Assembly (NCBI GenBank): GCA_009773495.1
Contig: WSXW01000004.1
Span: 1-64,000 of the forward strand
Source of the DNA: Bacillota bacterium
Lineage (GTDB): Bacteria > Bacillota > UBA994
Direction: 5' to 3'
DNA: 64,000 nt
Shown: one piece after another, positions 1 to 64,000 of the stretch
How positions within the stretch are numbered: the stretch's first letter is position 1
How the letters are laid out: each line of letters begins with the position of its first letter
Made by a program: the position numbers and the translations under genes
Notes under the pieces: generated by a model
Database searches by the model: none
What the model saw: the letters and a program-made list of their open reading frames with translations, nothing else
What the model was told of the DNA's origin: nothing

Positions 1-22
1 CTTCCCCCCCTAGGGGGGGAAG
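1..22. repeat. Perfect 22-bp GC palindrome at the window edge
   Basis: The first 22 bases form a perfect inverted repeat: CTTCCCCCCCT followed directly by its reverse complement AGGGGGGGAAG. It lies 24 bases past the stop of a truncated helicase-like ORF. It could be a hairpin, a terminator without a T-run, or an element boundary. Its function is unknown. Confidence 0.6.
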
Positions 23-45
23 GGAGAAGGAAACACGACAGGACG

Positions 46-303
46 CTATGCACAAATTAGCTGCCACTCTATGCAATTCTTACTTGCCAAACACAGACTA
101 AGTGTTTCCTCTTCGCCAACCTTGTCTCTTAAATACCGCAAGCCCCTAGAGAGAACCTCATACAGGTAACGCGAAAGAACTGGCTCCGCTTCGCCAGCAA
201 GCAGAGGGCCAGTTCTATGCTCGCGATCATTGCCTAATCCCTTTAGGCCTTCGACAATGGCCAGGTTGACGACTTGTTCGTATAGGCCGGATGGAAGGTA
301 CAT
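46..303 (-). pseudogene. N-terminal fragment of a DUF3427-type helicase
   Basis: This ORF encodes 85 residues from an ATG at 303, preceded by GGGAG with 9-nt spacing; a TTG at 357 in the same frame would add 18 residues. The start (LPSGLYEQVV) and the later pattern (AEPVLSRYLYEVL) match, from memory, the N-terminal region of long DEAD/PLD helicases with a C-terminal DUF3427 domain. Those proteins are roughly 900-1000 residues, whereas this one stops after about 85. No nuclease or helicase motif follows in any frame before position 1. It is therefore read as a remnant. The gene at 15011-17374 has the PLD, helicase and DUF3427 parts but lacks exactly this N-terminal region. A small genuine gene cannot be excluded. 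Confidence 0.5.
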
Positions 304-674
304 GTATATGAGCTCCCTTCTACCACCATGTTCAGATAGCCTGAAACGTTCATGCAATGGGTGACTAAGGCTATATCAGCTATGCAAATGCGGTCAGGTT
401 TGTGTTAAGAGATCAACTGTGTGGAAGGCTGGCGCGGGAACAGTGGGTTCTGCCCCCCTTGTTACATGACTCTTTTGGACTGTCATAGTTGAGTATTAGA
501 GCAAAATACCGGCTATTACCGCCGTAGATAGACTCTTAAAGTCAAGTTGGTCGCATCCGCTCCTTACAATAATAGCTAGTACTTAGTTCTCTAGATTGCG
601 ATACTTCCCTTTGTCGAATTTTGACAGGCTTTGTCACATGGTAGAGTTTTCTAAAGACTCCTATAAACTACTAT

Positions 675-701
675 GGCTCTTAAGCGCATTGCTCAAGAGC
701 C
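675..701. repeat. Hairpin 1 of a GGCTCTT pair
   Basis: The arms GGCTCTTAAGC and GCTCAAGAGCC are complementary with one mismatch and enclose the loop GCATT. No T-run follows on either strand. The outer stem is shared with the hairpin at 898-924. Confidence 0.6.
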
Positions 702-897
702 CCAAAAGATAATCCTTTACGCCTATCTAACAGAAAATAGCGGGTGGGTGTTAGGCAAGTATATTCCCCCTGAATTGATATTCTGCTCTAATCCTCGTCG
801 TGTATATCTTCGTTATCCCCCTGCTATTCCCGGTTCCTAACTCTACAGCTCCCAACTTGGCAACCCTGATGGCCACTGTGGATGAATACAGAAAGAC

Positions 898-924
898 GGC
901 TCTTGAGGAGCGGCCTCAAGAGCC
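898..924. repeat. Hairpin 2 of a GGCTCTT pair
   Basis: The arms GGCTCTTGAGG and CCTCAAGAGCC are perfectly complementary over 11 bp with the loop AGCGG. The outer stem equals that of the hairpin at 675-701. It lies about 110 bases past the end of the DGQHR gene (minus strand), so it could also act in 3'-end formation. Confidence 0.6.
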
Positions 925-1037
925 TAGGTACTTGTGCTTTTGTGTACCTAAGATGATGATTTACCAAGCACTTGCTCCTTATTAAAGACTTCTAGCCCCT
1001 CAGAGGGTTGCTGCGCCCACTAGACATGAGGCTTAGT

Positions 1038-2138
1038 TTACTTGTCCGCCCCACCTACTCTAGCCCCTGTCCCATCTAAGATGACATTCGCTAGCCGCAT
1101 AGCCTCATGCTGACTAGACTTAAAGTAATCGGATGTCAGTTCTAGATTCTGTCTTCTGAGATGACGCTTTAGATCTCCATACGCAGATTTAAAAAACTGA
1201 TACGTTAGATCTTTTTCTTTGCGGCCCCACACAAGAAGCACGGGAAAGGCTGTAATTATTGCTGTATATCCTACTGTCTTTGTCAGTATGTAGTCCTTTG
1301 GGTTATCCCACTCCGTGGGGAACGTGTCTCGTACAGCCGTAAAGAGGTTAAGGAGTATCTTATAGATCATCTCGTCCTGATCTCTTAGGAAGTAGCCCCT
1401 TAAGGGTTTATTACTGTCTGGCCTAAGAGCCTCAAGCCCTTGGCCTTTGATAATCGAGAGGTCCTCTGCGGAGTTGGCAGAGATAAGATGCATTAGAGGT
1501 TTTATAAAGCTTGCTTGAGATAGCGATGCCAATTCCTCTTGTTTCTTACCTAACATCTTAAGTCGTCTATAAAAGGGAGAATCGGGACTTGTATTAAATA
1601 GCCTCGCGATTTCATGACATGTTTTTTGCGGGCTCCTAGTTTGAGATAGGGCAAAGAGGTCGTATATGAGCGATTGATTTACCTTCACTTGGGTGCTGTT
1701 TATTGTAGAGAATACATACGCCTTCTCCTCCGCAGTAAGATCAAACATTATAACTACCGGGAGTTTGAATGACTTCAATTCAGAGGAACCGCTCAGCCCT
1801 GCAAGTCTGTGCTGGCCATCAATTACTTCGCCCAGCATCACATTATCTGCAATCTCAAAGAACGCTTCTTCACCATGCTCCCAATAATGACCTTCGCTAG
1901 ACTCTACAGATAGCACAATGGGAGTAGGAAACACTGCGTCAGGTAGCACAGAGTATTCCCTGATCTCTTTTATTCTTTTGTCAGAAAGGTATCGCTGGGG
2001 TCCACCGAATGTTTCGCCATCCACAGGGTTGTAGTCTCTTTGGCTAATAGTGCACTTGCTTACGAGGTATTCGGCTGGAAGAACGGCCATGAAGAAGCTA
2101 CCTATTGGCTGTTCAACTTGCATAAGTCTCACCTTCAT
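1038..2138 (-). CDS. DndB-type DGQHR-domain protein
   Basis: The 366-residue protein carries the DGQHR signature (residues 107-111, context EVIDGQHRLAGL) that defines DndB and related ParB-like proteins. The following segment (FSTINSTQVKVNQSL) is also typical. In Dnd systems DndB binds DNA and represses or tunes the modification operon; other DGQHR proteins accompany other modification systems. The start at 2138 overlaps the stop of the two-TM gene by 4 nt, so it is translationally coupled. It is the last gene of the radical SAM, GHKL ATPase and two-TM block. Membership in the DGQHR family is clear; the exact role here is inferred from context. It could be a regulator or a sensor of modified DNA. 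Confidence 0.85.
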   Translation of the reverse strand: MKVRLMQVEQPIGSFFMAVLPAEYLVSKCTISQRDYNPVDGETFGGPQRYLSDKRIKEIREYSVLPDAVFPTPIVLSVESSEGHYWEHGEEAFFEIADNVMLGEVIDGQHRLAGLSGSSELKSFKLPVVIMFDLTAEEKAYVFSTINSTQVKVNQSLIYDLFALSQTRSPQKTCHEIARLFNTSPDSPFYRRLKMLGKKQEELASLSQASFIKPLMHLISANSAEDLSIIKGQGLEALRPDSNKPLRGYFLRDQDEMIYKILLNLFTAVRDTFPTEWDNPKDYILTKTVGYTAIITAFPVLLVWGRKEKDLTYQFFKSAYGDLKRHLRRQNLELTSDYFKSSQHEAMRLANVILDGTGARVGGADK

Positions 2139-2662
2139 ACTCTGTTGCCCTCCTCATCCTGCTGTGGTACTCGAGACAACCGCATTCCGAGATTAGCTAC
2201 GTTCGCATTATCCGTCTCGTAATGATCTTGCACAAAATCTGTGGCATTCGGATCTGGTAGCACCCTGAGGAGCTCTTGAGCCACTAGGGTATGATTCAGA
2301 AGACTGGCGCTTCTACGAGTCCACCAGTGGGACCCGCATAAGCCGGTTGATGCGAGCATAAGCATCAGCACCACCATGCTCGACAGCTGGTCGGATTTGA
2401 ACCCGCCACAGAGGAAACTTACTGCAGCCCCAGCGGATAAGTTCGCGCCCGATAGTAACAGTTCGTAGACTTCGAACTTCTGTCGCACGAGTAGTTCCAC
2501 CTTCTCCCTGGCTAAGGAGAGTTCGCTTGCTCTCACTTGCACGAAGAAGTCGTCTCTGTATTTGTTGGGGTATTTGTTTGCCATACTGTAGGTCGTATAA
2601 CTCCGGCCCACAGCTGCACTCTGACCTGTTTTATTGTCTTGACAGACTGTGCTTTGTTCCAT
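2135..2662 (-). CDS. Two-TM hypothetical protein of the island
   Basis: The 175-residue protein is not recognised. It has a soluble, partly helical N-terminal region (about 1-70), two adjacent hydrophobic segments (about 68-86 and 94-112) forming a probable hairpin in the membrane, and a hydrophilic C-terminus. The layout resembles small SLATT/effector-like membrane proteins of defence loci, but no motif proves this. The ATG at 2662 is preceded by GGGAGG with 7-nt spacing; an internal ATG (MANKYP, residue 27) is an alternative start. Its stop overlaps the start of the DGQHR gene by 4 nt and it lies 108 bp past the GHKL ATPase gene. It could anchor the complex or act as an abortive-infection effector; both are guesses. 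Confidence 0.6.
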   Translation of the reverse strand: MEQSTVCQDNKTGQSAAVGRSYTTYSMANKYPNKYRDDFFVQVRASELSLAREKVELLVRQKFEVYELLLSGANLSAGAAVSFLCGGFKSDQLSSMVVLMLMLASTGLCGSHWWTRRSASLLNHTLVAQELLRVLPDPNATDFVQDHYETDNANVANLGMRLSRVPQQDEEGNRV

Positions 2663-2770
2663 TTCTCAGCCTCCCACTTCTGGCTCCATATTTCGGTGTT
2701 TACGTTAAAGATGCCTGGACTTTGGAATCAATCCTTTGTCTACTGGTCAGTCTATTAGCTGTCACTGGTA

Positions 2771-4279
2771 TCAGTGCTGCCTAAAGGCCTCAACGATCGC
2801 ATCCCCTAGCCTAGTCGCCGTTTCCTCGTCAACCTCCATTTGGATTGTCCTGAAAACACGTTCCAGTACCTTTTTCTCTGTCTGGCTCAAGTGACTCATC
2901 AGATTGAGGGCCATATAGCTAGTCCCACCGCTCACTGTTCCAAGTATTATGTCGAGTTTATGAAAGATATCGTACTGACGTTCAAGTTCCTCTTCAGAGT
3001 CTGGCGTCAGGTATGAGAGACTATTTTTAACTTCCTTTATCTTCTTCGTCACGGCTCCCCGCCTTGATGGAGATATGTACCCAGAGGCTAGACCCGCGTC
3101 TAAGTGCTGAATCGTCTCCTCTGCGTGTCTGAAATCCAGAGCATGCTGACTCCTTTCATTTGACGCCTGCCTCAATTGTTTAGTAATTTCCGCTGTCAAA
3201 CCTGACAGCTTCTCATGTAACGCAACATACTCTTCGTTACGCTCGAAGTCATCGCGCCTTGAGTTAGGAATAATTCTACTCGAGAGAATGTGTATTTCAC
3301 CCTGTACCCATCCATTAAAACGTGGGTCTTTAAATGCTCCACTAACCGTCTGGTGATCCCCTACCAGGATATTACCCTTCCGAAAGCGCAGGCCTCTAAG
3401 TCTACTTTCCACAATTGCTCCAGAATAGGAAGCTTCCGCATACCAGACAACGGCAAGCAGGTCACCATTCGTGGAACAGATAGGCACCACATTTACACCA
3501 GTGATGGCATCCTTGAGCCGTCTACTTTTATCAACCAAATACTTGTCAGCATATGGCTTAAACACCTGCCTCGGGCTGCCTGAAGTTTGGATCCAAATAT
3601 TGTAATGAGAAAATACATGCCCCTTTTCTTTGGCCTTGTCGGTAATCTCCTTGGCCCAACTAAACTCCTGAGTGTTAAAAGACACTGGCGAAGATTGAGC
3701 AAGAAAATCATAGACGTCATCTGAAGCTAGCAGACCACTGTCAGTCCTAACGCCACTAAGCTCGACTCGAAAGTAATGCTCGTCCATCGGAGCCGGCGAC
3801 ACCTGAGTTGTAATTACACGGTTTAACAATTCCGTAATGTCTATGGATTGGTCATGACTTGGCACCAACAGATCTCTCAACCTCAGAGCGTCAAAACTGA
3901 TCTCCGTCTTTTTTGCTTCCCCAAAATGGGAGCTAGTGAACACCAGCCGATCTGCGTAGCTCAGTCCTGCAAGCCGTCCGATACCCCTAAAGCCGCGATT
4001 CAGCTCACTGCGTTTCCTTGAATTTCCGATATCAGCCAAGGCAGCCACTGCACTTTCTACCGCTAATCCCACCCCGTTATCATCAATGCTAATATTGCGA
4101 CCTGCTTGATTGATAGTTATTAGAATTTTCTCTTCTCCTGGTCTGAGGAGTCCGGTCTCATAGGCCTCATCAAATGAGTCTACGGAATTCTGGATGTACT
4201 CCCTGAAAACATCCATCGGATTAATGTACATTCCGGTGGTTAGCGATTCTAACGTGAACTTGCCAATAGCTATGTTCAT
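2771..4279 (-). CDS. Hsp90/GHKL-type ATPase
   Basis: The 502-residue protein has the Bergerat ATP-binding fold at its N-terminus: an N-box (REYIQNSVDS, residues 26-35), a G1 box (DDNGVGL, 66-72) and a glycine-rich lid (RGFRGIGRLAG, 95-105). This is the HtpG/MORC/MutL-like arrangement, not a histidine kinase, since no HisKA domain is present. The rest (about 200-502) is not recognised and has helical stretches near 360-420. Its start overlaps the stop of the radical SAM gene by 4 nt (ATGA), so the two are coupled and probably work together. Such ATPases in defence loci act as conformational switches or clamps; the role here is inferred. Confidence 0.8.
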   Translation of the reverse strand: MNIAIGKFTLESLTTGMYINPMDVFREYIQNSVDSFDEAYETGLLRPGEEKILITINQAGRNISIDDNGVGLAVESAVAALADIGNSRKRSELNRGFRGIGRLAGLSYADRLVFTSSHFGEAKKTEISFDALRLRDLLVPSHDQSIDITELLNRVITTQVSPAPMDEHYFRVELSGVRTDSGLLASDDVYDFLAQSSPVSFNTQEFSWAKEITDKAKEKGHVFSHYNIWIQTSGSPRQVFKPYADKYLVDKSRRLKDAITGVNVVPICSTNGDLLAVVWYAEASYSGAIVESRLRGLRFRKGNILVGDHQTVSGAFKDPRFNGWVQGEIHILSSRIIPNSRRDDFERNEEYVALHEKLSGLTAEITKQLRQASNERSQHALDFRHAEETIQHLDAGLASGYISPSRRGAVTKKIKEVKNSLSYLTPDSEEELERQYDIFHKLDIILGTVSGGTSYMALNLMSHLSQTEKKVLERVFRTIQMEVDEETATRLGDAIVEAFRQH

Positions 4280-6309
4280 ATTACCTCTCCCAACAGGCCC
4301 CTAACCTGACTAATAAGCTCATATACCGTATTTGCCAGCAAATGTTGCCCCATACTGTCTTGTAACTGGGACACTACGTGCTCTGTTAGGGCAGCTGAAC
4401 TCTTACCCAGGACAAGCCGCATGGTCTCTGTGTCTAGACTGAGGAAGGCGCACATTGCCTCTTTTCTTTGCCCCTCTGACAAAATGTCCACTGCGCAGTA
4501 TCTTAAATAGAGGCGCGACATCTGAAGATAGTGATACAGATTCGGCTCCTTCCGAAATACATGAGCCAATGATTTTAGACGCCCGTCTTTATCCTCAGAA
4601 CTCAACCAAATATGATACATCAGGTCCCTAAATCCGTCATGTCCAAAGAAGCGGTAAAAGGCTAAGTGAGCTGCTGTATTTGCAGTTTTTGAACCTGCAA
4701 GCATTTCAACCAGTTGCTGATAAAAGACGGGGAATTCCTCCGTGATGTAGCCTTTTATTCCTGCAGCAGTGGGTGACTTCTGATCAAACCCACCGAGTAG
4801 CTGAAGGACGCGGTTATCTGTCAAGTAGTGCAAAAATAACTTCTGCTGTAGGTGACTCTTTAAACCAAGCAGGACCTCTGGCACCAGAGGTCTATTTATA
4901 TTGCTGAGGAACTCGTCCTTTTCCTCGCCAAGCATACGAAATAAGCGTTGCCATTCTATCCATTGCTCCCGATTCTGCTGCCATATCCTCAGCCTCTCGG
5001 TTCTTTCGCTTTCGCTCTCGTTTTTCTTATTCTCGACAAAATGTCCTCTAGCCACGATGAGCGACTCAGGCATGGCCAGGATCTCCATGTAGTCATCTAC
5101 ATCCAGCCCGAAAGCCGCAAGAAAAAACTTCCTTGAAACCATCCCTTTACCCTGCGTTGGGATCAACATACACTGGACGGCTCGTAGGTACTTCTTAGAC
5201 CAATTCGACCCTATGTAGCCCCGTTGCCTATCAGCAAGGGGTATGTACCGCATGGGGAAAGAGAAGATGCTGACCGGTTTTCCACTGGTAGTCTCATTAT
5301 TAATACTATCCTGCAGATCCACCGTGAAGCGCATGCGTTGATATAAGTCCTCAGGGGTATCAGCTGCATATGTGGTGCCTTTCCCCGTGAAGGTCTCGCT
5401 ATTGTACAGAATATAATTGGACAATGTAGTCACTCCGTGCTTAACGCACAGCCGGATTGCCCTCTCATATTTCTGCTGGTCTTCAACATGGTCGAATGCT
5501 ATTCGGGCAGGCTTCAGAGCGATCTCTCCTAGTCTTCGTGCTTTATGCTCGTTCAATAGGTTAGCATCGAGCCCCTGATTAAAGTCTACATACCGATTCA
5601 CGGTCTTACCAGTCTTCGGATTAGTATAGGTGGCTCCTTTGCTAAAACCAGCAGCTTTTATGTCATCGATAATTTGATCGAAGCACTCTGAACGTAGAAC
5701 ATTGTTATCTATTAATAGCAGGTCCTTTTTAGAACCAAATCTGCTACTAATCTGTTCTATCTTGGTCTTAATATCGATATACGGTACATACTCGGGCTCA
5801 AGTGTTTGCACGGCACAAAAACCACACCGCATCCCACACCCCTTGGTTGCGTAGAGGAAGTATGCATCGTGATTGGTATAAACGTATTGATTTTTAATAT
5901 CATCCAAAATTGAGTAGTCCGGGGTCATGGTGTCAATGATATCGCTGTCCTCGTAACCGAGTAATCCTTGTCGATTAAGTAGGCCAGTAATTGGAGTCAC
6001 ACCAGTTTCTTCAAGGATCTTATCTGGCATTAGCGTCGCAGCAATGCCGCCTACAAAGACATTCTGCTTCTCCTTAACAACCTCAAGCGCATATTTGATA
6101 GTCCTAACTGTTTCAGCCCACTCAAATGTGAACATGCTTGTTACGTAAACTCTGTCCCATCTCTTCCCCTGATACGCCTCAGGGAGTCTGCCCTTAGCAA
6201 AACGGACATAGTCTCCCCTAACATTTCTATGATAGTAAGCCAATTTCATTAGGCCTAAGGGTGGATACTTGTTTTTGTAAGCTGGTTCTAGTAGTAAAAT
6301 ATCTGCCAT
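4276..6309 (-). CDS. Radical SAM enzyme with N-terminal B12-binding-like region
   Basis: The 677-residue protein has the radical SAM cluster motif CX3CX2C (Cys158, Cys162, Cys165; context GCGMRCGFC). The N-terminal about 130 residues (LLEPAYKNKYPPLGLMKLA, later FVGGIAA) have the layout of the Rossmann-like domain of B12-dependent radical SAM enzymes. The cobalamin-ligand motif DxHxxG is not visible, so cobalamin binding is doubtful. After the SAM barrel (to about residue 400) comes a long helical region of unknown function. Radical SAM chemistry supports methylation, thiolation or rearrangement; the substrate is unknown. The gene starts an operon half after a 155-bp gap, with GGGGG 8 bases before the ATG, and overlaps the GHKL ATPase gene. 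In this Dnd-like cluster it stands where DndC-type sulfur chemistry would be expected. Confidence 0.85.
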   Translation of the reverse strand: MADILLLEPAYKNKYPPLGLMKLAYYHRNVRGDYVRFAKGRLPEAYQGKRWDRVYVTSMFTFEWAETVRTIKYALEVVKEKQNVFVGGIAATLMPDKILEETGVTPITGLLNRQGLLGYEDSDIIDTMTPDYSILDDIKNQYVYTNHDAYFLYATKGCGMRCGFCAVQTLEPEYVPYIDIKTKIEQISSRFGSKKDLLLIDNNVLRSECFDQIIDDIKAAGFSKGATYTNPKTGKTVNRYVDFNQGLDANLLNEHKARRLGEIALKPARIAFDHVEDQQKYERAIRLCVKHGVTTLSNYILYNSETFTGKGTTYAADTPEDLYQRMRFTVDLQDSINNETTSGKPVSIFSFPMRYIPLADRQRGYIGSNWSKKYLRAVQCMLIPTQGKGMVSRKFFLAAFGLDVDDYMEILAMPESLIVARGHFVENKKNESESERTERLRIWQQNREQWIEWQRLFRMLGEEKDEFLSNINRPLVPEVLLGLKSHLQQKLFLHYLTDNRVLQLLGGFDQKSPTAAGIKGYITEEFPVFYQQLVEMLAGSKTANTAAHLAFYRFFGHDGFRDLMYHIWLSSEDKDGRLKSLAHVFRKEPNLYHYLQMSRLYLRYCAVDILSEGQRKEAMCAFLSLDTETMRLVLGKSSAALTEHVVSQLQDSMGQHLLANTVYELISQVRGLLGEVI

Positions 6310-6392
6310 CGTTATTCCCCCTAGGATCTTTGGTCTACCTTAAAAGAAAATACACAGAGCCAGGTTAGCCATAATCTACATTAAGCTAGAGG

Positions 6393-6419
6393 ACGCTATT
6401 TATTTTTTATAATTAGCGT
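6393..6419. promoter_or_regulatory. AT-centred inverted repeat before the radical SAM gene
   Basis: The arms ACGCTA and TAGCGT flank an AT-rich centre containing TATAAA on the minus strand. The site lies in the only sizeable gap of the island (6310-6464), about 85 bases before the radical SAM start. It fits an operator overlapping a -10 element, perhaps bound by the DGQHR protein; this is inference. Confidence 0.35.
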
Positions 6420-6464
6420 AAGGATACCAGAAGACCGACCAAATGTCGATCCTTGACGTACCTC

Positions 6465-6920
6465 CTAAAATGGTGAAGCCAGAATCCTTTGTGACACAAA
6501 TGACAAAATCGTTTTATGTAGATTATCCTTGTCAGTAAAGACCAAGGAGAGCCCGTCATCTCCTTCGCCAGCAATAAAATCATCGAGCACAGTTTTTATG
6601 AGGTCATCCATTCCTCTGTCAGCGAGCGTCTCGGCTAGTTGAATAATAGACTCAGGCCTAGACAACACCTCGTAGGAGTCACTCTCCTTCACTGCAATCG
6701 CCTTGAGAACCGTCTGTTGATTCTTTGTCAATGAGTGAGACCAGAATAAAGCATCTCTGCTAACGGTAACCTTTTCCTCTGTAGAATGACCTAAGGCTAC
6801 GCATAGCATAAAAAGATCACCATGCTGGGCAAAGACCTTCTTACGGTTACCTGTCTCTTGAGTGAGCTCCTTATAGATTGCGTGATACTTTTTACCCACT
6901 TTAACACGAATGTTATCCAC
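6465..6920 (-). CDS. Small Dnd-associated-type protein (151 aa)
   Basis: This is a 151-residue soluble protein. The N-terminal half (IRVKVGKKYHAIYKEL, then HGDLFMLCVALG) resembles, from memory, the small proteins annotated as DNA phosphorothioation-associated protein 4, and more loosely DndE. I cannot confirm this without a profile search. The start is GTG at 6920, preceded by AAGGAGGG; it overlaps the end of the DndD-like gene by 8 nt. That coupling suggests it partners the ATPase, as DndE partners DndD. No catalytic residues stand out. The gene is followed by a 155-bp gap with a possible second promoter. Confidence 0.6.
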   Translation of the reverse strand: MDNIRVKVGKKYHAIYKELTQETGNRKKVFAQHGDLFMLCVALGHSTEEKVTVSRDALFWSHSLTKNQQTVLKAIAVKESDSYEVLSRPESIIQLAETLADRGMDDLIKTVLDDFIAGEGDDGLSLVFTDKDNLHKTILSFVSQRILASPF

Positions 6921-8985
6921 GGGTTACACCCTCCTTCTGAAGCCCCCTAAAGCTCTCCACAGACATCTCCTTAGCCACAGTCTGGCCCGCGACCTTAGAG
7001 TCAAGGTAGTAGACTCTCCCCCATTTCCCCGAATCCTTGAGGAAGCGGCTTTCCTTCTCCGTAAACTCCGTTGCTGTCGCCAACATAATCCACTGTGGCG
7101 TCACCTGAGGAATGTAGCTCAATAAGTTATCCCGATGCTCAGGGGAGAGCCGTCCAAACGGGGTGTCCATGAACAGTGGTATCTCAAGGCTAGCTGCACC
7201 TCCTGCAACCTGAGCTAGTGCTAGTATAAAGGATAAAGACACAATTTGGCGTTGCCCTGCTGATACATTCGCCAAAAACTCCCTGTCTCTCCAGTCCAGT
7301 ACCTCTAGAGTGTATTGCTCGTCCAACTTCACTGCACGCAGAACCCCTCTTCCCTGAGAATCGAGCATTTTAGCCATATTGTGAGATGCTTTTTCCTCAA
7401 GTTGTGCACGCATTTCATCCGTAAAACGCTTAATCAAGGTTTTGAACGTCTGTTTAGCTTCAGCAACTACCTGACGTTGATATGATAACTCAAGATGTTG
7501 CTTAGATTCCCGCTCTAGTGGACCTAACTGGCGATCAACTGCGGCCAGCTGATCTCGCACCGCCTCGAGCTCAGAACCCTGCACGGAAACCTCATGATCC
7601 AGTGATGCAATCGACGCTTGGATGGTCGCCCGTGCCTTGTTGATGCCGCTGAAATCACTGTCCGGGAGACCATCAAGCTCTTCCGCAAACTCAGCCAGCT
7701 CCTGGCGTATTTGGTCTGATTCAGCATCAACGGTTCCTACCTGTCTGAGGACCTCCATAATAACGTCTTGCCCATTCTTGGCTGCCTCCTGGCTCGCGCC
7801 GAGGTCGCCAAATAAGCCCATGATAGCTTGTTGTGTCTGCTGAGTAGGTACCTGTGTCTCCCATGCCTTAAGCAGATGATACTCCGGCGAGTTCATCCTA
7901 ATGGGTCTGCCGCACAGGCATTTCATTTCGTTAAGGAGACGATCAATCAGCTCACGCTTCAAGTCAGAGGGTACTTGACCCTTCTCTCTCTTAAAGTCTA
8001 TTTCAACATAGAGCTGAGTTAGAAGGTCTCTAGACAAAACTAAACCCCCAAATGATAGCCCTTCAACCATCCGATGTTTAAGCAAATTGCCATGCTGTCT
8101 TAGAGTCTCTAGCCTATTCTCTAGTGTTTTGCGTTTCTCTAGTAGGGTCACTTTATCCTTGAAACGGTCAAGCTCATGATCTATTAGCCTTAGATGCTCT
8201 TCTGCCGTCTCTCTCTCATCTTCCTTTTGAGTGAGGTCATTCTCCAATGTTACTTCACTTTGTAGTAGCTCATCGCGCATCTGAAGTTTTTTGCGATACT
8301 CCCCCGTGGAGACTTTCTCGAGCTCTTTAGTGATCTTAGCATCAAGCAATTTTACCGCTTCTTCAGCTTTAAATAACTCATCAATTCTCAATAGGCTTTT
8401 GATACCCCTTGCGATCTCCTTACGTTGAATCGTCGTTGCCTTAGTCAATCTCTCAATTCGCTCCCCGTCAAACAGAAAATAGTCCTTAACTCTTCTATCC
8501 AAAATCTGTGCTATAAGTGCATTTATATCATCAGCGCAGTCATGATCTAATACTTTTGTATTCCCTGTAACGTCCTTAATATAAAGACACAAGCCAGCAT
8601 CTTCTTCATTAACGATACCATCATCACTGAGTATTCCATACAACTTACGAGTCATCTCGTACTGCATGTTATCATGTGCAAATCTCACCTTGACATAAGC
8701 TTCTGTGCCTTGCCTGCCATCCTCTTCTAACGCAACAAGATTCACTAGGTAGAGTCGTTTGGCATCGAAGCTATCCGCCTGGTCGTAATTCTTGTCTTGG
8801 TCTAATACCCGTTCCCCGAACAGAGCAAACATCAAGGCTCGAAATAAGCCGGTCTTACCACGTCCATTATCACCATATATTACCGTAACGTTTGTTTCAT
8901 CCTGCATGCTCGCACCTGCAAACTCCAGAGTCTGTTTCCCGTAAAACTGTCTAAAGTTCTTTAACTCAATTGACTGAAGTCTCAT
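6913..8985 (-). CDS. DndD-type SMC-like ATPase
   Basis: The 690-residue protein has a Walker A motif (GDNGRGKT, 38-45), the segment FLFDGERIERL (about 170-180) common in DndD, long coiled-coil stretches (about 205-300 and 450-540), a CLCG zinc-hook-like turn (356-359), an ABC signature (SAGQRQ, 575-580) and a Walker B (PLFMDTPFG, 603-611). This is the layout and length of DndD and SMC-like repair ATPases. DndD hydrolyses ATP, probably to open or nick DNA for the modification complex. The ATG at 8985 has AAGGAGG with 8-nt spacing and overlaps the upstream 62-residue gene by 20 nt. The 151-residue gene overlaps its end. DndD-like is the best call; a RecF/SbcC-like nuclease ATPase is the alternative. 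Confidence 0.85.
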   Translation of the reverse strand: MRLQSIELKNFRQFYGKQTLEFAGASMQDETNVTVIYGDNGRGKTGLFRALMFALFGERVLDQDKNYDQADSFDAKRLYLVNLVALEEDGRQGTEAYVKVRFAHDNMQYEMTRKLYGILSDDGIVNEEDAGLCLYIKDVTGNTKVLDHDCADDINALIAQILDRRVKDYFLFDGERIERLTKATTIQRKEIARGIKSLLRIDELFKAEEAVKLLDAKITKELEKVSTGEYRKKLQMRDELLQSEVTLENDLTQKEDERETAEEHLRLIDHELDRFKDKVTLLEKRKTLENRLETLRQHGNLLKHRMVEGLSFGGLVLSRDLLTQLYVEIDFKREKGQVPSDLKRELIDRLLNEMKCLCGRPIRMNSPEYHLLKAWETQVPTQQTQQAIMGLFGDLGASQEAAKNGQDVIMEVLRQVGTVDAESDQIRQELAEFAEELDGLPDSDFSGINKARATIQASIASLDHEVSVQGSELEAVRDQLAAVDRQLGPLERESKQHLELSYQRQVVAEAKQTFKTLIKRFTDEMRAQLEEKASHNMAKMLDSQGRGVLRAVKLDEQYTLEVLDWRDREFLANVSAGQRQIVSLSFILALAQVAGGAASLEIPLFMDTPFGRLSPEHRDNLLSYIPQVTPQWIMLATATEFTEKESRFLKDSGKWGRVYYLDSKVAGQTVAKEMSVESFRGLQKEGVTRG

Positions 8986-9154
8986 TTGAGGCCTCCTTAA
9001 TAAGCTTAGACAGGTCTCTTCCGAGCTTTTGTGCTAGTGATTCCGATGACAAGTCCTCAGTTTGCGCGGATTTAATAGCATGCATAACTACGTTGCGTAC
9101 AACTGCCTTCTCTGACGCCAGCATAAAACTAATCCGTTCATTTAAATTACTCAT
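8966..9154 (-). CDS. 62-aa hypothetical protein between helicase and DndD
   Basis: The start is ATG at 9154 (MSNLNERISF), supported by AGGAGGAAG before it. An in-frame start at 9226 would lie inside the helicase gene and is rejected. The gene overlaps the helicase stop by 8 nt and the DndD start by 20 nt, so it is a real coupled gene. The 62 residues are predicted helical and polar (SLAQKLGRDLSKLI), with no known motif. It may be a small subunit of the helicase or the ATPase complex. Its product is not recognised. Confidence 0.7.
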   Translation of the reverse strand: MSNLNERISFMLASEKAVVRNVVMHAIKSAQTEDLSSESLAQKLGRDLSKLIKEASNETSVN

Positions 9155-11255
9155 ATGTCTCTTCCTCCTGCTCTTTGTCTTGCGTTGACCTATAGACGTC
9201 CCAAGGACGTAGTTCCAAAAGCTCAAGGGCGTTATAGTAAAGCAACGTCTGAAATACCACGTCCCTCGCCTCGAATTCGTTCTCCGCCGCAGAAGAGAAT
9301 TCTACAAAACGGGGCATCTCTTTCCGTAACAAGGTGACGGCGATATCTACCATGCCGTCGGAGATGCTGCGTCTGGGACAGGTAACTACAAAGTCGTGCA
9401 CTATCGCACGTTCTTTTCCCGGATGCTTTCTCAAAATCCTACCCCTTCTTTGAACAAATTCCCTAGGATTAGAGGTACTAGCAACGAAGTAGGCCTCCTT
9501 TGTAGCGGGTATGTTCACTCCCTCATCAAGGCATTTAATTGCTACAAGAAGCTGAATGTGCCCATTATTGAACTGGTCTAAAAGGGCCAACCGCTCATCG
9601 TTAGGAACGGTATGAATAAAGCTATGTACACGCAGGCCGATATTTGACAGTGCCCGCACATATTTGTCGGCCTCGCCTGGAGCGACATAGACTATACAGT
9701 GTCGCACGCTTTCGCCACCTTGCTGAGCGATCTGTTTGTTCAAAAGATCAAGTAGCATAGGCAATTTAGCAGCGGCTTTTGACACGATGTTTGCCCTTTT
9801 TCGTAGAACTGACTGTAAGTACTCAGTGTCAATACTCTTCTCCGCTGAGGCCATTAACTGCCTGATGAGCCTCGTTAGCTGTGTATATTTATTAAATTCA
9901 CTATCACTAAGGGTTACCAAGTGAGGGATGAACCTATATGGGGTAAGAAATGTACCAATAGCAACCTCTAGTGGCATTTCTGCAACTGTCTTGCCGAAAT
10001 AGCCTCTAATTTCTTGTGAGCCAGTTTCGTCAAACCATCGGTCTGGCGTTGCTGAAAGCCCTATCCTGTACTGATAGGACTCTAGGAGGGCATTCTTCAA
10101 GTGTCGTGACCCGAGATAATGCACCTCATCAGCGATGAGTAGTGTGTATCCCCTTGCCTTCGACACCACTTTGATAAAGTTGCTTGCTGAGGCAGTTTTG
10201 TGGGTAGTTATTAGGACTAAGCTGTCTCTACCCCCATTATTGAAATCCTGAATCCGAGACTTAGCCAGTTGTAGCCAACTGGTCGCACTATCCCTGCAGA
10301 GGAGAGGCACAAACCCAAACTTCTTTGCTTCTTCATTCCATTGGTCAACCAGGTGATTGAAAGGGGCGGCGACAATAATTAGTAACGAACCACGCTCTCC
10401 ATGCGCTCTTACCGCTGCCGCCAGGGAAGTAAAGGTCTTGCCAGTGCCCGTCGCCATCTCAAAAAGACCTCGGCACCCGTTGGAAAACCAGTTGTCTATT
10501 CCTTTCTGTTGAAAGTCATACAGTTGTACGTTACTTGGGACTCGGATGGCTTTAGGCTGGGGTCGGTCAGGTTCGGTATACGGTCTGCTACTGGTATTAC
10601 GCAATCTACATATCTCGTGCTTAATAGCTTCTGACATATCGTACATATGGAAGAAGTCGTTCCGACCACTCCACAAGGCATCAAACCGCTGCCCGTGAGA
10701 CTGAACATATCCATCCTGACCAGGGTTCCAAGAACAAAATACTGAAAAACTCTCTCCATTAGATAATCCATGAATAGAATCATTATAAGAGCCATGAATT
10801 GCAACTTTATCACCGGCCGCATCCTCAAAAACGGCAAACTTATCATGGTAATCCCCAATTCGGTTTTTTGGAACCGCAAACTTAAACGTCACTATCCCAT
10901 CAGCAACTAGCCATGCTAACGCATTCCTTGTGTCCTCCCTCAACGTCACCTCAAGGTCATCAACATGCCTTTTGAGGGTTTCATAGACCTGCGCGCTTCT
11001 GGATGCCTCGTCAGCAAGGACAAATGCGTCCCAATCAGACTTTTCAATATGAGGTGACGTCACAATGAAAGCTCGCCCGCCATTCTCCGCAAACTTCGCT
11101 AAGCCTTGAACCGCCTCACGCAACCAACCAGACGTAAAATAGCCCACTCCCCGCTTATATATAACGGATTCTGACAAGAGTGGGCAGAATAGTTCATTAA
11201 CCAAGTGGCAGTGAGATGAATCGTACACATGATCAATATTGAGATGGCTTAACAA
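9147..11255 (-). CDS. PLD-nuclease/DEAD helicase, Dnd-restriction-like
   Basis: The 702-residue protein begins with a phospholipase D-type nuclease domain (HDK at 137-139, followed by HGSYNDS at 154-160). A superfamily 2 helicase follows, with Walker A (MATGTGKT, 267-274), DEVH (376-379) and motif VI (QRRGRILRK, near 640). From memory, this arrangement matches the helicases annotated as DNA phosphorothioation system restriction enzyme. The start is TTG at 11255 with GGGGGG 7 bases upstream, 2 bp after the preceding stop. The gene is coupled to the 62-residue gene. It likely unwinds and cuts unmodified or foreign DNA; the substrate choice is inferred. Confidence 0.8.
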   Translation of the reverse strand: MLSHLNIDHVYDSSHCHLVNELFCPLLSESVIYKRGVGYFTSGWLREAVQGLAKFAENGGRAFIVTSPHIEKSDWDAFVLADEASRSAQVYETLKRHVDDLEVTLREDTRNALAWLVADGIVTFKFAVPKNRIGDYHDKFAVFEDAAGDKVAIHGSYNDSIHGLSNGESFSVFCSWNPGQDGYVQSHGQRFDALWSGRNDFFHMYDMSEAIKHEICRLRNTSSRPYTEPDRPQPKAIRVPSNVQLYDFQQKGIDNWFSNGCRGLFEMATGTGKTFTSLAAAVRAHGERGSLLIIVAAPFNHLVDQWNEEAKKFGFVPLLCRDSATSWLQLAKSRIQDFNNGGRDSLVLITTHKTASASNFIKVVSKARGYTLLIADEVHYLGSRHLKNALLESYQYRIGLSATPDRWFDETGSQEIRGYFGKTVAEMPLEVAIGTFLTPYRFIPHLVTLSDSEFNKYTQLTRLIRQLMASAEKSIDTEYLQSVLRKRANIVSKAAAKLPMLLDLLNKQIAQQGGESVRHCIVYVAPGEADKYVRALSNIGLRVHSFIHTVPNDERLALLDQFNNGHIQLLVAIKCLDEGVNIPATKEAYFVASTSNPREFVQRRGRILRKHPGKERAIVHDFVVTCPRRSISDGMVDIAVTLLRKEMPRFVEFSSAAENEFEARDVVFQTLLYYNALELLELRPWDVYRSTQDKEQEEETYE

Positions 11256-11257
11256 TC

Positions 11258-14200
11258 TTATTCCCCCCTTAGGGTTGTAACAAGGATCTCGTCACCCTGC
11301 TCATAGACAAGACCTTGGCCGAGATGACTTCGCCGTGGACGAAAGTCCAGTTCATCCAATTTTTTATCCAATAACGTCTTTTTAGCTGCACCACCAAAAT
11401 ATTTATTTAGGATGTAGGCAATAACGCCTTCATCATCTTCAATCCCCAGGATGTTAGGGTAGTCGATAATTACAGATTGGCGAACCCCCAACAGAAGGAT
11501 AAAATCAAGGTCGGAAAGAAAACACTTTAGAATATCTTCAGTCCAGGGGATACCACCACTAAGAGGAGGCAACTTTTCAGTTGTAAGAATGTCTCTTCTT
11601 ACTAGACCCAGTGGTGTTTCGCGACTTCGCAGTTCTCCTAAAACATCAACCACCCAATCTTCTAGAGCGACCTCTTTCTCGTCTGTCCAGTCCACAACTG
11701 CACGATGGACATACTCTGGAGTAGCACCTCGTTCGAGCAACAATACGTCGTTTTGTGCTAATGCATTATCCAATGCCACAGCGGTCCAACCACGTTTTTG
11801 TACAAACTCCCGAGTCAGCTGTTCCTTAAACACTGAGGTTCCTAGAGAGGCCAGGTACCTATTGAGGATGCCCCTATGGCTCTGTCCCGCGTCAGCTTCA
11901 CCGCCTACTAAACCGACATGTGGAAAACGACGGAAAGTAAATCTGTCATTACAAAAATCAGACATAAGTCCATACAACAGATATTCGTTATGTATACCTA
12001 GACGAAGGCATGTGGCCTTTTTTTCAGAAAATAGAGCGCGTATAGAAATGTCATCACCTGTAGCTTTGAGTTTAGACATGAGTGCAACACTTAAGTCCAG
12101 CACTTTTGGCTCTAGGTGCTGATACTCATCAATAAGCCCATAGACCCCTTTATCTACACGGATAATGCGCGGGGTTCGGGACAAAGTCTGAGTCAGTTGC
12201 GAATCCTTCCACCCACGTACGTGAAGGAACTCTTCTTGTAGCGTAACCAGGGGCAAAGGTCCATGTCTATCTAGGTGGGCGCTTAGGATTTCCCCATAAG
12301 ATTGAATTGACGACTGCGTTATTGGGTAAACCCTTGGACACTTAGGTAGGAAAAATCTATCTGAATAAAACAGCCTAAGACATGAGTAGAGCGCATGCTC
12401 ATTTGTAACGCCAGCAGAGTACAGACTCTCACGGAACTCCAAGTAGGCAGCCCTAGATGAAAGTTGAGGAACTCCCTTTCTGAACTGCGTAATAATCCAT
12501 TCCGCGATAGGAGCAATATCATCGGGGGACGCTGTTATCCTGTCCCGGGTTGTATAAACGCCCCATCCCCAGAGGAGGATATCAGGGTTTCTTAGGAGAG
12601 CAGATACATAAGCGTGCTCATTGGGGAAAGCATCTGGCGCCACAACGTCAAGCCTGTGTTTAATTGCTTGGAAGTTCTTGTACAAGGCAACGCCGTTGGC
12701 ATCCGCAATGGTCTCGCGAAAAACCTTTAGGGCAAGTTTCGTTTTTGACCCGGCTATTACCATTTCGCCGTTAGTGAGTCTAAACAAAACGTGTTTCTCT
12801 GCTAATCCAATAAGTACTGGAATTGCCGCACTTCCCAATCGTCTGAGGTCAACGAAAGCTGACGCTTCGGCCTGGAGGCCTTGGACCGTTAAGATGCAAT
12901 CCTGACAGTGTTCTTCAAGATAATCTCTAAAATCACTTAACAACTGGTCAGTTCCATGCTGAGTTAAAGAGGTCGCAATGCCAGTGTCCGGGTCAACATA
13001 CACTCCGTACAACTCTAATATTTCAGAGACAAGCAAAACACACCCACCAAGCTGAATATCCACAAGATTCAAGTAACTAAGCAACTCAAATCGTGTTTTG
13101 TGTAAGTCATAGGCTAGGAGCCCACAGACCAATGCATGCCGACAGGCGAGTTCCGCTAGAGCCTTATTGTACAGCTGGCAGGCCCACGCTCTTGTTACCC
13201 CTAAATGTTCCGCCATGTTCTGAAAAGTGGACTTTTGGCCTTGCGAAGACAGCCCTGCCCTGAGCTTCAAAATATAAGCATAAGAATCCTCATTATAGTC
13301 AACGGGGGTATTCACAAGAGACTCGCACTCAGCGACGAGGCTGGCAAAGTTTTCAGTAATCTCTTGGTGCTTTGATAGTTTTGATAAAAAATCGAAAAGA
13401 CTACGTATTGTCCTCTGCGATACATTTTGGATCCTTAGGTCACTCAGTGTAACAGGGAGTTGGTCGGCAGAGGTATCGGGAGAAGCTATCAAGACACTAT
13501 CAAGTCCATCACCGCATAATGATTCAGGAAAGAAATAGCGTAAAGGAATACTAAGGTATTGGGTACTTACTCTGGCAAAGCTGCCTTCTAAAAACAAGAG
13601 CCCGGACAACGATTCTACTCCAGCGAAGAGATTCGTCCATTCTTTAAGCCTAGACACGAATTTGGACACATGTCTTACACCGACGCCTTTAATAGCATGT
13701 AGATATGATGTTAAATCCTGTAGAGGCAAGTCTGCCCACGTATACTTTCCCTCGCTATGTAAACGCACTAATACTATGTTAGTATCTGGAAACAGATCAG
13801 CATGAAGTGGCAGTCGCATAAGAGCCTCAGGGATGGCCATTCCTTCGTAAGCACCACCTCGCATTATCGCAGTCTTGTTCTGGTTCATGTAGGTATCCAA
13901 ATTCTTTGCAAACTTCGCTACAACTTTGGGCCCAACACCGCCAAATGAATATAGCAGGGAATCTAGGTCAGCCGGCAACTGACCCCAATTCTGATATCCG
14001 CGTTTATGAAGGTGACGTATTACATTCTGACAACCGGGTAGGTCCTCTAACTTGATGGGTGCATGCATTGTTTCTGGAGATATGGTTAGCTGTGTGTCAG
14101 CCACTCTAATTATGCGGCTTACAGGTTCCTCTGCCTCACCCTCGCTGAATTGAGCTAAGCTAACATTAGAAAAACCCTCGAATGATAGGAAATGAAAGAC

Positions 14201-14623
14201 GAGTTCAGATTGGCCCATTGCCCGCAACGACGCATAAGGGATACCGACTATGTCTCCATATGTCATCACACCCAACTCAAATCGTGCCTGTTGTGACTCC
14301 CTTGTTGTGTTCAGGATGTGTTCATCACGGTACTTATGCGAAATCCAGATATACATCTGGCCTTCGAAATCATGTATAACGTTATGACGCTGCAGTTTTC
14401 CTTCAAATACTACCCCATAAAACGCCAACTGCCTTATTAACCGCCAAAAAAGCTGCCGATTTATAGTTTTGTCAAAAGAGCAATACACCTCATCAAGCAT
14501 TGCATCTGTTATCTGCCCAAACGTCTTTATGTCATTGTGGCTAGCGAGCAAGGACAATGGATTGACATTTGACAGTGGTAATGCCCGTTGGGAAAGGTAA
14601 GTAGACATCCTAAATGAAGCCAT
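11258..14623 (-). CDS. 1121-aa modular HhH/HTH protein
   Basis: The large soluble protein has no catalytic motif that I can see. Two helix-hairpin-helix modules resembling RNA polymerase alpha C-terminal domains occur at about 195-245 (YSFGGVGPKVVAKF) and 270-328 (AIKGVGVRHVSKF). A sigma-region-4-like HTH occurs at about 462-492 (AEHLGVTRAWACQLYNKAL). The C-terminal half is built of repeats: NEHAYVSALL (668), NEHALYSCLRLFYSDRFFL (741) and NEYLLYGLMSDFCNDRFTF (879) alternate with winged-HTH-like units (EEFLHVRGW at 797, REFVQKRGW at 938). The ATG at 14623 has GAGGAGGAG upstream. The next gene starts 2 bp after its stop. It looks like a DNA-recognition scaffold for the adjacent PLD-helicase; the function is inferred. 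Confidence 0.75.
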   Translation of the reverse strand: MASFRMSTYLSQRALPLSNVNPLSLLASHNDIKTFGQITDAMLDEVYCSFDKTINRQLFWRLIRQLAFYGVVFEGKLQRHNVIHDFEGQMYIWISHKYRDEHILNTTRESQQARFELGVMTYGDIVGIPYASLRAMGQSELVFHFLSFEGFSNVSLAQFSEGEAEEPVSRIIRVADTQLTISPETMHAPIKLEDLPGCQNVIRHLHKRGYQNWGQLPADLDSLLYSFGGVGPKVVAKFAKNLDTYMNQNKTAIMRGGAYEGMAIPEALMRLPLHADLFPDTNIVLVRLHSEGKYTWADLPLQDLTSYLHAIKGVGVRHVSKFVSRLKEWTNLFAGVESLSGLLFLEGSFARVSTQYLSIPLRYFFPESLCGDGLDSVLIASPDTSADQLPVTLSDLRIQNVSQRTIRSLFDFLSKLSKHQEITENFASLVAECESLVNTPVDYNEDSYAYILKLRAGLSSQGQKSTFQNMAEHLGVTRAWACQLYNKALAELACRHALVCGLLAYDLHKTRFELLSYLNLVDIQLGGCVLLVSEILELYGVYVDPDTGIATSLTQHGTDQLLSDFRDYLEEHCQDCILTVQGLQAEASAFVDLRRLGSAAIPVLIGLAEKHVLFRLTNGEMVIAGSKTKLALKVFRETIADANGVALYKNFQAIKHRLDVVAPDAFPNEHAYVSALLRNPDILLWGWGVYTTRDRITASPDDIAPIAEWIITQFRKGVPQLSSRAAYLEFRESLYSAGVTNEHALYSCLRLFYSDRFFLPKCPRVYPITQSSIQSYGEILSAHLDRHGPLPLVTLQEEFLHVRGWKDSQLTQTLSRTPRIIRVDKGVYGLIDEYQHLEPKVLDLSVALMSKLKATGDDISIRALFSEKKATCLRLGIHNEYLLYGLMSDFCNDRFTFRRFPHVGLVGGEADAGQSHRGILNRYLASLGTSVFKEQLTREFVQKRGWTAVALDNALAQNDVLLLERGATPEYVHRAVVDWTDEKEVALEDWVVDVLGELRSRETPLGLVRRDILTTEKLPPLSGGIPWTEDILKCFLSDLDFILLLGVRQSVIIDYPNILGIEDDEGVIAYILNKYFGGAAKKTLLDKKLDELDFRPRRSHLGQGLVYEQGDEILVTTLRGE

Positions 14624-14668
14624 TATTCTCCTCCTCAGCTCAGCCTATCTGTAGGAACCATAGTAGTC

Positions 14669-14995
14669 CTATTCACAAGGAGAGTGGACGCCTATTAAGA
14701 CTTGGCATGTATCAAAAGCTCCACGCTCTCTAACCTTCTTTTCTCGCATAGCCTCGAGCTGCTCCCACTCAAATCCTAGCAACGACACTATGCTCCTCAT
14801 AACCTCAAGTATATCCGCCAGTTCCTCAAGACTAGGCTCTGCCTGGTACTCCGCTACCTCTTCGCCAAGCTTCTGGTTAAGCAACTCCAGCCACTTCTCA
14901 GGGGAGACTTGCTCGACTGTGCACTCTTTACCAGAGGCACGGATGATCTCGGGGATGCGGTCGCGCACCGCTTTGTTGTAGGTTATAGTTGTCAT
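14669..14995 (-). CDS. MazG-like nucleotide pyrophosphohydrolase
   Basis: The 108-residue protein begins TTITYNKAVRDRIPEII and contains the acidic helix pair KLGEEVAEY and EELADILEVM. These form the metal-binding EExxE/ExxD pattern of all-alpha NTP pyrophosphatases (MazG, HisE, dUTPase-2 superfamily). Such enzymes hydrolyse NTPs to NMP and PPi and usually clean the nucleotide pool. The ATG at 14995 has GAGGTG upstream and lies 15 bp after the DUF3427 helicase stop, so it is within the same operon. In this setting it could remove modified nucleotides or deplete dNTPs during phage attack. The family call is firm; the role is inferred. Confidence 0.8.
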   Translation of the reverse strand: MTTITYNKAVRDRIPEIIRASGKECTVEQVSPEKWLELLNQKLGEEVAEYQAEPSLEELADILEVMRSIVSLLGFEWEQLEAMREKKVRERGAFDTCQVLIGVHSPCE

Positions 14996-15010
14996 CGTCT
15001 ATACACCTCT

Positions 15011-17374
15011 CTAGTAGTGACGGCGGAAGTAATCCGCCGTTTTGTATTTGAGTATGTCTGCCACGTGTGAAGCAAATAGAGGAGAGAGATAAGGTTTAAC
15101 GGGTTCAATTATGCTGAACTCTTTTGTGGCTTTGTTATAGGAAAAATAGCCGTTGCGCCCCTCGGAAAGGAAGTGGACGGGGTTATCTTCGGCCAGCTTC
15201 ATGTACTTTGGTAGTGGCCAGTTCTCCCAGCCGGCGTGGCGTTGGTCTTGAAAGTCGATTTGGTGCTTGGGTATAGCGTAGAACTCTTGGAACGAACGGC
15301 CTATTTCGGTTAGGGTTACGGAGCCCATAATGTTACCGCCCTTGAGAAAGGTCAGGATAGTAGGCATCTTGTATGACTTGGCCATGCTGGTGCGCTCTAG
15401 CTCACGTAGGAATCCCCAGGCAGGAGTATTTAGCCACGCTTGCTCGTCAACCGTGAGGTCGCCCATATCGTTAAGGAAACCTAGCCAGCTGTCGAACCTT
15501 TGGTAATAAAGCCGGAAGAGTAGCCCTCCTTGCATGTGCATGTCTTCGCGTGTGGGTCTATGCCCGAGTCTGGCCTTGAGCTCCTTGTACTCGTCGACCA
15601 GCTGTACCTTGATAGGCTCGCGCCACTCTAGCTTCCGGAAAAGATCAATCAACTGCAGATCGAAGTCGGCGATGCAGCCATCGGGTAGATCGAGGTTGGT
15701 AATCTTGGTACCACCTGTTTCAATCTCGAAGCCTACATTTCCGGTTAGGAAGGCTGGTTTGAGGTGGGCCTTTTTGTAGTTGCCTATGAAATCTAGGACG
15801 ACGAGGTTATCCTTGCCGTCGGACTTTCGGAGGCCCCGGCCTAGCTGCTGCATAAAAATGGTGTAGGACTCGGTGGGTCTAAGGAACAGGACCATATCGA
15901 CGTTGGGGATATCAACCCCTTCATTAAAGATATCCACCGAGAAGACGATATCTATTTGCTTATCCTTTAGGGCCTGAATGGCGGCTGCGCGATCCATGGA
16001 GTGAGGCCCGGATGTATTGCTGGTGACACAGACTGCTTTGACTCCATTGGCAAAGAAGTAGGCGGCCATTTGCTCGGCGTGCTTGATGCTAGCGCAGAAG
16101 CCTAGGGTTCTGCCGCGTTGCTGCCGACGGTAATGCTCAAATACCAGGGAGGCCCTCTCGACGCGGGAGAGGCTTTGCTCTAGTTGCTCTAGATCGTAGC
16201 TGCCATGCCTAAAGTCGATGGCGTCGTAGTCGGTGGAGTCGTAAATGCCGAGGTAACGGAACGGTACTAGCCAGTCCCTATTTATAGCGCCCTTTAGTGA
16301 AACCTCATAAGCGATGTTGTGTTCACATAGGGCGTAAATGTCCTTATTATCCATGCGGTCTGGGGTAGCGGTTAACCCCAGGAGAAAGCGTGGCTTGAAG
16401 TAGTTGAGTATACTCTGGTAGCTGCCGGCTGCGGCATGATGGAACTCGTCTACCACTATGTAATCAAAGGCCTCTGAGTCGAAGTAGGTTGAGGCGGTTT
16501 CAGCCCTGCCGATGCTCTGGACTGTGGCGAAAATAAGGTCTGCATCGGTATTGCGGTTGGCCCCGATGAAGAAGCCAGTAGATGCCCCGGGGCGAATGGA
16601 GCGAAAGCTCTTCTCCGCCTGAATGAGAATTTCCTCGCGGTGGGCCACGAAGAGTACGCGGGAGAAGCCGATGGAATCGAAAGCCGCTAGATACGTCTTG
16701 CCTAGGCCAGTTGCCGCTACCACTAAGGCCTTGTCGAAGCCGTCTTCGCGGGTGCGCTGCAGCTCGTAGAGTGCCTCGATCTGCGCTCCGCGCGGCTCGA
16801 CGATGGGTAGAACCTGGTATAGTTCGTCCTCTGGATCATCCATTTTGTAGATTTGCTTGGGCTTTCTCCAGTGCTTGGCGTACCTTCGCAACAGAGCGTC
16901 ATCGGCGTCTGCTGAATCCTTCTGCAAGGCGAGGTAAGCAGTCTCGAAGGCGTCAAAGGATGTGGGGTCTAATGATCTCTTAAGACCATAGTTCCATTCC
17001 ACACCGGTCTTGAGGGCGGATCGCGAGATATTGGATGAACCTACAAAAGCTAATGCTTCTCTTCCTTTATAGAAGAAATAGGCCTTAGGGTGGAAGGAGC
17101 GCGAGCCGGACTCGTAGAGCCTGAGTTGCAGCCTATCCCCCAGCTTATGACGTAAGAGATAAAGAGCCGAGGGCTCGGTAACCTGCATATAGGTTCCGGT
17201 GATAATCTCTATGGGTATGTTTCTCTCGGCGGCGCGCTGCAAGGGATCGAGCAAGACCTTGATGCCGGACTCCATAATAAAAGAGACCGCAAAACGAATG
17301 CGGTCACTTGAGAGGCACTGCTCTGCCAGTGCCTCGGCCATTATCTTGTTAGTATTGGTGATAGCACTAGACAC
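15011..17374 (-). CDS. PLD-nuclease/DEAD helicase with DUF3427-type C-terminus
   Basis: The 787-residue protein has a PLD-type nuclease domain (HPK at 95-97, then GSSNISRSAL at 112-121). A superfamily 2 helicase follows with Walker A (AATGLGKT, 220-227), DEFH (309-312), FSVDIFNEGVDIP and motif VI (QQLGRGLRKSDGK). The C-terminal about 280 residues fit DUF3427. Full-length family members carry about 130 more residues at the N-terminus; here an in-frame TGA lies directly before the GTG start at 17374, and GGGGGG lies 8 bases upstream. It is the first gene of the island operon, 15 bp before the MazG-like gene. A nuclease-helicase acting on foreign DNA is the likely role. Confidence 0.85.
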   Translation of the reverse strand: MSSAITNTNKIMAEALAEQCLSSDRIRFAVSFIMESGIKVLLDPLQRAAERNIPIEIITGTYMQVTEPSALYLLRHKLGDRLQLRLYESGSRSFHPKAYFFYKGREALAFVGSSNISRSALKTGVEWNYGLKRSLDPTSFDAFETAYLALQKDSADADDALLRRYAKHWRKPKQIYKMDDPEDELYQVLPIVEPRGAQIEALYELQRTREDGFDKALVVAATGLGKTYLAAFDSIGFSRVLFVAHREEILIQAEKSFRSIRPGASTGFFIGANRNTDADLIFATVQSIGRAETASTYFDSEAFDYIVVDEFHHAAAGSYQSILNYFKPRFLLGLTATPDRMDNKDIYALCEHNIAYEVSLKGAINRDWLVPFRYLGIYDSTDYDAIDFRHGSYDLEQLEQSLSRVERASLVFEHYRRQQRGRTLGFCASIKHAEQMAAYFFANGVKAVCVTSNTSGPHSMDRAAAIQALKDKQIDIVFSVDIFNEGVDIPNVDMVLFLRPTESYTIFMQQLGRGLRKSDGKDNLVVLDFIGNYKKAHLKPAFLTGNVGFEIETGGTKITNLDLPDGCIADFDLQLIDLFRKLEWREPIKVQLVDEYKELKARLGHRPTREDMHMQGGLLFRLYYQRFDSWLGFLNDMGDLTVDEQAWLNTPAWGFLRELERTSMAKSYKMPTILTFLKGGNIMGSVTLTEIGRSFQEFYAIPKHQIDFQDQRHAGWENWPLPKYMKLAEDNPVHFLSEGRNGYFSYNKATKEFSIIEPVKPYLSPLFASHVADILKYKTADYFRRHY

Positions 17375-17565
17375 TCAAAGCCCCCCTTAGGAGATTTGTC
17401 AAACGTAATAGTCTTCGCCTTAATTTCGACAAATCCTTCCACCATAGGACGGGTAAAGAAATTTAGAAATACGAAGAGCACGGAAATAGCCACCCCCGCT
17501 GCTGTGAGGGAGCTGGCTATTTGAATGGTGCGACACTTGGTAGTCAATCGGCAGCGATTCACCAA
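17341..17565 (-). CDS. Possible small membrane protein
   Basis: The ORF encodes 74 residues with one clear hydrophobic segment (about 18-38, AAGVAISVLFVFLNFF) and a charged C-terminal tail. It overlaps the DUF3427 helicase start by 34 nt, and its reading frame runs across the helicase Shine-Dalgarno. The TTG start has no good ribosome site, and no homologue is recognised. It could be a leader-type gene or chance. Confidence 0.3.
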   Translation of the reverse strand: MVNRCRLTTKCRTIQIASSLTAAGVAISVLFVFLNFFTRPMVEGFVEIKAKTITFDKSPKGGFECLVLSPILTR

Positions 17566-17651
17566 TTGCAGGCCAAACTAAACTTTTATAACCGCGTAAC
17601 GCCTTGCCACTCCTCTTGTCACAGGGCATTGTAATTATAGAATTGGAAGCA

Positions 17652-17671
17652 CAACGTGGTATACCACGTTG
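17652..17671. promoter_or_regulatory. Perfect 20-bp palindrome upstream of the island
   Basis: CAACGTGGTA is followed directly by its reverse complement TACCACGTTG. It lies about 280 bp upstream of the first island gene. Length and symmetry fit an operator for a dimeric repressor, but the regulator is unknown. Confidence 0.4.
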
Positions 17672-17882
17672 CAGTAGGGGAGTTATCGCCGCCGGAGGGC
17701 AAAAGCCCGGCTTCGCAGTGAATGATGGCACGAGCCAAACTAAGATAAATACATGAAGATGCTATGCGAGTTTATTCCATCTAGTTTAAAGGAGAACAGC
17801 GAGTGGCTGGCGGCTTACCTACAGGGCCTGAGCGCGCCTATGGATTCGTCTGCGGAGGATAATCTAGATAAGTGTAGTATCT

Positions 17883-18155
17883 CTTCGGTCATGGCCGGGG
17901 GACCCACGTAGGTTTGGCGGAAGTTTAGTGATGTTTTCCGATGCCTTCCCCGGTATGCCCTTTACTGTAGGTAATAATATCAGCCTGTCCTTTGTAAGTG
18001 ATAACAGCGACGAGATTCGCACCGTTTTCAACACTCTCAGCGAAAGCGGCACAGTTGATAAGGAGCTACAAGAAACCTTTTGGAGCAAGTGCTATGGCTC
18101 TTATACGGACAAGTTTGGCATCACTTGGCAGTTGAATCATGGTGATGAGCAATAA
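17883..18155 (+). pseudogene. VOC/PhnB-like protein, 5'-truncated remnant
   Basis: The reading frame encodes the C-terminal half of a glyoxalase/VOC (PhnB-like) protein: SDAFPG near the start, then VGNNISLSF, ELQETFWSKCYGS and DKFGITWQL at the end. Family members are about 140 residues. Only about 75 are good here, although in-frame codons before the GTG at 17928 (GDPRRFGGSLV) still fit the family. No credible start or N-terminal strand is found upstream. It is therefore a decayed gene, ended by a normal terminator at 18154-18191. It marks the right border of the island. Confidence 0.6.
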
Positions 18156-18191
18156 AAAAACGGATAGAGCTGCGAGGCTCTATCCGTTTTT
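18154..18191 (+). terminator. Intrinsic terminator after the VOC remnant
   Basis: The arms CGGATAGAGC (18161-18170) and GCTCTATCCG (18177-18186) form a perfect 10-bp stem followed by five T, with seven A on the other side, so it may work in both directions. Confidence 0.85.
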
Positions 18192-18302
18192 CGCCGATCT
18201 ATGGAGGCGCGATACTAAATTTGCTGTCGGTAATTTGTGCTTCACATTGTGGGCTTAGTCGTCTAGTATTAAAGGAGAATTCTTTGCGAGGAGGGATGAC
18301 GT

Positions 18303-20081
18303 TTGAACGATACGGAGAAAAGATCTAGGCTGTATGAGCCGTTGTTTAACATGCCGCACCTCGCTATTGCCCTGTTGGACAAGGAGTTTAACTATATAGA
18401 GGTCAATGAGACGTACGCTAAGTCGGATAACCGCTCACGGGACTTTTTCCCTGGGAAGAACCATTTTGTTCTTTATCCGTCTGAAGTCATTGTCTTATTT
18501 AGGCAGGCGCTAGAGACGCGGTTGCCTGTGCAATCCGTTGGCCGACTGTTTGGGAGCGCGGACGCTTCCGACCGGGAGATAATTCATTGGGAGTGGGCAT
18601 TGTCGCCGATATTTGATGAGCACGGGGAAGTCGATATGCTGTTATTTTCCCTAAGGAATGTGACGAATAAGATGAGGGCCAAGCACGCTCTGATTAAAGC
18701 CAACGAGAATCTCGCGCATATATTAGAAAGCATAAGCAGCATTTTTTATTTTCTGGATACTGACTACTGCTTTACATACATGAATAAGGCTGCCGACAAA
18801 CACATTAAGTCGATCCGTCCCGATGACATGTTAGGCAAGTGTATATGGGATATGTTTCCTGCCCTTAGAGAGTCGCTAGCTTATGAAAAGCTTCATACGG
18901 TAATGAACCAGAGAGTATCTGAGCATTTTGAGATTCTCTTGCCTTACACCAACAAATGGGCTGATGTATATGTATATCCATCTCCCCAGGGGATCTCTAT
19001 ATTCTTTAACGATATTACGGCGAAGAAGGAGGCGGAACTTGAATTCGCCCGCACTCAGAAGAAATTCGCCACAATTTTTAATACGAGTCCTACTATTATG
19101 TCCATCAGATGCTTAAGAACCGACCGCTATCTTGAGGTGAACGAGGCCTGGATAGATGCTATTGGTTACACTAGGGATGAGGTGATCGGTAAAACGCCTA
19201 AGGAAATGGGCTTACCAACAACTCCCGGAGCGGAAACTATGACCGATGTGTTTAAAGCACGACAGCTCCCCTTTAAAGAGCGGCCACGCCAATTTCACAC
19301 CAAGTCACGAGGGGTTCGCGAAGGGATTATGTCAGCTTCTCTCATGGAACTAAACGGTGAGGAATGCGCGTTAGTAGTCACCACTGATTTGACAGAACAG
19401 CGGGCCCTAGAGCGTGAAATGCAACGGCTAGATAAACTCAATGTCATCGCCCAGATGGCTAGCGGTGTGGGGCATGAGATTCGCAACCCCCTGACTGTGG
19501 TGCGCGGCTTTTTGCAGCTACTTCAGGGCCGGTACCCCGACAGCGCCTACCAATTCAACATGATGATATCTGAGTTAGATAGGGCCAATGGAATTATTAC
19601 TGAGTTCCTTGCTCTAGCCAAGACAAAACCTGACGAGCAAAAGCTAGGCAGCATTAATGATGTGATAGAACGCATATTCCCTATGCTACGGGCCAAAGCC
19701 TTAGAATTTCAGAGGGAGATCTGCCTACATGTGTCCAATACCCCCGAGGTACTCTTAAGTGAGCCAGAATTGAGACAGATTCTGCTTAACCTAACCATTA
19801 ACGCCATTGAAGCCAGTACGCATGACACCCAAGTTGATATATGCACCTACCACACTGACAAGGATGCTATCGTATCTGTGACAAACAAGGGCCCTGGTAT
19901 AACGCCTGAGGTGAAGAAGCTTTTGGGTACACCATTCTTTACGACCAAGGACCACGGTACTGGACTGGGGCTAGCCATAAGCTACAATTTGGCCAAGCTA
20001 CATGGAGGCAGCATCGAATTAGATAGCAACGAAGAGGAGACGACTTTTTTCCTGAGGCTGCCCTTACCCTTGGGAACATAA
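18303..20081 (+). CDS. Soluble three-PAS sensor histidine kinase
   Basis: The 592-residue protein has no membrane segment. Three PAS-like domains (about 10-125, 135-245 and 252-368) precede a HisKA domain with the phosphorylated His391 (GVGHEIRNP) and an HATPase domain (GTGLGLAISYNLAKLHGG near the end). The motif HEIRNPLT followed by RGFLQL is typical of Spo0A-phosphorelay kinases (KinA/KinE) and NtrB-type kinases. There is no response regulator beside it, which fits an orphan kinase feeding a phosphorelay. The start is TTG at 18303 with GAGGAGGG upstream; an ATG 7 bases earlier is in another frame. A terminator follows at 20088. Confidence 0.88.
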   Translation: MNDTEKRSRLYEPLFNMPHLAIALLDKEFNYIEVNETYAKSDNRSRDFFPGKNHFVLYPSEVIVLFRQALETRLPVQSVGRLFGSADASDREIIHWEWALSPIFDEHGEVDMLLFSLRNVTNKMRAKHALIKANENLAHILESISSIFYFLDTDYCFTYMNKAADKHIKSIRPDDMLGKCIWDMFPALRESLAYEKLHTVMNQRVSEHFEILLPYTNKWADVYVYPSPQGISIFFNDITAKKEAELEFARTQKKFATIFNTSPTIMSIRCLRTDRYLEVNEAWIDAIGYTRDEVIGKTPKEMGLPTTPGAETMTDVFKARQLPFKERPRQFHTKSRGVREGIMSASLMELNGEECALVVTTDLTEQRALEREMQRLDKLNVIAQMASGVGHEIRNPLTVVRGFLQLLQGRYPDSAYQFNMMISELDRANGIITEFLALAKTKPDEQKLGSINDVIERIFPMLRAKALEFQREICLHVSNTPEVLLSEPELRQILLNLTINAIEASTHDTQVDICTYHTDKDAIVSVTNKGPGITPEVKKLLGTPFFTTKDHGTGLGLAISYNLAKLHGGSIELDSNEEETTFFLRLPLPLGT

Positions 20082-20087
20082 GAGACT

Positions 20088-20117
20088 AAGGCCCCGCGCT
20101 TGCGCGTGGGCCTTTCT
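20088..20117 (+). terminator. Terminator after the PAS kinase
   Basis: The GC-rich inverted repeat AAGGCCC...GGGCCTT, with CGC/GCG inner pairs, is followed by TCTTAT. It separates the kinase from the peptide transporter operon. Confidence 0.75.
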
Positions 20118-20399
20118 TATCTGGGCGTGTCGTGTCTCGTAGCAAGCATCAGAGGCATAAATTTATTGTAAAGATGATATCTCTTATGGTAGGGGGAAGA
20201 CAGGAAACGAAGTATTTATCAAAAAACTGAGAATATTTGTGTTTTTCCCTCAATGACTGCAGGTATTTATACATTGATGTATAACTTAAAGAGATAGATG
20301 GTAATCAGATTTATTCAAACATGGTTTTAGTACGGTATGACCGTCTAAAATATATCTCGGGGTGTATTACACCAAATGGAATTATAAGGAGGAACAAGA

Positions 20400-22196
20400 G
20401 TGATAAAATTAGGTTCGCTGCTGCTGGTACTAGTTTTGGTACTATCCTTGGCCGGCTGTGCCGAAAAAACCCCCGCTGTTGAGACCACGCTTGTAGTAGG
20501 TAGCTCGGAAATATCAGGCAACTTCCTTTCCGGTTTTGGTGACAGCGCCTACGATGTGTGGGTGCGGGAGCTTATCTCGGGTTACGAGACTTATTCTACT
20601 ACACCTACTGGCGAGATCGTCCTAAATAAGACAGTCGTAAAGAATCTTAAGACCGAGATTGACACTGTTGGCAACAAGACCTACACCTTTGACTTACATA
20701 AAGACATGAAATGGAACAATGGCACCGTCGTAACGGCCAAAGACTATGTATTTTATATTCTTTGGTATGCTTCCCCGGCTTGGACAGAGGCAGGCGCAAC
20801 CAGCACCGTTGGTGAAGGCCTAATAGGCTACCAAGACTATTATGAGGGCGAGGTCGATCGTTTCAAGGGCGTTAAGCTCATTAATGATTACAGCTTCTCC
20901 GTCACTATTGATGCCGAAGAGCTCCCCTATTTCTTTGAGACTAACTATGCGTCGTTTATTCCTGCTCCGATGGCTGTATGGGCGCCTGGCGCCACTTTAG
21001 ACATTAACGCTGACGGCGCTAAGATTGCCGGCCTTGACCTGGTAAAGACTGCTTCTACAGTTGCTACCACTGAACGCTTTAAACCCACTGTCACCTCCGG
21101 TCCATACAAATTTGTTAGCTTCGAAAATAGCGCGGTGACTGTGAAGATCAATGAGAACTTCAAGGGCACCTTCGAAAACAAGAAGCCTCAGCTTACTTAT
21201 GTAGTCATAAAGTCTATTAACATGACCACCGATGTTGACCAGGTTATCAACGGTGAAATCGACTTGGTGACTGGCGTTATCGAGGGCGAGAAGATTGAAA
21301 AGGCCAAGGCTTCCAAAACCACTTCTGTTAACTACTACGCCCGTAACGGTTTCGGTGGCGTATTTATGCATTGCGACTTCGGCGCAACAGCTATACCCGA
21401 AGTGCGCCACGCTCTGGCCTATCTTATGGACAGAGACGAGATTATCTCCAACGTGCTGGGTGGCTACGGCTCGGTTACCAATGGGTACTATGGTCTAGCA
21501 CAGTGGATGTACACGAAGAATAAGGCTGCTATCGATGCTTTCCCACATTTTGTCCGTAATATTGCCAAGGCCAATGAACTTCTCAACCAGACCGAATGGA
21601 AGTTTGAAGCCGACGGCAAGACCTCCTTTGACCCCGCCAAGGCAAACGCGGCCGGGACCTACTTGCGCTATAATGCCAAGAAGGAAAAACTTGTGATTAA
21701 GCACTTCGGCACCGAAGATAACACGGTAACCGATAACGTTGAAATCCAGTTCAAGGCTAACACACCGCTAGCCGGCATTGATTTCACCATTGCAAGGGGC
21801 GACTTTGATGCTTTATTAGACAACTATTACTATGCTTATGAACTTAAGCCCGAAGAGAGAGTCTACCATAGCTACAACCTAGCTACCAACTTTGGCGCTA
21901 CCTTTGATCCTTATTATAGCTTCCATAGCGACTTCCTTGGTACTTGGCAGAACGCCAACCAAGTCAACGATCCTGAGCTAGATGCACTAATGATCAAGAT
22001 GAGAAGCCTCGAGCCCACTCAAGTGACTGAGTTCTCAGCTGCTTGGCTGGAGTTCCAGAAGCGCTGGTATGAAATTCTCCCCATTATACCTTTGTACTCC
22101 AATCAGTATTATGATGTCTTTGGCGCAGGCGTAAAGGGCGTTAACACCACTCCGTTTTCCACCTGGGCAGCAATTATCTGCGATATCTCTAAATAA
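20400..22196 (+). CDS. Peptide/nickel ABC transporter substrate-binding lipoprotein
   Basis: The 598-residue protein is an OppA/DppA-type (SBP_bac_5) binding protein. It has a lipoprotein signal peptide with the lipobox LAGC (Cys21), so it is tethered to the outer membrane face. Family features include FDLHKDMKWNNGTVVTAKDY near residue 100 and ALAYLMDRDEII near residue 340. It captures the substrate, probably peptides, for the permeases encoded downstream. The start is GTG at 20400 with AAGGAGG and 9-nt spacing. A leaky terminator-like hairpin lies between it and the permease gene, which fits the usual excess of binding protein over transporter. Confidence 0.92.
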   Translation: MIKLGSLLLVLVLVLSLAGCAEKTPAVETTLVVGSSEISGNFLSGFGDSAYDVWVRELISGYETYSTTPTGEIVLNKTVVKNLKTEIDTVGNKTYTFDLHKDMKWNNGTVVTAKDYVFYILWYASPAWTEAGATSTVGEGLIGYQDYYEGEVDRFKGVKLINDYSFSVTIDAEELPYFFETNYASFIPAPMAVWAPGATLDINADGAKIAGLDLVKTASTVATTERFKPTVTSGPYKFVSFENSAVTVKINENFKGTFENKKPQLTYVVIKSINMTTDVDQVINGEIDLVTGVIEGEKIEKAKASKTTSVNYYARNGFGGVFMHCDFGATAIPEVRHALAYLMDRDEIISNVLGGYGSVTNGYYGLAQWMYTKNKAAIDAFPHFVRNIAKANELLNQTEWKFEADGKTSFDPAKANAAGTYLRYNAKKEKLVIKHFGTEDNTVTDNVEIQFKANTPLAGIDFTIARGDFDALLDNYYYAYELKPEERVYHSYNLATNFGATFDPYYSFHSDFLGTWQNANQVNDPELDALMIKMRSLEPTQVTEFSAAWLEFQKRWYEILPIIPLYSNQYYDVFGAGVKGVNTTPFSTWAAIICDISK

Positions 22197-22235
22197 CAAG
22201 GGTTGGTGTTAATCTAATATGCTACCAGGCTACCA

Positions 22236-22272
22236 AGAAAAAGGGGATGGCTTGCGCTGTCCCCTTTCTTTT
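22236..22272 (+). terminator. Read-through hairpin between binding protein and permease
   Basis: The arms AAAGGGGATGGC (22240-22251) and GCTGTCCCCTTT (22256-22267) pair over 12 bp with two G-U pairs, and CTTTT follows. It lies inside the operon and probably attenuates permease expression relative to the binding protein. Confidence 0.7.
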
Positions 22273-22338
22273 GGGATGGCCCAGATTATCCTCGATAATT
22301 ATGGGCCCGGAAAATTGCCTAAAAAGGAGGCTCCTGTT

Positions 22339-23310
22339 GTGTTAAAGTACATTATAAAGAGACTAATCTCCTTGATACCAGTTATAGTCTTGGTGACAAT
22401 TTTACTTTTTGCTCTCCTTAAGTTTATGCCAGGCGATCCAGTGCGGATGATGCTCGGGCCTGGCCTGAAGGCCGAACAGTATAAAGCGGCTGAAGCGGTA
22501 ATGAGAGTTAAGCTGGGGCTGGACAAATCCTATCCCGAACAATATTTTAGATGGATTGGCAACACCCTATCCGGTGAGTTAGGCTGGTCTTCACTCTCTA
22601 ACCGCCCGGTAAAGGACGCCATCAGTGAACCGATGCGGAATACCGTTATACTAAATATTTTTGTTATTATTCTAGAACTTGCTATCACCTTGCCAGTTGG
22701 CATTATGTGCGCCGTTAAGCGGGGCTCCCGTTTCGATAATTTCTGGCAGGTATTTTCCTTAGTAACTTACTCCATGCCCTCGTTCTTTGTGGCCCTAACC
22801 CTGATTTATGTGGTGGCCATTAACTTACAGCTGCTGCCACCGGGCGGCATGCCCCTCACAGCCTATGGCAAAAATTTTGCCTACTATGTCTCTTGGCTGA
22901 GGTATATGGCCTTGCCTGTCATAACCCTGACCATTATCAGCCTTGCCGGAACCATCCGGTATGTGCGCAACGCTATGATTGACGCGCTTAGCCAGGATTA
23001 TATCCGGACGGCGCGCTCTAAGGGACTTGCGGAAAAGGTTGTAATATATTCGCACGCATTTAGAAATGCTTTAATTCCGATTTCTACAATTATTATTTTC
23101 TCAGTGTTTTCTCTATTCAGCGGTTCAGCAATTACAGAAACTGTCTTCGCGTGGAATGGTATCGGCCAAGTACTGGTCAAAGCACTACTCAATCGCGACT
23201 TCATGTTAGTCAGTGCCATGAACCTGTTCTTCGCCAGCCTTAGTATTACAGCTAACTTTGTGGCTGATATAACTTATGGACTTGTTGATCCCCGCATCAA
23301 GCTGGAATAG
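22339..23310 (+). CDS. ABC transporter permease, OppB/DppB type
   Basis: The 323-residue integral membrane protein starts KYIIKRLISLIPVI, typical of OppB/DppB, and ends YGLVDPRIKLE, typical of the family. Six membrane segments and the EAA-loop region (SQDYIRTARSKGL) are visible. The start chosen is GTG at 22339, with GGAGG and 8-nt spacing. An upstream in-frame ATG at 22219 would place the terminator-like hairpin in the coding region and add 40 unrelated residues. It pairs with the following OppC-type permease to form the channel. Confidence 0.93.
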   Translation: MLKYIIKRLISLIPVIVLVTILLFALLKFMPGDPVRMMLGPGLKAEQYKAAEAVMRVKLGLDKSYPEQYFRWIGNTLSGELGWSSLSNRPVKDAISEPMRNTVILNIFVIILELAITLPVGIMCAVKRGSRFDNFWQVFSLVTYSMPSFFVALTLIYVVAINLQLLPPGGMPLTAYGKNFAYYVSWLRYMALPVITLTIISLAGTIRYVRNAMIDALSQDYIRTARSKGLAEKVVIYSHAFRNALIPISTIIIFSVFSLFSGSAITETVFAWNGIGQVLVKALLNRDFMLVSAMNLFFASLSITANFVADITYGLVDPRIKLE

Positions 23311-23321
23311 GAGTGAGACAA

Positions 23322-25217
23322 ATGGAGAATAGACCAGTGCTGAGTTCTACGCGAGGGGAATCAAGTCTGAGGAAGCTAGGCAAGTCCTTTTACGGAATGT
23401 TCAGTCGGTTGTTTATACGCGACAGAGCATTGGTATCTGTCTTAGAAGAGGAAGCCCTGCAGACCCCCGGTAAGACCATTTTCAAAAATTTTCTGCGCCA
23501 TAAGTTAGGCCTTGCCGGTGTTATCGGTCTTATTTTAATTCTCGGATTTTCTTTTGTCGGCTCCTACGTTAAACCCATGGATTTAAGTTATGTTGAGACC
23601 GCCCTGCGTAATATTGCTCCGGGCTACAACTACCTCCGATTTCCCTCCCAGCTAGTCAAAGAGGGTGTCCAACAGATTTCCTCCGGAATTTCCTTCTCTG
23701 TAGCCTTATCCAACAGTGGAAAGGTGTATGTTTGGGGCACACAGCCAGCCTATATTTTGGAAGGAGTCTCCACATCGGCACTAACGATCCCCCCGGAGGT
23801 ACAGAACGCCCAGATTGTGCAGGTTGTAGCGGGCGATCGTCACATCCTCGCCGTGGACGCGCAGGGGAAGTTGTATGGGTGGGGCTTTAACAACTTTAAG
23901 CAAGCTGAAGCTCCCAATTTGCTGCTAGGCAAGCTGTCTAGCAAAAAAGTTGCCATGTTAATCGGTGGCGAAGCATATTCGGCAGTGCTGTTTGAAGACG
24001 GCGAACTGTTTGTGTGGGGCAGCACAATGTCTAACAGATTAGACATTGTGCCGGAAGCGTATCAGGGGCATATCGTCAAGGTGGCGGCGAGCCCCCATAA
24101 CATGGCGCTGTTGCTCGACGACGGCACCGTGGCTGTCACGGGCATTAAGGGTAACGCCTTTTCGGATGTCCCACGTAACATGCAGGATGGCACGTTCAAT
24201 ATTGTGGACATTACGGCCTCTTATCGCGCCGTTTTGGCTCTGGATGACCGCGGTAAGCTACACATCTGGGGCGACAACGAGTACGATATCTTGAAAATCC
24301 CTGAATTTCAAGGTAAGGTAATGGCTTTAGACGCTGGCAAAAATAACCTGGCAGTTTTGACAGATGCCGGCGAAGTCCTTTATTGGGGCGCAAACCACTA
24401 CAATCAATTGGATCTTCCCCAACGCGTGCAAAAAAAGAAACACGTTGAAATCTACTCCAATATGTTTCAAAACTACGCCGTGGGCGCTGATGGTTCGATT
24501 AGCGCCTGGGGCCTCAAAGGTTTTATATTCGGCACCGATGAATTTGGACGCGACCTTTTGACCCGCTTGATTCACGGTGGGCGCATCTCCTTGGCTGTAG
24601 GTGCCATATCTGTAGTCATCTCTGTTATTATCGCCTTATTTTTTGGCATGACAGCTGGCTTCTTTGGCGGCCAGGTCGACATGATCCTCATGCGCATTAC
24701 TGATGTAGTCACGGCCATTCCCTTTTTACCCATCGCGATTACGCTGTCGGCAGTAGTAGTTGGCAAGGTGTCGGAAATGTACCGACTCTATATGATTATG
24801 GTGATTATAGGTGTCTTAACGTGGCCAAGCTTGGCTCGTCTAGTGCGTGCCCAGATTCTGCTCGAGCGCGAGAAGGACTTTGTACTGGCGGCCAGAGCAC
24901 TAGGCGTGAAGCAACACAACATTATTCTCCGCCACATCCTGCCCAATATTTTCAATTTGGTCATTGTAAGTGTCACTCTCAGTTATGCTAGTTCTCTCCT
25001 GATCGAAGCCGGTCTTTCCTTTCTTGGCTTCGGCGTGGCCGCCCCCACTCCTTCCTGGGGCAATATGCTGCAGGGAGCGCAAACCGCTGCGGTACTGGAG
25101 TACTATTGGTGGAGATGGCTGATTCCAGGCTTGTTCGTGGTTATGGCTGCACTCAGTGTCAACCTTATTGGGGATGCGCTGCGTGAGGCTATGGACCCGA
25201 AAGCAAATGAGAAGTAG
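23322..25217 (+). CDS. OppC/DppC-type permease with inserted RCC1-like beta-propeller
   Basis: The protein has 631 residues; OppC proteins usually have about 300. Numbering below counts from the GTG at 23313; the ATG three codons later has the better ribosome site (AGGAG, 8 nt). Transmembrane helix 1 lies at about 65-84. Residues 118-402 hold seven repeats of about 40 residues, each ending in a WG-type turn (YVWG, YGWG, FVWG, AVTG, HIWG, LYWG, SAWG), as in RCC1 propellers. The normal OppC core resumes at GTDEFGRD (407-414), with the remaining five helices, the EAA loop (DFVLAARALGV) and the ending GDALREAMDP. The propeller is in the first extracytoplasmic loop, facing the binding protein. Reading frame and codon use are continuous, so this is a real fusion. 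Confidence 0.92.
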   Translation: MENRPVLSSTRGESSLRKLGKSFYGMFSRLFIRDRALVSVLEEEALQTPGKTIFKNFLRHKLGLAGVIGLILILGFSFVGSYVKPMDLSYVETALRNIAPGYNYLRFPSQLVKEGVQQISSGISFSVALSNSGKVYVWGTQPAYILEGVSTSALTIPPEVQNAQIVQVVAGDRHILAVDAQGKLYGWGFNNFKQAEAPNLLLGKLSSKKVAMLIGGEAYSAVLFEDGELFVWGSTMSNRLDIVPEAYQGHIVKVAASPHNMALLLDDGTVAVTGIKGNAFSDVPRNMQDGTFNIVDITASYRAVLALDDRGKLHIWGDNEYDILKIPEFQGKVMALDAGKNNLAVLTDAGEVLYWGANHYNQLDLPQRVQKKKHVEIYSNMFQNYAVGADGSISAWGLKGFIFGTDEFGRDLLTRLIHGGRISLAVGAISVVISVIIALFFGMTAGFFGGQVDMILMRITDVVTAIPFLPIAITLSAVVVGKVSEMYRLYMIMVIIGVLTWPSLARLVRAQILLEREKDFVLAARALGVKQHNIILRHILPNIFNLVIVSVTLSYASSLLIEAGLSFLGFGVAAPTPSWGNMLQGAQTAAVLEYYWWRWLIPGLFVVMAALSVNLIGDALREAMDPKANEK

Positions 25218-25228
25218 GGGGGAGGAAG

Positions 25229-26224
25229 ATGAGCCTACTAGATATTAGCAACTTGCACACCTATTTTGATACCCGCCGCGGCTTGATTAAGGCTGTTAAC
25301 GGGGCCTCCTTAAGTGTGGACCATGGAAAGACCTTAGGGGTCGTGGGTGAGTCGGGCAGCGGAAAGAGCCAGACGGCCTTGAGTATTCTGCAGTTATTTG
25401 AGAACAACCAACGCATCTATGACGGCAAAATAACCTTTGATGGCAGAGATATCACCCACCTCGAGAGAAGCGAATTGTACAAAATCCGCGGGAACTCCAT
25501 CTCCATGATCTTTCAGGAGCCAATGACCTCACTAAACCCTGTTTTTACTGTCAGCCGCCAAATCAGCGAGCCACTCATGCTTCACCAAGGAATGACCAAG
25601 AGAGAAGCAAATGCTCGTTCGATAGAGATGCTGGACGCGGTGAAAATCCCCAACCCTGAGCAGATGGCCGTGCAGTACCCGCATCAGCTTTCAGGTGGGA
25701 TGCGCCAGCGCGTGATGATTGCTATGGCTCTAGCCTGCCGTCCCCGGCTGTTAATTGCCGACGAACCTACTACCGCCCTAGATGTAACCATTCAGGCGCA
25801 AATACTGCGCCTGATGAACGAACTGAGGGCTAAGTTCAGTACCTCCATTATGTTTATCACCCATAATTTAGGCGTAGTTAACCAGATGGCCGACGACGTC
25901 GCTGTGATGTACTGTGGCGAAGTGGTGGAATTGGCACCGGTAGACTATATTTTCAAAGTTCGTAGCAACTATTCTCACCCTTACACCGAAGCGCTGCTTA
26001 AGTCTATTCCACTCCTCACCCGCAAGCAGGACAAGCGGTTGGATGCGATCCCGGGCACGGTGCCTCACCCACTCGCCCTGCCCCCCGGCTGCAAATTTGG
26101 GCCGCGATGCAAATATGCGGACGATTTGTGTAAAAAACAAGAACCTGCGCTGACGCATGTAAGTGCAGTACAGTCTGTCAGATGCTTCTATCCTCAAAAG
26201 GAGGTGAGAAACCGTGGAGAATAA
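25229..26224 (+). CDS. Peptide ABC transporter ATPase, OppD/DppD type
   Basis: The 331-residue ATPase has Walker A (GESGSGKS), Q-loop ([10 protein letters not shown]), signature (LSGGMRQR), Walker B ([12 protein letters not shown]) and H-loop (THNLG). The C-terminal oligopeptide-transporter region carries the cysteine pattern ([14 protein letters not shown]) typical of OppD/DppD, which may hold an iron-sulfur cluster. The start has GGGAGGAAG upstream. It overlaps the OppF-type gene by 11 nt. It energises the two permeases as a heterodimer with the next ATPase and shows no abnormal insertion, unlike its partner. Confidence 0.93.
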
Positions 26225-27734
26225 GAAGGTACTACTCCGCATCGAAAACCTGACTAAGCACTTTCCCATTAAGAAAGCTTCTATTTTCCAGCGCAAGCAA
26301 TTGTATGTACAGGCCAACAACGATATTACCTTTGACATATATGAAGGTGAAACCTTCGGTCTGGTTGGCGAAAGTGGTTGTGGCAAATCCACGTTGGGCA
26401 GAGTAATTCTCCAATTGTACATGCAGTCCGGAGGCACAACCCTATACTACGGCAGGACGCTGGAGGAGTTTAAGCCTAGATATGTGAAGCGAACCATTAA
26501 GCAGCTGCCAAGGATTTTGACCCAATATGACCAGCTGCGCAAAAAGTTAGATGATAAAGCTAAGCTTAGCGGACGCGCTAAAGCAGTGATTGCTAGGTAC
26601 TATGACGCTGTTCGCATCGCTGGCGGCCTAGTTCTTGCCGATGATCTTCAGGAAGTATCCCGTGTGTTAATGGATGAATACAACGCTGGCGTTGTGCACT
26701 TCTCCTTAGCCCAACAATTGTATGACTTGTCCCTTAAAAGGGACACACTGGCCGAATTGGCAAACAGAAGCCCAGCGGCTAATCAGAAACTAGGCAGCTA
26801 CAGCAGAGAGATCGTGGATTTGACCGTGGCACTAGAGAAAGCGAAAGCCACACTGGACAGAGCACGCGCAGCATTGACAGACGTGCGTACCAAGTGTTCT
26901 TCCAAGGCAAGCTTTAGTACTGTGGACAAGATGCAAGATGAGGGGATTGATTTGGGTCAGCTGACCGGCGAGGAGCAACGTGTACTGCGCCGGGAGCTTC
27001 AGATCATTTTTCAAGACCCCTACTCCTCCCTGAATCCCCGCCTGACTGTGGGACAAGTGATAAGCGAGGCCTTAACGGCGCACAACATTTTCAGGAGCGG
27101 CACAGAAGTACTGGAGAAATACGTATTAGACATCATGGAGAAATGCGGCCTACAGCCCTACATGCTCCATCGTTATCCACATCAGTTCTCGGGTGGGCAG
27201 CGTCAGAGAATTGGCATTGCCCGCGCTTTGGCTGTTCAACCTAAATTTGTGGTCTGCGATGAGGCCGTTAGCGCGCTGGATGTATCTATACAGTCGCAGA
27301 TTATTAATCTCTTGGTCGACCTCAAGGAGCAAAACAAACTAACCTATTTGTTCATTTCCCACGACCTGAGTGTTGTAAAATTCATCAGTGACCGTATCGC
27401 CGTGATGTATTTGGGGAATGTAATTGAGCTAGCTAGCTCGGACGTAGTTTTCCGCAATGCTCTTCATCCCTATACCGAGGCTCTGTTGGAGGCCATACCG
27501 ACTACTGAAGACGAATCCGGAAAAGAGCTTGCGCTTATTAAGGGCGATATTCCGAGCCCCATAAATCCGCCTAGTGGCTGCAAATTCCACACCCGCTGCA
27601 AATACACTACCGAGAAATGCATCGCTGTCGTGCCGGAGTGGAGAGAGTATAAACCAGGACATTTCGTGGCCTGCCATTACCCACTGGATAGGGGGGGACC
27701 GCTTGTTCAAGAGACTGCTGGAGCGTCTACCTAA
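26214..27734 (+). CDS. Peptide ABC transporter ATPase, OppF/DppF type, with helical insertion
   Basis: The protein has 506 residues; OppF is usually about 320-330. Walker A (GESGCGKS, 52-59) is followed normally to about residue 80. Then comes an extra segment, about 84-248, rich in charged heptad-like helices (QYDQLRKKLDDKAKL, VALEKAKATLDRARAAL). The standard fold resumes at LRRELQIIFQDPYSSLNPR (Q-loop), with signature FSGGQRQR, Walker B FVVCDEAVSALD and H-loop SHDLSVV. The C-terminal cysteine pattern (CKFHTRCKY) is present. The insertion replaces the short link before the Q-loop and should sit near the catalytic core or protrude as a coiled coil. All nucleotide-binding motifs are intact, so the ATPase is probably active. 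Confidence 0.92.
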   Translation: MENKKVLLRIENLTKHFPIKKASIFQRKQLYVQANNDITFDIYEGETFGLVGESGCGKSTLGRVILQLYMQSGGTTLYYGRTLEEFKPRYVKRTIKQLPRILTQYDQLRKKLDDKAKLSGRAKAVIARYYDAVRIAGGLVLADDLQEVSRVLMDEYNAGVVHFSLAQQLYDLSLKRDTLAELANRSPAANQKLGSYSREIVDLTVALEKAKATLDRARAALTDVRTKCSSKASFSTVDKMQDEGIDLGQLTGEEQRVLRRELQIIFQDPYSSLNPRLTVGQVISEALTAHNIFRSGTEVLEKYVLDIMEKCGLQPYMLHRYPHQFSGGQRQRIGIARALAVQPKFVVCDEAVSALDVSIQSQIINLLVDLKEQNKLTYLFISHDLSVVKFISDRIAVMYLGNVIELASSDVVFRNALHPYTEALLEAIPTTEDESGKELALIKGDIPSPINPPSGCKFHTRCKYTTEKCIAVVPEWREYKPGHFVACHYPLDRGGPLVQETAGAST

Positions 27735-27906
27735 GAAAAAGACCCAAGAAGAGCTGGATGAACACTTTAGTAAAATGGAACAGGTAGAGCTGGAAAAGGG
27801 TGACTTAACTGCCATGCTTATAGCCGCCTTTGTCAGCATCGTCCTGCCTTTAGTACTAATACTCGGCGTACTCTACAGCGTTATTTATATGGTGCTTATA
27901 CGGTAG
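27703..27906 (+). CDS. Small single-TM protein of the peptide transporter operon
   Basis: The gene encodes 67 residues from TTG at 27703, with GGGGGGG five bases upstream. The first 40 residues are charged (RLPKKKTQEELDEHF) and are followed by one strong membrane helix (about 43-66). It overlaps the OppF-type gene by 32 nt, so it belongs to the operon. The family is not recognised. It could be an accessory subunit of this unusual transporter. Confidence 0.6.
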   Translation: MFKRLLERLPKKKTQEELDEHFSKMEQVELEKGDLTAMLIAAFVSIVLPLVLILGVLYSVIYMVLIR

Positions 27907-27913
27907 GGTAAAA

Positions 27914-27942
27914 ATGAGTGAGTCCAAGCAGGACTCACTCAT
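27914..27942 (+). terminator. Hairpin ending the peptide transporter operon
   Basis: The arms ATGAGTGAGTCC and GGACTCACTCAT form a perfect 12-bp stem with the loop AAGCA. The T-run is weak, but the position just past the last operon gene supports a terminator role. Confidence 0.65.
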
Positions 27943-28020
27943 TCGCTTATCGAAACTTAAGCATATGGGATACCACATCGGCTATTAACTAGTCAAGAAA
28001 GTAATAAAGGAGGAAACTGA

Positions 28021-29808
28021 ATGTCGAAGCAACTCAAACGTACTGAAGTTCCGGTTGAGCAGACTTGGGACGTCTCGGACATTTTCGCTACTGTGGAAGC
28101 GTGGGAAGCAGAATTAGGAGCCCTGCCGGAGTTGGTGAGCAACGTCACTACGTTTAAGGGGAGGCTCGGCGAGGGGGCCAAGGTGCTATTAGGATGCCTT
28201 GATGCCCAGGAAGCACTGCAAACAAGAGCCGTCAAGGTGCTGTCATACGCTTCGCTTAATCAGTCGAGCGACGGCACAAACCCTAGTTATCAGGTGCTCG
28301 CCGGAAAAGCAGCGTCTGTAGGAGCACAAATACAGGCTGAGACCTCGTTTATCCAATCCGAAGCACTGAGCCTCCCTGAGGGGATGCTGGATGGGTACTT
28401 ACAAGAAGAAGCGGGCTTGGAGCCGTATGCAATAACCATCCAAAAATGGATTGAGAAGAAGCCCTACCTACTCAGCCCCGAAACAGAAATGGTGTTAGCT
28501 GCACTCGGTCAGGTGTTGAACTCGCCAGTAGAAGTCTACGAACGCTCTAGAACTGCGGACTTATCGTTTGGCTCCGTCAGCGACAGCGCAGGTAATATGC
28601 ACCCTATGTCTTTAGGGCGCCATGAGTCCGCCGCTGATATGACGCTGCGGCGCAATGCTTATGCCGAATTGAACAAGGCACTGACACCATACCAGCATAC
28701 CTACGGTGCTACTTGGGGGACTGAGGTCAAAAAGAACGTGGTTACCGCCAAGCTACGCGGATTTGACTCAGCTATCCACATGCTCCTAGACCTGCAGGAA
28801 GTAAACACGGAAATCTACCATAACATCCACGATGTTATTCTTGAGGAGCTTGCGCCGCATATGCGTAAATACGCTCAACTGCGCAAACGCGTACTCGGGC
28901 TAGATAAAATGCTCTACTGCGATATCGAGGCACCGCTAGATCCTGAGTTTAGCCCCTCTACCACCTATGAGCAGGCTGCGGAGCTAGTTCTGGGGGGCTT
29001 GAAGGTGCTAGGCCCTGAGTACGCAGAGATTATGTCTACCGGCCTTAGGGATCGCTGGGTAGACCGTGCCGACAACATAGGCAAGAGAACGGGCGCGTTC
29101 TGCAATTCGGTTTATGGGGTCCACCCGTACATCAGCATGACCTGGACTAACCAAATGCGCAATGCGCTTACGCTGGCGCATGAGCTTGGTCATGCTGGCC
29201 AAGGGGTTATGGCACAGCGCTATCAGCGTTTAGCTAATACCCGGCCGACTATGTTTTTTATTGAGGCGCCTTCGACCATTAATGAGATCCTGGTTGCAGA
29301 TTACATCCTAGCCCAGAGCGATGATGTGCGCATGCGCCGTTGGCTGATTATGCAGCTTCTGATGAGCTACCACCACAACTTTGTGCGCCACTTAATTGAG
29401 GGCGAACTGCAGCGCCGCACTTATGTAATGGCTGAGAAAGGCCAGCCCATTACGGCCACTGTGCTTAATAAGGTACAGGGCGAGATACTCGATGAGTTCT
29501 GGGGCGGTGAAGTGGAGATCGATGAGGGCGCTAGGATGGTATGGATGCGCCAAGCGCACTACTACCGCGGCTTGTACCCATACAGCTATGCAGCCGGCCT
29601 TACCGTGGGCACAGCTGTGGCTAAAGCCATTCGCACCGAGGGAGCTCCCGCTGCCGAGCGGTGGGTAAATGTGCTGAGGGCCGGCGGCACACTGAAGCCG
29701 CTAGAACTCGCCAAGCTGGCCGGCGTGGATATGACCAACAGGGAGGCTATTCGTGAAGCCGTAGCCTACGTTGGCTCGTTGGTTGATGAGGTAGTCAAGA
29801 GCTTCTAG
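28021..29808 (+). CDS. pepF: Oligoendopeptidase F-type M3 metallopeptidase
   Basis: The 595-residue zinc peptidase has the M3 motif HELGH (387-391, context LTLAHELGHAGQG) and the third ligand glutamate in the following helix (EAPSTINE, near 415). The N-terminal helical domain starts with TEVPVEQTWDVSDIF, typical of PepF. It degrades short peptides in the cytosol. Its place directly after the peptide transporter suggests it handles the imported peptides. The ATG at 28021 has AAAGGAGG with 7-nt spacing. A palindrome follows 20 bases after the stop. Confidence 0.93.
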   Translation: MSKQLKRTEVPVEQTWDVSDIFATVEAWEAELGALPELVSNVTTFKGRLGEGAKVLLGCLDAQEALQTRAVKVLSYASLNQSSDGTNPSYQVLAGKAASVGAQIQAETSFIQSEALSLPEGMLDGYLQEEAGLEPYAITIQKWIEKKPYLLSPETEMVLAALGQVLNSPVEVYERSRTADLSFGSVSDSAGNMHPMSLGRHESAADMTLRRNAYAELNKALTPYQHTYGATWGTEVKKNVVTAKLRGFDSAIHMLLDLQEVNTEIYHNIHDVILEELAPHMRKYAQLRKRVLGLDKMLYCDIEAPLDPEFSPSTTYEQAAELVLGGLKVLGPEYAEIMSTGLRDRWVDRADNIGKRTGAFCNSVYGVHPYISMTWTNQMRNALTLAHELGHAGQGVMAQRYQRLANTRPTMFFIEAPSTINEILVADYILAQSDDVRMRRWLIMQLLMSYHHNFVRHLIEGELQRRTYVMAEKGQPITATVLNKVQGEILDEFWGGEVEIDEGARMVWMRQAHYYRGLYPYSYAAGLTVGTAVAKAIRTEGAPAAERWVNVLRAGGTLKPLELAKLAGVDMTNREAIREAVAYVGSLVDEVVKSF

Positions 29809-29828
29809 TTCAAGTTCAGTACCATTTT

Positions 29829-29860
29829 CGTGTAGGGGCACAGCACTGTGCCCCTACACG
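29829..29860. repeat. GTAGGGGCAC palindrome
   Basis: The arms CGTGTAGGGGCACAG and CTGTGCCCCTACACG are perfect 15-base complements around CA. The core TGTAGGGGCAC recurs (reverse strand) in the T-box leader at 51501-51511. It may be a small dispersed hairpin repeat that also ends pepF transcription. Confidence 0.75.
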
Positions 29861-29898
29861 GGTGGTGGAGTTTGCCTTTGCAGTGAACGTTGAGAAGA

Positions 29899-29939
29899 AA
29901 CTAATGGCCGTCACCGGATTTGGGTGACGGCCATTAGTT
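29899..29939. terminator. Convergent terminator between pepF and the PH-like gene
   Basis: The arms AACTAATGGCCGTCACC (29899-29915) and GGTGACGGCCATTAGTT (29923-29939) form a perfect 17-bp stem. The stop codon of the minus-strand gene lies in the stem. Confidence 0.75.
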
Positions 29940-30345
29940 ATTTGATTATAGCCTCTAATTGAATGAAGAAATTCTGCGAGTCAGGCGGAGTAATGGCATA
30001 GAAGGTGTCTGCAGTAAAGATTATGATGCCGGGCTTAGTTATATCAGTAACATAAACCTTGCCTCTGCCTATGCCCGCGACGGTAAAGGTGCCGTTGCGC
30101 CTGTTGCCTAGTGACTCCCCTACTCTATTAGAGAGAGCAGGTAGTCTCTCAAAGTATTGTACGTCTACGATTTCGGTAAACGCAATATCAATGCCCTTAC
30201 CCCTCGAGATTGTTACACCTTGGTCGTTGAGAGTATAGTCATAGTTCATGTTGGTAAAAGCAAATATAAGGTAAATTCCTATACCTATTAAGACAACGGT
30301 GTTGAGGACCGTCTTGATTTTCTTATATGTTGTTTCTTTGTCCAT
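29938..30345 (-). CDS. Single-TM protein with a bacterial PH-like domain
   Basis: The protein has 135 residues from the ATG at 30345 (MDKETTYKK), which has GAGGGG upstream; an in-frame ATG at 30369 is less well placed. One membrane helix (about 14-32) precedes a beta-rich region with the flow of bacterial PH-like domains (LNDQGVTISRGKGIDIAFTEI, then VYVTDITKPGIIIFTADTFYAITP). The family assignment is by pattern only. The product is likely a membrane-anchored cytosolic or surface domain of unknown function. The gene stands alone, convergent with pepF. Confidence 0.6.
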   Translation of the reverse strand: MDKETTYKKIKTVLNTVVLIGIGIYLIFAFTNMNYDYTLNDQGVTISRGKGIDIAFTEIVDVQYFERLPALSNRVGESLGNRRNGTFTVAGIGRGKVYVTDITKPGIIIFTADTFYAITPPDSQNFFIQLEAIIK

Positions 30346-30940
30346 GGTAATACCCCTCTTCCTTTTCATTGCTTAATATGTTAACAATCGCAACTTGATA
30401 GACCTCGTAATAGCGTACACGTACTCATACGTTGATAAAAGCAAAAAGTTTCTGGTTGTAGCCAGAAAAAACATCCTACAATATCCTGGTGTTGAAAGTA
30501 TGGCACCGTAATATATCACGGTGAGTAGCCTCTATAGTGCAGGGCCAGCGAGGTGGCCAGTGCAATAGCGGCGCGTGCCACCTCAACGCTTAATGCCTGA
30601 TGGTCTGTGATAAAAGTGCCCCCTTGCAACGGAGGTTTTACTTAGCTACGTCAGTTGGCAACGCCACAAAGACGTTGACCTTAGGCCGCTACGACGGGGG
30701 CTACTGACAGGAAGCACAGCAGCACGCGAGAAAGCGTGAAGTATAAAGGCCAAAGGATGTATAACGTTAAGTCGTTGGGTTTGGCGAAGAAGATGGGTTT
30801 TGTGGTAAATTGCCGTGTGCAGTGGTTCGAGCTGGAATCTCGGCCATAGATGTAGCGTCGCATGGGACGGTGTCTTCGGCGAATATCCACCGTGATTTAT
30901 CACGGCGCTACTAGGTGGCTCGTAAGTTCCTGGCTAACGC
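30346..30940. other. Gene-free stretch with paired 16-bp palindromes
   Basis: No supported gene lies here. Two near-identical palindromes, CCGTAATATATCACGG at 30506-30521 and CCGTGATTTATCACGG at 30890-30905, bracket about 400 bp. Inside the left part lies a long-loop inverted repeat GAGGTGGC/GCCACCTC (about 30550-30585). This fits a decayed small mobile element, but no target duplication was confirmed. Confidence 0.4.
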
Positions 30941-30984
30941 CTATAACACAAAGGGGTGTCCTACGACACCCCTTTGTGTTATAG
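30941..30984 (-). terminator. Strong hairpin ending the MacAB/two-component operon
   Basis: The arms CTATAACACAAAGGGGTGTC and GACACCCCTTTGTGTTATAG form a perfect 20-bp stem with the loop CTAC. The stop codon of the sensor kinase is inside the stem. The T-run is absent on the minus side. Confidence 0.7.
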
Positions 30985-32310
30985 AAGTACGATAACTTTT
31001 GTTCCCTGGCCAAGGCTGCTTTCTAGGGTTATTTGACCTTGGTGCATGTCGACGACTTTTTTGGCGATGGAGAGGCCTAGGCCGTTGCCTATTGAGCCAC
31101 GCGACTTATCTCCTTTGTAAAACTTATCGAATACATGGCGCTGATGCTCCGCGGGGATGCCCGGGCCGTAATCGCGGATGGTGCACTGCACGTTGTCGTT
31201 GTCCCGTGTGAGGTTAATTTCTAGTTTGCCGCCGACGGGCGAATACTTGATAGCGTTATCCAAAAGATTGAGCCATAACTGATACAGGAGTTGCTTGTTA
31301 CCAGAGTAGGTCAGGGCAAAGAGCTCTAGCTCTAGCTCTAGCTGCTTTTCGCTCCAGAGATTTTCGAGTAGGAGTAGGACTTGGCGCAATTGTTCGTCGA
31401 GCCGGAAGTTCTCTCTGTGCAGTTCTTCGCCGGTGTGCTCCAAGCGATTGAGCAACAGGATGTTGCTGGCCAAATGAGAGAGTCGATCCGCCTCTGCTAC
31501 AATTATCGAGGCATATTCATGTCTTTCCCCTTCGTCATGGGTGTCGCCGAGTAGCTTGGCATAGCCCTTAATGGAGGTTAGTGGAGTTTTGAACTCGTGA
31601 GATATGGCTGAGATAAAGTCGCTGCGGAGCATCTCTATGCCTTGTAACTCCTTGGCCATGGTGTTAAACCCATCGATTAGTTGACCAATTTCGTCCTTGC
31701 GCTTGTGGGCAATTGTGACGTTAAACTCACCACGCGAGATCTTCTTAGTTACTTCGCCCAATTGCCTGATGGGTTTAACGATGTACTTGGCGGCAAGTAG
31801 AAACATTAATGAGCCTACTATTAAGGAGGCAATGTTGACCTTCGCTAAGATGCCGCGGAAATTAAACATGATCTTGTGGACATCTGGATATATCAAGAGG
31901 TAGTAGGGTTCGCCCGACTGGTCTAGCTTGAGTATAGCCGCTGGCAAGCGTGAGGCCCGTCTAGCGCGCAGCGGATAAGCCCGGATCTCGTCGGTATGCT
32001 CTAACTGAAGTAACTCCTGCCTGATAAAGAACCTTTGTGTGGCGCTGGCCTGCTGAAGGTCTCCGAAGCTCTGGTAGAGAGCAGCATTAATGTGGCCATT
32101 GTTAAGCAGGGCCGGAACACGGTCGAGCGGTAGCAGGCCAGAGCTGTGCAGTTCCTTAACGTTGGCGGTGAGTTCCCCGATGGTATCTTCCATCTCAGTA
32201 AAAATCGTGTGTTCTGTGGTTAAGGCAAATGTGACAAAGACTACGAGATTGGTTATGAAGACAATGCCGAGGAGCATGCATACGAGTTGCGCATAAACGG
32301 ATTTTCTCAT
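30979..32310 (-). CDS. Membrane sensor histidine kinase (HAMP type)
   Basis: The 443-residue kinase has two membrane helices (about 8-30 and 158-176) around an extracytoplasmic sensor of about 125 residues. A HAMP domain (about 177-230), HisKA with His238 (SAISHEFKTPL) and an HATPase domain (GNGLGLSIAKKVVDMHQG) follow. It overlaps its response regulator gene by 4 nt, so the two form a cognate pair. The sensor domain is not recognised. It likely monitors the envelope or the substrate of the MacAB-type exporter encoded upstream in the same operon. Confidence 0.92.
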   Translation of the reverse strand: MRKSVYAQLVCMLLGIVFITNLVVFVTFALTTEHTIFTEMEDTIGELTANVKELHSSGLLPLDRVPALLNNGHINAALYQSFGDLQQASATQRFFIRQELLQLEHTDEIRAYPLRARRASRLPAAILKLDQSGEPYYLLIYPDVHKIMFNFRGILAKVNIASLIVGSLMFLLAAKYIVKPIRQLGEVTKKISRGEFNVTIAHKRKDEIGQLIDGFNTMAKELQGIEMLRSDFISAISHEFKTPLTSIKGYAKLLGDTHDEGERHEYASIIVAEADRLSHLASNILLLNRLEHTGEELHRENFRLDEQLRQVLLLLENLWSEKQLELELELFALTYSGNKQLLYQLWLNLLDNAIKYSPVGGKLEINLTRDNDNVQCTIRDYGPGIPAEHQRHVFDKFYKGDKSRGSIGNGLGLSIAKKVVDMHQGQITLESSLGQGTKVIVLL

Positions 32311-32981
32311 GCCTTTCGCTCTGCCTTGTAGCCGAGCCCTCGGACAGTGACTATTTCAAACTCCTCAAGGTCTGAGAATTTATCGCGGAGTCGCTTAATA
32401 TGTACGTCCACAGTGCGCTCATCGACTTCACTATCAAAGCCCCAAATATCGTCCATGAGCTCTTGACGGGTGAAGATTTTTTTGGGGTGAGAGAGCAGCT
32501 TAAATAGGAGGTAGAACTCCTTTTTGGGCAGGAGGTAGACCTGCTTGGGGGTCCTGATCTCGAGGGCTTCGTAATCGAGCTCTACCCCGCCAAGAACTAG
32601 CCTATTCTCGCTACTAATTTTCGCTCGGCGCAGCAGGGCTTTAATGCGGAGCAACATCTCATCCATATCTACGGGTTTAGTCATATAGTCATCTGCGCCC
32701 ATTTCAAAGCCCTTTTTCTTGTCGGCATAGGTTTCTTTGGCCGTTACCATCAGTATGGGCATGGTAAACCCAGCGTCCCTGAGCTGCTCCGTGAGCTCGT
32801 AGCCATCCATCTCTGGCATCATGATGTCGGCTACGATTAAATTAATATTGTGCTTTTTTAGCACAGATAAGGCCTCCGTACCATCCTCTGCCTGGAGCAC
32901 TTCAAAGGCATCGCGCTTGAGGTAGATCTCCATTAGTTTTCTGATCTTAACGTTGTCGTCCACTAATAGAATGCGTGCCAC
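32307..32981 (-). CDS. OmpR/PhoB-family response regulator
   Basis: The 224-residue regulator has a receiver domain with acidic pocket (VDDN), phosphorylated Asp52 (VADIMMPEMDG), Thr in VTAKE and Lys in TKPVD. A winged-helix DNA-binding domain follows (LSHPKKIFTRQELMDDIWG, VDVHIKRLRDKF). It lies 36 bp after the permease gene and overlaps the sensor kinase gene. A direct repeat with 11-bp period upstream of the operon (35809-35824) is a plausible binding site, implying autoregulation. Confidence 0.93.
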   Translation of the reverse strand: MARILLVDDNVKIRKLMEIYLKRDAFEVLQAEDGTEALSVLKKHNINLIVADIMMPEMDGYELTEQLRDAGFTMPILMVTAKETYADKKKGFEMGADDYMTKPVDMDEMLLRIKALLRRAKISSENRLVLGGVELDYEALEIRTPKQVYLLPKKEFYLLFKLLSHPKKIFTRQELMDDIWGFDSEVDERTVDVHIKRLRDKFSDLEEFEIVTVRGLGYKAERKA

Positions 32982-33017
32982 TTTCTCTCACCTCAAATCA
33001 GGATAAACGTTCTGGGG

Positions 33018-34190
33018 TTATACGTAGCGCAGAGCATCGATGGGGTTAAGGTTGCTAGCCTTACGAGCCGGAGCGATACCAAAGATTAGCCCCACAGCTA
33101 CTGAAAAACCAAACGCCAGAATAATAGGGAATGCGGTAATGGCAAACTCAAAGCCGATAAGGAGCGAACCAGCGTAGGCCAAGAGACCTCCCAAGATAAT
33201 TCCGAGGAACCCGCCTAGCAGACAGATGATTACGGCCTCTATGAGAAACTGTAACATAATGTGCAGTGGCTCTGCCCCTAGAGACTTGCGTAAACCGATT
33301 TCGTTGGTGCGCTCGGTGACCGAGACTAGCATCATATTCATTATCCCGATGCCGCCGACTAAAAGTGAGATAGCAGCAATGCCTGCTAGAAGCATAGTCA
33401 TGGTGGCGGTGACTGTTTCCATCATGTCGAGCATGTCTTGCTGGTTAAAAATGCTGAAAACATCATTGCGCCCGTCAAAGACCGTGGTGAGTCTAACTTT
33501 TAGAGCCGCCTTAACCTCTGTTACTGGGCTGCCCTCAGTGAAAAAAACGTCGATGGAGTTAACTCGGGTACCACCTAGCGCCCGCTCTGCGGTGTTATAG
33601 GGTACCACCACACTATCATCGAGCGAGCTGAAGGAAAACCCTCCACTGCTTGCTAGCGCCCCGACAACCAAAAATTCCCTCCCTCCTAAGGTAATGTTAG
33701 CACCGACTGGCGATTTGTTGCCGAACAGCTCCATGGTCAGATTACTGCCTAGCAGGGCTACATGGCTACGGTTTTCAATGTCTAGGCGACTAAGGCCTCT
33801 GCCTGCTTTTAGCAAACTACTATCTGCTTCAAAGAAGCTGTAACTCCGTCCGGCTATACTCACGTTTTTCTTAGCGGTATCGCCGTACACCACAGATGAT
33901 CTAGCGCTCGTGGAGGGAGACACAGCCGTGACGTTGTTAAGCGTGGCCATACCCTGTAAATCCTGCTCGGATAGACCGCTCTTGATTGGTGTGCCCGTGA
34001 TGCTTACCGTGAGTTTGTTGCCACCGAGACCAGAGAGCTGTGACTGAATGCTACTGGTGGCACCATCGCCCATAAGCATGAGTGCAATAATGGAGCCGAC
34101 GCCAATGACGATGCCAAGGATAGTCAAGAATGAACGCGTCTTGTTGTGTACGATATTATCTACAGACATCTTCAGTATCTCTTTTAGCAT
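33018..34190 (-). CDS. MacB-type ABC transporter permease
   Basis: This is a MacB/FtsX-type permease of 390 residues. An N-terminal membrane helix (about 20-40, TILGIVIGVGSIIALMLMG) precedes a large extracytoplasmic domain (about 45-270). Three C-terminal helices follow, with the motif GIGIMNMMLVSVTERTNEIG and the end FGIAPARKASNLNPIDALR. The ATG at 34190 has GAGGGGGG with 8-nt spacing; a GTG at 34199 is the alternative start. It overlaps the ATPase gene. It works by mechanotransmission with the adaptor and ATPase, exporting peptides, antibiotics or signals. Confidence 0.92.
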   Translation of the reverse strand: MLKEILKMSVDNIVHNKTRSFLTILGIVIGVGSIIALMLMGDGATSSIQSQLSGLGGNKLTVSITGTPIKSGLSEQDLQGMATLNNVTAVSPSTSARSSVVYGDTAKKNVSIAGRSYSFFEADSSLLKAGRGLSRLDIENRSHVALLGSNLTMELFGNKSPVGANITLGGREFLVVGALASSGGFSFSSLDDSVVVPYNTAERALGGTRVNSIDVFFTEGSPVTEVKAALKVRLTTVFDGRNDVFSIFNQQDMLDMMETVTATMTMLLAGIAAISLLVGGIGIMNMMLVSVTERTNEIGLRKSLGAEPLHIMLQFLIEAVIICLLGGFLGIILGGLLAYAGSLLIGFEFAITAFPIILAFGFSVAVGLIFGIAPARKASNLNPIDALRYV

Positions 34191-34875
34191 TGATAGCACC
34201 CCCCTCTTCTGACAGGCGCCCGTCTAGGATGCGCACGGTTCTTTTAGCAATAGCGGCTACGATTGGGTCGTGAGTAATCATAATGATAGTACGTCCCGCT
34301 TGATTAAACTGTCTAAATAGATCCATTATCTGCTGGCCTGTTTTTTGGTCGAGGGCACCGGTGGGCTCGTCGGCCAAAATTATGCTTGGTTCAGTCACCA
34401 TGGAACGGGCAATAGCTACTCGCTGCTGTTGGCCTCCGGAAAGCTGGTTAGGGAAGCTCTCCGCCTTGTGTGATAGCCCTACGAGTTCAAGCATCCCTAA
34501 CACGCGCTGACGGCGCTCTGCCGCCTTAAGACCACTGTAGATCAGCGGAAGCTCGACGTTAGAAAAGGTGTTAAGGCGGGGCAACAACTGAAAGTTTTGA
34601 AATACAAAGCCAATCTTTTTGTTACGGATGCGAGCAAGTTGGCGCGGCTCTAGGTCAGCCACTAGCGTGCCGTCGAGCACGTACTCGCCTGATGTAGGTA
34701 CATCAAGACAACCTATGATGTTCATTAAGGTAGTCTTGCCTGAACCCGAAGGACCAAAAATGGAGATGAGCTCGCCGCGCTCAATGGTAAGGTTAACGTC
34801 ATGCAAGACCTCATACTCTTCTTCACCCATTGCGTAGCTCTTGCAGATATTAGCGAGGGATAACAGCGCCGACAT
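34156..34875 (-). CDS. MacB/LolD-type ABC transporter ATPase
   Basis: The 239-residue ATPase has Walker A (GPSGSGKTT), Q-loop ([11 protein letters not shown]), signature ([13 protein letters not shown]), Walker B ([12 protein letters not shown]) and H-loop (MITHDP), all typical of the LolD/MacB/SalX group. It lies directly after the adaptor gene (adjacent bases) and overlaps the permease gene. It powers the exporter. Confidence 0.94.
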
Positions 34876-35760
34876 CTATCTCGCCCCTCCAAGACCTGGG
34901 CGGAAATTACGCTGCTCCTCAACCATGGGTTTTTCGTAGGACACAGTCTGGCCTAGCGTAAGACCGCTTTTAATCTCCACCAATTGACCATCGCTCAGGC
35001 CAAGCTCTACATTTACCTGCTCTAGTGTAGCATCGGCGGACTTAACCCACACGTATGGTTGATTGTCGCTGTACTGTACTGCTTCTACAGGAACTACAAT
35101 TACGTCCTGCGCCCGGGCCACCTCTGCCTTGATCTCTGCAGACATTCCTACCAATAGTCCGCTACTGTCTGGTATGGCCACCTTGATAGCAAAGGTCGTG
35201 ATACCGCCTGAGAAAACTCCTTCTTTGGCAATACTGGTAATAGGCCCGCTTAGCTCTTCATCATCTAGAGCGTTGATATCGATGCGTGCCGTCTGCCCCT
35301 TGGAGATTTTGGCGACGTCTAGTTCGTCGACCTGAGCAGTTATTTCGAGGTTAATGTAATCGGTTACTTCAGCTAGCCGCGCGCTAGGGTTAACCCATTC
35401 GTTTACTTTGACGTAAACTTGGGTCACTTCTCCATCAAAGGGAGCCTTGATTTCGCTGCCGCTAGTGAACTTAAGCAAAACGTCTCCCTTTTTCACGATG
35501 TCGCCGATGACAGCATTAACTTGGGTTATTTGCCCGCCGCTACTGGCAAAGACGGTTTCTTTATACAAAGTCGTGACCCTGCCAATACCCGACACTGTTT
35601 TGGAAATGGTGCCTTGTACTACTTGATAGTTTTCGTACTGTACACTGACACGACCAGGTACACGGCTAATCCTTACTGCTAACAGTATCAGTAGAATTCC
35701 CAGCACCACCACTATGGTAAGCGACCTGTTTTTCTTTGGCTTGCCGTTTTTGAAGTTCAC
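34876..35760 (-). CDS. MacA/HlyD-type membrane-fusion adaptor
   Basis: The 294-residue protein has one N-terminal membrane helix (about 13-30) and an adaptor fold: a biotinyl-lipoyl-like domain (VNAVIGDIVKKGDVLLKF, IKAPFDGEVTQVYV) with almost no coiled-coil hairpin, then beta-barrel and membrane-proximal parts (ISKGQTARIDINAL, LVGMSAEIKAEV). In Gram-positives such adaptors work with MacB-type permeases at the cell surface. The start is GTG at 35760, after AAAGGTGAGG. It is the first gene of a five-gene operon with the ATPase, permease, regulator and kinase. Confidence 0.9.
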   Translation of the reverse strand: MNFKNGKPKKNRSLTIVVVLGILLILLAVRISRVPGRVSVQYENYQVVQGTISKTVSGIGRVTTLYKETVFASSGGQITQVNAVIGDIVKKGDVLLKFTSGSEIKAPFDGEVTQVYVKVNEWVNPSARLAEVTDYINLEITAQVDELDVAKISKGQTARIDINALDDEELSGPITSIAKEGVFSGGITTFAIKVAIPDSSGLLVGMSAEIKAEVARAQDVIVVPVEAVQYSDNQPYVWVKSADATLEQVNVELGLSDGQLVEIKSGLTLGQTVSYEKPMVEEQRNFRPGLGGAR

Positions 35761-35808
35761 TTGACCTCACCTTTCGCTTGTGTGATGCCTAATATTAACT
35801 AGGCTATA

Positions 35809-35824
35809 TGAACTCAGCGTGAAC
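35809..35824 (-). promoter_or_regulatory. 11-bp-period direct repeat upstream of the exporter operon
   Basis: On the minus strand GTTCA occurs twice with an 11-base period (GTTCACGCTGAGTTCA), about 50-65 bases before the adaptor start. Tandem half-sites with one-turn spacing are typical of OmpR/PhoB regulators, and one is encoded in the same operon. This is inference. Confidence 0.4.
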
Positions 35825-35990
35825 GAATTCAGCATCTTGGTGTTCTTTTCTACGATAGTATTCGGCTGGGCAGAACTTTTAACCTCATGACACACATAAT
35901 CTTAACGATGGCGATGTGGCTTTCTAGGGAATTCTGGAAGAATACATTTGGCCGCACTGGCTACTGGTTTGATCAAACTCAACTCCATAC

Positions 35991-38630
35991 TTATTGTGCG
36001 GCGAAGGTCACGAAAAAGGTGGTTCCTTTGGCGCTTGTCTCGAAAGTAATGTTGGCCCTGTGCTGCTCAGCGATAGTGTAGCATACCGCTAAGCCAAGCC
36101 CGGTTCCGTTTTGTTTAGTAGTGAAAAACGGTGTCCCAATTTTCGCGGCGACGTCTGGAGGGATTCCTTGGCCTTGGTCTTTGATAGCCAGTACAACTGT
36201 CTGTTTACATCGCTGCGTGCTGATGGTGAGCGTACCGCCTTCAGTCATTGCCTCCAACCCGTTGCGCACTAGGTTGAACAGTAACTGCCGGATTTCCTTT
36301 TCGTTAAGAAATAAAATCGGCAGTGGTTGTAGTTCGAGTTTAATCTCCTTGCGAGAGATGATGGCATCGGCTTTAAGAAGAGGCAACAAAGACTCTATAC
36401 TATCGTTGAGCTGTACTGGACTCAACTCGACAGGACGGTTGCACGCCAGTGTAAGGAACTCAGTTATAATTTCGTTGGCCCGGTCTAGCTCACTGATGAC
36501 TAGATTAAACTGTTCGACATACTTCTCTAACTCCGGCTTTTTGGTAAATAACTGCAAGAAGCCGCGCACTGTCGTCATTGGGTTACGTACCTCGTGACCA
36601 ATACCCGCGGCTAACTGCCCGGCTAAATTCAAGCGGTCTAAGCGTGCCATTTCTTTATCTAACTGCACCTTACGAGCATTATCTCTGATGACTAAAGACA
36701 GCGCCGAAGGTTGCCCCAGCAAGTTACGCAGGGATGAAAATGAAATCAGCGTGGGAACAGCTGACCCATCCTGGTGTAACATTGCTGTCTCGATAGGATC
36801 AACTACGACTCCTTGGCGCAGCTTATCCAGCATGGTATGCCAAGTCTTTAGGCCGTGTGAAGGTATGAGGCGAGTAAATAGTGTGTTGCAGATGTCAACA
36901 GAGGAATACCCCAGCAGTTGCTCGGCTCCACGGTTCCAAGTGAGCACGCGTTCATTAAACCCAATACTAACGATGCCATCGCCAGACTGCTCCACAATGG
37001 ACGCTAACTGCGCTAAAGATTCTGCAGCCTGTTGGCGCTGAGTAATGTCTTGGCTGACCTCGAGAATTGCTACAGGCCAGCCAGATTGGTCGCGTTGCAG
37101 CACCCACTGGCAGCTAACGATGATACGAGACCTATCACGAGTTAGCCTACTGGCCTCTCCATGCCAGTAATCGCGTAGGAAGAGCTCGTTCTCGATGTCC
37201 TCCGGATAGGTGCCGTACTCACTACGCAAAAGCTGATAGTAATTGCCCCCTAACGCCTCCTGCTTTGTCCAGCCATAGTTTTGTTCGGCACCGCGGTTCC
37301 AGAATGTGATGGTATTGTCCAGTTGACGAATGATGATTGAATCATGAGCGAGCTCAAGCAACTCTAATTGGTTTCGCAATTGCGCGGCCTGCTCCTCCAG
37401 TACTCGTTTACCTAGGCTTTGCTCTGTTATATCGCGCCCAACGGCGTATATGACTTGCTCCAGCGCCACTGGCACGCCGCTCCAAGCTAGCCAGCGTACG
37501 CTACCGTCCGATGCTATAAGCCTATTCTCCAGCAAAATGCTACTCTCACTACCAGCCCGCCATGCATCTAGTGTTGGCTGAAGATCGTCAGGGTGGATTA
37601 CGGCCGTAATAGGAAGGCCTGTGAGAGTAGCCCGCTCATACCCAAGCATTGCTTCAAATGATTTGTTAGTGCGGCGAATAAGGCCATCCGCCCCCAGGAC
37701 AACCAGTGCATCGGGGGAGAGCTCAAAAAATCGGTCGTGCTGGGTGAACGCCTGCTTCAACTCTGTTATGTCTTCGAGGATGGCAACAGAGCCTCTTTCA
37801 CCTGATGGAAGGATGGCAGAATCAACACTCAAGAGGTAGTCCACTTGCCCGCCAGCTAAATGAATACTGCTCTCCTGCGTTAATACCTTGCTAGATTCGT
37901 GCCGTACGGCGAGAGACCCCTGTAGGTAGGATACTAGTTCGCTCTTGAGCTCAGGGTGTGATGCTAGCCCACTTGTAGACAAAGCGATATCGCCAGCCTG
38001 AGTCAGCACCAATGCCTGTGTTGGGGCCACCTGAAAAGCTGTGTTAAGTGCAGCATAGCGCTTTATGCCTCGGTATAAAAAGTAGAATAGCCAATAGGAC
38101 ACAACTGTTGCGAAAGGGGTGAGCAGAAGAGCAAGGGGTGCCGCTTCTTGCTTCATGTAAAATCGTTCAGCATTTGAAACGGCACCCCCAGCTAAAAACG
38201 CAAGATTAACGCCAGCTAACACTAAGCCTAGCGGTACTGAAACTAGGGGGTTGGCTAGCTTCTTGGGTGATGCATAGTGTTTTAGCACAACACCAAGCAA
38301 GCCATAGACAACAATTGAAAGGGCACCGCTTGTAGCCCCTGCTCCGCCAATCCAAAATTGATAACATATCCCAAAGACGCCCGCAACAAGTACTGTAGTT
38401 GCCCCTCCAGCATACCCCGCAATACTCATAAGAACACTACGTAAATCCATTATCCACCCCTGACCAACTACTAAGGGAGCACTCATAACAAGCACAACGC
38501 AGAGGCCAAATACTACCCCCTGTAGCCCCCAAGCCTGTTGCTTACGGGTAATCAATGATAAATAGGAGCCTACTGCTGCCAGAAGAATCGCCAACAGTAG
38601 GTTAAGGGATAGAACGTGAAACTGGTGCAC
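35991..38630 (-). CDS. 5TM-PAS-PAS-PAS sensor histidine kinase, KinB-like
   Basis: The 879-residue kinase begins with about six membrane helices (about 5-185) containing WIMDLRSVLMSIAGYAGG, the pattern of the 5TMR_LYT sensor domain of LytS and KinB. A degenerate PAS region and three clear PAS domains follow (about 290-400, 420-530 and 545-655). The HisKA domain has His678 (GIGHEVRNPMTTVRGFLQLF) and the HATPase domain ends the protein (GTGLGLAVCYTIAEQHRA). The start is GTG at 38630 with GGGGGG upstream. It lies 41 bp after a paralogue of the same layout. Without a regulator nearby, a phosphorelay input to Spo0A is likely but inferred. Confidence 0.88.
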   Translation of the reverse strand: MHQFHVLSLNLLLAILLAAVGSYLSLITRKQQAWGLQGVVFGLCVVLVMSAPLVVGQGWIMDLRSVLMSIAGYAGGATTVLVAGVFGICYQFWIGGAGATSGALSIVVYGLLGVVLKHYASPKKLANPLVSVPLGLVLAGVNLAFLAGGAVSNAERFYMKQEAAPLALLLTPFATVVSYWLFYFLYRGIKRYAALNTAFQVAPTQALVLTQAGDIALSTSGLASHPELKSELVSYLQGSLAVRHESSKVLTQESSIHLAGGQVDYLLSVDSAILPSGERGSVAILEDITELKQAFTQHDRFFELSPDALVVLGADGLIRRTNKSFEAMLGYERATLTGLPITAVIHPDDLQPTLDAWRAGSESSILLENRLIASDGSVRWLAWSGVPVALEQVIYAVGRDITEQSLGKRVLEEQAAQLRNQLELLELAHDSIIIRQLDNTITFWNRGAEQNYGWTKQEALGGNYYQLLRSEYGTYPEDIENELFLRDYWHGEASRLTRDRSRIIVSCQWVLQRDQSGWPVAILEVSQDITQRQQAAESLAQLASIVEQSGDGIVSIGFNERVLTWNRGAEQLLGYSSVDICNTLFTRLIPSHGLKTWHTMLDKLRQGVVVDPIETAMLHQDGSAVPTLISFSSLRNLLGQPSALSLVIRDNARKVQLDKEMARLDRLNLAGQLAAGIGHEVRNPMTTVRGFLQLFTKKPELEKYVEQFNLVISELDRANEIITEFLTLACNRPVELSPVQLNDSIESLLPLLKADAIISRKEIKLELQPLPILFLNEKEIRQLLFNLVRNGLEAMTEGGTLTISTQRCKQTVVLAIKDQGQGIPPDVAAKIGTPFFTTKQNGTGLGLAVCYTIAEQHRANITFETSAKGTTFFVTFAAQ

Positions 38631-38671
38631 TGATTATCCCCCCTTGAGCAAACTTTACTTGTGGCCTTTTT

Positions 38672-41293
38672 TTAGGGCAATAGAGTAAATCTGACTACAA
38701 AGGCTGCGCCTGGTGGACCAGGAAAAACATCAATTGACGCTCTATGTTGCATGGCAATATGCTCGCATACCGCTAGTCCTAGTCCGACGCCGCGATCCTT
38801 AGTGGTGAAGAATGGTAACCAGATCCGCTCGAGAAGGGTTTCAGGAATGCCATTGCCCTCATCTTCCACTCGCATAAGGACCTGACCGTGTTGCTCATAA
38901 GTTGTGATAGTAAGCACTCCACGCTTTGGCATAGCCTCAAGCCCATTGCGCGCTAAATTGATTATTAGATGAGCTATATCCTTTTCATTGAGTGGAAACT
39001 CCGGGATTACTCCGAGCTTAGTCTTTATCTGCTTATCTTGCATGAGGGCATCCGCCTTGAGCATCGGCAACAGGGCCTTAATTATGCTGTTTAGTTGCTG
39101 TTCTGCAAATGCTATAGGTCGATTATGAGCTAATTGCAGGAATTCATTGATGATGTTGTTGGCAGCGTCAAGCTCCCCTAGTACAATCTTTAAGTGTTCC
39201 TGAAAGGGCGCCATCTCTGATTTCTGCGCGAATAGTTGCAAGAAGCCCCGTACTGTTGTCAAAGGGTTCCGAATTTCGTGACCGATACCCGCGGCTAACT
39301 GCCCCACAACATTAAACCTTTCTAATTTAGCAACCTCCCTCTCTATGAGACGCAGTCTGGTAAGGTCTCTGATGACTACTGAAATGGCCTGCAATTTTCC
39401 GGTGCCATCACGTATAGGTGACATAGTGCAAGAAGTACTGATGGTAGCACCATTCTTATGCCGTATAAATGTGTCTGCGTCTAATACGCGCAACCCTAAG
39501 CATACGGTGTGGAGCATTTCATCAACCCAATCCCTCCGGTGGGTTGTAGATAATAGATGAATTTTCTGGCCCTTTACCTCGCGAGAGCTATATCCATATG
39601 TCCGCTCGGCCCCGCGATTCCAGCTCATAATAAAGCCCTCGAGAGTGATGCGCAACATGGCATCGACTGATTGCTCTACTATGGATGCCAGATGGTTAAG
39701 GCTGCGCTCCTGTGCCAGTCTCTTCGTAATATCTGTGCTAAATTCCAGTATTTCAGCAGGCCTACCGTTAGTGTCCCGCCTAATGGTCCACCGGCTCTCC
39801 ACCATTATGGGAGTACCATCGGCTCTACTTTGGGTGATTATCCCTTTCCAGCTGCCGCGCTCCATGAGTTCTAAGAAAATAGCACTGTGAAGCTGTCGGA
39901 AACGGGTCTTGAGCACTAGATTAGTTTCACAGCCAATAACTTCAGCAGCCTTATAGCCGTACATGTTCTCGGCCCCAGCACTGAAATGGAGAATGTGATT
40001 GCTCATGGAACGGACAACCACGGCATCTTGTATAAGCCCAAGCAAAGCGGCGTGTTCTGCAACCCGCGCTGTTGTCGCTGTAAGCTCTCGTTGTTGGAGC
40101 TTTTGTTCTGTTACGTCACGCACAATGGCATAGATAGCCGATTGCTCTGGTATTCCCGTACATGACCACGACAACCAGCGATATGTGCCACCTTTGTGCT
40201 GGTAGCGGACTTCGTATGACATCAGTCGGCCGCCATTGTTTAAAAGGCGCTTCCCAACTACCTGGACCTGCTCGCAGTCTTCCGGATGGATAAGCTTTTC
40301 GAGGGGGAATAGAGCCAACTCTTGCGAGTTATAACCGAGGATCTGTTCTAATTTTCCATTCGAGACTTGGAGAAATGTGTTGCAGTCAAGCACACAAAAT
40401 CCGTCTGGAGACAGGGAGAAGAACTCTTGTAGACTGTGTGCTGCAGTCTTGAGGCTTGTAATATCCCGGAGCAACACACCTACACCTTGATCAGACTGCA
40501 AAAGAACCATCTTCTTAAGGCGCAGGAGAAACACTCGTAGTTCCCCATTGACTGAGAATATCATTTCTCGACTTAAGGGAGCAGATTGCTCTAAACACTG
40601 ATGTAATAGGGAAGGCCCCCTACATAGCTGTGCTTTTAGATCCTTTACGTCAAGACCAGTATGTGCAAACCCTTGATTAGCGAAGGTAACCCCACCTGAG
40701 GGATCAAGGCAGAGCATAGGGGGTCCGTATCTATCGACTGCGTCTAATACAATCTTGCTAAGGCTGACCTTTTCCAACTCATTAAATAACCTGATTAATG
40801 TATAAGCACCTAAACTAGTCAGCAACCACCAAGGCCTAAACAGTGCCTCGATGGTGGCTGCCTGAATAGCTACAGAGCCTGCCATCAGCATGATAACCTC
40901 TGCATAAAAATAATTCCTGTGCCTCAAGCGAGAGCGAAACATTCTTAAGGTAATCCCAATTAAAGCCGAGATAAAGAGCACAACGAGTTCTAGTGTTGTC
41001 CCGCCCCCCCCTACAATTAGGCGAATCACTGCCACAAAAGAAAAAGGCAAAATAAGGCTGAGATGCCCGCCCGCATAGCCTGCCAAGAGAACTAGAAGAT
41101 GGCGAAAGTCTACCAGATACCCATTCGCCGGATACCCATAGGACATGATGGTTACCACTGCTAAGGCCCATAGCAAACTAAGTTTAAGGGCCGATGAACT
41201 ATGCCAGATGATTAGAACCGCAAATGACACTACTGCACCGAGCAACATGGCTAACACAAAGTTTTGTATGAGCGGTGGAAGGACGGACAACAT
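38672..41293 (-). CDS. Paralogous 5TM-PAS-PAS-PAS sensor histidine kinase
   Basis: The 873-residue kinase has the same layout as its downstream neighbour: N-terminal membrane region with YLVDFRHLLVLLAGYAGG, three PAS domains, HisKA with His672 (GIGHEIRNPLTTVRGFLQLF) and HATPase (GVGLGLAVCEHIAMQHRA). The cytosolic halves are much more alike than the membrane sensors, so a tandem duplication with sensor divergence is likely. The ATG at 41293 follows a GGGGGGG run with very short spacing. Transcription diverges from the M3 peptidase gene at 41453. The cognate regulator is not in the window. Confidence 0.88.
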   Translation of the reverse strand: MLSVLPPLIQNFVLAMLLGAVVSFAVLIIWHSSSALKLSLLWALAVVTIMSYGYPANGYLVDFRHLLVLLAGYAGGHLSLILPFSFVAVIRLIVGGGGTTLELVVLFISALIGITLRMFRSRLRHRNYFYAEVIMLMAGSVAIQAATIEALFRPWWLLTSLGAYTLIRLFNELEKVSLSKIVLDAVDRYGPPMLCLDPSGGVTFANQGFAHTGLDVKDLKAQLCRGPSLLHQCLEQSAPLSREMIFSVNGELRVFLLRLKKMVLLQSDQGVGVLLRDITSLKTAAHSLQEFFSLSPDGFCVLDCNTFLQVSNGKLEQILGYNSQELALFPLEKLIHPEDCEQVQVVGKRLLNNGGRLMSYEVRYQHKGGTYRWLSWSCTGIPEQSAIYAIVRDVTEQKLQQRELTATTARVAEHAALLGLIQDAVVVRSMSNHILHFSAGAENMYGYKAAEVIGCETNLVLKTRFRQLHSAIFLELMERGSWKGIITQSRADGTPIMVESRWTIRRDTNGRPAEILEFSTDITKRLAQERSLNHLASIVEQSVDAMLRITLEGFIMSWNRGAERTYGYSSREVKGQKIHLLSTTHRRDWVDEMLHTVCLGLRVLDADTFIRHKNGATISTSCTMSPIRDGTGKLQAISVVIRDLTRLRLIEREVAKLERFNVVGQLAAGIGHEIRNPLTTVRGFLQLFAQKSEMAPFQEHLKIVLGELDAANNIINEFLQLAHNRPIAFAEQQLNSIIKALLPMLKADALMQDKQIKTKLGVIPEFPLNEKDIAHLIINLARNGLEAMPKRGVLTITTYEQHGQVLMRVEDEGNGIPETLLERIWLPFFTTKDRGVGLGLAVCEHIAMQHRASIDVFPGPPGAAFVVRFTLLP

Positions 41294-41452
41294 AATCCCC
41301 CCCCATAACCTATTACCCCAAACCTACTCCCCCAGTTATATACTACATAGAATCTCTAGTACCTGCCGAGGAGACAAACCTTTCCTTACGGTATGAAAAT
41401 GAGTTACAATAGACATAACATCCATAAATTTTGGGAGAAGGAGTGATTATAG

Positions 41453-43234
41453 GTGACAAAACTTAAACAGGTATGGGATCTCGACTCGATTTTCCCCGGT
41501 GGCAGTGAGTCCAAGGAATATGTAGCTTATCTCGAGGCCTTGGCTACTGACATTAAGACGGTTTATCAGCAAGTGGCTGGAGACGGAGCTAGCAGTGTAG
41601 AGGGTTGGGTGGCCCTGCTTAATGAGGTGCAAGATGTTAGTAAACGCATGCGCCAAGCTATGGCCTTTATAGGCTGTCTCAATGCTCAAAATGTTAAAGA
41701 CGACAAGGCTAAACTATTGGCTGGTAAGGCACGGACAATAGGGGCATCAATGGCTTCGGCTTTGACGCACCTTGACAAACATATTCTCAACATGCCCGAC
41801 GAGCAATGGCGCGAGATGATAGCAGCCCCAGAACTCAGCGAGCTGAAATTTAACCTTGAAGAGCGTCGCCGCCGGGCCAAGGAAAAGATGTCGGCCGACC
41901 TCGAAACTCTAGTAAACAACCTCTCTACTGATGGTTATCAGGGATGGTCTAACCTCTACGATACGGTTGTAGGGCGTATGACGATAGAGGCCGAAGAAAA
42001 TGGCAAGCCCGTTAGTTTTAGCCCAGGGCAGGCCGCCAACAAACTGCTTAGCCCTGATCGTAGTTTTAGGGAACATTTATGGGAAAAGTGGGAAGAGGCC
42101 TGGGCTAAAGACGCTGACTACTGTGCCTTGGCCCTTAACAACCTAGCTGGCTTTAGGCTTAGTCTCTATGGACATCGCGGCTGGGAGGATGTTCACCGCG
42201 AGCCACTAGACTACAACCGCATGCTCCCTGAAACTCTCAATGCCATGTGGTCTACTATCGACAAGAATAAGGACCGCTTAGTTAAGTTCCTCAACCGTAA
42301 GAAAGAGATTCTAGGGGTAGAGAAGCTTACTTGGCACGATGTTAACGCACCGATCGGTACATCTGAGAGCAAGATGAGTTTTGATGAGGCTGCGGGCTTT
42401 ATAGTAGAACAATTCCACCGCTTTGACCCAAACATGGCTAGCTTTACTCAGCAAGCATTTGAGAAGCATTGGATTGAAGCAGAGGATCGCCCCGGAAAAC
42501 GTCCTGGCGCGTTTTGTACTAGCTTCCCCGAGAAGAGAGAGTCTCGCGTGTTTATGACCTTCTCCGGCACTATGGGTAACGTGTCTACTTTAGCGCACGA
42601 GCTCGGCCATGCTTACCACCAATCAGTAATGAACGATTTGCCGCCCATGGCTCAGCAATATGCTATGAACGTAGCCGAAACTGCATCTACTTTCTCCGAG
42701 GTAACTGTATCCGACGCGGCTGTACGCTACGCTAAAACACCCGAAGAAAAAACAGTACTCATCGAAGATAAGCTACAACGCGCTGTACAATTGCTTATGA
42801 ACATTCAGTGCCGTTTTATCTTTGAGACTAACTTCTATAACGAGCGCAAGAAGGGGCTAGTTAGCAAGCAAAGGCTCAATGAGCTAATGGTTGAAGCACA
42901 AAAGGTAGCTTATGCAGATGCACTAGACGATTATCATCCTCATTTCTGGGCTTCTAAGCTACACTTCTACAATACTGGCGTGCCCTTCTACAACTTCCCA
43001 TACACCTTTGGCTACCTCTTTGCCACCGGCGTTTACGCGCGCGCTATGAAAGAGGGCGACGCATTTGCACAGAAGTATGTCGACTTGTTGCGCGATACTG
43101 GTCGTATGCGTGTGGAAGATTTGGCGCAACGCCACCTAGGTGTTGACCTGACCACGTCGGAGTTCTGGCAAGATGCTATTGATTCTTCGCTAGCTGAACT
43201 TGACGAGTTTATGGCTCTGACCGAAAATAAATAG
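41453..43234 (+). CDS. M3B-type oligoendopeptidase
   Basis: The 593-residue zinc peptidase has HELGH at 382-386 (STLAHELGHAYHQ), a downstream glutamate ligand (NVAETASTFSE) and the C-terminal motif FYNTGVPFYNFPYTFGYLF of the PepF-related M3B clade. It is only distantly similar to the pepF product at 28021, so the two are separate clades, not recent duplicates. The start is GTG at 41453 (MTKLKQVWDLDSIFPGG), with AAGGAG rather far upstream. A terminator follows at 43249. It likely degrades oligopeptides in the cytosol. Confidence 0.92.
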   Translation: MTKLKQVWDLDSIFPGGSESKEYVAYLEALATDIKTVYQQVAGDGASSVEGWVALLNEVQDVSKRMRQAMAFIGCLNAQNVKDDKAKLLAGKARTIGASMASALTHLDKHILNMPDEQWREMIAAPELSELKFNLEERRRRAKEKMSADLETLVNNLSTDGYQGWSNLYDTVVGRMTIEAEENGKPVSFSPGQAANKLLSPDRSFREHLWEKWEEAWAKDADYCALALNNLAGFRLSLYGHRGWEDVHREPLDYNRMLPETLNAMWSTIDKNKDRLVKFLNRKKEILGVEKLTWHDVNAPIGTSESKMSFDEAAGFIVEQFHRFDPNMASFTQQAFEKHWIEAEDRPGKRPGAFCTSFPEKRESRVFMTFSGTMGNVSTLAHELGHAYHQSVMNDLPPMAQQYAMNVAETASTFSEVTVSDAAVRYAKTPEEKTVLIEDKLQRAVQLLMNIQCRFIFETNFYNERKKGLVSKQRLNELMVEAQKVAYADALDDYHPHFWASKLHFYNTGVPFYNFPYTFGYLFATGVYARAMKEGDAFAQKYVDLLRDTGRMRVEDLAQRHLGVDLTTSEFWQDAIDSSLAELDEFMALTENK

Positions 43235-43248
43235 TCTAGGTCTAAATT

Positions 43249-43278
43249 AAAGGGGCTGTTGCAGTAGCAGCCCCTTTT
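43249..43278 (+). terminator. Terminator after the M3B peptidase
   Basis: The arms AAAGGGGCTG and CAGCCCCTTT form a 10-bp stem with a nine-base loop and run into TTTT. Confidence 0.8.
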
Positions 43279-43477
43279 AGCGTGGTCGATGTATTGCAAG
43301 TCAGATTCACATAAGGATACGGCTTGGGATAAAGTCGACGCAATTTCTTCCAGTTGCTCTGGGGTGGATTATAGAGGAAGTTTATACGTTAGCACAGCCT
43401 AAGATGTTAAAAGCCCGGCAGGTTATTTGGATAGCACGAAGAATAGCATGTATAATGACCTTCAAGGGGGAATTGGC

Positions 43478-44665
43478 ATGAATCAGTTAAAAGTACAGGC
43501 AATGAAAACTATCGATGCTCTACAGACAGAGCTACTAAGGCTGTCTCATAATATCCATGCTAATCCGGAAGTATCGCTTACCGAGTACAAGTCGGCGGCG
43601 TTTATTGCCGAGGCGCTGCGCGGACATGGCTTTGAGGTGACGATGGGGATAGGCGGGCTCCCCACAGCGTTTATCGCTACTAAACAGGGCAAGGGGCCTG
43701 GACCTCACGTAGCCTTTATGGCAGAGTACGACTCATTGCCAAGCATCGGGCATGCCTGCGGGCATAATGTCATCGCTGCCTGTGCCGTGGGCGGGTTTTT
43801 GGGTGCTAGCGCGGTGATGGAGGAGCTCGCTGGCCGTCTATCGATTATTGGTACGCCTGGCGAGGAAGCCGACGGAGGCAAGATTATCCTTTTGGAAGCA
43901 GGCGTGTTCGATGACGTGGACTTTGCGCTGATGATGCATCCCTCATCTGGCAAGTCGCTAATTAATCGCGGCGGCCGTGCAGCTACTACGATTGAGGTGA
44001 ACTTTAAGGGGAAATCGGCCCATTCGGCGTCGCCTGGCTATGGCATCAACGCCTTAAACGCTGTTATTTGCACATTCCAGCATATAGACATGATGCGGCC
44101 GACTTTTCAGATGCAGGATAATGTCAACGGCATTATTACTAATGGCGGGCTTGCTGCTAACATCATCCCCGGGGAAGCGGCCTGTGAGTTTAGTCTGCGC
44201 GCACGCACGCTGATTGATCTAGAGAAACTGGCTGAGAAGGTAAAGCTCGCTGCGGCCAGTGCGGCCCAGCTCACAGGTGCTACGTCGGAGATCCATGTGC
44301 ACCGCATGTATGCCGAGCGTTATCCCAACCTGCCTATGTGCGAAGCCTTTAAGGCCAACATGGCACTGCTCGGAGAAGAAATGGAGTACCCCAATCCTAA
44401 CATTATGTACGGGTCATCTGATGTAGGCAACGTCTCTATTAAGCTTCCGGCCATCCACGACTACTTGGCTATTGCGCCGGCAGGTATTAGCTCCCATAAC
44501 GTGGAGTTTACGGTGGCGTCGGTTACAGAGCGTGCCGACGAGGTGTGCATCAAGGGAGCCAAGGGGCTGGCTATGACGGCCATAGATGTCTTGGCTGACG
44601 TGGCATTCCAACAAGAGATTAAGGAATATCACCAGAAGCAGGTTCCCGCAGAATATAGAAAGTAA
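43478..44665 (+). CDS. M20-family amidohydrolase, AbgB-like
   Basis: This is a 395-residue metallo-amidohydrolase of the M20D group (aminobenzoyl-glutamate hydrolase subunit B or aminoacylase type). Visible motifs are NPEVSLTEYKSA near the start, EYDSLPSIGHACGHN (metal-binding His and catalytic region), IGTPGEEADGGK and MMHPSSG. The lid domain (GKSAHSASPG) is present. The start is ATG at 43478 with AAGGGGG upstream; an earlier in-frame ATG at 43427 would add 17 residues without a good ribosome site. It cleaves N-acyl amino acids or dipeptide-like amides. It is flanked by terminators, so it is monocistronic. Confidence 0.88.
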   Translation: MNQLKVQAMKTIDALQTELLRLSHNIHANPEVSLTEYKSAAFIAEALRGHGFEVTMGIGGLPTAFIATKQGKGPGPHVAFMAEYDSLPSIGHACGHNVIAACAVGGFLGASAVMEELAGRLSIIGTPGEEADGGKIILLEAGVFDDVDFALMMHPSSGKSLINRGGRAATTIEVNFKGKSAHSASPGYGINALNAVICTFQHIDMMRPTFQMQDNVNGIITNGGLAANIIPGEAACEFSLRARTLIDLEKLAEKVKLAAASAAQLTGATSEIHVHRMYAERYPNLPMCEAFKANMALLGEEMEYPNPNIMYGSSDVGNVSIKLPAIHDYLAIAPAGISSHNVEFTVASVTERADEVCIKGAKGLAMTAIDVLADVAFQQEIKEYHQKQVPAEYRK

Positions 44666-44673
44666 GAATGTAG

Positions 44674-44718
44674 GACAAGAGACTAGGATGGCTATATTTG
44701 CCATCCTAGTCTCTTGTC
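44674..44718. terminator. Perfect 19-bp hairpin between convergent genes
   Basis: The arms GACAAGAGACTAGGATGGC (44674-44692) and GCCATCCTAGTCTCTTGTC (44700-44718) pair perfectly around TATATTT. The site lies between the amidohydrolase gene and the opposing frameshifted gene. Confidence 0.8.
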
Positions 44719-44736
44719 ACCTTGGGTCCTAGGCTT

Positions 44737-45241
44737 TTACTGTGCCCCCTCAAGAGTGCATGCAACTGAGCTAAGCTCTTCCAGAAGTTTGTTAAGCTGA
44801 ACCTCCGTCCACTGCTCTTTAAGAGGCCTTACAATTAACTCCTGCTGAGACTCTGTTAGTCCGTATTCGGAAACAAGCTTACGCGACAGTGCCTTTGGAC
44901 TAATCTCGCGGTAGCAGACCTCGACTCCTGCATTTAACAAGAGGTTTACCAATCTAAAGCTGTCGTTTAGCCTGCTGTCAAAAAGCAGGCCGTGATTGCT
45001 ACACGCAATTGAGACTTGAGGAGTGGGGAGCTCTATGAGAACAGTGAAGTTGCCACTAAAAGGCTTCTCGAGTGGGTCGACTGTGACACCCATGTACTCC
45101 GCCACAGTATCTGCGGCTGCATCGAATACATTTGGTTTGCCGTCGGCCGCTGTTGTCCAGTAGTTCTTGGGGTAAATGGTGCGGCCGAGGAGAGACTTGA
45201 TTAAAAAACTCCTCTGGACGTATAGCAGTTACTCTAGACAC
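44737..45241 (-). pseudogene. Hypothetical gene with a frameshift in a T6 tract
   Basis: The frame from GTG at 45241 (MSRVTAIRPEEF) and the frame ending at 44737 join into one sensible protein if one base is removed from the six-T run (A6 at 45203-45208 on the plus strand). The joined product then reads PEEFLIKSLLGRTIYPKN and continues to the stop, about 167 residues. GAGGAG precedes the GTG start. The second frame alone has only an internal GTG at 45105 and would lose the conserved-looking GRTIYPKNYWTTAADG segment. The family is not recognised; the protein is soluble, with a helical C-terminus. A sequencing error, a real mutation or programmed slippage are all possible. Confidence 0.55.
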
Positions 45242-45390
45242 GGCGATTCAACTCCTCACCCATCATTCATTGCCGGTATCTTTCGCTTAGCGGATAATCT
45301 ATTCCTATTCCTGCTTTGTGGACTACATATTTGGCCAACCTTAGGCATATAGATAGACGATAATCTTATAGACGACAAGGAGGGGCACCG

Positions 45391-46329
45391 TTGCGGCGGA
45401 AGGTACTGATATTGCTCGTGGCAATCCTCCTGCTCACCGCCAACGCCTACAGCATAAACGAGGCAGCAGGAGCAATAAAGTGTAATTGCGATGAAAGAAG
45501 TCGGGTACTAAAGCTAACCTCCCCCTATATGAGCGGCGATGATGTAGAGGACCTGCAATTGATTCTAAGGAAACTTGGCTTCTTTAATGCAGATGTTACT
45601 GGTGTTTTTGGTCCTGTTACTTTGGCTGCGGTCAAAGAATTTCAGCAGTGGGTCAATGTGGACTCAGTCGGCGAAGTAGGCCCTAAGACGCAAGCAGCCC
45701 TCACAACTGCCATCACAGAGCATAGCCTAGTCTCAGCTTTATTAGCAGCTCCTCCTGATGGTGACTTCAGGCTAGTGATTGATGTAGACAAGCGCACTCT
45801 CACCGTGCTAATTGACAATAAACCGTATAAGACATTCCCCTGTGCTGTGGGCAAGACATCTACTAAGTCACCCATTGGAGATTGGGCGATAATTCAAAAG
45901 AGTACTAACTGGGGGGGTGGGTTCGGCACACGATGGATGGGGCTAAACGTACCCTGGGGTATTTTTGGCATTCACGGCACTAACAAGCCTAGCTCTATCG
46001 GTACCACGGCGAGCGGCGGGTGCATTCGCATGTTTAACCGCGATGTCGAGCAGCTGTATCCATTGGTCAAAATGGGGACACGGGTGTCCATCGTAGGGCC
46101 TTACCCTAAAATTAAGGTCAACCAACAGCTTAGTAAAGGCCAGACCGGTCACGAGGTACAACAGGTGCAGCTTTCCCTGCGCGACGCGGGTTTTAGCCCT
46201 GGGTTCACTGACGGCCGCTTTGGTAATGACACTGAACAGGCAATTAAGCAAATGCAAGAATTCTATGGCCTGATGGCTACTGGCAAGGTTGACTTCAACA
46301 TCCTCAACCTACTAAGGATCAAGCGCTAG
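45391..46329 (+). CDS. L,D-transpeptidase with two peptidoglycan-binding domains
   Basis: This is a 312-residue secreted protein. A signal peptide or anchor (about 3-20) precedes a PG_binding_1 domain (about 47-105, SGDDVEDLQLILRKLGFF). The YkuD catalytic domain follows (about 122-232) with the motif HGTNKPSSIG then SGGCIRM, whose cysteine is the nucleophile. A second PG_binding_1 domain ends the protein (about 240-310, GQTGHEVQQVQLSLRDAGF). It makes 3-3 cross-links or attaches proteins in the cell wall; spore-cortex or envelope roles are possible. The TTG at 45391 has AAGGAGGGG upstream. The solute-binding protein gene follows after 13 bp. Confidence 0.93.
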   Translation: MRRKVLILLVAILLLTANAYSINEAAGAIKCNCDERSRVLKLTSPYMSGDDVEDLQLILRKLGFFNADVTGVFGPVTLAAVKEFQQWVNVDSVGEVGPKTQAALTTAITEHSLVSALLAAPPDGDFRLVIDVDKRTLTVLIDNKPYKTFPCAVGKTSTKSPIGDWAIIQKSTNWGGGFGTRWMGLNVPWGIFGIHGTNKPSSIGTTASGGCIRMFNRDVEQLYPLVKMGTRVSIVGPYPKIKVNQQLSKGQTGHEVQQVQLSLRDAGFSPGFTDGRFGNDTEQAIKQMQEFYGLMATGKVDFNILNLLRIKR

Positions 46330-46342
46330 GAGGTGCAGATTT

Positions 46343-47665
46343 ATGCTTAGGAGACTGCTACTGTTCCTCTTGGCTGTAGTGGTGATTGGTACTGCCCTCT
46401 ATGCTCTGCGCAGTCGAATGATCAGGGAGTATTGTATTAACCCCCAAGCAAAAATTGATCCCAAGCAAGACTACACTCTAAAAGTCTGGATTGGCAAACC
46501 TGTTTTGCCCAATACTGCTGGATCATACGTAAGTGATATTGAAGACCTTGTTGCGACGTATACGAGTAATTACACTAACATAACGGTGGAAACCTATTTC
46601 ATACCCCAATTACAGCTGGAAGCTAAGCTGGCTGAGGCAATAAAAGGTGGTGACCCACCTGACATCTATTTTAACCCGATAAGCTCTCAGGTATTTTTCG
46701 GGGAGCTACAGGTTCCATTTGGCCTCTATGTCTCTAAGGAACAGGCAGCAAGCTGGTTACCTCCCGCTATGGCTCAAGCCTCTGCCAACGGTAAAATCTA
46801 TGGATACCCTACAGCCTTTTATTCACGGGTGTTTATGGCTAACCCGGCAAGGTTGACAATAGAGAGAGTAACTTCGGAACAGCTAGCGACAATGGGATGG
46901 ACTTGGGAGCAATTCTATACGGCTGTTGAAAAATCCAATCAGCCTGGCAAGCCGGGGTTGGTGCTCACAAACTACGGTGACCCGGTGCTCCGCGCGATTG
47001 TCGCATCCACAGGCAAGCCTGCTCCTTTTGATGACAGCGGTAGACTACTATGGAGCGAAAGTGATATTGCGAATATAGCTGAGATTTGGCACAGACTTTC
47101 TTCCATTCAGGGCCTGCCTGCCCTTAATGTAGTAAACGAGGATTGCCTCACACAGTTCATACAAGGTAAGGCGGCATTAATTGGTCCTCTTAACCCACAA
47201 CTAACCGTTTGGCTGTGGAATGAAGCCCATAGAAAGGGTTTGGACCCGGTGCTGCTTCCAGTGCCCTCCGCCACAGAGGATCAATTTACTGATTTATCCG
47301 CTACTAGTGTGTTGGTGTTCCGCCAAGTGTCTTACCAAGGTCATAGTCACACTAAGGCTGCCGCAGAGCTCGCTCGACACTTGGGAGAAGGCTTAGGGCC
47401 GATTCTCAGCAAGCATTTAGCTGCAATCCCCTATGGGGAGAGCTATCTACCCTTTGGTGCACCGACGGGCCAAGCGTATAGCGATATTTTACGAGCGGCC
47501 GTAGCGCCGTACTCCTACGGCCCAGCGCCTGGTGTAGCAAATAATCACTGGGCTGAAGTAATCAACCCTCTTTGGCTAGGCTATGTAACAGGCAAAAAAA
47601 CAGCTGGTGAGTTTACTTCTCAGCTGTATACGTCTCTCCATAATCTTGCGTATGCACAACCCTAA
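46343..47665 (+). CDS. Extracellular solute-binding protein, family 1 type
   Basis: The 440-residue protein has an N-terminal membrane anchor or uncleaved signal (about 3-22) without a lipobox cysteine. The body fits SBP_bac_1: KLAEAIKGGDPPDIYFNP, later YGYPTAF and GKAALIGPLNP. Such proteins bind sugars or related solutes for ABC importers, but no permease gene is next to it. AGGAGG precedes the ATG, and the gene follows the L,D-transpeptidase within 13 bp. It may sense or bind cell-wall fragments; that is speculation from the neighbour. Confidence 0.8.
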   Translation: MLRRLLLFLLAVVVIGTALYALRSRMIREYCINPQAKIDPKQDYTLKVWIGKPVLPNTAGSYVSDIEDLVATYTSNYTNITVETYFIPQLQLEAKLAEAIKGGDPPDIYFNPISSQVFFGELQVPFGLYVSKEQAASWLPPAMAQASANGKIYGYPTAFYSRVFMANPARLTIERVTSEQLATMGWTWEQFYTAVEKSNQPGKPGLVLTNYGDPVLRAIVASTGKPAPFDDSGRLLWSESDIANIAEIWHRLSSIQGLPALNVVNEDCLTQFIQGKAALIGPLNPQLTVWLWNEAHRKGLDPVLLPVPSATEDQFTDLSATSVLVFRQVSYQGHSHTKAAAELARHLGEGLGPILSKHLAAIPYGESYLPFGAPTGQAYSDILRAAVAPYSYGPAPGVANNHWAEVINPLWLGYVTGKKTAGEFTSQLYTSLHNLAYAQP

Positions 47666-47672
47666 ATGTTTC

Positions 47673-47707
47673 GCTGGTAGCGACTCTGCGCAAGAGTCGC
47701 TACCAGC
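47673..47707 (+). terminator. Terminator after the solute-binding protein
   Basis: The arms GCTGGTAGCGACTCT and AGAGTCGCTACCAGC form a perfect 15-bp stem, followed by TATTTCTTATT. Confidence 0.85.
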
Positions 47708-47770
47708 TATTTCTTATTGCCCTCCTGCAAGGTACAATAGGAGAGAACGGTGAAATTAGGAGGTAATAGC

Positions 47771-48625
47771 ATGATTAGATCTTTTAAAAAAGATGATTCT
47801 GACATACTGGTTGCCTTAATTCAGCAAGACAAGCCCATGCAGACAGATGAGATAATCAAGCGTCTCAGTAAGAATAAAGCTTGGGTGTACGATGATGGAG
47901 TGATCAAAGGGTGCGCCGCTGCGACTGCCTTGCGGGAAGGTCCCTACGGTAAGCGTGTTGATGTATGGGCGTACACTGCACCAGAGTTTCGAAGGCAAGG
48001 AGTGGGACAGGCGCTGTGGTCAGAAGTAGCGGCATACATAGAGCAGTGTTCTCCTGACATTACTGTGGCTGGCTATCGTTCAGATAAGGGTAATGCTGGC
48101 ACGTTTTTCTCTAAGCGTGGTTTTTCATATTGGTTTTCGACTCACTCGATGTCCTATGACGGCGGTTACTTCCCCGAGAGTGACCTAACACCTATCCCCT
48201 ACGCCGAAGCCTATTTTGACGAGGTTATCACCCTAATAAACGAGGGGTTCTACGGCCTGCGCGAGGCCAACGGCATGATACCGATTGAATGTTTCCCACC
48301 AGGATATGATCGGGCTAAGGTTTTGGAGGAATTTGCGGAGGATAGGGACAACATCTTCCTCTTTGTCCAAGGCAAGGTCTTGGTCGGGTATACACGTCTG
48401 GGGAATGACTATATAGACGACATCGTTGTCAGCAGAAAGCACCAAAGGCAGGGATTTGGTCAAAAAATTGCGCAGTTTTCTGTGAATACCCTAAGGGAAC
48501 GTGGCGTTAATAGGGTTTTTCTCGGTGTTGTAGATACCAATACGGGTGCTCGTGACCTTTATGAACGCTTGGGCTTTGAGCTGGTAGAAACCCATACCTT
48601 TGCGCGAAAAGTTGGAGCAAAGTAG
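47771..48625 (+). CDS. Double-domain GNAT acetyltransferase
   Basis: The 284-residue protein has two GNAT domains in tandem. The first has the acetyl-CoA loop RRQGVGQALW (about 76-85), the second RQGFGQKIAQF (about 223-233), followed by GVVDTNTGARDLYERLGFE. Both loops keep the Q/RxxGxG pattern, so both may bind acetyl-CoA. The substrate is unknown. The ATG at 47771 has AGGAGG with 8-nt spacing; an in-frame start at 47750 lies before that site and is rejected. It is convergent with the AEC transporter gene. Confidence 0.88.
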   Translation: MIRSFKKDDSDILVALIQQDKPMQTDEIIKRLSKNKAWVYDDGVIKGCAAATALREGPYGKRVDVWAYTAPEFRRQGVGQALWSEVAAYIEQCSPDITVAGYRSDKGNAGTFFSKRGFSYWFSTHSMSYDGGYFPESDLTPIPYAEAYFDEVITLINEGFYGLREANGMIPIECFPPGYDRAKVLEEFAEDRDNIFLFVQGKVLVGYTRLGNDYIDDIVVSRKHQRQGFGQKIAQFSVNTLRERGVNRVFLGVVDTNTGARDLYERLGFELVETHTFARKVGAK

Positions 48626-48633
48626 CTGATTAT

Positions 48634-49560
48634 TTAGAGGATGAAATAGACTACGAACGGAATAGTTATGATTGAGAGCAGAGTGGATATAAACACGACT
48701 TGCGAGGCCAAACGAGGATTGGCACTATATTCTTCGGCGAGAATAGCTGTGTTCGCTGCGGCTGGCATAGCTGCGATGATAGTCGGCACCCCTATTAATA
48801 GCACATTATCGGTGAATAGGCGAAGCGATAACCAGACCAAAAGAGGGATAAAAATCAGTCTAGCTGTACTAATGGCATATATACGCCAATTTGAGAATAT
48901 CTCTCGCGCGTTAATACTCGAAAGTAAAGCCCCTACAATAATCATGGAAAGTGGAGTAGTAAGGGAGCCAATCATTTTTACAGACTGTGCGATAGGCCCT
49001 GGCAGCCTGAGGCCCAAGAGAAAAAGTGAAAATCCAATGAGCACGGACACGACAGCGGGACTCACGAACATGCGCCAGTTAATTGAATGCTTATCATCGC
49101 CTCGTCCTAAAGTCATGACGACGATACCGAGGGTGAACACGAGGAGATTGAAGGGAAGATTATAAATCGCTGCGTAGAACAAGCCTTCCTGCCCAAAGAT
49201 GGCTAGTACTACGGGGTAACCCATGAAACCTACATTGGAGAAGAGGAGCGAAAATCTAAATACGCCAAGTTCGCCCTGCTCACTGCGCAAAATCCCAGGA
49301 AAAAATGCCGCCACGCCCCCTGATGCGCCGTACACTACAAAAGAGATAAGCAATATGAGTCCACTCTCGCGCAATAGTTGGGGTGAATAGGTTTGTTGAA
49401 GTGAGTCAATGATTAAGGCTGGGAGGGCTAGCTTGAGCAGCAAACTCGATAGGCCCTTGGTCATACGGTCATCAAAAACCTCGAGTTTGCGTACTATATA
49501 ACCCGCTACTAGGATAATGAACAGAACGAAAATCTGCTCAAAGACTGTGTAAAAGCTCAT
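48634..49560 (-). CDS. AEC-family (auxin efflux carrier-like) transporter
   Basis: This is a 308-residue membrane protein with about ten helices in two five-helix halves, typical of AEC/BASS-fold permeases (DRMTKGLSSLLLKLALPALI near the start; AAMPAAANTAILAEEYSANPRLASQVVFIST near the end). The family exports or facilitates organic acids and related anions. A second, diverged AEC gene lies at 56242. The ATG has GAGG upstream. It ends 8 bp from the convergent GNAT gene. Confidence 0.9.
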   Translation of the reverse strand: MSFYTVFEQIFVLFIILVAGYIVRKLEVFDDRMTKGLSSLLLKLALPALIIDSLQQTYSPQLLRESGLILLISFVVYGASGGVAAFFPGILRSEQGELGVFRFSLLFSNVGFMGYPVVLAIFGQEGLFYAAIYNLPFNLLVFTLGIVVMTLGRGDDKHSINWRMFVSPAVVSVLIGFSLFLLGLRLPGPIAQSVKMIGSLTTPLSMIIVGALLSSINAREIFSNWRIYAISTARLIFIPLLVWLSLRLFTDNVLLIGVPTIIAAMPAAANTAILAEEYSANPRLASQVVFISTLLSIITIPFVVYFIL

Positions 49561-49688
49561 GCTGCAACCTCATTTCTTCGTGCTCTATCCCCTATTATAC
49601 ACCTGTCACAAAGCACTCGTCCTCTAACCGCTTTAGCGCCTCACACCTTTAAGATGACCTGGCTCACGACAGTGTGGCCAGACCTTGC

Positions 49689-50087
49689 TTATTGCTCTTC
49701 GATTTTACTATCAATTTCTAGTAGCTCTTGTTCATCAACTTCATCGCCAAACCACTCCTCTAATTTGCACCGGGCCTTTTGTTTGGTCTGGGGACTGACA
49801 TGAACGGCCACAGCAGCCAGGGCCCAGAGTAGCACGCCGATGTCGTCCGCATAGCCCAGCACTGGAACTATGTCGGCAATAGCGTCAAGAGGGAAAATGA
49901 AGTAGCCAAGGGCCCCCATAATAATCCCCTTGGTCTTTTTAGGGACAGCAGGGTCCTGCAAAGCATAGAACAGTAATAATGCGGCATACATTACCTTAAG
50001 TCCAGCGACCCTAGCTACTATTTTGCATTTATTCCAAAACGAAGTCTCCGAAAATTCCTTGGAAAACTTACCATACTCGTGTGCCAT
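49689..50087 (-). CDS. YkvA-like DUF1232 protein
   Basis: The protein has about 132 residues. The middle carries the DUF1232 pattern PKKTKGIIMGALGYFIFPLDAIADIVPVLGYADD followed by a hydrophobic helix, as in YkvA proteins. The C-terminus is acidic. The function of the family is unknown; membrane association is likely. The ATG at 50087 has GGGGGTG upstream; a GTG at 50096 is the alternative start. The gene is monocistronic between the AEC transporter and the diguanylate cyclase. Confidence 0.85.
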   Translation of the reverse strand: MAHEYGKFSKEFSETSFWNKCKIVARVAGLKVMYAALLLFYALQDPAVPKKTKGIIMGALGYFIFPLDAIADIVPVLGYADDIGVLLWALAAVAVHVSPQTKQKARCKLEEWFGDEVDEQELLEIDSKIEEQ

Positions 50088-50193
50088 CGTACTCACCCCC
50101 TATGGTTCTATTATAGCGCATAGGATACGGCACATAGCGCATGGCCGAACTCCTAGCTCTCGACTGGGTCATGTTTCATGTTTACCCCTATTT

Positions 50194-51063
50194 TTATCCG
50201 TGCTGATATGCAGCCACTGCATTGCGGGTCTCTTTAGCCTGGTATAGCGCTTTGTCGGCTCGCGCAATCAAGACTTCGCCGGAAAGAGCGTGATCGGGCA
50301 TGAGGGCTACCCCTATACTTATGGTCACATCCGCAGCTTTTTCTACTTCACGACGCAACACTTCGGCTATACGCAGGGATTGCGTCAAGTCGTAATTGCG
50401 CAGTACAACTGCAAACTCTTCTCCACCGTAGCGAAACACTGACCTATCGCCAACAATGCGGGTTAAGATGGCGGTAATACGGCGCAACGCTTCATCACCA
50501 GCCAGGTGTCCGTTGGTATCATTGAACCCTTTAAAGCTGTCAATGTCGATGAATAAGAACGAAACGTGGTTGACTTCCCCACTGTCAAGTCCGAAATCTA
50601 GGGCTTCTAAGGCCTTATCTAGGGATCTTCTGTTATATGCGCCTGTTAAGCCGTCGCGGTCTGCCATTGTCCGCAATTTATTATGGACTTCCTCTAGTTC
50701 GCTCACTGTTTCGTTATAGGCCGCTATTAGCGCTTGGATGTCATCACCGGATCGAATCGCAGGCAGTCGCTGATATTGCCCCTGTCTCAATGAAACAAAA
50801 GCTGACGACAACATTTCTAACGGTTTAGTAGCCTGACGGACAGCTACTGTGCTCAGAACCAGCACGACTAGTAACATCACTGCCACGGCAGTTGACCCTC
50901 CAAAAAACACGAGCTGGCGCATATAGACGATCTCTTTGACATCAAGATGCAGCACCCCTGCGGACCACCTAATTGCATAATCACTAACAGCGAGTTGTAA
51001 TAGACTTGTGCAGAAGACGGCAAATGCAATAAATGCAGTTATTTTTCTAGAGAATTGCTTCAC
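50194..51063 (-). CDS. Membrane-bound diguanylate cyclase
   Basis: The 289-residue protein has two membrane helices (about 10-28 and 50-72), a HAMP-like linker (about 73-128) and a GGDEF domain with the active-site motif GGEEF (context FRYGGEEFAVVL) and the metal-binding FLFIDIDSFKGFND. It makes cyclic di-GMP, and the intact signature suggests activity. The inhibitory RxxD site before GGEEF is not clear. The short loop between the helices (about 20 residues) suggests sensing in or near the membrane. The start is GTG at 51063. Confidence 0.92.
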   Translation of the reverse strand: MKQFSRKITAFIAFAVFCTSLLQLAVSDYAIRWSAGVLHLDVKEIVYMRQLVFFGGSTAVAVMLLVVLVLSTVAVRQATKPLEMLSSAFVSLRQGQYQRLPAIRSGDDIQALIAAYNETVSELEEVHNKLRTMADRDGLTGAYNRRSLDKALEALDFGLDSGEVNHVSFLFIDIDSFKGFNDTNGHLAGDEALRRITAILTRIVGDRSVFRYGGEEFAVVLRNYDLTQSLRIAEVLRREVEKAADVTISIGVALMPDHALSGEVLIARADKALYQAKETRNAVAAYQHG

Positions 51064-51278
51064 TGATCATCACCCTTTGCAATCTACTACTATCTATGAT
51101 GGAGCATTCTTACTTTATCTGCAACCACTTTGACCAATTGAGTAGATGCCTTTGGGAATATTGTCAAAATAGAGAGTCAAAAGATCAGCTGTCCCACTGT
51201 GATTTCCTTTCTGCTGACGCAAAAAGGAGACATGAGCCACAGACTGGCATGAACATACCGAAGATTGTCTTAGCCCGC

Positions 51279-51307
51279 TTGACAAGCTAAGGCTTTAGTT
51301 GTACATT
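51279..51307 (+). promoter_or_regulatory. Promoter of the T-box leader
   Basis: TTGACA (51279-51284) and TACATT (51302-51307) are spaced by 17 bases, a near-consensus sigma-A promoter. The T-box stem I begins about 20 bases later. Confidence 0.7.
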
Positions 51308-51317
51308 GTAATACAAG

Positions 51318-51640
51318 TAAGAAGCGTTGACGGGGAGCGAGTACTTACCATAGCGGATCTCAGAGAGCCGGGAATAGGTGTAAGCCTGGTATTTAAGCGG
51401 GTAAGGAACAGGCCCTAGAGCTGCGGGCTGAATAAATAGTAGGCCTAGCCGGAACCCCCTACCGTTACCAGGGGCGGCTGCCCTAAAAGGGTGCTATGGC
51501 GTGCCCCTACAATGAGGAGACTTAAAGCATCCAATGCGACTTTTTGGGAAAGCCTAGAACGAGTAAGGCCAATAAGGCCTTAGGGTGGTACCGTGAGTTA
51601 AGCTCACCCCTTTAATTTGAGGGGTGAGCTTTATTTTTTC
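51318..51640 (+). ncRNA. T-box leader, probable glutamate specifier
   Basis: A full T-box leader on the plus strand. Stem I shows the AGTA motif (51340-51343), AGAGAG before the apical stem and GGTG (51377-51380). After the rising stem (CTTACC pairs with GGTAAG) the specifier bulge reads GAA (51406-51408), a glutamate codon; AAC one base later is the alternative reading. The T-box sequence AGGGTGGTACCGTG is at 51582-51595, its TGGT bulge fitting a tRNA with A73. A terminator follows. The next plus-strand gene, gltX, is 930 bp away across an opposing gene. Confidence 0.88.
51601..51639 (+). terminator. T-box regulated terminator
   Basis: The arms AGCTCACCCC (51601-51610) and GGGGTGAGCT (51621-51630) are followed by TTATTTTTT. 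The 5' arm overlaps the bases needed by the antiterminator, as expected for a tRNA-controlled switch. Confidence 0.88.
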
Positions 51641-51713
51641 CCATGCTAGGCCTTCGAATGGGAAAGACCGACCATCGTGGCAGGTCTTCACGTAGCGACT
51701 ACTAAGTCGGAGT

Positions 51714-52370
51714 CTATTTAAACCTTACAGTCCTCAGTACGTTTGCTAACTCAGTCTGTTCTTCTTCATTTGAGTAAGAAACGACAAAGCTCAAAACATA
51801 CCGGTCTTCATCAACTAAGGCTGCATAGTATTTCTGATATACCTTAATGCCTGTGTCAAGCATAGCCTCAAGCACAGAGAAGGTTCTGCCGTCGATTTGT
51901 TCGGTGTAGATATCATCCGCAAAAGTGTACTCTATAGGCGCACCAGAAAGCTCCGTCTTCATAGCTTCTAGGTAGTCTTGGCTGGTTTTTATTCCTATAA
52001 GAACATGTAGTTTAGAGATTTGCTCTGCCATGCAAATAATGTTGGGGTTAGGCCCTGAAGTATAGTTGAGGGGGAATTTGAAGGCAAAAAGCAAAGGCAA
52101 AGTCTTTTGTTGAGCCAAATCTAGTTGTTTTTGCTTTGCTGAGTCTCCACCTGACATCATTTCAGAGCCGACTCCCATTACTAGTTTCTTGGTTTCGTCG
52201 TCAAGGATTGTCCAGCCTGCTGGTAAATCAAGTGTGACTCCGAAATAATCATTGGTGTATGTGTTGCCAGATATTTCTCCCATGGTTACTTTAACGGTCT
52301 TCTGACAACCTGCACTTAGTGCTGTGATGAAAATCAGTAATATGATTAACCCTTTAGTAACATTCTTCAC
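51714..52370 (-). CDS. Hypothetical lipoprotein
   Basis: The 218-residue protein has a lipoprotein signal peptide with the lipobox LSAGC (Cys22). The mature part (NDYFGVTLDLPAGWTIL, later YYAALVDEDRYVLSFVVSYS) resembles the PsbP/Mog1-like fold of many small Firmicute lipoproteins, by pattern only. It is surface-anchored with unknown function. The start is GTG at 52370 with AAGGAG upstream. It sits in opposite orientation between the T-box leader and gltX, so any read-through from the T-box would be antisense to it. Confidence 0.75.
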   Translation of the reverse strand: MKNVTKGLIILLIFITALSAGCQKTVKVTMGEISGNTYTNDYFGVTLDLPAGWTILDDETKKLVMGVGSEMMSGGDSAKQKQLDLAQQKTLPLLFAFKFPLNYTSGPNPNIICMAEQISKLHVLIGIKTSQDYLEAMKTELSGAPIEYTFADDIYTEQIDGRTFSVLEAMLDTGIKVYQKYYAALVDEDRYVLSFVVSYSNEEEQTELANVLRTVRFK

Positions 52371-52404
52371 CCGATTTTCTCTCCTTCATATTTCACAAAC
52401 TATT

Positions 52405-52434
52405 TTGCGATACTCCACGCAACCATTATATTAT
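52405..52434 (+). promoter_or_regulatory. Possible local gltX promoter
   Basis: TTGCGA (52405-52410) and TATTAT (52429-52434) are spaced by 18 bases, about 135 bases before gltX. If used, it would free gltX from the distant T-box. It is a weak match. Confidence 0.35.
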
Positions 52435-52567
52435 AAATTGGGTAAATAGTATATATGTAGCCTCTCGGAAACCATGTCTCTTGATGTAGAATTGTGGGAA
52501 CTACGAGAATTCCGAAGCATTACGCTTCGTTCTCGAGATGGCACCCGTACTTATAAGGAGGGTTAAC

Positions 52568-54022
52568 ATGATAGTAAACAAAATAGTCCGCGTACGTATT
52601 GCTCCTAGCCCAACGGGTGACGCTCATGTTGGTCATGCACGCACTGCACTTTACGACTACCTCTTCGCTAAGCAACGTGGCGGCACATTTGTTTTACGTA
52701 TTGACGACACCGATACTGCCCGCAATACTGCGACGAGCGAAGAAGGTGTATACCGTGGGTTGCGTTGGCTCGGCCTAGAATGGGATGAAGGCCCGGACAA
52801 GGGCGGCGCTTATGGCCCCTATCGCCAGAGTGAACGGTTGGACATCTACGGTCATTATGTAAATGAGCTGTTGGCTAGTGGCAAGGCCTATGAGTGCTAT
52901 TGCACGGCAGCAGAGCTAGAGGCCGAACGACAGGCCCAGATAGAAGCTAAGGACCACCCTCGCTATAGCGGCAAGTGTTGCAACCTTACCGCAGAGGATA
53001 AGGGACATCTTCAGGCAGAGGGCAGAGTGCCAACAGTGCGCCTGAAGGTGATCAGCGGTATAGTCGGGTTCACTGACTTGGTGCGAGGTTGGATTGAAGC
53101 AGATACTTCACTGATGGGGGACTTTATAATTCTCAAGTCAAGTGGTATTCCGGTGTACAACTTCGCCACTGTCATAGACGATCACCTGATGGAGATGACG
53201 CACGTCACCCGCGGCGCTGAGCATATTGCTAATACCTTTAACCAATTACTCACCTATAAGGCCCTAGGATGGACAGCGCCACATTTCGCACACTTTAGCA
53301 TCATGCTCAATGAAGATCGTAGCAAGATGAGCAAACGTAAAGGTGCTACGTTTCTTGGGCAGTATGCGGAAATGGGATACCTGCCAGAAGCCATGCTTAA
53401 CTTCCTAGCGTTCTTAGGGTGGAGTCCCGGAGGTACTGAAGAAGAGATTTATACCTTAGAGCAGCTACAGAAGCTATTCTCCCTTGAACGTTGTACGGTT
53501 TCTAATGCCGTATTCGATATTAAGAAGCTGGACTGGATTAATGCTAAGTGGATTCGTATCCTCTCTCCCGAGGATTTGGCTAGCCGTTTAGTCCCCTTCC
53601 TCCGAAAGGCTGACCTTTTAGGCGAGGATGTGGATATGGAGTTTCTGACACAAGTCACAAGGCTGATACAAGAGCGTCTACCGCGCCTAGATGAAGCGGC
53701 TACTGCTTGCACTACCTTCTTGAGAGAACCAGCCGTACCAGTCGACGAGCTTCGCCAGTTACTTGGAGACAATGACGCTCAGGTTTGCATTTCTGCTGTT
53801 ATAGATTCGCTTGAATCAGTTGACTGGGATGAGGCAGAAATTGAGCAAGCCATTCGCCGCATCCAAGAGCAACTCGGGTGGAGCACCAAGGTGTATTATA
53901 TGTTTTTACGCCTCGCCGTTATGGGCAGCAAGGTTTCTCCCCCGCTCTTCTCGAGCATGGCTGTTCTGGGTAAAGAAAAAGTGCTATCTAGAATGCAACG
54001 CACTGCTGCATCTCTTTACTAG
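52568..54022 (+). CDS. gltX: Glutamate--tRNA ligase
   Basis: The 484-residue class I synthetase has the HIGH-type motif (PSPTGDAHVGHARTALYDYL, His-Val-Gly-His variant) and KMSKS-type motif (SKMSKRKG). The C-terminal anticodon-binding helical region is present. It charges tRNA-Glu, and in many Firmicutes also tRNA-Gln for later amidation. The ATG at 52568 has AAGGAGGG upstream; an in-frame start at 52538 precedes the ribosome site and is rejected. A hairpin (CGAGAA...TTCTCG, 52504-52535) lies in the leader. A strong terminator follows. The Glu-type T-box is separated from it by an opposing gene. Confidence 0.95.
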   Translation: MIVNKIVRVRIAPSPTGDAHVGHARTALYDYLFAKQRGGTFVLRIDDTDTARNTATSEEGVYRGLRWLGLEWDEGPDKGGAYGPYRQSERLDIYGHYVNELLASGKAYECYCTAAELEAERQAQIEAKDHPRYSGKCCNLTAEDKGHLQAEGRVPTVRLKVISGIVGFTDLVRGWIEADTSLMGDFIILKSSGIPVYNFATVIDDHLMEMTHVTRGAEHIANTFNQLLTYKALGWTAPHFAHFSIMLNEDRSKMSKRKGATFLGQYAEMGYLPEAMLNFLAFLGWSPGGTEEEIYTLEQLQKLFSLERCTVSNAVFDIKKLDWINAKWIRILSPEDLASRLVPFLRKADLLGEDVDMEFLTQVTRLIQERLPRLDEAATACTTFLREPAVPVDELRQLLGDNDAQVCISAVIDSLESVDWDEAEIEQAIRRIQEQLGWSTKVYYMFLRLAVMGSKVSPPLFSSMAVLGKEKVLSRMQRTAASLY

Positions 54023-54057
54023 AAAAGGTAGGCTGGTCATGGACCTGCCTACCTTTT
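54023..54057 (+). terminator. gltX terminator
   Basis: The arms AAAAGGTAGGC (54023-54033) and GCCTACCTTTT (54047-54057) form an 11-bp stem ending in four T. Confidence 0.85.
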
Positions 54058-54082
54058 GCTATGTGTAGTAAAGTATTTTTTC

Positions 54083-54110
54083 AGAGAGACGGCGTTTATG
54101 CCGTCTCTCT
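54083..54110. terminator. Hairpin at the end of the MFS remnant
   Basis: The arms AGAGAGACGGC (54083-54093) and GCCGTCTCTCT (54100-54110) form a perfect 11-bp stem. It lies between gltX and the MFS remnant. Confidence 0.65.
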
Positions 54111-54481
54111 GTGCATTACTCCATTAAGACTGATTCTATCCACAACACCCATGTACATAATCAGGAAGGCCGCTAGCATGCCGCCCAAGACCAAAAAACC
54201 TACATGTATGCCATGACCAGTGGAGATATACCCAAAACCAAGGCCTACAACGGCCGCCACCACCCGAAACGCTAGGGACTGATATGATTCTACTGTAGCT
54301 CTAAACTGCGATGGGGCACGATGGTGTAGGTAGCCTGCCACCAAGGGCTCGATTAGCCCGGCCACGCCGTAAGCCAAAAAGAGGAACAACAAGCTCCAAG
54401 GGTTATTGAGAGCCCCCATTAGAAGTACATCACACGTAAACAAAGCCAGAACACTTGCGAAGAGGGTCTCTACACATCCTA
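54096..54481 (-). pseudogene. MFS transporter, C-terminal remnant
   Basis: An open frame of about 125 residues encodes the last four or so membrane helices of a major facilitator protein (FLAYGVAGLIEPLVAGYLHHR, FRVVAAVVGLGFGYISTGHG). The frame opens after a stop codon at its 5' end without a start codon or ribosome site; the first ATG-like start inside it is a GTT/ATG cluster near 54443. A full MFS protein has about 400 residues. Its last residues and stop run into a hairpin (54083-54110). It is therefore a deletion remnant. Confidence 0.65.
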
Positions 54482-54617
54482 GACACCTCCATCAACTAAA
54501 GTATAGCACTGTGAATACTATCGCCCCCCTGAGAGATTGCTTTCCTATTGTGCATATGCCTAGTTTCCACACTCCACACTAGGGCTCCTCATTCTATAGA
54601 TGCTTCTTATAGCTCAT

Positions 54618-56006
54618 CTAGTCTGATACACTTGGTGCAGGACTAGCTTCGGCGAACATTTGCTGGCGCACGACTGCCTTGGCTTTCCACGCCCCTGAGA
54701 AGTATCGCAGAGTAGGAATTATGGTCCCCACTACCCATCCGGCAGGTATGGCCCACCATATCCCACGATAACTGATGCTAGGGATTGTTACGAGCCAATA
54801 ACCGACCGAGACACGCGTGATTAAGGCAACTATGGTTGTAACCATAGGAATCATGGCGTCACCCGCTCCTCTTAACACCCCGCTAAATACATTCATGATC
54901 CCAAATATGACGTAAAAGATGGACACAGTTTGCATGTACTGTACGCCTCGGGCTATTACCTCGGTTTCCTCAGCGTTGATGAATACCTGAATCATATGTG
55001 ACCCCATAGTAAACACGAAAATAGAAACCACAGCGCAAGAGAATACCACCATCCCGATAGAGGCCCAGAGACCGCTACGCACGCGATCAAGCCTATTCGC
55101 ACCAATGTTCTGACCAGTAAAAGTAGATACTGCCATACCAAGACTCATTATGGGCATCAGGGCGAAAGAATCCATGCGCGACGCTGCGGTATAGGCTGCT
55201 ACAGTAACGCTGCCAAAAGAGTTCACGAGAGCTTGCATAGCCATCATACCGACCGAAGCTACTGTCTGCTGAATAGATGATGGAATGCCGATTTTAAGCA
55301 TGGTTTTAAAAATATCGATGTCAAACACCCACTCTGCACGGGTAAAACGGAGCAGAGGGACATGCTTATATACAAAAACAATACATAGCACAGAAGAAAT
55401 CCCTTGAGCTATTAGCGTAGCCCAAGCCACTCCGCGCACTCCCCAACCTAACGCGACTACGAAGTAAATATCTAGACCAATATTAATAACCGAGGATATC
55501 ATTAGAAAGTACAGCGGTGTCTTAGAATCACCAAGAGAACGCAAAATACCCGCAAAGGCATTGTAGGCGAACATAAAGATTAATCCGCCGAAGAATATTT
55601 GCATGTAAGCAACAGAGTCACCAATAATCTCTGGGGGGGTGCGTAATAGGTGCAAGAGCGGACGGCTCAAAAACAATCCGATCAAAGACATAACAAGGGC
55701 GAACACAAGCTGAAAGCTTAGCGCCGTGGACACGGCTCTACGTACCTTGTCTATTTTTTTAGCGCCAAAAAACTGCGAAATTACTACACCTGAACCCATG
55801 GTAAGGCCCAGAACTAAAGAGATAAGCAAGAAAATTATAGGGAAACTTGTCCCAACAGCTGCCAAAGCGTTAGGCCCAACGAAACGTCCAACCACAATGG
55901 CATCTACCATGTTGTACATTTGCTGAAAGACATTACCCAGCAACATAGGAAGGGAAAAGATCAAAATCAACTTTGCTGCGGATCCCTGCGTCATATCTTT
56001 AACCAT
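54618..56006 (-). CDS. MATE-family efflux transporter
   Basis: The 462-residue protein has twelve membrane helices in two related halves. The start is typical (KLILIFSLPMLLGNVFQQMYNMVDAIVVGRFVG), as is AFAGILRSLGDSKTP and, in the second half, GVLRGAGDAMIPM. It belongs to the NorM/DinF-like Na+ or H+ coupled exporters of drugs or metabolites. The ATG at 56006 has AGGTAGG upstream. No regulator gene is adjacent. Confidence 0.93.
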   Translation of the reverse strand: MVKDMTQGSAAKLILIFSLPMLLGNVFQQMYNMVDAIVVGRFVGPNALAAVGTSFPIIFLLISLVLGLTMGSGVVISQFFGAKKIDKVRRAVSTALSFQLVFALVMSLIGLFLSRPLLHLLRTPPEIIGDSVAYMQIFFGGLIFMFAYNAFAGILRSLGDSKTPLYFLMISSVINIGLDIYFVVALGWGVRGVAWATLIAQGISSVLCIVFVYKHVPLLRFTRAEWVFDIDIFKTMLKIGIPSSIQQTVASVGMMAMQALVNSFGSVTVAAYTAASRMDSFALMPIMSLGMAVSTFTGQNIGANRLDRVRSGLWASIGMVVFSCAVVSIFVFTMGSHMIQVFINAEETEVIARGVQYMQTVSIFYVIFGIMNVFSGVLRGAGDAMIPMVTTIVALITRVSVGYWLVTIPSISYRGIWWAIPAGWVVGTIIPTLRYFSGAWKAKAVVRQQMFAEASPAPSVSD

Positions 56007-56241
56007 AGGAGCACCTACCTTCAGGTTTAATGTAATAGTGACGTTGTTACCATAGGGAAGACATATTACTTAGCATACCATATTCTTTGGATATAGTACA
56101 AAGTTACTGTCAAAATAATTGCGCACAAAACGGAGCGCTTCCGCTTGCCGCTATCCGCTTGAACATGAAACATGACCTAGAACGAATCACTAACACTACA
56201 CTAAACACAAGGGTAGGCCGCAACCTGCTGCGTTGCATGAC

Positions 56242-57162
56242 CTATCTCCCCAAAAACTGCACCAACAGCGGAATGGTCAGAAATGAGCCCAAGGTCGTTA
56301 CGAGTACACCCATGGCGGCCTGCTGGCTATTCCAACCATATTTATCAGTGAGAACAATGGATCGGACGAAAGTTGGCATAGCGGCTAAGATCACTACCAT
56401 GGTAGACATCATTGGGTCTACAGTTAAAAATGTCAATGCTAATGCCGCTATAGCAGGAGAAACTACTAATCGGCCTAGTACCAAAACTGGTACATGCTTA
56501 GAGAAGACTCCGTTAGCGAAATCGATCTCTGCTAAAGCCGCGCCAGTTAACAATAAGGCAAAAGGAGAAGCGGTACTCGCCACACTAGTCATGGCGTCGG
56601 TAAGGGCTAGTGGCAATGGCAGAGCTATGACCCCTGCCAAAGTGCCTAAAACGAGTCCGATTAAGGTAGGTGTAAAGATCTGCTTAAAATTATTGACTGA
56701 TATATCCTGTCTTGGAGAGAGCAATAAAAGTCCTAATGTCCATAATATTGTATCTGAGCCCAGCGAGAACAGTAGTACCACTGCCACGCCTTCAGAGCCA
56801 AACACTGCCAGAGCAATGGGAAGACCCAAATAAAGGTTGTTGCCGAACATGTTAAGAAATGAAACCAAATGTCTTTCTGAACAGGGGATACCAAACAACA
56901 TCGACAAGAGACGGGCGGAGCCCCAATTTACAAAGCAGAGTCCAGCCCCCAACAGCACAGGAACAAACGAAGTGGATAAAAGTTCGCGGGTCATGGTACT
57001 ACGCATTGAAGAGAAGACCATCATCGGCAGCACGAAATTAAATAGTAAGCGGTTTAAGCCTTGTCGCAGTGTTTTATCCAATAGTCCGACCCGAGACAGG
57101 CCTGCACCGGCTAACATCACAATCAAAAGTCCCATCAGTTTGCTTATGAGCATAGAAACCAC
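56242..57162 (-). CDS. Second AEC-family transporter
   Basis: The 306-residue membrane protein has about ten helices, with DKTLRQGLNRLLFNFVLPMMV near the start and ILAAMPTFVRSIVLTDKYGWNSQQAAMGVLVTT near the end, typical of AEC permeases. It is only moderately similar to the paralogue at 48634. It likely transports organic anions. The start is GTG at 57162 or ATG at 57153; GGTGGGGG lies upstream. It stands alone. Confidence 0.88.
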   Translation of the reverse strand: MVSMLISKLMGLLIVMLAGAGLSRVGLLDKTLRQGLNRLLFNFVLPMMVFSSMRSTMTRELLSTSFVPVLLGAGLCFVNWGSARLLSMLFGIPCSERHLVSFLNMFGNNLYLGLPIALAVFGSEGVAVVLLFSLGSDTILWTLGLLLLSPRQDISVNNFKQIFTPTLIGLVLGTLAGVIALPLPLALTDAMTSVASTASPFALLLTGAALAEIDFANGVFSKHVPVLVLGRLVVSPAIAALALTFLTVDPMMSTMVVILAAMPTFVRSIVLTDKYGWNSQQAAMGVLVTTLGSFLTIPLLVQFLGR

Positions 57163-57360
57163 GATGTCGCCCCCACCTTACTGTCGATGATATCGGCAAT
57201 GTGCTGATTTCCTATGGTATCCCTAATTGGGAATTTATACCTGTTCACTTTTAGCACATATCTCTCTTAATCTTCTACGTAAACAGAAATACTCCTGCAA
57301 GAAGAGGGATGGAGAACGGACACCGCAGAGAGTGATTACGATACACAAAGGATACCCAAT

Positions 57361-57403
57361 GCTTAGGGCAGCGTCTAAGTGCGACACTGCCCTAAGCGAT
57401 TTT
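57361..57403. terminator. Hairpin downstream of IMP dehydrogenase
   Basis: The arms GCTTAGGGCAG and CTGCCCTAAGC (ending at 57397) pair perfectly, with a partly paired loop. ATTTTT follows on the plus strand, so the classic T-run is on that side. Confidence 0.65.
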
Positions 57404-57425
57404 TAGTTTGTGATTAGTGATTTCG

Positions 57426-58931
57426 TTAGTTCGGATCAGTTTCCTTTAGAATGACGTCGTGCGCGCCACCTTCAATAATACTAGTGGAAGACACCAAGGT
57501 AATCCGTGCTACTTGCTGCAGCTGTTCGATAGACACTGCACCACAGTTACACATGGTGGATTTAATCTTACTTACGCTGACCTTTAAGTTGTCTCTGAGA
57601 GAACCAGCATAAGGGACAAACGAGTCAACACCTTCTTCAAACTCCATCTCCTGTTTATCCCCACCTGAGTCATAACGCTGCCAATTGCGCGCACGGTTAG
57701 AACCCTCGCCCCACAGCTCTTTAACGTATTTCCCGCCGATCTTAAGCCTGCGGGTTGGGCTTTCGTCAAAGCGGGCGAAGTAACGTCCCATCATTACGAA
57801 ATCAGCACCCATAGCAAGAGCTAGGGTTATATGATAATCATGGACTATGCCGCCATCGGAACAGATGGGAACATATACGCCAGTCTGAGCGAAATACTCG
57901 TCCCTGGCCTTAGCTGCCTCGATAACAGCTGTAGCCTGACCACGGCCAATACCCTTCTGCTCACGGGTTATGCAAATAGCCCCGCCTCCAACGCCAACCT
58001 TAACAAAATCTGCACCGGCCTCGGCTAGATATAAGAACCCTTCTCTATCCACAACATTGCCCGCCCCGACTCTAACTGAACCGCCATATTGGGTCTTAAT
58101 CCACTTAAGAGTATCTGCTTGCCATTCGGAAAAGCCATCGGATGAATCTATACATAGGACATCCGCACCCGCTTCTACTAAAGCAGGCACTCTTTCCTGG
58201 TAATCACGAGTATTAATACCTGCACCTACTACCAACCTCTTATGAGCGTCAAGCAGTTCATAGGGGTTTTCTTTGTGGCTATCGTAGTCTTTGCGGAAGA
58301 CTAGGTAGACTAGGTTGTGATTATCGTCAATAATGGGTAAGCAATTAAGTTTGTGCTCCCAAATCATATCGTTAGCCTCAGAGAGAGAGATGCCTTCTCT
58401 GCCATATATCAACGAGGAGGCTGGGGTGAAAAATTCCTTTACCTTGGTGTCTAGGGCGGTACGGCTGAGTCTATAATCGCGACTAGCAATTAGCCCTACC
58501 AATTTACCCGTAGGCGAGCCGTCCTCAGTAACTGCAACTGTGGAATGGCCAGACTGCTCCTTAAGCGCTAAAACATCCTTCAGGGTGTCGTCGGGCTTAA
58601 GATTGGAGTCGCTCACAACGAAGCCTGCTTTATACTTCTTAACCTTACGTACCATTTCGCTTTGCTGATTTATAGCTTGAGACCCAAATATGAAGGATAT
58701 CCCCCCACACCTTGAGAGGGCGATGGCCATGTTATGGTCTGAAACTGATTGCATGATGGCCGACGAAAAAGGGACATTGATGGTAACAGGACACTGCTCT
58801 GCACCTTTTCTGAACCTCACTATAGGCGTCTTGAGCGAAACCCTGTCGGGGGTGCACTCCTTAGTGGTGAGATTAGGAATGAGCAGGTATTCATTAAACG
58901 TTCGTGACGGTTCAGTGCAGTAAAAAGCCAT
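57426..58931 (-). CDS. guaB: IMP dehydrogenase, Tritrichomonas-like clade
   Basis: The 501-residue enzyme converts IMP to XMP with NAD+, the committed step to GMP. A (beta/alpha)8 barrel is interrupted by two CBS domains (about 100-225). The catalytic cysteine is in [17 protein letters not shown]; most bacteria have GPGSICTTR. The flap [10 protein letters not shown] and [12 protein letters not shown], and the N-terminus ([13 protein letters not shown]), closely follow the Tritrichomonas foetus enzyme as I recall it. The ATG at 58931 has AAGGAAG upstream and fits that N-terminus; the frame is open a further 88 codons upstream but the sequence there is unrelated. The 236-bp gap to the divergent ggt gene has GC-rich hairpins but no riboswitch I recognise. 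Confidence 0.94.
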
Positions 58932-59167
58932 TCTTGCATCTTCCTTTCGGCTTCGCCATGTTTTACGGAATATTCTATAGGTTGTCTGGGCTTTCCGCAA
59001 GTCCCAACCCCAAAGCCTTAGTTTCCCGAGCCAAACGCCGGTGGAGGGGTTGTTTTTATAATTGTTTGCCGAAAACATTAACGTATAGAAGGAATCTACT
59101 CTAACAAAGCTAATAATATATATAGACAGTATTACGACTGACGAAGAACTTTGAGGGAGGCCTATAC

Positions 59168-60778
59168 ATGAATCCTGACCCGCTTTATTATCCATATCCC
59201 TCGCAACGAATGAGCGTGTATGCTAAAAAAGGCATGGTAGCAACTTCTCAACCGCTTGCTGCACAAGCAGGGCTAGACATTATTAAGAAGGGTGGCAACG
59301 CTATTGACGCAGCGATTGCCACAGCCGCGTGCCTCACCGTACTCGAGCCTACTTCAAATGGGATAGGTAGCGATGCTTATGCCCTAGTGTGGGTAAAGGG
59401 TGAGCTTCATGGGCTAAACTCTAGTGGTCCTGCTCCTAATGAACTATCCATCAAGGCTGTGCAGGCCCTAGGTCACATCGAAATGCCAAAATTTGGCTTG
59501 ACCCCTGTTACTGTGCCAGGAGCCCCGGCTGCGTGGGCCGCGCTCTCAGCCAAATTTGGGCGTCTCCCTCTTACTGAGGTCTTAGCTCCTGCTATTGATT
59601 ATGCAGAAAATGGCTATCCCCTCTCCCCAGTTCTAGGTCGCTATTGGAAGCAGGCGTTAGTAAATGACATGCGCGAGCTAAAGGGTGACGTACACCAGAA
59701 CTACTTTGAAACCTTTGCTCCCGGCGGGCGCCCACCTGAAATCGGCGAAATGTGGCGTTCTCCTGGTCATGCCGCGACTCTCCGCTCAATTGCGCAAACC
59801 AAGTCGGAGTCATTCTATCGTGGCCAACTCGCAGACAAAATAGATGAGTTCTCACGCCAGTATGGTGGCTTTATTCGCAAGGAAGACTTGGCAAATTTCT
59901 ACCCCGAATGGGTTAAGCCCATCTCAGTAAACTATCGCGGCTATGCGGTGTGGGAGATTCCACCCAATGGCCAAGGACTCGTCGCCTTGATTGCTCTCAA
60001 TATCCTCAAGGGCTTCGACTTTGTAGAGAAGGACAGTGTAGAGAGCTACCACCTACAGATGGAAGCGATGAAGCTAGCCTTCGCGGATGGCCTTAAATAC
60101 ATTACGGATTCTAAGCATATGAAAATGCCAGTCGAGGCACTGCTTAGCGAAGAATACGCAGCCGAACGGCGAAAGCTCATCGGAGAAAAGGCCCTCATGC
60201 CGAAGCCGGGAGAACCACCTAAGGGCGGGACCGTTTATCTAGCGGCGGCGGACGGCGAAGGCAACATGGTTTCTTACATTCAGAGCAACTACATGGGCTT
60301 TGGCGCCCGTATTGTGGTGCCCGGCACCGGTATTTCGCTGCAGAACAGAGGGCACAATTTCTCACTAGACGCACAGCACGAGAATGCGCTGGCACCTGGT
60401 AAGCGCACTTTCCATACAATCATCCCCGGTTTCCTTACTAAGGATGGTCAGGCGGTCGGACCCTTCGGCGTTATGGGAGGTTTTATGCAACCACAAGGCC
60501 ATGCGCAAGTCATTATGAATACTATCGACTTTAACCTAAACCCACAGGCAGCCCTAGATGCTCCTAGGTGGCAGTGGACTGACGGCAAGACCATACAGGT
60601 TGAGCCGCACTTCCCCACCCATATCGCCCAGGCTCTGATGCGAAGGGGGCACCAAGTACAACGCACGGTAGATAGCGGCGGCTATGGCCGAGGCCAGATT
60701 ATTTGGCGCGACCCAGTCACCGGAGTTCTCTGCGGCGGCACCGAAGCTAGAACCGACGGACATATTGCGTCCTGGTAA
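59168..60778 (+). CDS. ggt: Gamma-glutamyltransferase
   Basis: This 536-residue Ntn hydrolase cleaves gamma-glutamyl bonds (glutathione and related compounds). Autoprocessing is expected at Thr355 ([13 protein letters not shown]), which becomes the nucleophile of the small subunit. Substrate-site glycines and [11 protein letters not shown] are present. No signal peptide is visible, so this looks like a cytosolic GGT-like enzyme. The ATG at 59168 has GGGAGG with 7-nt spacing. LarC begins 30 bp after its stop, so it is probably co-transcribed with the lar genes. A link to nickel-pincer chemistry is not known. Confidence 0.92.
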
Positions 60779-60808
60779 CAGAGGCAGGCCAAGAAGGGGG
60801 AGAACACT

Positions 60809-62056
60809 ATCAGAGCATTATACTACGATTGTTTTTCCGGTATTAGCGGCGATATGAACCTAGGGGCCTTACTAGATGTCGGAGTACCTTTTGAACATTT
60901 GGAGGCCGAGCTTACCAAGCTAGGTTTGTCGGAGCACTACCGCTTAACCGCGTGTAAGCGAATTAAGCTGGGCATTGAAGGTACAAAATTCGATGTGGAG
61001 CTTGTTGTAACCAAACATCAGCATGACTGCGACCATAAACACGAGCATACACACCACACGGCACAGGCCCATGGGCCTAGTAGTGAACACCATGAGCATC
61101 GTAGTTTTTCGGATGTTAAGGCAATCATCGAGAATAGCTCATTAGCGATTGCTGTTAAGAGCCGCGCTATAGCTATATTTCATCAGTTAGCCGTAGCGGA
61201 GGCTAAGGTGCATGGCAAGACTGAGGATGAAGTCCACTTTCATGAGGTGGGTGCAATCGATGCCATCGTGGATATCGTAGGTGCTGCCATCTGCCTAGAG
61301 TACTTACAAGTTGAAGCTGTATACGCCTTGCCACCGGAAGTGGGTTCAGGGTTTGTTAAATGTGCCCACGGGCTGATGCCTGTACCAGCCCCAGCTACAG
61401 CAGAATTACTCACTGGTATACCGTTTACCCAACGCCTCAAAGGAGAGGCTACTACGCCCACGGGGGCAACGATTCTCAGGCACTTGGTTAAGTGCTACTA
61501 CCGTCCTGAAGCGCTTATTGTGGAGAAGATTGGCTACGGCCTAGGCACCAAGGACTTTGAACAGCCGAATGTGCTGCGAGTCTACCTGGGAACGGTGGAT
61601 TCCCCAGGACGTGGTCTGGAGCGCGCGACACAATACTTGGTTGAAACAAATATCGATGACCAGAATCCAGAATTCTTTGGCGACACGGAAGCCCGTTTAT
61701 TCGCTGCTGGGGCAGTGGACGTTTACCGTACTCCAATCTATATGAAAAAGGGGCGCCTAGGCGTAAAGCTGTCGATCCTTTACCCAGCAGAAAGCGAGCA
61801 AGCGGTGTTAGATGTAGTATTTCGTGAGACGACTACCATTGGCCTCAGACGCACTACTGTTGATAAGCTAATGCTAGAGCGTAAATTCGTTAAGATTGAA
61901 ACCCCTTTGGGAACGATATCTGTTAAGCAAGCCTATTATAAAGGGCAACTGATTAACCAAAAACCAGAGTACGAAGACTTACAGGCTATTGCCCTGACGA
62001 ACGGGCTCACCATTAAGGCGCTTTACACCAAAATTCTACCTTATGTGGAGGCATAA
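60809..62056 (+). CDS. larC: LarC, nickel insertion for the nickel-pincer cofactor
   Basis: The 415-residue protein inserts nickel into the pyridinium dithiocarboxylate precursor of the nickel-pincer nucleotide. The usual N-terminus of LarC (LYxDCFSGISGDM) is encoded, but upstream of the first ATG (60854). Between the ggt stop codon and that ATG the same frame has no ATG, GTG or TTG. The likely start is ATC at 60809 (IRALYYDCFSGISGDM), with GGGGGAG six bases before it. A histidine-rich nickel-binding stretch (HKHEHTHH, about 69-97) and HFHEVGAIDAIVDI are present. Unlike Lactobacillus plantarum larC, it is a single frame. LarE follows after 1 bp. Confidence 0.9.
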   Translation: MRALYYDCFSGISGDMNLGALLDVGVPFEHLEAELTKLGLSEHYRLTACKRIKLGIEGTKFDVELVVTKHQHDCDHKHEHTHHTAQAHGPSSEHHEHRSFSDVKAIIENSSLAIAVKSRAIAIFHQLAVAEAKVHGKTEDEVHFHEVGAIDAIVDIVGAAICLEYLQVEAVYALPPEVGSGFVKCAHGLMPVPAPATAELLTGIPFTQRLKGEATTPTGATILRHLVKCYYRPEALIVEKIGYGLGTKDFEQPNVLRVYLGTVDSPGRGLERATQYLVETNIDDQNPEFFGDTEARLFAAGAVDVYRTPIYMKKGRLGVKLSILYPAESEQAVLDVVFRETTTIGLRRTTVDKLMLERKFVKIETPLGTISVKQAYYKGQLINQKPEYEDLQAIALTNGLTIKALYTKILPYVEA

Positions 62057-62057
62057 C

Positions 62058-62867
62058 ATGATAAATTTTGAACAAATTCTACAAACGTATTTCCGAACTA
62101 AAAAAAGTGTGGCTGTAGCGTTTTCCGGTGGGGTTGATTCGACCTTACTTGCCGTCTTGGCGACCAAGCACTTGGGTGACAAGGCCATTGCCATCACAGT
62201 TAAATCACCCTACATCCCTGATTGGGAACTCCTAGAGGCTAAGGAAATAGCCCATAAATACGGTATGCGACACTACATTATTGAGACGGGTACACCCATG
62301 TCCATTGCGGATAACCCCCCGGACAGGTGCTACTTGTGCAAGAAGGAAGTATTCGCCCAGATTATCGCTTGTGCTCGTGAATATGGTATTGAGGTAGTGG
62401 CCGACGGTACTAATGTAGATGACCTCAAGGATTATCGACCTGGACTACGGGCCTTAAGTGAACTGGCCGTCGAAAGCCCTCTCAAGGAGGTGGGCATGAC
62501 CAAACAAGATGTGCGGGATTTATCCGAGGCTCTAGGACTCCCCACTTGGAATAAACCTGCCTATGCCTGCCTGCTAACCCGTTTGCCTTACGGTACCCCA
62601 CTAGAACTCAACGCTTTGCGCATGATCGAGCAGGCCGAGGTCTTTATGATGGCACTCGGCTATAAGGCGGTACGGGTGCGCAAATTTGGGGACCTTGCCA
62701 AGATCGAGGTCGATACTGCCTCGCTACCCAGTTTACTTGACATGGAACTGTTTCGGCAGATTGTGCGGGAGTTCACCAGCATCGGCTTTAAGCAAGTGGC
62801 TCTAGATATGAGTGGGTACCGCACAGGTAGCATGAATGACGCACTAAAACTAAACGAGAAGGTGTAA
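62058..62867 (+). CDS. larE: LarE, sulfur transferase for the nickel-pincer cofactor
   Basis: The 269-residue protein is a PP-loop ATP-dependent enzyme (AFSGGVDSTLLAV) that converts the two carboxylates of the precursor to thiocarboxylates. Other family motifs are NPPDRCYLCKKEVF and DGTNVDDLKDYRPG. The cysteine in YACLLTRLPYG corresponds to the sacrificial cysteine of Lactobacillus LarE. The extra C-terminal cysteines of iron-sulfur LarE types are not seen, so the sacrificial type is inferred. The ATG at 62058 has GGAGG with 6-nt spacing and lies 1 bp after larC. Confidence 0.93.
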   Translation: MINFEQILQTYFRTKKSVAVAFSGGVDSTLLAVLATKHLGDKAIAITVKSPYIPDWELLEAKEIAHKYGMRHYIIETGTPMSIADNPPDRCYLCKKEVFAQIIACAREYGIEVVADGTNVDDLKDYRPGLRALSELAVESPLKEVGMTKQDVRDLSEALGLPTWNKPAYACLLTRLPYGTPLELNALRMIEQAEVFMMALGYKAVRVRKFGDLAKIEVDTASLPSLLDMELFRQIVREFTSIGFKQVALDMSGYRTGSMNDALKLNEKV

Positions 62868-62869
62868 CT

Positions 62870-63616
62870 GTGGATAAAACCAGTATTCAGACCCTATTGA
62901 AAAACGTACAGCAAGGCAGTGTATCTGTGGAACAAGCTATGGATAGGCTCAGGGACCTGCCATTCGAAAACCTAGATTATGCCATGGTCGATCATCACCG
63001 TAGCTTGCGGGTAGGTTGCCCAGAAGTAATCTACGGCGAAGGCAAGACCTGCGAGCAATGCGTAGGCATCGTTCGCGCGATGCACCAAAGGGGTAATAAC
63101 ATCCTCATAACACGTGCCTCGCAGGAGATCTTCGTGGCTGTTCAAGGGGTAGTGTCCCACGCCGAATATAACTACCTTGGGCGCACCATAAGCATCTATA
63201 ACACTGTGCACCCCCCTACCCCTTCTTATATTGCTATTGTGGCTGCAGGTACATCGGATTTGCCTGTAGTGGAGGAAGCGTATGAGACAGCCCGCATCTT
63301 AGGCAACACAGTGCAGAAAATTACTGATGTTGGTGTAGCAGGTTTGCACCGTCTGTTTAGCCGCCTAGATTTAATCAGAAAAGCTAAGGTAATTATTGTG
63401 GTGGCAGGCATGGAGGGTGCCCTAGCCAGTGTTGTTGGTGGTCTGGTGGATAAGCCGATCATTGCCGTACCCACCAGCGTAGGCTATGGCGCTAGCTTTG
63501 GAGGGCTGGCGGCCCTCTTAACCATGCTTAATAGCTGCGCTAGTGGTGTTACAGTAGTGAACATTGATAACGGCTTTGGCGCTGCGTACTCGGCCAGTCA
63601 GATAAACAAGCTCTAG
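62870..63616 (+). CDS. larB: LarB, NaAD carboxylase/hydrolase
   Basis: The 248-residue protein carboxylates nicotinic acid adenine dinucleotide and hydrolyses it, the first step of nickel-pincer nucleotide synthesis. It has the PurE/AIR-carboxylase-like domain (VAAGTSDLPVVEEAYETARILG, GMEGALASVVGGL, VPTSVGYGASFGGLAALLTML) and the N-terminal DHHRSLRVGCPEVIYGEGK region. The start is GTG at 62870, 2 bp after larE, with GAAGGTG upstream. The target lactate racemase-like enzyme (LarA) is not in the window. Confidence 0.94.
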   Translation: MDKTSIQTLLKNVQQGSVSVEQAMDRLRDLPFENLDYAMVDHHRSLRVGCPEVIYGEGKTCEQCVGIVRAMHQRGNNILITRASQEIFVAVQGVVSHAEYNYLGRTISIYNTVHPPTPSYIAIVAAGTSDLPVVEEAYETARILGNTVQKITDVGVAGLHRLFSRLDLIRKAKVIIVVAGMEGALASVVGGLVDKPIIAVPTSVGYGASFGGLAALLTMLNSCASGVTVVNIDNGFGAAYSASQINKL

Positions 63617-63959
63617 GGAGCGATTGGCGATGCGTCCCCGTAAGATTATTCCTAGGTGTATGAGCGCGAGGTTTCTAACATCTTGCACTCGATTCTCAAG
63701 GGCGAAAGAAAAAAGAATCCCTCGGAATTCGGTCTTTCGCATCGGAAGCTGTATGGAATACACTCCATCAAGTCGTACTTGCCAACGCTTCGCAGCAAGA
63801 GGTTGTCAAAATATTCCTCTAAAAACTGTGCCATTACCCCCCCCCAGTATACACTGCGGTTACGCTTCTGTTCCGTTTACCTAGTATTTCGGGCTTAGAA
63901 GGAGTACAATCATTGCGTACGTAATGCTTGTACTAAAGCAACTAGGAGGCCTAACACAA
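63617..63959. other. Intergenic region after larB
   Basis: No well-supported gene is present. A plus-strand frame from 63656 (YEREVSNILHSILKG, about 65 hydrophilic residues) looks weakly protein-like but has a poor ribosome site and no recognised family. The antisense frame from 63834 is no better. A promoter for the MFS gene should lie in its right part. Confidence 0.35.
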
Positions 63960-64000
63960 ATGGAATTATGGAGACGCAACCTCATCGTTCTCTGGATCGG
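63960..64000 (+). CDS. Start of an MFS transporter (cut by the window)
   Basis: Only 13 codons are visible: MELWRRNLIVLWI. This is the common N-terminus of Firmicute major facilitator transporters (ELWRRNLxVLWIGQF). AGGAGG lies about 9 bases before the ATG. The family call rests on this short match. Confidence 0.55.
   Translation, partial: MELWRRNLIVLWI

Follow-up and report, generated by a model that had tools for sequence, protein, structure and literature searches.

A seven-bladed RCC1-like propeller in the OppC permease of a Firmicutes peptide importer family, with a companion insertion in OppF

Few bacterial transporters are as well studied as the Opp/Dpp importers, whose permeases are regarded as plain membrane proteins in which the loops are short. 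In the structure of DppABCDF from E. coli, the permease-ATPase pairs are DppC-DppF and DppB-DppD, and DppA caps DppB and DppC (PMC12136057). A scoop motif in the TM1-TM2 loop of DppB enters the cleft of DppA, contacts this solute-binding protein and seals the cavity (PMC12136057). A larger extracytoplasmic domain is found in MalF of the E. coli maltose importer, whose large P2 domain is folded within a permease loop at the membrane face to which the binding protein docks; its contact with that protein is documented in titles cited in PMC8134467 and PMC3328499. Here, we describe a conserved variant of the five-subunit Opp/Dpp importer that carries a propeller of OppC on the outside and a predicted helical block of OppF on the inside. 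The window, that is, the whole stretch of DNA analysed (64,000 nucleotides of a Bacillota contig), contains the following features of this operon.

20400..22196, + strand: oppA, lipoprotein solute-binding protein of the SBP_bac_5 family, 598 aa (Pfam, PDB, lipobox)
22219..23310, + strand: oppB, permease of canonical length (BPD_transp_1, 5.1e-38; BPD_transp_1_N, 1.5e-9)
23322..25217, + strand: oppC with the inserted propeller (open frame, Pfam and NCBIfam profiles, 27 homologues)
23505..23579, + strand: TM1 of OppC, about residues 65-89 (hydropathy; OppC_N at residues 51-94)
23664..24512, + strand: predicted seven-bladed RCC1-like propeller, residues 118-400, in the TM1-TM2 loop (Pfam, AlphaFold2, Foldseek, phmmer, hydropathy)
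24531..25217, + strand: OppC core from GTDEFGRD onwards, TM2-TM6 and coupling loop (BPD_transp_1 at 442-631; PDB matches)
25229..26224, + strand: oppD, ATPase with a C-terminal cysteine motif (ABC_tran, 3.4e-29; oligo_HPY, 6.6e-17)
26214..27734, + strand: oppF, long ATPase, 506 aa (ABC_tran, oligo_HPY; PDB OppF 8z21_D, E=5e-104)
26454..26999, + strand: stretch of oppF encoding the extra, predicted helical block (alignment, span counts, co-occurrence, AlphaFold2)

The OppA protein carries the lipobox LAGC, matches Pfam PF00496 (E=2.6e-39) and aligns over residues 30-593 with the peptide-binding OppA of PDB 9p48 (E=3.2e-38). The oppB open reading frame begins upstream of the conserved start, its homologues starting near residue 41. 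Directly upstream of oppA lies a gene for a PAS-domain histidine kinase (18303-20081, + strand), with no counterpart conserved at the other loci of the family. Downstream of the operon lies the gene of a PepF-like oligopeptidase of the M3 family (28021-29808, + strand), in whose sequence no signal peptide is visible; M3 peptidases are found near 5 of the 28 operons of the family (window, L061, L063, L079, and L082). Further away, a T-box leader (RF00230, 51318-51614, + strand, 96.9 bits) is the one feature of the window that Rfam recognizes at gathering threshold.

The oppC open reading frame (23313-25217, + strand) is uninterrupted and encodes 634 aa when read from the GTG at 23313. Translation probably starts at the ATG at 23322, which is preceded by AGGAG. 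By homology, the product is an OppC/DppC-type permease of peptide ABC importers, and its transport role is assigned on this basis. It shares OppC_N, the GTDExGRD motif, six TM segments, and the BPD_transp_1 core with the OppC/DppC group (Opp4C; DppC 8z1v and OppC 8z21 from E. coli, OppC 8j5q from M. tuberculosis), as well as the operon make-up of SBP_bac_5 protein, OppB, OppD, and OppF. BPD_transp_1 matches residues 442-631 (9.3e-28, 97.6 bits, cutoff 26.4), and the best PDB matches of the core are OppC 8z21_B (E=7.1e-45) and DppC 8z1v_B (2.7e-44). The OppC_N match at residues 51-94 (5.2e-5, 23.5 bits) falls just below the cutoff of 23.9, but the homologue L001 exceeds it with 34.2 bits, and all 27 family members match this model at E<=1e-3. 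The nearest equivalog is the NCBIfam model Opp4C, with 302.5 bits, short of its cutoff of 350. By contrast with the known proteins, the window OppC carries about 280 extra residues in the TM1-TM2 loop, and its partner OppF carries an extra helical block.

The position of the extra residues follows from the alignment with E. coli OppC and DppC, which begins at residues 82-85 of these proteins and thus places the insertion directly before GTDEFGRD. Hydropathy indicates six hydrophobic segments, with an EAA-type coupling loop between TM4 and TM5. The coupling loop is cytoplasmic in OppC-type permeases and so, by parity, the loop between TM1 and TM2 is extracytoplasmic; TM count and coupling-loop position both assign a folded domain to an extracytoplasmic permease loop. 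The initial annotation had proposed that a full propeller of seven RCC1-like repeats sits in this loop, after TM1 and ahead of the GTDEFGRD motif that opens the core. OppC_N, hydropathy, and core alignment agree with that placement, the six TM segments and the parity argument with its extracytoplasmic side, and the proposed coordinates are correct to within a few bases.

The nature of the domain is indicated by both profiles and structure prediction, in agreement with the initial annotation. Pfam RCC1_2 matches in six stretches (E=1.3e-30, 104.8 bits, cutoff 22) and RCC1 with 8.7e-12 (45.9 bits, cutoff 21.7), whereas the full-domain model WD40_RLD (PF25390) stays under its cutoff of 150 with 132.7 bits. 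Seven repeats can be delimited, with last residues 142, 191, 236, 277, 320, 359, and 400; the fourth, ending at 277, is degenerate and has TG in place of WG. In the AlphaFold2 model, all seven blades are present, each of three strands (119-142 to 377-400), with pLDDT mostly 70-88. OppC and OppF were each modelled from alignments of two sequences (window and L001). Confidence is therefore low (pLDDT under 50) for the membrane segments and for the ATPase core, which leaves the propeller and one helical hairpin of OppF as the usable regions. Taken together, the domain is predicted to be a full seven-bladed RCC1-like propeller.

BLIP-II, a protein-binding propeller, is secreted by bacteria and likewise has seven blades. 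In Foldseek searches of the PDB, it is the best fit to the OppC propeller over the whole template length (TMt 0.80-0.81, 25-27% identity, about 285 aligned columns), UVR8 being found with E=2.7e-18; phmmer agrees, with HERC2, UVR8, and BLIP-II. The OppC propeller shares its seven RCC1-type blades with BLIP-II, UVR8, the HERC2 RLD, and RCC1 but, unlike all of these, is inserted in a membrane transporter, on its extracytoplasmic side. Guanine-nucleotide exchange on Ran, the activity of RCC1 proper, is implausible for an extracytoplasmic propeller in a bacterium. Most of the conserved residues belong to the fold (G, W, P), and no catalytic-looking set was found among them, as expected of a binding scaffold. 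Judging from structure titles, protein binding is what RCC1-like propellers do in the cases of BLIP-II, UVR8-COP1, and RCC1-Ran.

The architecture is not confined to the window. Tblastn-type searches found propeller and permease together in 13 genomes out of 399 from the phylum of the window and, for another class of this phylum, in 15 out of 391; a pattern scan of genome contigs gave at least one match elsewhere, in the cultivable Clostridium sp. KNHs205 (L001). Sampling thus covered one phylum, supplemented by that scan. The total amounts to 28 loci including the window, that is, 27 further genomes, with 28-72% identity. The propeller-bearing oppC is a single open frame at every locus, RCC1_2, BPD_transp_1, and OppC_N were matched by all 27 proteins scanned, and the genes are arranged as oppA-oppB-oppC-oppD-oppF as far as each contig extends. 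Against 13 propeller-free OppCs, the cores of the propeller members form one clade (support 99/97), with a single change on the tree. By these sequence criteria, the propeller-OppC family is a single-origin clade found in several classes of Firmicutes. Its distribution is patchy, since seven other genomes of the window's own family lack it. Among viral contigs there was no match, and among plasmids no record covered 80% of the query.

An assembly chimera or a pseudogene was also considered, given that the genome of the window is in 76 contigs and that those seven relatives lack the gene. The probability of this explanation is negligible: G+C is equal in propeller and core (0.51), and the chimera was rejected on finding the same open frame in 27 further independent genomes, single-contig assemblies included. 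The intact frame and the existence of other RCC1-bearing BPD_transp_1 proteins, both raised in the initial annotation, are thereby established, and recurrence across 28 genomes marks a real variant of a known pump. What goes beyond that annotation is the single-origin clade spanning several classes and an insertion in OppF that travels with the propeller.

Two loci show further variation. At L085 (10919-15434, - strand), two oppA genes stand in tandem ahead of one oppB-C-D-F set, and one propeller-bearing translocator may be served by two binding proteins. At L093 (5921-7465, - strand), in another genome of the phylum, OppC is 514 aa long, and about 250 residues that match nothing in Pfam separate its OppC_N (25-73) from BPD_transp_1 (326-511); the TM1-TM2 loop thus holds a different insert here, unrelated to the propeller. 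The OppF of this locus has the ordinary length of 347 aa.

In operons with a propeller-OppC, OppF has an additional block of about 145-185 residues. This block, predicted to be helical, lies beyond the strand that follows Walker A (TTLYYG) and before the Q-loop (QIIFQDP). The span from this strand to the Q-loop is 182 aa in the window and 164-206 residues in the 22 complete OppFs of the family, vs 18-30 in 13 control operons, which include those of the closest propeller-free OppCs; the block is absent from all 13 controls. AlphaFold2 gives OppF a mean pLDDT of 37, with a helical hairpin at 146-229 reaching about 56-77. Searching the same 399 genomes for the insert gave 13 matches, 12 of them in genomes that also have an RCC1-OppC (13 such genomes). 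In the one propeller genome without a match, G352 (L064), the contig ends before oppD-oppF. In the one insert genome without a propeller, G194, oppA, oppB, and oppC are missing and oppD-oppF alone are left. In this sample, the pairing is therefore unbroken wherever OppC is intact, and no propeller member that has lost the OppF insert was found. The G194 locus (L109:7218-9756, - strand) has oppD and the long oppF placed as in its relatives, with oppA, oppB, and oppC gone or lost in assembly. Elsewhere, oppF is split into two frames at L060 (8451-10096, + strand) and L066 (2665-4268, + strand), by frameshift or assembly error; the propeller-oppC stays open at both and is cut by the contig start in L066.

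Both insertions diverge faster than the cores of the machine. Mean distances are 1.25 for the propeller and 1.57 for the OppF insert, against 0.57 for the OppC core and 0.35 for OppD; the propeller evolves at about the rate of OppA (1.10). Inserts that are the fastest-evolving parts could be neutral passengers, tolerated but without a role in transport, and the unrelated insertion of L093 indicates that the site tolerates inserts. This explanation is nevertheless very unlikely. A passenger would decay, whereas every one of the 28 members, even at 28-36% identity, keeps the seven blades and the open frame intact along with invariant W, G, and P positions, and no RCC1 member was found to have lost the OppF insert.

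The same rates fit an environment-facing binder, and they count against a docking platform inasmuch as the propeller diverges faster than OppA and the OppC core. A partner other than OppA, such as a polymer or an enzyme of the cell wall or a peptidase at the surface, might be recruited by the propeller, so that peptides would be taken up at their site of release. The whole-template fit to a secreted protein-binding propeller, BLIP-II, and the M3-family peptidase near some of the operons, that of the window included, are compatible with this. We consider it possible but unlikely, since no sixth gene is common to most of the 28 loci besides the five opp genes, the M3 oligopeptidase is devoid of a visible signal peptide, and the strict pairing with an intracellular OppF insert points to the machine itself. 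The lack of a common sixth gene means that the partners of the propeller are most likely found inside the operon.

Mirror-tree analysis did not discriminate between OppA and other partners, with a weak partial correlation of propeller and OppA distances (0.22, 5-95% -0.06 to 0.40) and a value of 0.39 for propeller and OppB. The propeller occupies the OppC loop equivalent to the TM1-TM2 loop of DppB that bears the scoop motif; the scoop has about 30 residues in two short helices, compared with the 283 residues of the propeller. By the DppC-DppF pairing in E. coli Dpp, propeller and OppF insert would lie on one half-transporter, at opposite faces of the membrane. Given this location and an insert on the ATPase partner of OppC, the best supported reading is that the propeller provides the solute-binding protein with a platform for docking or gating and that the OppF block serves as a cytoplasmic arm, a proposal to which we give slightly less than an even chance. 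Canonical OppABCDF functions without a propeller domain, which is a point against it.

As a docking or gating platform, the propeller would stand beside the docking surface of the binding protein, where it may contact OppA, and would play a role like that of MalF P2, although the latter has another fold and occupies another loop, the second periplasmic loop of MalF. Whereas the contact of P2 with its binding protein is documented, that of the propeller is inferred. The propeller might hold or orient OppA over OppB and OppC, help to seal the entrance, and hand the loaded state on to the OppC-OppF half. The OppF block would then be a co-evolved cytoplasmic part of the same half-transporter, acting as a partner-binding or regulatory arm.

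A more far-reaching alternative is that of a receptor-like transporter, in which an extracellular ligand is sensed through the propeller and signalled to a cytoplasmic partner through the helical arm of OppF. The co-occurrence of the inserts on the same OppC-OppF half, at opposite membrane faces as judged from the DppC-DppF pairing (PMC12136057), would suit such a device, as would the PAS histidine kinase preceding the operon of the window. Neither kinase nor regulator recurs at the other loci, however, and the co-occurrence could simply reflect descent of the operon from one ancestor, so that we regard this alternative as improbable. It is similarly doubtful that the propeller, as sensor or clamp, and the OppF arm form one device by which the importer also reports or gates on the ligand of the propeller, as a transporter-receptor.

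Searches of the open-access literature for RCC1 with OppC or oligopeptide permeases returned no relevant paper, and we know of no description of this combination, which is presumably visible in automatic annotation. A clade of importers in which a propeller outside always comes with a predicted helical arm inside provides a natural experiment on how importers recognize their binding proteins or partners in the envelope.
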